Source: an uncultured Parasphingopyxis sp.
GTDB lineage: Bacteria; Pseudomonadota; Alphaproteobacteria; Sphingomonadales; Sphingomonadaceae
Reading direction: 5' to 3'
DNA length: 15,918 bases
NCBI GenBank assembly: GCA_905479515.1
Contig: CAJQMX010000265.1
Span: 1 to 15,918 of the forward strand
Both the position numbers and the translations under genes were made by a program. The number at the start of each line of letters is the position of its first letter. Within the stretch, counting starts at the first letter, position 1. Below are positions 1-15,918 of this stretch, piece after piece. The notes beneath the pieces are model-generated. The model saw only the letters and a list, made by a program, of their open reading frames with translations. It ran no database searches and was not told the origin of the DNA.

Positions 1-1
1 T

Positions 2-139
2 GGCGGCTCCTCGGTGATCATCGATCAGGACGCGCGCCTGTGCTTCTCCTATGTGATGAACAAGATGGAGAGCGGGCTGCTGGGTGATCCGAGGGGATTT
101 GGACTGGCGGCGGCGATGTATATGGCGGTGGCGGGATAG
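2..139 (+). CDS. Serine hydrolase, beta-lactamase/esterase family, C-terminal fragment
   Basis: This is the last 45 codons of a gene that begins before the window; the stop TAG is at 137-139. The translation runs GGSSVIIDQDARLCFSYVMNKM and ends near GFGLAAAMYMAVAG. A glycine-rich turn, a strand ending in D-x-D/E-x-x-L, the FSYVMNKM strand and a final alanine-rich helix together are typical of the C-terminus of the class C beta-lactamase-like family (PF00144), which includes EstB-type esterases and penicillin-binding-protein-like hydrolases. The catalytic Ser-x-x-Lys and Tyr motifs would lie upstream and cannot be checked, so substrate and location are unknown. Base composition is clearly GC-rich, in contrast to the island starting at 786. 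Confidence 0.72.
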   Translation, partial: GGSSVIIDQDARLCFSYVMNKMESGLLGDPRGFGLAAAMYMAVAG

Positions 140-164
140 GGCTTGAAACAACGCGTCGATCCCG

Positions 165-237
165 TTTTCCTCTCCCAGAGGGAGAGGCAAGCAAGACTTG
201 AGAGCGAAGCGAACTAGTCGCGCTCGGTGAGGGGTTT
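165..237 (+). repeat. Left inverted arm of the DUF559 unit
   Basis: This arm is an imperfect inverted copy of 593-664. It begins with a local palindrome of the type CCTCTCCC-AGAG-GGAGAGG and ends with GTGAGGGGTTT, which overlaps the first two bases of the DUF559 stop codon on the other strand. The local palindrome could also act as a transcription terminator. Confidence 0.6.
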
Positions 238-583
238 ATCGGCTTTGCTCGCCAAGCACTGCCTGCCGGATTTCCTCCAGCACGCCTTCCAGATTGTCAA
301 AAATTTCCGAATTCCAGAAGCGGATCACCCGATAACCCCCAATCTCCATGACGGCATCGCGAATTTTGTCTTGGGGACTGTCGGCATGCTGACTCCCGTC
401 CAGTTCAATGATGAGACTGGCCGAATGACACAAAAAATCGGCTACATAGTTATCGAAAGGAGCCTGAAACCGGAATTTCGCATTTTCAATTTGGCGATTG
501 CGAAGGCGCGACCAGAGCAAGGCTTCAGCATCGGTTTGGTTCCTCCGGAGTTTTCTTGCGACTGGAGTGAGGCGCTTTTTCAT
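236..583 (-). CDS. DUF559 / Vsr-like endonuclease domain protein
   Basis: This 115-residue protein begins MKKRLTPVARKLRRNQTDAE. The core is ARKLRRNQTDAEALLWSRLR, then KFRFQAPFDNYVADF, IIELDGSQH and GYRVIRFWNSEI, which is the standard order for the DUF559 (PF04480) family of small Vsr-like PD-(D/E)XK nucleases. The acidic residues of YVADF and ELDG and the following H are the expected active-site positions. An upstream in-frame ATG at 631 lies inside the right inverted arm and adds unrelated residues, so I place the start at 583. The length is usual for the family. Its target is unknown; Vsr nicks DNA at mismatches, but DUF559 members have no general assigned role. The flanking inverted arms suggest that it travels as a unit. 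Confidence 0.85.
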   Translation of the reverse strand: MKKRLTPVARKLRRNQTDAEALLWSRLRNRQIENAKFRFQAPFDNYVADFLCHSASLIIELDGSQHADSPQDKIRDAVMEIGGYRVIRFWNSEIFDNLEGVLEEIRQAVLGEQSR

Positions 584-592
584 TGGCGGTTT

Positions 593-664
593 AAACCCCT
601 CACCCACTGCGACTAGGCAATAAATTGCCAAGTCTCGTTGCCCTCTCCCTCCGGAAGAGGAAAA
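593..664 (-). repeat. Right inverted arm of the DUF559 unit
   Basis: This arm is the inverted partner of 165-237; see the DUF559 unit for the alignment. It lies just upstream of the DUF559 start codon on the coding strand, so it may also supply the promoter and leader of that gene. Confidence 0.6.
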
Positions 665-767
665 TTGTGCTGGCAGCAGCCAACGAAACGAAGTGAGAAT
701 ATAGCATGATCAGGCGGAAAAATCATTTGTCAGCTCAGCCACCCCCACAAAAGCGGGCAACTCGTCA
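665..767. other. Short intergenic spacer, no gene seen
   Basis: This stretch between the DUF559 unit and the REP hairpin has no convincing ORF on either strand and no clear hairpin. The last bases (CTCGTCA) look like the outer edge of the interrupted REP element. Confidence 0.6.
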
Positions 768-785
768 CCCCAGCGAAGGCTGGGG
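768..785 (+). repeat. Left copy of 18-bp direct repeat (target-site duplication), a REP hairpin
   Basis: The sequence is CCCCAGCGAAGGCTGGGG, a stem of seven base pairs with the loop GAAG. An exact copy in the same orientation, including the asymmetric loop, is at 14997-15014 just outside the other end of the island. Identical orientation of an asymmetric loop is what a target-site duplication gives; two unrelated REP copies facing each other would have opposite loops. Because the arms are G/C runs, the true duplication could be anywhere from 10 to 18 bp. Confidence 0.75.
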
Positions 786-800
786 GGTATAGTGATCTTT
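786..800 (+). repeat. Left terminal inverted repeat, 15 bp
   Basis: GGTATAGTGATCTTT is perfectly inverted at 14982-14996; the next base differs (C here, T at the other end). If the adjoining G run is counted, the TIR extends outward into the REP palindrome, so the exact TIR/target boundary cannot be fixed from sequence alone. Confidence 0.75.
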
Positions 801-837
801 CGATTTTGATGCCGTCTAGGATAGCAAAACATTCCGA

Positions 838-1761
838 TTATGAAATCTGCAATCCAATGCGCTGCCGGGTGTTCACAAGCGTCGTTACATATTTAGCTTT
901 TGAAGCTCCCAATAATGCAACAAGTAATCGGCAAATCAACCCTTTCATTTCTAGCGGCAAGTTTTGGTTTGTACCTACACCGTGCAAGGCAAAGCCCAAT
1001 GGTTGTCCCATATAACGGGCTTCGTGCATCGTGGCATTTCGCAGCACTGCTATAGAAGAACTACCTTTTGATGCTGGAGCCGCCCAATCAGGAACTGGCA
1101 TTCCGAATAAGTTGCACATCCACTCCATTCGCGCTGAGTGAGTTATACGTTTTTTGGATGGATACAAATCAGCGGCTAATGCAAAACACGTATCCAATGC
1201 TGTATAGCAATATATAAAACGCTCATATTGCAGCAATTGCGGCCCTTGGGACAGAAAAAGAGTATGTATCGCTCCCGCAACTAAATCAGCCCGCTGCGGG
1301 AAGTTGAGATTGTTTATCCAAAAGCTTTCTGCCAGTTCAACGCAATTCTCAAAGCGGCCCAAAACAACAAAATCATTCAATTTACCGGATTTGATAGGTG
1401 TAGCATCCACAAATCCTGCTTCTGTGCTCGTCAATCTTATCCCTGAAAAAAGAGAAAGGCACCATATAAGGAATTCCAAATGATCTGGGGAATTAGATCG
1501 TCCGTGACTAATGAAATGCGTCTTAGGTAATCCAAATATTCTTGAGGTAAAGGGCCGTTCGATTATCCGGCCAGAAGGAAAGTGCCTTGTTTGCTGTAGC
1601 GGAGCATATATCCATTGACCATCTATGCCATCTGATTTTTCCGTGGCATCAACTGTCTGTTGATAGTCTGACAAAGGGCCAACAAAAACGTCTCCCGCCG
1701 ATACTGTTTTGTATTGAGGCCAATATCCAAATTTTATCGATAAACCAGCTGCTTTATTCAT
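838..1761 (-). CDS. HEPN-motif protein, downstream partner of the left cargo pair
   Basis: I do not recognise a named family. From the chosen start the protein is 307 residues. The C-terminal half is helical and contains SIAVLRNATMHEARYMG. The R-N-x-x-x-H string (RNATMH, residues about 241-246) fits the RX4H active site of HEPN ribonucleases, and the preceding helices (YERFIYCYTALDTCFALAADLY) resemble the first long helices of a HEPN fold. The N-terminal half has no motif I know. Three in-frame ATGs exist at 1782, 1770 and 1761. I prefer 1761, which overlaps the upstream stop as ATGAATAA and suggests translational coupling; 1782 would give 314 residues. The role proposed is RNA cleavage or an Abi-type response together with the upstream gene. 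The HEPN assignment rests on the motif and helix pattern only. Confidence 0.6.
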   Translation of the reverse strand: MNKAAGLSIKFGYWPQYKTVSAGDVFVGPLSDYQQTVDATEKSDGIDGQWIYAPLQQTRHFPSGRIIERPFTSRIFGLPKTHFISHGRSNSPDHLEFLIWCLSLFSGIRLTSTEAGFVDATPIKSGKLNDFVVLGRFENCVELAESFWINNLNFPQRADLVAGAIHTLFLSQGPQLLQYERFIYCYTALDTCFALAADLYPSKKRITHSARMEWMCNLFGMPVPDWAAPASKGSSSIAVLRNATMHEARYMGQPLGFALHGVGTNQNLPLEMKGLICRLLVALLGASKAKYVTTLVNTRQRIGLQIS

Positions 1762-3109
1762 CGTCTGCATCAAAGTTGGCATTCATAAAATCATCGAGCG
1801 ACTGCCCGAGTTTTTTTAAAACCAGACTGGAAGCCTTTTTAGGGGCTTTCGCGATATATCGATTAGCAGCAGCTGAAAAATTGGGCGCGGATGAAAAATG
1901 AGTGTTTCGAATATCTTTAGAACTGTGTGCATTCCAATCCGCAGCTTCGTTGACGCCTACCATTAGTTCAAATGCATCCTTGTCAGTTATCAGATCATCT
2001 ATTGACTCATCGATATCTGACAATCCGATCGCGAATGCGTTGGCAACATCGAAAGTAGACGAACGTGCGTTCACGGCCCAAATCTTCAAAAGCATCTTAA
2101 CCACCTGAGGTGCGTCGGTTAGATTTGAAAGTAACACTGAGTTATAGGGAAAACGGCTGAGTGTCGCCTCCAGAACTTCATGGTATTCAGCGAGAACCTG
2201 TTCCTCGCCAAGCTCCTTTATCATTCTGCCCAATCTGTTCGCCGGATGTGACAGCTTAGTGATGGCTTTCGTTGCTGGGCTTTCTGTATCCTTTAATAAA
2301 AGTGCCTTCATCCGAATTACAATTTCTGGCTTTAACCCGATGAGAAGTTTCGGATCTGCAGCGATTAGTCGACCAATATTTTTTGCGAAATCATTATCGT
2401 GGGATTTGTCGATAATTAAATATTTCTTGATCATCGACCTATACTTTTCCAATTGAACAGCAGCTAGGCCAACCAAGAGGCGATCTGCATTTTTGCGTAT
2501 CTGGATATTACTGTCTTCACACGCATCCACCAGTTTTGAGAAAAGATAAGGTAACGCTGCTTTATGAAGCCCTGAAACTTCGTCCAACGCTATAGCTTTG
2601 ACTTCCTCAATTACGGTTGTTGGAAAGAGGTTCGCTTTATCTAGACGCTCAATAAGTGCATCGACTGCATGAGTTGTCTTTAGCAATTGTTTGCTTAAAT
2701 ATTCAGATATCACTGTGTGATATACGAAACGAGCTTCTTCAGCCGATGCGTGAACGCCCGATGGATGTGCCGCTTTATTCCGGATGTCACGAATTTGATT
2801 GAGCCGCTGATGCTCTGCTTGTGTTATCAAGCCTTCGGATAGGATTTGATCCGCCATATAGGACTCAAAAACTTCCTGATTCTTAGCCCGCTTTTCTACT
2901 TCTATTGAGACCTTTTTTGCCTTTGTATTGACCTTTGCCAATTCGGCTAGTTTGGTTCGTATATCTTCAAAGAGTGCCAAATAACTCATCACTATACAGC
3001 CGCGATACGCTGAGTTGCTGTAGCAGGCCAATGCTTCGCGCATATAATCGGTTGTGTCTTTGTTACTAATTTCCGAAAGTAAATCTTCCATATCTGTTAA
3101 GCCAGCCAT
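1754..3109 (-). CDS. HEPN-domain protein with long helical C-terminus
   Basis: This is a 451-residue soluble protein. Residues 15-145 form a HEPN-like helical bundle: TTDYMREALACYSNSAYRGCIVMSYLALFED is a typical first helix pair, and QIRDIRNKAAHPSG (R110-N111-K-A-A-H115) is the RX4H ribonuclease motif in its classic context. Residues 150-451 are predicted helical, possibly HEAT-like or a sensor region, without a motif I can name. A GGAA stretch precedes the ATG at 3109 by about 10 bases. It is first of a two-gene unit with the overlapping gene downstream. HEPN proteins are common in abortive infection, toxin-antitoxin and CRISPR effector systems as RNases; a defence role here is inferred from that and from the opposite-end STAND module. 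There is no adjacent MNT nucleotidyltransferase antitoxin, so a standard MNT-HEPN toxin pair is unlikely. Confidence 0.75.
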   Translation of the reverse strand: MAGLTDMEDLLSEISNKDTTDYMREALACYSNSAYRGCIVMSYLALFEDIRTKLAELAKVNTKAKKVSIEVEKRAKNQEVFESYMADQILSEGLITQAEHQRLNQIRDIRNKAAHPSGVHASAEEARFVYHTVISEYLSKQLLKTTHAVDALIERLDKANLFPTTVIEEVKAIALDEVSGLHKAALPYLFSKLVDACEDSNIQIRKNADRLLVGLAAVQLEKYRSMIKKYLIIDKSHDNDFAKNIGRLIAADPKLLIGLKPEIVIRMKALLLKDTESPATKAITKLSHPANRLGRMIKELGEEQVLAEYHEVLEATLSRFPYNSVLLSNLTDAPQVVKMLLKIWAVNARSSTFDVANAFAIGLSDIDESIDDLITDKDAFELMVGVNEAADWNAHSSKDIRNTHFSSAPNFSAAANRYIAKAPKKASSLVLKKLGQSLDDFMNANFDADDE

Positions 3110-3444
3110 GATAATTTCCGTTTCTTGATTGTTAGTATCGTTTTTTAAGTAGCGCTCGATTGTGCTACCATTTCTAAACCGCCTCTATGCAACAAAAAAT
3201 CTGGTGCCAACTATAAATTATGCTTCGAAATCATAGCCTCTATATCCGGCCCGACAGTCGGTAGTAACACTTCAAATTTTTGCGCCACTGGCTATCTCAC
3301 ACTTCCAACAATCGGTACAACTAAGGCAATAACTGACACTCAATGTGATTGCTGGCAATGCACCTTGCCTCGCCGTAATTGATGTTAGGCGTACTGTTCC
3401 CATATACTCGTGGAACGAATAAACTAAGAATTGAAAAAGAGCCA
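3110..3444. other. 335-bp intergenic region between HEPN gene and cas1
   Basis: No CRISPR repeats, tRNA or convincing gene were found. It holds the leader of the HEPN gene and one copy (3139-3150) of a 12-bp direct repeat, CGTTTTTTAAGT, whose other copy is at 9147-9158 upstream of the STAND gene. It also holds a small perfect palindrome, CCGAC-A-GTCGG (3251-3261), that lacks a T run and so is a poor terminator. A cysteine-rich leftward reading frame (3493 to 3272, TTG start) overlaps the cas1 end; I do not accept it as a gene. Confidence 0.5.
3139..3150 (+). repeat. 12-bp direct repeat, copy 1, at left edge of the core module
   Basis: CGTTTTTTAAGT also occurs in the same orientation at 9147-9158. 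The two copies bracket the cas1-to-PolB core. The sequence contains a T run, so chance similarity is possible, and no inverted repeats lie just inside the pair. Confidence 0.4.
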
Positions 3445-4509
3445 CTAGAGCGAAACTGCAACATGCTTGGCAAGTCCTGGTGATAATCGACAAGTGCCGT
3501 TTTTGGTTAGAATAAAGTCCGCTGGCGACATTTTCTGGCTTTGCACAAAATCCAAAACGACAGCATCAAGCTTTGGACGTTCCGGCTCCAGTAAATCAAA
3601 AACATAAGCGGGTTTGCCGCGGCGTCCGTGATGCATAATTCCAATTGTGGGATCATATCCCGCGCCGATGGCCTCAATCTGCAATTGGGATTGCTTAATT
3701 GCATAAGCGTAATTGAGCATTGCATTGATGGGGTCAGTTGCGCTGCGGTTTTCTGGCTTACTATTGTGGATTGCGCTTCGGGCTCGGTATTGTTTCCAAT
3801 GATCTGGAATTGGGTATTTGCTGTTTGATCGCCATTTCGGTCTCAATGCGGTCCAAGCTTTGAAATAAGTCGAAGCGCATTGACCTTCAATTGCTCGAAC
3901 CTGCTGCATGTCGGTAAGCTTTTCGGACAATTCGGCAATACCGCGATGTGCTCTGGCAATAGCTTTTTCATTGCATTCTGATTGCGGTAATTGCTTTTGC
4001 AATGTGACAATGCTGCTTTCCAATTTGCGGGCAATTAGGTCTTTTGCAAAACTAAGCTGCTTTTCGGGATTATGACGCAATTCCCTTTGCCAATCGACTT
4101 TGTCCTGATCGGCAGCAAAGCCGTTGCCGCTGCAAACAATTGCAATTTCACCATTCCATTTAATTCTAATGAGCGAAATATTTTGGTCTGCTAACCAATT
4201 CAAAACATCAAAAGACAAAGAACCACTGCCATCCAATAGCATTATTGTTTTGGGCGATTCCAAATCGCCTTTGAAATAGCGATGTTCAATTGGCTTTTGC
4301 GGAAAATGGGTAAATCCCTCTTTTATCAGCAATGTGCCTTTATCAATTCGCATTGAATTACCGTGACCGGATAATATCAATGGATTGGGATTGCGTTCCC
4401 GCAATTTGCGAGACTTTTGCAATTTAGCCAATTCGGCAATCCAATTTTCCGATTGAATAGCCCATTCGCTATTGCTGGCATTTTCAATTATATTAGAGCT
4501 TTGATGCAT
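3445..4509 (-). CDS. cas1: Cas1 integrase without CRISPR array (putative casposase)
   Basis: This is a 354-residue Cas1. The N-terminal beta domain includes TIMLLDGSGSLSFDVLNWLADQNISLIRI. The C-terminal catalytic domain has AIEGQCASTYFKAW (conserved Glu, about residue 208), ATDPINAMLNYAYA, GYDPTIGIMHHG (conserved His, about 293) and YVFDLLEPERPKLD (conserved acidic pair, about 305 and 308). So the metal-binding Glu-His-Asp set used to join DNA 3' ends to target DNA is intact. Its length is typical of CRISPR Cas1 or slightly longer; it lacks the extra C-terminal HTH seen in well-studied archaeal casposases. A TTG start at 4524 is possible, but a promoter -10-like TATTAT falls there, so ATG 4509 is preferred. 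No Cas2, Cas4, effector or array is nearby. As the only integrase-type enzyme in the element, it is the likely transposase. Confidence 0.9.
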   Translation of the reverse strand: MHQSSNIIENASNSEWAIQSENWIAELAKLQKSRKLRERNPNPLILSGHGNSMRIDKGTLLIKEGFTHFPQKPIEHRYFKGDLESPKTIMLLDGSGSLSFDVLNWLADQNISLIRIKWNGEIAIVCSGNGFAADQDKVDWQRELRHNPEKQLSFAKDLIARKLESSIVTLQKQLPQSECNEKAIARAHRGIAELSEKLTDMQQVRAIEGQCASTYFKAWTALRPKWRSNSKYPIPDHWKQYRARSAIHNSKPENRSATDPINAMLNYAYAIKQSQLQIEAIGAGYDPTIGIMHHGRRGKPAYVFDLLEPERPKLDAVVLDFVQSQKMSPADFILTKNGTCRLSPGLAKHVAVSL

Positions 4510-4571
4510 TAACAGATAATACAATAAAACCGGCTATTTGTCGCTGAAATTGAGGGTTAATATAGGTTTTT
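4510..4571. promoter_or_regulatory. Compact divergent promoter region between cas1 and HTH gene
   Basis: Only 62 bp separate the two divergent start codons. Leftward, GCGACA, a 17-bp spacer and TATTAT end six bases before the cas1 ATG. Rightward, a TAATAT box (4558-4563) ends eight bases before the HTH gene ATG, with a poor -35. Neither gene has a visible Shine-Dalgarno sequence, so leaderless or near-leaderless transcripts are suggested. The adjacent HTH protein may bind here to control both genes. These are motif matches by eye. Confidence 0.4.
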
Positions 4572-5186
4572 ATGTTCGCTGTTTTTAATCCAGAATTATC
4601 AATTCGAGACAATTGGAAAGAGGCTTATCCCCTCAAAGACGCTTGGTATCTTTTTGCTTCGGAGGACCTCAAGTCGCAATATCAACATGCTGGTTCGAAT
4701 GAAGCTCTTACCGCGAGTTTAACCGTGATGATGCAAAACGATTTGCATTTTCGAATTGGAGACGATGAGTTTCTCGCAATTGGAATTCAAATTGCGCCGG
4801 AACATACTTCGGAGCCCAGAACAGTTCCCAACACCCTATTTGGAAGCGATTCAGCGCAAATCGATTTTGAGCAATCAAAACTTAGCGCATTGAATTTTGA
4901 CTTTATGGATGTGCGCGTTTGTAAAGTTGCTGATACAAATTCAATCGAAAATGAAATCGTTCCCAAAATGAAATCTCGCATGGGTCGCAAGCGTCTTGAT
5001 CCGCTATTGACCGAAGCTTTAGCAATATTGCGGAGCGATGATCCGAATTTTGACGACAAGACTCAGGAAAAGAAGATTATCGCAATTCAAGATAAAGTAG
5101 CTGAACAGCACCCAGGGCAATATCCAAATGGTACAACCCCTGGAAAGACAACGGTTTGGCGCTATCTGAAAGACCTGTCGAGTTAA
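4572..5186 (+). CDS. DNA-binding-type protein with C-terminal HTH-like region
   Basis: This 204-residue protein does not match a family I can name. Residues 1-125 are acidic and mixed in structure (WKEAYPLKDAWYLFASEDL, then a strand-rich stretch around FRIGDDEFLAIGIQI). From about residue 135 the character changes: KMKSRMGRKRLDPLLTEAL, an acidic loop, KKIIAIQDKVAEQHPG, and a final TTPGKTTVWRYLKDL. The basic MGRKR followed by helices and a terminal T-T-V-W-R-Y-L helix resembles the wHTH of plasmid or phage regulators, in which the last helix reads DNA. It is divergent from cas1 with a 62-bp gap, and is followed after 128 bp by the HTH-HNH-PolB operon. Casposons usually carry one or more HTH genes. 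A regulator of the element, or an end-binding accessory factor, is the best guess. Confidence 0.6.
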   Translation: MFAVFNPELSIRDNWKEAYPLKDAWYLFASEDLKSQYQHAGSNEALTASLTVMMQNDLHFRIGDDEFLAIGIQIAPEHTSEPRTVPNTLFGSDSAQIDFEQSKLSALNFDFMDVRVCKVADTNSIENEIVPKMKSRMGRKRLDPLLTEALAILRSDDPNFDDKTQEKKIIAIQDKVAEQHPGQYPNGTTPGKTTVWRYLKDLSS

Positions 5187-5187
5187 A

Positions 5188-5213
5188 TTCCAAATGTTCC
5201 AAATGTCTCATTT
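5188..5213 (+). promoter_or_regulatory. Tandem 9-bp repeat with overlapping dyad, operator-like
   Basis: TTCCAAATG occurs twice in tandem (5188-5205), and the second copy runs into AAATG-TCT-CATTT (5201-5213), a five-base dyad. It lies just after the stop of the HTH gene and about 100 bp ahead of the HTH-HNH-PolB operon, where an operator would be expected. No second copy was noticed elsewhere. Binding by either HTH protein is a guess. Confidence 0.4.
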
Positions 5214-5314
5214 CAGCTTAGGGATATCTGGAGTCTAAACTGATCGGACTTTGAAGGCGATCTTACCAATCGAATCACTGGCAGAGCGAAAGCTGCCAAC
5301 TCGATAGGTATGAT

Positions 5315-5896
5315 ATGGCAAAGAAAAAGCGCGATTATAAAGCTGAATACGCCCGCCGCATTGCGCGGGGCAAAAAACGAGGCCTGACCAAATCCCAGGC
5401 GCGGGGGCATTCCAAACCCGGCGAGAAGCCGTTGCGCGGCAAACCCGTAAAATCAGATAAGAAGCTGGAAACCGCCCTGCGCTTCATGCGCAACACCGGC
5501 AAGCAGGGATTGGCCGCAAAACGGGCTGGAGTGTCCGCTGAGCGCTTCCGGCGCTTCCTCTATGGAAACAAGCTCGCGAAGCGAAAAAGCGGTAAATGGC
5601 GGTTTACTGACAAGCGCGGGCGCGAAATGCTGGTCCTTACGGGAGGTGAGCCGGAATATCTGGTTTTGGCAGGATACGATCAGGCCAAACTGAATGGTGA
5701 GCATCTAGCCGCTGTCAAAACCTTTGTCCTGAGCGGCGATGCATCCCTCATAGAGCCATTTGTCGGCAAATCGGTCCGCGACCTCAAAGGCAAGCTTCAT
5801 CCTCTGGAAACCGACCCCAATGAGCTGCTTCGCATCGCGAACAGCGGCAATGAGGTCTTCGAGGAAATTTACAATCTCGTGATTGATGGAGAATGA
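5315..5896 (+). CDS. Basic HTH-type protein, first gene of the HNH-PolB operon
   Basis: This is a 193-residue protein. The N-terminus is very basic (MAKKKRDYKAEYARRIARGK, then GLTKSQARGHSKPGE), a motif I have seen at the start of small proteins in mobile elements. Residues 48-90 (KKLETALRFMRNTGKQGLAA, then KRAGVSAERFRRFL) match a helix-turn-helix in which AAKRAGVS is the first helix and turn and ERFRRFLYG the recognition helix. The C-terminal part (about 100-193) is acidic and unassigned. An AGGT ribosome site lies five bases before the ATG. The stop overlaps the start region of the HNH gene. Its GC content is visibly higher than in cas1: by hand count 62% in 5341-5400 against 38% in 3961-4020, suggesting a separate origin. 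It is probably DNA-binding; its exact role is unknown. Confidence 0.65.
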   Translation: MAKKKRDYKAEYARRIARGKKRGLTKSQARGHSKPGEKPLRGKPVKSDKKLETALRFMRNTGKQGLAAKRAGVSAERFRRFLYGNKLAKRKSGKWRFTDKRGREMLVLTGGEPEYLVLAGYDQAKLNGEHLAAVKTFVLSGDASLIEPFVGKSVRDLKGKLHPLETDPNELLRIANSGNEVFEEIYNLVIDGE

Positions 5897-5897
5897 A

Positions 5898-6260
5898 ATG
5901 ACTGACCTTGAAAATGAAAAACGCAAAAACAGACGACTTGCCGCGCTTGGTACGAATGAACCGAAATGCCCTTGTTGCGGTGAAACGGATTGGCGAGTTT
6001 TTGAACAAGACCATATTGCTGGCCGTGCTCGCGATGACATGGTGGTGAATATTTGCGCAAATTGTCATCGCAAGCGCACCTATGATCAAAAAGGGCATCC
6101 GCTCCATAATCCACAAAATGATCCGCAATTGGACAGGATGGGCCATTTTCTTCTGGGGCTCGCGGATCTGCTAAAGCTGATTATCGACCGGCTTTATGAG
6201 TTTGGTTTGTTCTTAATCGCACTGTCTGAAAACTACGCTGACAATCAGGTGCAATCATGA
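5898..6260 (+). CDS. HNH endonuclease with hydrophobic C-terminal helices
   Basis: This is a 120-residue protein. Four cysteines in two CxxC pairs (C24/C27 and C53/C56) form a zinc knuckle around the HNH core EQDHIAGRARDDMVVNICANCHRKRT. H39 of DHI is the expected general base, with N51 and H57 as the remaining HNH positions. After the nuclease, residues 80-112 form unusually hydrophobic helices (MGHFLLGLADLLKLIIDRLY, then EFGLFLIALS), which could be a dimer interface, a partner-binding helix or a weak membrane anchor. The start at 5898 is chosen because GGAG lies about seven bases upstream; ATG 5886 and TTG 5883 are also in frame. The stop overlaps the PolB start as ATGA. HNH genes recur in casposons; nicking during replication or excision is plausible but unproven. 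Confidence 0.82.
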   Translation: MTDLENEKRKNRRLAALGTNEPKCPCCGETDWRVFEQDHIAGRARDDMVVNICANCHRKRTYDQKGHPLHNPQNDPQLDRMGHFLLGLADLLKLIIDRLYEFGLFLIALSENYADNQVQS

Positions 6261-9019
6261 GCGCCGCTGTCGAGGATCATGTCGATTATTTGCCTTTGCA
6301 TTTACGCGCTTATGCAGTCCTTGCTGATGCTAAGCCTAAAAATTCGAAATCCGGGAAACGACCAAAAGTAACTCCCGCAAGCGACTTTACTGTTGTCTTC
6401 GATACCGAAACGACGACCGACCCTAGCCAGCTTCTGCGCTTTGGAACTTTTCGCGTTTATCGAGGCGAGCAGTTGTTTAGGTCCGGTATTTTCTATGCTC
6501 CGAATGCGGTGTCGGAAAGTGAACTCGAAACTCTGCGCCGCTATGCAGCAGACAATGGTTTGGATTTGCTAACTAGAAACCAGTTTGCCGATGATATTCT
6601 ATTTGGTATTGCCTATGATCTTAGAGCGACAATCGTTGGCTTCAATCTGCCTTTTGATATTTCCAGAATAGCAATCAGCCATGGTTCTGCGCGGGGCAAG
6701 AAAATGCGTGGCGGCTTCACCTTCAAAATATCTACGGATCGGCGGCGCTCCAAAATTCAGGTAAAACATGTCTCGCAGCGCATGGCTTTCATCAATTTCA
6801 CCAAGCCATTTAAACAGATGCACAGTCGCAGCCAAAGACAGCGTGGTGAAAAAATCAAAACATCACTGGATCATTTTGTTGATATCAAAACGTTAGCAAG
6901 TGCGTTGCTGTCGGGTGGATACTCGCTGGCAAGTCTTTCAAGGCATTTGAACGTCGTTCATCCAAAACTCGAATTTGACGAGTTTGAAGGCCCGATTAGC
7001 GATGATATGATCAAATATGCGGTGAGAGACACCCAAGCCACTTGGGAGTGCTACGTGGAGCTGCGCAGTCGATTTAAAGTCCTCGGGCTTACCGACCTAC
7101 GCCCCGAAAAAGCCTATAGCGAAGCGAGCATCGGCAAAGCCTGTTTGAAGCATATGGGGATCGTCCCATGGCAGCAGTCCCAACCCAATTTTGACCCACA
7201 GAAAATTGCCAATATCGTATCGACCTATTTTGGCGGGCGCAGTGAGGTCCGAATAAGGCGAGAAATCAAGCAAGTGATGCTGTGCGATTTCCTGTCGATG
7301 TACCCCACCGTTTGCAGCCTGATGGCATTGTGGCGGTTCGTTATTGCCGAAAACAAAGTCACTCGAGATTCAACGGATGAAGCAAAAGCGATATTGGACA
7401 ACGCGACATTAGAAGAGCTGCAATCAAAAGATGCCTGGCGAAATCTTTCGATCTTGGTTCGCGTTAAATCAACAAAGGATGTGTTCCCAGTCCGAACCAA
7501 GTATCAAAAGGCTCACACGGCAACCATAGGATTGAATAAGCTGACATGCTCGAAACCACTTTGGTTTACGATTGCTGATTGCATTGCTTCCAAATTGCTA
7601 TGTGGAAAATCGCCTGAGATTGTTGAGGCAATTGGCTATGCGCCGGGACCAATGCAATCGGGTTTGAAGCCAATAAACATCATGGGCAACGCCGACTATA
7701 GTGTCGATCCTGCCAAGGATGATTTTTACAAACGGGTCATTGAATTGCGTCATGAAACGAAAGAGCAATTGCGCTTTGCGAGCGAAGAAAATGCACCATC
7801 ACTTGATGCTGCACAGGGCAATCTGAAGACTACCGCTAATTCGACCAGCTACGGGATATTCATTGAAAATAATGTGACCGATATAATGGGCAAAGCCAAG
7901 CTGTCCGTTTACAATGGCATTGATGATCCATTTGCGACTGAGAAAAACAAGATTGAGGAAACCGGTGTTTTCTTTGATCCTCTTTTGGCAACGCTAATTA
8001 CCGGCGCCGCACGATTGATGCTCGCAATTACCGAAACGCTCGTTTCTCAAAAGCAATTGGAATGGGTGTTCTGCGATACGGATAGCATGGCAATAGCCAA
8101 GCCTAATGGAATGGATGAACCTCAATTTGTTGAGAAGGTTCAATCGATTATCAATTGGTTTGAAAATTTGAATCCTTATGAATTTGATGGTTCAATTCTG
8201 AAAAGCGAGAGCTACAATTATAGCCATATCAACGGCAAAATACTGGAACCGCTTTACTGCTTCGCGGTTTCGGCAAAACGATATGTGCTGTTCAATTTTG
8301 ATGAGGACAAGAAACCGATGATCCGAAAAGCTTCGGGACACGGTTTGGGGCATTTGATTGCCCCGTATGATGCAAACAATCCGGCGATTGGATTTCCAAA
8401 ACCCGTTCAATCAGAAACCAAAATTGGAGTTCCTCTATGGCAACATGATCTTTGGTGGAAAATCATTGAAGCTGTTTTGGATGGACATCCATTTCAAGTA
8501 GGTTTGGATTATCATCCAAACCTATTGCTTCCGGCAATGAGCCGCTATGCTGCGACATCTCCTGCATTATTGGCTTGGTTCAAATCCTATAACAAGAGCA
8601 AGACCTATCGTGACCAGGTCAAACCCTTTGGGTTCATGCTATCATTAAGTGCAGAATGGATATTGGATGATGAGCGTTTTTGCGATGATTGGTCAAAGCG
8701 GCGGGCGGCGATCAAAGCCGCAAAGCCGATTGCTCCATTTACACGGAATCCGGTGATTGCGGCGCAGAGCGCATTAGATAGAGTCACGGGTACGCAGGTT
8801 TCTTCCGATAAGCTGAAAAGTTATTGGTCGGTATTAGCGAGCTATCATTTGCACCCTGAAAACAAGTTTTTGAATGGAGATTATTACGATAGTGGTTCGA
8901 CGCGGCGGCGACATGTCATTGCCGGCATTGCCAATCATATTGGCAAGGAGGCTAATAATTGGGAGGAGCAGGCTGTACTCGGAATAGATCAATCGCATCA
9001 ATTTGAATATTCTGATTAA
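6257..9019 (+). CDS. Family B DNA polymerase with 3'-5' exonuclease
   Basis: This is a 920-residue polymerase with all core motifs present. Exo I is FDTET (D49, E51), Exo II GFNLPFD (N130, D134) and Exo III YAVRD (Y254, D258), giving a complete DEDD proofreading site. Palm motif A is DFLSMYP (D344-P350), motif B KTTANSTSYG (K524-G533), motif C CDTDS (D607, D609), followed by KRY (674-676). It therefore should synthesise DNA and proofread. The region from about residue 690 to 920 is a long C-terminal part with no motif I know. The ATG overlaps the HNH stop by four bases, so the two are translationally coupled. In casposons PolB is thought to replicate the element, hence 'self-synthesising'. 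I cannot decide whether it is protein-primed. The second half (about 7500-8560) has a much higher density of ATTG/CAAT words than the first. Confidence 0.92.
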   Translation: MSAAVEDHVDYLPLHLRAYAVLADAKPKNSKSGKRPKVTPASDFTVVFDTETTTDPSQLLRFGTFRVYRGEQLFRSGIFYAPNAVSESELETLRRYAADNGLDLLTRNQFADDILFGIAYDLRATIVGFNLPFDISRIAISHGSARGKKMRGGFTFKISTDRRRSKIQVKHVSQRMAFINFTKPFKQMHSRSQRQRGEKIKTSLDHFVDIKTLASALLSGGYSLASLSRHLNVVHPKLEFDEFEGPISDDMIKYAVRDTQATWECYVELRSRFKVLGLTDLRPEKAYSEASIGKACLKHMGIVPWQQSQPNFDPQKIANIVSTYFGGRSEVRIRREIKQVMLCDFLSMYPTVCSLMALWRFVIAENKVTRDSTDEAKAILDNATLEELQSKDAWRNLSILVRVKSTKDVFPVRTKYQKAHTATIGLNKLTCSKPLWFTIADCIASKLLCGKSPEIVEAIGYAPGPMQSGLKPINIMGNADYSVDPAKDDFYKRVIELRHETKEQLRFASEENAPSLDAAQGNLKTTANSTSYGIFIENNVTDIMGKAKLSVYNGIDDPFATEKNKIEETGVFFDPLLATLITGAARLMLAITETLVSQKQLEWVFCDTDSMAIAKPNGMDEPQFVEKVQSIINWFENLNPYEFDGSILKSESYNYSHINGKILEPLYCFAVSAKRYVLFNFDEDKKPMIRKASGHGLGHLIAPYDANNPAIGFPKPVQSETKIGVPLWQHDLWWKIIEAVLDGHPFQVGLDYHPNLLLPAMSRYAATSPALLAWFKSYNKSKTYRDQVKPFGFMLSLSAEWILDDERFCDDWSKRRAAIKAAKPIAPFTRNPVIAAQSALDRVTGTQVSSDKLKSYWSVLASYHLHPENKFLNGDYYDSGSTRRRHVIAGIANHIGKEANNWEEQAVLGIDQSHQFEYSD

Positions 9020-9021
9020 AG

Positions 9022-9050
9022 TTGAACCAGCTTATCATTCGCTGCTTCAA
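9022..9050 (+). terminator. Hairpin just after the PolB stop
   Basis: TTGAACCAGC (9022-9031) and GCTGCTTCAA (9041-9050) pair over ten positions with one C-C mismatch around a nine-base loop, starting three bases after the polymerase stop. The following TTTAT is only a weak T tract, so it may attenuate or protect the mRNA end rather than terminate cleanly. Confidence 0.4.
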
Positions 9051-9098
9051 TTTATCCGACCGATAACGCCGGTTTCCGTTGCCATTAATGTATGTCGC

Positions 9099-9104
9099 TA
9101 TAAT
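9099..9104 (+). promoter_or_regulatory. -10-like TATAAT ahead of the STAND gene
   Basis: A perfect TATAAT lies 67 bp before the STAND ATG in the 152-bp gap after PolB. The nearest good -35 (TTGCCA, 9079-9084) is only 14 bp away, shorter than the usual 16-18, so this is a candidate only. It would give the cargo module its own transcript. Confidence 0.3.
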
Positions 9105-9146
9105 TATTCTTATTTCATGATCCTACAACTGTATCTCTTTCCATTC

Positions 9147-9158
9147 CGTTTTTTAAGT
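9147..9158 (+). repeat. 12-bp direct repeat, copy 2, at right edge of the core module
   Basis: CGTTTTTTAAGT is identical to 3139-3150 and lies 13 bp before the STAND gene start. It marks the junction between core and right cargo, but may be chance given its T run. Confidence 0.4.
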
Positions 9159-9171
9159 CTACGAATACTTT

Positions 9172-12100
9172 ATGAACTATAAACGCCCAGGTGCCATTAG
9201 AGCAGGTTTCCATTATCAGGATCTCGTTGCAATCGAGAAACTGATCGAGTTCTATCGGAATCCGAGCCGTTATGACTGGATGGAACTTGAGAGTTTAGAT
9301 CCATCTTTCAGTGCCGTGGATGATGTAGTCGCTATGCGAAGTGATGGCACCGTTGATGTCATACAAATTAAGTTTGCCGTCGACCCTGACAATCCCAAAA
9401 CTCCACTAGATTGGGATTGGCTGTTGAAGCGGAAGAAGTCTGGCTCTTCAATGTTGAAGAAATGGTTTTCTTCAGTTCAAGAACTTATTTCAAGTGCCAC
9501 GTTAGCAAGTGCGCGGCTAGTCACTGACCGTTTGCCGGACAAGCAATTTTCAGATTGCCTGAGCGGAGGGTTTATCGAAATAGACAAAATTCCAGCTTCT
9601 ATCCAAGAGAAGTTATCCGTTGAAATTCCAGACAAGCATTTGCTAGCTGAGTTTTTCCAGAAGTTCGAGTTCGTTCATTCTCAGCCACAGATCGGTGATT
9701 TTGAATACAACCTTAGATCTTCGATAATTCCGTCAGATACCGACGAAAGAGGTTGGCATATCCTGAGGGATAGTGTCGCGAAATGGGCGACAATCAAAAA
9801 TAGTCCCCAGCCATTCGGTAGAATTCAACACAGTCATATCAGCAGCATTCTATCAAAAGAACGCTCAACGCCCATCTCTCAAAACTTCTCGATTCCCATT
9901 GGTTACGAGGTGCCAGACAAAATCTTTCACGACCATTTTATAAAGAAAATTACTAAAACAGACGGTGTTTCTGTATTGTCTGGTTCCCCAGGCCGAGGAA
10001 AGAGTACTTACCTTAGCTATTGTTTCAATGAGATAAAGAAGAAGAAGGCCGTTTGCATCCGGCACCACTATTTTTTAGACTTATCCGACAAAAATACAGA
10101 TCGATTCTATTATCATGAGATAGAGAGGTCTCTTGTCAGCCAAATAGAAGCCGAGTTGCCCGACTTGACCGTTGGCGGCGACAAGTTGCTAGACTGGGTC
10201 AATGCAGCAGCACAGAGGCTCGCGGTAGATGGCCGCCGATTGATAGTCTTTGTAGATGGGCTGGATCATGTTTGGAGAGAAGGAAGATCGTTGGAGCATA
10301 TGTCGCTCCTCTTTTCCAATTTGTTACCTTGCGCGCACAATTGTTCAATTGTTGCGGGAACGCAAAACTTAGCCGAAAAATATCTCCCGAACACATTGTT
10401 GCGATATTGCCCTCAAGAAAATTGGGAAATGCTGCCGCTAATGTCGGGAGAAGCAGTATTCAATTGGCTTGAAGTGCAGCGAAAAGCCGAGCGCTTCAAA
10501 TTAGAGGTCACAGACCAACCAGATGAATCAAAATCATTAGCTGAATTGAGTGATGCATTCTATGAAATTTCAGGAGGTTTGCCACTACATCTAATCTATT
10601 CGTTTGAGTCACTCGCCAGAAACGCCGAGTTCATCAACCGCACGAATGTGCTGTCCCTCCCAAGATGCCCTGATGGTGAAATCAAAGTATACTACAGAGC
10701 TTTATGGAACGGGATATCGGTGAATGCTCGCGCTGTTTTACACAGTTTAGCAGGTGTGGATTTCCCTTTTCCCTCAGGCGGTTTGATTCAATGCTTTGAA
10801 GCGTTGGATGCAAATATTGAATGGTCTGAGGAAATTGACCATCTATTGGATCATCGAGACATAGGAACGTTCCCATTCCACGGTAGCATCTTTGTATTTT
10901 TGCGGGAGTTGCCAAGCCATGTTGATACAGTCAAACTACAACAATCCCGTCTCCTGAATTGGCTTGAAGATAGCGCCCCACACTATTGGCGTTGGGCATG
11001 GCAATGGGTCACACTAGATCGATTTGGTGACTCAGCGGATTTAATCTGCGGACCAAATAGAGATTGGGCTATTCAAGCAATTTGTCGAGGGTATCCATTC
11101 GATCAGATTGAGTTGATATTGCAAAGGTCGGAACAAGCCGCTTTTCAGGCATTTGATTTACCTAGATGCCAAGAATTGCGATCGCTGCGTCATCGCGTCA
11201 CCAATGCAGCAGAATTTCAAACTCACCAATTTGATCAGTTTGTTGCAGCGGCATTGCAATTAACCGACGATGATTATGGGGTCTTTCACCTCAAAGATAA
11301 CCTCGAATTTCAGACTCCTGAGTTAATGTTGTCGCTGATTCGGATACTTGAATCAAAATCAAGGCACATAGTCGCAGACCGTGCAATTACTGAATTAAAC
11401 AGAAGAATTACCAATCAAAATAAAGCTTCCGATTCTCGCACTATCGACTGGGCCTCCATTTTAGTAAAAATTGTAGTGCACCTCGAAAAAATCGATCTTT
11501 CCAGAGTAACCAGTTTTGTGAGGCAGGCAGGAAACGCCCACAACCTGCTCTCAATTGCGATACTCGAATGTATGACAATGCATGACTATAATAGGGCAAT
11601 TGCACTGGCGGAAATCAGCGGCGGAACGCAAACTGCAAGCGCATTATTTTCCATTTTATGTATTGAAAAAATCGACCCTCGAACCCGTCCCAAGCTAAGG
11701 AAATATTCCAGTTTTCCATTGGTACAGTCACTTTTTCTTGTGCGCGGATGGAAACCTGAGAAGCTGACCAGACGTGTTGATCTACAAAATTTATTTCCGG
11801 CTAAAGATCCCTATGATTACGAATTTTTAGCCTACACTAACGGTTTTCGGGATTTGTTCTTCAAAATCTTTGCATTAACTTTGGACGACAAACTGAAAGT
11901 TATGCAGTGGCATGGATTGGATAAAAACAAAGACACGAGTTGGATAGGAAATGCGGCAAATAAAATCCGGGACGTTGCCATTTCCATTGCCAAGGACTGG
12001 AAAGCCGATCCAAATTCAATATCGTACAGTCAAATATTTCGGCGTATGGTCACGGAGTTGAATGATTCTAGTGACTACGAAACTCATCGAAGGCACAAAG

Positions 12101-13521
12101 TTCTGAAGAACGCATGCATTGAGATTGCAACAAACCTAATTCTGTTGCGACTTGGGTTAGGAGGAGAGAAAGTTCAACTTTCCGAAGTTGAAATTGCTGC
12201 TGAATCTGATCTTTTTTCAATAGATCTATTTATCGATCATTACTCTAAACACCGTCTGCAGATTTTCGAGCCCGAAGCAGCAGAGTTCATTTCGAGTGAA
12301 TTTTCAAAAAAACTAAAAACCAAAGTCATTGAATTTTCCGAAAGATCCAATCTCGCTATAGACCTTTCCCTCTTCGCATTGGATCACTCTTGCTCAGAAA
12401 GTGCCTCCTTTTTTCTTACTAGGGCCGCCGAAAGCCTGATCGGCTATGGTTGGAGAAAAGATCCGTTTGCACATGAAATAGTTGCAAGCCTTAAATACGT
12501 TGGCGACTATGACCCTGATTGGGTTGCTAATCAGTGTATTTCGCTGGCGAGTCTGTTTGAGGAAATTACTGAATTTACAGATGGTTCCGAAACAAATCAT
12601 GCGCGCTCAGAATTTTATTCGCTGGCAGTTAAGGTTTTGCCGGCCAACGCTGGAGAGCTTTACGGAGATCTCGTTCGTCGCGATGAATGGTACTATGCAG
12701 ATCAGCTTGTAGAACAGTATGCAAAGGAGTTAGATGCAGATGATATCTACGACTCAGCTCTGCTAAAAACCTTTGTCGAACCTGCAAATCAACATGTCCC
12801 GAACGATGTTGTGAAGTCATCAAATTCTGATCCGATGGGAATCAACGACAGCATATCACGGTTTTGTGGAATCTCTAGAATACAAGCTATCGCAGATGAA
12901 CAGGAAGATAGTTTGAATATTTCGGAAACCACAACCGAACATAATCTGGACTTTGCCTTATATTCGCCCGAAAACTTGGGACTATTCTTAGATAGGCCGC
13001 TGCCCGCTGGATCCTACAGATGGGAAGATGACAAACTTGCTGAATGGACAAAATATTGGATTGGTCATGGTCGCGGTGTGGATGCCTTGGAGAAAATTAA
13101 AGAAGTGATAGAAGCCGGGCAACACACACTTCAAATTGAGTCCGGGATTGATGGGATTTTTGAACAAAGTTTAGCCGTTCAAGGAACCTCGAACGCGTTT
13201 TACTGGCTTGTACAGGCACAGCGACACAAGCGCGGCTGGTCCTATTGGCACGGTCGGAAAGAGGCCGAAAATCGATTGAGATTGGTCGCGAAGCATTATC
13301 CAGACCGATGGCAGGAATTTATACAGGCGACTTCCAGGCCTCTGATCGAGCGCGGAGAAGAAAAGGGTTGGTTAGTACTAGGTCAAAGCCATTTGATTTT
13401 TTATCTGCTTGAGACCGGTCAATTAAAACTAGCCAAATGTTTACTCGCATCCATGATTGGTTCGCTGAAAAGCGAAACAAGAGACCAGCCTATTCGCGAT
13501 CCAAAATGGATTAGCAGATGA
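9172..13521 (+). CDS. PD-(D/E)XK nuclease-STAND NTPase, Avs/Cap4-like defence protein
   Basis: This is a 1449-residue protein. Residues 1-230 begin RPGAIRAGFHYQDLVA and contain VDDVVAMRSDG...VIQIKF (D50/D51, Q65-x-K67), a DUF4297/Cap4-type PD-(D/E)XK nuclease core with Gln in place of the usual Glu. Residues 265-470 are a STAND-type NTPase: Walker A GSPGRGKST (271-279) and Walker B RLIVFVDGLDHV (D362, D365), followed by winged-helix-like helices. The rest, about 480-1449, is a long helical repeat region, as in the sensor part of Avs proteins. In that family (AVAST), the C-terminal repeats bind a phage protein, NTPase domains assemble and the nuclease degrades DNA. The target here is unknown. 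No Shine-Dalgarno sequence is seen before the ATG. The stop overlaps the next gene by four bases, so both probably act together. Confidence 0.82.
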   Translation: MNYKRPGAIRAGFHYQDLVAIEKLIEFYRNPSRYDWMELESLDPSFSAVDDVVAMRSDGTVDVIQIKFAVDPDNPKTPLDWDWLLKRKKSGSSMLKKWFSSVQELISSATLASARLVTDRLPDKQFSDCLSGGFIEIDKIPASIQEKLSVEIPDKHLLAEFFQKFEFVHSQPQIGDFEYNLRSSIIPSDTDERGWHILRDSVAKWATIKNSPQPFGRIQHSHISSILSKERSTPISQNFSIPIGYEVPDKIFHDHFIKKITKTDGVSVLSGSPGRGKSTYLSYCFNEIKKKKAVCIRHHYFLDLSDKNTDRFYYHEIERSLVSQIEAELPDLTVGGDKLLDWVNAAAQRLAVDGRRLIVFVDGLDHVWREGRSLEHMSLLFSNLLPCAHNCSIVAGTQNLAEKYLPNTLLRYCPQENWEMLPLMSGEAVFNWLEVQRKAERFKLEVTDQPDESKSLAELSDAFYEISGGLPLHLIYSFESLARNAEFINRTNVLSLPRCPDGEIKVYYRALWNGISVNARAVLHSLAGVDFPFPSGGLIQCFEALDANIEWSEEIDHLLDHRDIGTFPFHGSIFVFLRELPSHVDTVKLQQSRLLNWLEDSAPHYWRWAWQWVTLDRFGDSADLICGPNRDWAIQAICRGYPFDQIELILQRSEQAAFQAFDLPRCQELRSLRHRVTNAAEFQTHQFDQFVAAALQLTDDDYGVFHLKDNLEFQTPELMLSLIRILESKSRHIVADRAITELNRRITNQNKASDSRTIDWASILVKIVVHLEKIDLSRVTSFVRQAGNAHNLLSIAILECMTMHDYNRAIALAEISGGTQTASALFSILCIEKIDPRTRPKLRKYSSFPLVQSLFLVRGWKPEKLTRRVDLQNLFPAKDPYDYEFLAYTNGFRDLFFKIFALTLDDKLKVMQWHGLDKNKDTSWIGNAANKIRDVAISIAKDWKADPNSISYSQIFRRMVTELNDSSDYETHRRHKVLKNACIEIATNLILLRLGLGGEKVQLSEVEIAAESDLFSIDLFIDHYSKHRLQIFEPEAAEFISSEFSKKLKTKVIEFSERSNLAIDLSLFALDHSCSESASFFLTRAAESLIGYGWRKDPFAHEIVASLKYVGDYDPDWVANQCISLASLFEEITEFTDGSETNHARSEFYSLAVKVLPANAGELYGDLVRRDEWYYADQLVEQYAKELDADDIYDSALLKTFVEPANQHVPNDVVKSSNSDPMGINDSISRFCGISRIQAIADEQEDSLNISETTTEHNLDFALYSPENLGLFLDRPLPAGSYRWEDDKLAEWTKYWIGHGRGVDALEKIKEVIEAGQHTLQIESGIDGIFEQSLAVQGTSNAFYWLVQAQRHKRGWSYWHGRKEAENRLRLVAKHYPDRWQEFIQATSRPLIERGEEKGWLVLGQSHLIFYLLETGQLKLAKCLLASMIGSLKSETRDQPIRDPKWISR

Positions 13522-14927
13522 GTGAAACGTCTCTTTCCATACTATTTGAGCGACTGCATTGGCCGGTTCCCTTCGTAAAATGGCGAGCCGCTCGGCAGAT
13601 CGCAAAGCTAATTAGAAGCAAAGATGAACGAGCCCGCCAAAGGTTCATCATTTGGATCAGCAAGCAATATCTTGAATCCGACTGCGCAATGTGTGTTTCG
13701 ATAATCGAGGGTTTCGAACTATCTGTGTTCTTTGAATTTGAAGAGCTTCGAGAGGCAATTAGAAAGCCGTCTTTATACACCGACTCTCTGTTGGTTCGAA
13801 TGTATCCTGATTCAAATCTTAAATTCGAATCTTGGCGGTATACCTATTCGACAAAAATGGAAATTCCGTCAGCGCACGAAGCACGTCTGTTCAAAGGTGC
13901 AATGGGGTCGGTTATCCCACTGATCTTCGAAAGCAGCCTAAAGAGATTGCAGGAAATATCCGGCCTTCCCTTTTTGCAACAATGGAGGTCGCAATGGTTA
14001 GATATTTGGAGAAACAATGAAGAACCATATTCTGATTCGCCCGACTATTTTTTCAAGGGAGACAGAGGATCGGTGGGTCAATTTGACGTACGACAAAAAG
14101 CTGTTCTCATGTCCGCATATTTAAGAGTGTTAGCTCTGGCCTACAGTGAATGGGAACTGCCAGTTCACATAGCCACCTTTAAATCTATGCTGGTTTCAGC
14201 AATCAATCGAGGCGTCGCAGATTTTGATTTCAGCGTGCGGCCGGAATGGAGCAAAAATTTGTTGGAACTTATGCAAGAGACTGATCCTCAGACATTTGCA
14301 CGCAAGGTTTGGAGCGCAGCAAAAGAGGAAGCCGGTACGGGATTTGAGCCTTTGAATATTGTCGCTGTCGATCACTCCGAACTGCAGATTCTAGAGTTAA
14401 AAATCGAACGTGTTATCACGTCCAGAAAATATGATAAAAAGGAACTTCAAGGGCTGCCTTTTCCAGATCCGCCTTGGATTTTCTTGGAAAATGAAAATGG
14501 TGAAATTGATGGGTATCTAGACGATAAGCCCGTGAAGCCTCGAGGTGGATTACAGTGCCTTACAGTTGCGATCCAACCAGCGTTTTATGGGAGGTTTTCA
14601 GTTGGTTTCTTCCCAGATACATTAAAATTTGCTTCTCCATTGCTCACAACTGGGAGGGCTTCCATCTCAATATTTTCTGATCATCTTGGGCTGAAAGACG
14701 ATGAGGGTACATTGTCGAACTTACTGATTTGGCAGTCTGATTGGCAGCCAGTACATCCGGCGCAGTTTGATTTTACTTCCAGCCTTACAACTTGTCGCAG
14801 TAGCTCAATCAAGCGCTTTCGGTCTGAAAGTAAAGTTTCTCTCCCTCGATTAGTGAGGCTCCGACATGGGAAGCGAGAAAACGCATACTCAGATTTTGAG
14901 ATATCTGAAACGGTATTTGTGATTTAG
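13518..14927 (+). CDS. STAND-coupled partner protein, unknown function
   Basis: This is a 469-residue protein whose ATG overlaps the stop of the STAND gene as ATGA, so it is almost certainly co-translated. Residues 1-70 (LHWPVPFVKWRAARQIAKLI, then SKDERARQRFIIWI) look like a HEAT-type helical repeat, similar in feel to the C-terminal repeats of the upstream protein. The middle is helical and tryptophan-rich. The last third contains strand-rich segments (LQCLTVAIQPAFYGRFSVGFF). No catalytic motif, signal peptide or membrane segment is visible. It could extend the target-recognition surface, stabilise the large protein or restrain it; a split off the C-terminus of a once longer STAND protein is also possible. 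The function is unassigned. Confidence 0.65.
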   Translation: MSETSLSILFERLHWPVPFVKWRAARQIAKLIRSKDERARQRFIIWISKQYLESDCAMCVSIIEGFELSVFFEFEELREAIRKPSLYTDSLLVRMYPDSNLKFESWRYTYSTKMEIPSAHEARLFKGAMGSVIPLIFESSLKRLQEISGLPFLQQWRSQWLDIWRNNEEPYSDSPDYFFKGDRGSVGQFDVRQKAVLMSAYLRVLALAYSEWELPVHIATFKSMLVSAINRGVADFDFSVRPEWSKNLLELMQETDPQTFARKVWSAAKEEAGTGFEPLNIVAVDHSELQILELKIERVITSRKYDKKELQGLPFPDPPWIFLENENGEIDGYLDDKPVKPRGGLQCLTVAIQPAFYGRFSVGFFPDTLKFASPLLTTGRASISIFSDHLGLKDDEGTLSNLLIWQSDWQPVHPAQFDFTSSLTTCRSSSIKRFRSESKVSLPRLVRLRHGKRENAYSDFEISETVFVI

Positions 14928-14981
14928 ATTGAAAGAGTGCAACTTGTTACGGGACGTTTAATTTCGACACGCACATATATA

Positions 14982-14996
14982 AAAGATCACTATACC
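14982..14996 (-). repeat. Right terminal inverted repeat, 15 bp
   Basis: This is the exact reverse complement of 786-800. Only 54 bp separate it from the stop of the last cargo gene, so the element is packed to its end. Confidence 0.75.
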
Positions 14997-15014
14997 CCCC
15001 AGCGAAGGCTGGGG
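14997..15014 (+). repeat. Right copy of 18-bp direct repeat (target-site duplication)
   Basis: CCCCAGCGAAGGCTGGGG is identical to 768-785 in the same orientation. It joins directly to the rest of the REP element on its right, so this copy retains the native right context and the left copy the native left context. Confidence 0.75.
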
Positions 15015-15088
15015 CCTAAACCGATGGTAGCGAGACTCGCATAGGCGGGTTGGTTGCCAGCCTGCGCTGGCGTTACGGTTGTTAACCG
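15015..15088 (+). repeat. Remainder of the REP/BIME-like element with further hairpins
   Basis: Palindromes are GCGAG-A-CTCGC (15030-15040), GCCAGC-CTGC-GCTGGC (15056-15071) and CGGTT-GTT-AACCG (15076-15088). The reverse complement of the second resembles the 18-bp hairpin (CCAGCGCAGGCTGG against CCAGCGAAGGCTGG), so the whole is a REP, spacer, inverted REP unit. The last hairpin overlaps the stop of the DUF3885 gene and may end its transcript. Confidence 0.6.
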
Positions 15089-15708
15089 AATTGTTGGTCC
15101 ATTTTCTCGCGGTCATAATCCAACAGCCAATCGTTGAACTTTGTATAAAATGGTTCAATTGTCTTCTTGTCCATCGCAACAACGTCCATCCCGCGGTCGT
15201 CATATACGTGGACAATCATTCGCTTGTGCAAATCGACAAAATGGATATCGGTCCATTCGGCATAGGGTTCGACACCCATGTCCTCGGCGACGCAATTCCA
15301 GAGCAGTTTGTCGAGCTCCGCCGGTTCTTTGGTTAGACGACAGGAATACCAATGCCGATATCTCAAGTCTTCAAAATCGTCATCTTGCCGCACAGCGCCG
15401 AGATAGCCCAAGCGCGAACTATCAAACCCGATATCCTCGAGTTGCCTTATCGCCCGGTTTGTCGCTGGCACAGGCTTTTTGGGGCCATAGCGCGAGAACA
15501 GCACCGTCAACTTATCGGAATTTTCGACACACGCATGTGTAATTGCTTTCGCTCGTGCCAGTGCATCGAGAAATCGCTCAATGTGCATCGTGCCAGAACT
15601 CGTTTCCACGTCAGATAGTTCAAACCGAAGCCCCCACGGAAATTCGTAAAAGATGGCGTGCGGGAACTCTTGCAAGCCGAATGCAGCCTCAATTTGCTGA
15701 AATTTCAT
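15082..15708 (-). CDS. DUF3885 domain protein
   Basis: This is a 208-residue soluble protein. The C-terminus, IVHVYDDRGMDVVAMDKKTIEPFYTKFNDWLLDYDREKMDQQF, matches the signature end of DUF3885 proteins (DDRG-D, then a Y/F-N-W-LDYDR helix). The N-terminal part FYEFPWGLRFELSD and the YRHWYSCRLTK strand also fit. The family has no established function. An AGGA ribosome site lies about eight bases before ATG 15708. It follows grpE in the same direction with a 27-bp gap, so it may be read from the grpE transcript. It is outside the mobile element; its GC content resembles the right flank. Confidence 0.8.
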   Translation of the reverse strand: MKFQQIEAAFGLQEFPHAIFYEFPWGLRFELSDVETSSGTMHIERFLDALARAKAITHACVENSDKLTVLFSRYGPKKPVPATNRAIRQLEDIGFDSSRLGYLGAVRQDDDFEDLRYRHWYSCRLTKEPAELDKLLWNCVAEDMGVEPYAEWTDIHFVDLHKRMIVHVYDDRGMDVVAMDKKTIEPFYTKFNDWLLDYDREKMDQQFG

Positions 15709-15735
15709 CTGCTCATCCTTGGCAGTAGAGGGCTG

Positions 15736-15918
15736 TCACTCCGGCTTCTTCGCCACGCCCACAAACGCCGGCCGCAACAGGCGGTCCTTGATCATGTAGC
15801 CGGACTGCATTTCCTGCACGATCGTGCCGGGTTCCTTTTCGTCGGTGGGGATTTCGACCATTGCCTGATGCTGGTTGGGGTCGAGCGGCAGGCCGATAGA
15901 GGCAACGCGCTTGATACC
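15736..15918 (-). CDS. grpE: GrpE nucleotide exchange factor, C-terminal fragment
   Basis: These are the last 60 residues of GrpE; the 5' part lies beyond the window. The sequence GIKRVASIGLPLDPNQHQAM, then EIPTDEKEPGTIVQEMQSGY, then MIKDRLLRPAFVGVAKKPE, is the beta domain that contacts the DnaK nucleotide-binding domain to release ADP; the FDPN/LDPN-x-HQA and GY-x-x-x-x-RLLRP-x-x-V-x-V strings are diagnostic. It is cytoplasmic and part of the heat-shock chaperone cycle. It is a core chromosomal gene, which shows that the element sits in the chromosome or a chromosome-like replicon. Confidence 0.95.
   Translation of the reverse strand, partial: GIKRVASIGLPLDPNQHQAMVEIPTDEKEPGTIVQEMQSGYMIKDRLLRPAFVGVAKKPE

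Follow-up and report, generated by a model that had tools for sequence, protein, structure and literature searches.

The window, i.e., the whole analysed stretch of 15,918 nucleotides from an uncultured Parasphingopyxis sp., harbours an element of 14.2 kb which is bounded by terminal inverted repeats (TIRs) and target-site duplications (TSDs) and which encloses cas1, a family B DNA polymerase gene (PolB), an HNH gene and a fourth core gene. The features are the following, with occurrence given among 32 relatives.

768..785, + strand: left TSD copy, REP hairpin CCCCAGC-GAAG-GCTGGGG (with a GGGG-tipped TIR, 14-bp core 770-783)
786..800, + strand: left TIR, GGTATAGTGATCTTT (with a GGGG tip, 784-800)
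838..1782, - strand: cargo, phage-protein family without assigned function (phrog_5937, 2.3e-67); 0/32 relatives
1754..3109, - strand: cargo, N-terminal part like the PD-T7-3 defence protein (4.2e-13); 0/32 relatives
3445..4524, - strand: cas1-solo (casposase), Pfam Cas_Cas1 3.7e-38; 32/32 relatives
4572..5186, + strand: ORF without assigned function; 3/32 relatives
5315..5896, + strand: conserved core protein of 193 aa; 31/32 relatives
5883..6260, + strand: HNH-endonuclease-like core protein, PHROG HNH 2.1e-5; 28/32 relatives
6257..9019, + strand: PolB, PHROG DNA polymerase 1.3e-7; 31/32 relatives
9172..13521, + strand: cargo, Cap4-like nuclease domain and STAND-type NTPase
13518..14927, + strand: cargo, partner gene without assigned function
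14982..14996, - strand: right TIR (14982-14998 if the tip is GGGG)
14997..15014, + strand: right TSD copy, REP hairpin in direct orientation (core 14999-15012)
15015..15078, + strand: remainder of the interrupted REP unit, the whole of which recurs in related genomes

The start codon of cas1 is likely located at position 4509, because aligned homologues mostly begin at MHQSS or an equivalent thereof. Residues E213, H298 and E313 of the encoded protein align with E162, H232 and E247 of the M. mazei casposase, whereby the H-E interval is equal in both enzymes (H298-E313 and H232-E247), and the best solved relative was identified to be 6OPM (7.3e-27; 11 further Cas1 sequences rank behind it), which is the M. 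mazei casposase itself (PMC6977970). The PolB was found to match Pfam DNA_pol_B at 0.0025, a value below that family's cut-off, and a single-sequence search returned one match (E 0.02) and no convincing solved relative. Its motifs are the exonuclease-like FDTET at 48, DFLSMYP at 344, NSTSYG at 528 and DTDS at 607. For the 193-aa core protein a confident AF2 model was obtained (pLDDT 89.9), in which a part resembles a helix-turn-helix by weak fold matches only (Foldseek best E 0.26, no match at E <=0.001). As for the cargo, the protein encoded at 9172..13521 matches AAA_22 (1.4e-6), a defence effector model (5.4e-13) and, below cut-off, Cap4_nuclease (0.0014), and the product of 13518..14927 gave no match in the family scans. 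Except that the 1754-3109 protein weakly matches a CARF-HEPN model (0.0018), no other Cas family was found among the nine element ORFs scanned, nor an IS transposase family or a RAYT (TnpA-REP) gene, and the repeat search revealed no CRISPR array.

The element's ends were initially described as a 15-bp perfect inverted repeat flanked on the outside by an exact 18-bp direct repeat, and both are present (786-800 / 14982-14996 and 768-785 / 14997-15014, respectively); chance could hardly place such a TIR directly against such a direct repeat at either end. The AT-rich interior was likewise reproduced, with a GC content of 0.444 inside as compared to 0.538 on the left and 0.529 on the right. The exact border is ambiguous by 2 bp and two splits read alike, namely (i) TIR GGTATAG with the 18-bp TSD and (ii) TIR GGGGTATAG with the 14-bp TSD CCAGCGAAGGCTGG (770-783 / 14999-15012), of which the latter, with its GGGG tip, is favoured because the flanks of the relatives L002, L111 and L112 mismatch the TIR tip. 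A stand-alone cas1 with conserved catalytic residues, a PolB gene, TIRs and a TSD thus being at hand, together with HNH, the element is a casposon, and the Cas1/PolB transposon with a true TSD which the preliminary description had proposed is supported.

That the hairpins might belong to the element itself, or represent two older facing REPs, without any duplication of a target, would account for their near-palindromic nature and for their adjoining the TIRs at both ends, and in G004 a REP in inverted relation was identified at two ends. However, the GAAG loop is asymmetric and was confirmed to be in direct orientation at both ends, the direct repeats are asymmetric in 34 of 34 TSDs of the group treated below, the TSDs of that group comprise 32 different sequences, and the TIR is rare in genomes. 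Nor is the TIR tail a constant part of this REP family, a possibility raised in the preliminary description, as GGGGTATAGTGAT with at most one mismatch was found at 38 places in 19 genomes (reversed control 7), as compared to up to 192 copies per genome for a REP class. Unoccupied sites, the only footprints of mobility obtained for these elements, carry a single hairpin copy, which contradicts this explanation outright and renders it hardly credible.

Joining of the outer flanks had been described to give a continuous unit of REP, spacer and inverted REP. The inverted partner hairpin is GCCAGC-CTGC-GCTGGC (15056-15071), and the REP unit is uninterrupted in G987 and G985, both of which belong to a single related genus. 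As a REP pair, the interrupted target is of the REPIN type. The proposed search for an empty site was successful on one side: in both genomes a similar left flank (77-78% identity over query positions 1-181, the stretch before the hairpin aligning poorly) runs into the uninterrupted unit with its single hairpin, but the right-flank gene of the window does not adjoin the REP unit there, relatives of this gene being found in G373 and G338. Among 396 genomes of the order 251 gave a match somewhere, none of the listed matches spanning the junction, and the unoccupied site of the window type was found in the genus of G373. The site of the G010 element is empty and contiguous in G575, where a single hairpin copy, shorter by one G, is present, and that of the G066 element has a contiguous counterpart at 70% in one related genome, in which the hairpin is degraded. 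The flanks of the G001 element are not neighbours in the congeners examined, e.g., G447, and for the G030 element the genus is represented by the G030 genome alone.

Other Cas1/PolB islands were also found to bear TIRs at both ends, mostly of the same G-tipped kind, in line with what the preliminary description suggested to look for. Including the window element, 34 complete elements were delimited, 16 in set 1 and 18 in set 2, the latter having been collected afterwards; two ends on one contig were not obtained for ten loci of set 1 and five regions of set 2. In 24 of the 34 elements the dyad of the best stem-loop and the centre of the TSD coincide exactly, and in 28 of 34 they lie within 1.5 bp of each other. 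Both the stem test and the energy test gave p <=0.05 for 13/16 targets in set 1 and 15/18 in set 2; with 12 nt of context added these figures fall to 6/16 and 14/18, and upon trimming of set 1 to the 14-15-bp core 11/16 remain at 0.05. Hairpins of differing sequence are the usual target across the group and not incidental. Several genomes are rich in such structures, with the REP hairpin CCCCGGC-N4-GCCGGGG occurring in 192, 125 and 70 copies in G006, G018 and G011 (reversed control 0 each) and CCCCGGACTTGATCCGGGG in 31 copies in G001, the two at the element counted in; at least 43 copies of one REP class were found in 7 of the 21 element-bearing genomes searched. This abundance is what would be expected if insertion occurred anywhere between genes and hairpins were met merely through REP-rich intergenic space, yet random insertion near REPs would not place the dyad exactly at the TSD centre that often, and hairpins matching the targets in quality are rare among flank windows, so that this explanation is considered very improbable.

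Another competing reading assumes that a pair of inverted, C-rich half-sites with a spacing of about 10 bp is recognised by the integrase as ordinary duplex sequence, hairpins being hit because such half-sites are common in REPs and terminators. Distances 6-9 from the centre are indeed mostly C or T with 0.92-1.13 bits each, which makes a sequence component certain, and visual inspection shows C-rich borders in two non-hairpin targets, on both sides in L012 and on the left in G003. For distances 6-9 the pair counts were excluded as evidence for pairing, as the maximal-repeat rule can favour C/G there. Inner stem pairing, however, far exceeds what column make-up predicts, with 30, 26 and 30 of 34 paired at distances 3, 4 and 5 versus 17.9, 13.2 and 12.3 expected, and the same holds for distance 10 (26 versus 10.6), while at loop distances 1 and 2 the count of 5 pairs each lies below the expected 9.0 and 9.6. 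Moreover, among sites possessing the C-rich half-sites all three inner pairs are present in 15/20 targets, as opposed to 45/306 in the flank background (4/181 inside elements), and the half-site criterion holds for only 20 of the 34 targets. Pure half-site reading is therefore regarded as unlikely, though it is to be taken seriously, and recognition of hairpin-forming DNA is favoured over it, with less certainty than the remaining conclusions.

Exceptions exist: the targets of L012, L017 and L115 are no hairpins, nor is that of the G003 element, which was pieced together from two contigs. Neither test is passed by L103 and L117, whereas L016 fails in energy only and L049 in the stem only. In a Cas1 tree of 20 sequences the non-hairpin label has no single origin (3 changes). 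In G004 two TIR ends bear one and the same REP, oriented identically with respect to the element, and are hence not a TSD pair; for L035, a candidate far end of this element, no similarity was found.

Since most of the examined relatives in other bacteria reside in different hairpins, Cas1 likely chooses hairpins for landing. In Tn7 the target protein is separate from the enzyme. By analogy, the 193-aa helix-turn-helix-like protein or the HNH protein could choose the target with Cas1 only catalysing, an idea to which their wide conservation (31/32 and 28/32) and the putative helix-turn-helix part of the model, suggested by weak matches, lend weight, and a Tn7-like role of HTH and HNH proteins was proposed in the 2014 casposon paper (PMC4046053). 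Against this, the 1.9-kb element L120 possesses TIRs and a hairpin TSD with a mere cas1 remnant, where mobilisation in trans or later loss is possible, and the A. boonei casposase is described to prefer its own target site in vitro (PMC6977970), a preference qualified by the HTH domain which this enzyme bears itself (PMC6614799). A separate target protein is accordingly deemed rather doubtful, about as much so as the half-sites.

With good confidence, the casposon inserted on the exact dyad of a REP hairpin, which became duplicated, with its Cas1 integrase likely having attacked the strands symmetrically about the C-rich hairpin. Two catalytic Cas1 subunits would face one another over the hairpin axis, whereby both 3' ends (CTATACCCC-3') would be joined to opposite strands 14-17 bp apart, and gap filling or repair would then make two hairpins from one. 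PolB may copy the element, and the conserved HNH and helix-turn-helix-like proteins may aid excision or target choice. Landing in REPs or terminators would spare genes and provide each genome with many safe sites, and the cargo, being variable and mostly defence-like, may pay for host tolerance. That an entire lineage of Cas1 integrases recognises folded or fold-prone hairpins of almost any sequence, inserting about their twofold axis and duplicating them, is a tentative extension, which has a reasonable chance of being true but falls short of being probable.

By comparison with published descriptions, the element shares a cas1 without extra domains, PolB, HNH, TIR, TSD and an alphaproteobacterial host with bacterial casposons of family 3 such as HenMar-C1 from Henriciella marina (PMC4046053); the integration-site section of that source names tRNA genes, aEF-2 and further sites in intergenic or coding sequence, with no REPs or hairpins among them. 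The TIR of 15-17 bp is shorter than the 25-602 nt given there for the 2014 casposon set (PMC4046053). The M. mazei and A. boonei casposases are alike in their Cas1 fold, catalytic E-H-E, G-tipped TIR and 14-15-bp TSD, this stagger and the M. mazei end TATATCCC being reported in PMC6977970. Differences reside in the target: both enzymes are described to use the 3' end of tRNA genes (PMC6614799, PMC6977970), whereas in the present elements the palindrome is formed by the TSD itself, and the A. boonei casposase requires a leader upstream of the TSD (PMC6614799, PMC6977970), whereas no leader motif or leader conservation was seen beside the TSDs of the 34 elements. Literature searches brought up no description of casposons that target hairpins or REPs. 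Insertion sequences that target REPs are small and employ their own transposases. Here, by contrast, hairpins of many different sequences serve as targets for a Cas1 element, and differing from REPIN/RAYT systems, no RAYT-type transposase is among the scanned ORFs, so that the REP is merely the casposon's target. REP-specific insertion is described for ISPsy8, ISPa11, ISPpu9, ISPpu10, ISRm22 and ISRm19 (PMC1525189).

CRISPR Cas1-Cas2 likewise duplicates a short, often palindromic repeat by two-sided attack (described in part in PMC6614799). The present elements differ in being without Cas2 or array, in inserting singly with mostly 8-17 kb and in using many repeat sequences. CRISPR adaptation is presumed to have originated from casposons. 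The targets named for them in the papers considered, tRNA ends and aEF-2, leave the frequent palindromy of CRISPR repeats unexplained, and a large bacterial group with a mostly short, C-rich, palindromic duplicated target constitutes a target-side parallel to these repeats. Integrases of this group may read DNA shape, and hairpin landing, if chosen by Cas1, would resemble the duplication by CRISPR of its hairpin-like repeats. If hairpin recognition were lineage-wide, the group would provide a living model of how a casposon target turned into a palindromic CRISPR repeat as well as a compact, broadly targeted carrier moving defence systems among REPs and terminators.

Concerning other replicons, none of 29 candidate stretches in viral contigs was confirmed as a Cas1 relative, and matches in plasmids comprise 82 records with the best place of each below 60% identity, of which the 20 listed bear the annotation of a CRISPR-associated Cas1. 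Elements of the kind studied here carry defence-like cargo, with defence-system matches identified in the cargo of 9 of the 11 relatives examined.

The element within the window is delimited by perfect 15-bp inverted repeats (786-800 and 14982-14996), outside both of which lies the exact 18-bp direct repeat CCCCAGCGAAGGCTGGGG, so that both the terminal inverted repeat (TIR) and the target-site duplication (TSD) claimed in the preliminary description are present at the positions proposed, with a 2-bp ambiguity at the border between them (TIR tip GG or GGGG). The direct repeat folds as a hairpin with a 7-bp stem and a GAAG loop, which stands out against 1591 same-length windows of its own flanks (p 0.0019 for the stem, 0.0006 for the energy). 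The core of the element comprises PolB, an HNH-like protein, a 193-aa protein and the following gene:

3445-4524, minus strand: cas1, core gene of the window element

The top solved relative of the window Cas1 family is 6OPM, i.e., the M. mazei casposase, whose catalytic residues are E162, H232 and E247 (PMC6977970); their spacing of 70 and 15 is identical in the aligned 6OPM chain, the numbering of which is offset by 17, and E213, H298 and E313 of the window Cas1 align with them. By its defining features, the window element is almost certainly a casposon.

Related elements were collected in two sets. Scanning 31 Cas1 sequences against genome contigs yielded 23 loci, and set 1 holds the 16 elements, including that of the window, with both ends on a single contig; ten loci (L003, L004, L008, L009, L013, L018, L020, L021, L022, L023) lacked a pair of ends on the same contig. 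Three elements were assembled by eye from two contigs each, two of them with hairpins (G009, G019) and one without (G003). Of 396 genomes from the order of G001, four had a Cas1 match, two of them new. For set 2, 22 of 398 genomes in the order to which the Brevundimonas locus belongs had matches, at 27 places in all; 23 of these were taken on, leaving out G016, a member of set 1, and three partial G954 matches. From 23 regions fetched, 18 elements with both ends were obtained by an end finder that required an inverted and a direct repeat, the hairpin being no criterion; no end pair was found in L099, L101, L109, L113 and L121. Each of the other 15 complete set 1 elements has all four core genes, and across 32 relatives (set 1 except the window and G010, together with set 2) Cas1 was found in 32, the 193-aa protein and PolB in 31 each and HNH in 28. 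Two genomes, G678 (L100, L105) and G622 (L117, L118), carry two different casposons, each in its own hairpin. L120 (6275-8194) is a 1.9-kb casposon, decayed or non-autonomous, that has TIRs and a hairpin TSD but of its genes keeps no more than a cas1 remnant containing stop codons.

Among the 34 TSDs, 32 distinct sequences occur, some of them multi-copy REPs (small repeated extragenic palindromes), and all 34 are asymmetric, which allows direct orientation to be distinguished from inverted. Compared with windows of the same flanks, p was at most 0.05 for 13 of 16 targets in set 1 and 15 of 18 in set 2, for stem length and folding energy alike; the signal weakened when 12 nt of context were added (6/16 and 14/18) and dropped to 11/16 when set 1 TSDs were trimmed to a 14-15-bp core. 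For 24 of the 34 elements, the dyad of the best stem-loop, searched for within 30 nt on either side, coincides exactly with the TSD centre; it lies within 1.5 bp of it in 28 and within 2.5 bp in 30. Maximal direct repeats measure 14-23 bp, and 14-17 bp where the TIR found starts with the full GGGG tip (L002, L105, L106, L111, L112, L116-L119). As the hairpin exceeds the TSD in six elements (L002, L100, L105, L106, L111, L112), the duplication follows the axis, on which it is centred, rather than a cut at the hairpin base. Hairpin-centred insertion is strongly supported as the rule of the group, and Cas1 is likely its agent. A terminator-like run of four A or T adjoins the hairpin in five of the 34 targets.

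Unoccupied sites were sought in related genomes. For the window, an uninterrupted REP unit had been expected on joining the flanks through one hairpin copy, and this is partly borne out: in G987 and G985 (77-78% identity), a left flank resembling that of the window continues unbroken through a single hairpin into the remaining REP unit, but alignment is poor directly ahead of the hairpin; the REP unit is repeated in both and in related genomes. The G010 element, whose TIR TGGTAAACATA differs from that of the window, has a contiguous empty site in G575 with a single hairpin one G shorter, the site carrying a variant hairpin in G521 and none in G553. The G066 empty site is contiguous in one genome (70%). 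The left flank of G001 and an intact hairpin were found in G432 with the right flank located elsewhere, suggesting a rearrangement. Within L001 (1545 / 15397), the flanks, with rpmE-like and polA-like sides named by eye from reading frames, are not adjacent in the congeners seen; possibly the element lies where the chromosome was rearranged.

What is recognised was approached by aligning the 34 targets on the TSD centre. Pairing falls below expectation at the two loop positions and far exceeds what column make-up predicts at positions 3-5 and 10; positions 6-9 are rich in C. No outward position from 12 to 26 exceeded 0.2 bit in the symmetrised table (at most 0.31 on a single side), hence no leader-like motif was seen. 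C-rich half-sites alone could serve as the cue; at sites carrying them, full inner pairing occurred in 15 of 20 targets, 45 of 306 flank sites and 4 of 181 sites inside elements, which favours hairpin-forming DNA over half-sites alone and makes the latter the less favoured reading, even though the flank hairpins may be REPs themselves. The two readings are only incompletely separable by sequence; hairpin shape, rather than sequence, is more probably than not the cue. Among the papers listed by open full-text searches, most of them seen as listings, none was found to describe casposons that target hairpins or REPs, subscription papers, preprints and supplements lying outside this search. A review gives the palindromic T-psi-C loop repeat as what is recognised by the A. 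boonei casposase (PMC9939771); in that target the segment lies upstream of the duplicated part.

The four cargo genes of the window (838, 1754, 9172, 13518) were found in none of the 32 relatives; two of them, 9172 and 1754, show weak likeness to a Cap4-like nuclease with STAND NTPase and to PD-T7-3, respectively. A scan of 20 of 61 listed non-core ORFs, from 11 of 14 elements, gave defence-model matches in nine of the 11, including PtuA, Drt3a/b, GajA/GajB, IetA and type I, II and IIG restriction-modification; L002 and L016, with one ORF scanned each, gave no such match. L001 (11854-15248), L002 (978-4371) and L048 (2033-5390) share a cassette of similar appearance, made up of a ~530-aa gene and two genes of ~297 aa. 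In L001 and L048 the larger gene matches a large serine recombinase and the smaller two match RepB/ParB-like proteins, the L002 copy being assigned by gene sizes alone, and the cassette is possibly a nested mobile element.

Adjoining the window element, a DUF559 endonuclease-like gene (236-631) sits within inverted repeats 214-238 / 592-616 (88%; region 145-660), and together they may form a separate small mobile unit. In the G004 assembly, two TIR ends (L034 654, L035 697) each bear a copy of one REP, which faces the element the same way at both; this does not suit a TSD pair and may reflect the presence of two elements, an inversion or a mixed assembly. Near 627 of L028 (G017), a TIR-like end adjoins a hairpin whose opposite side reads GTATAC, as if a second, diverged end were present there.
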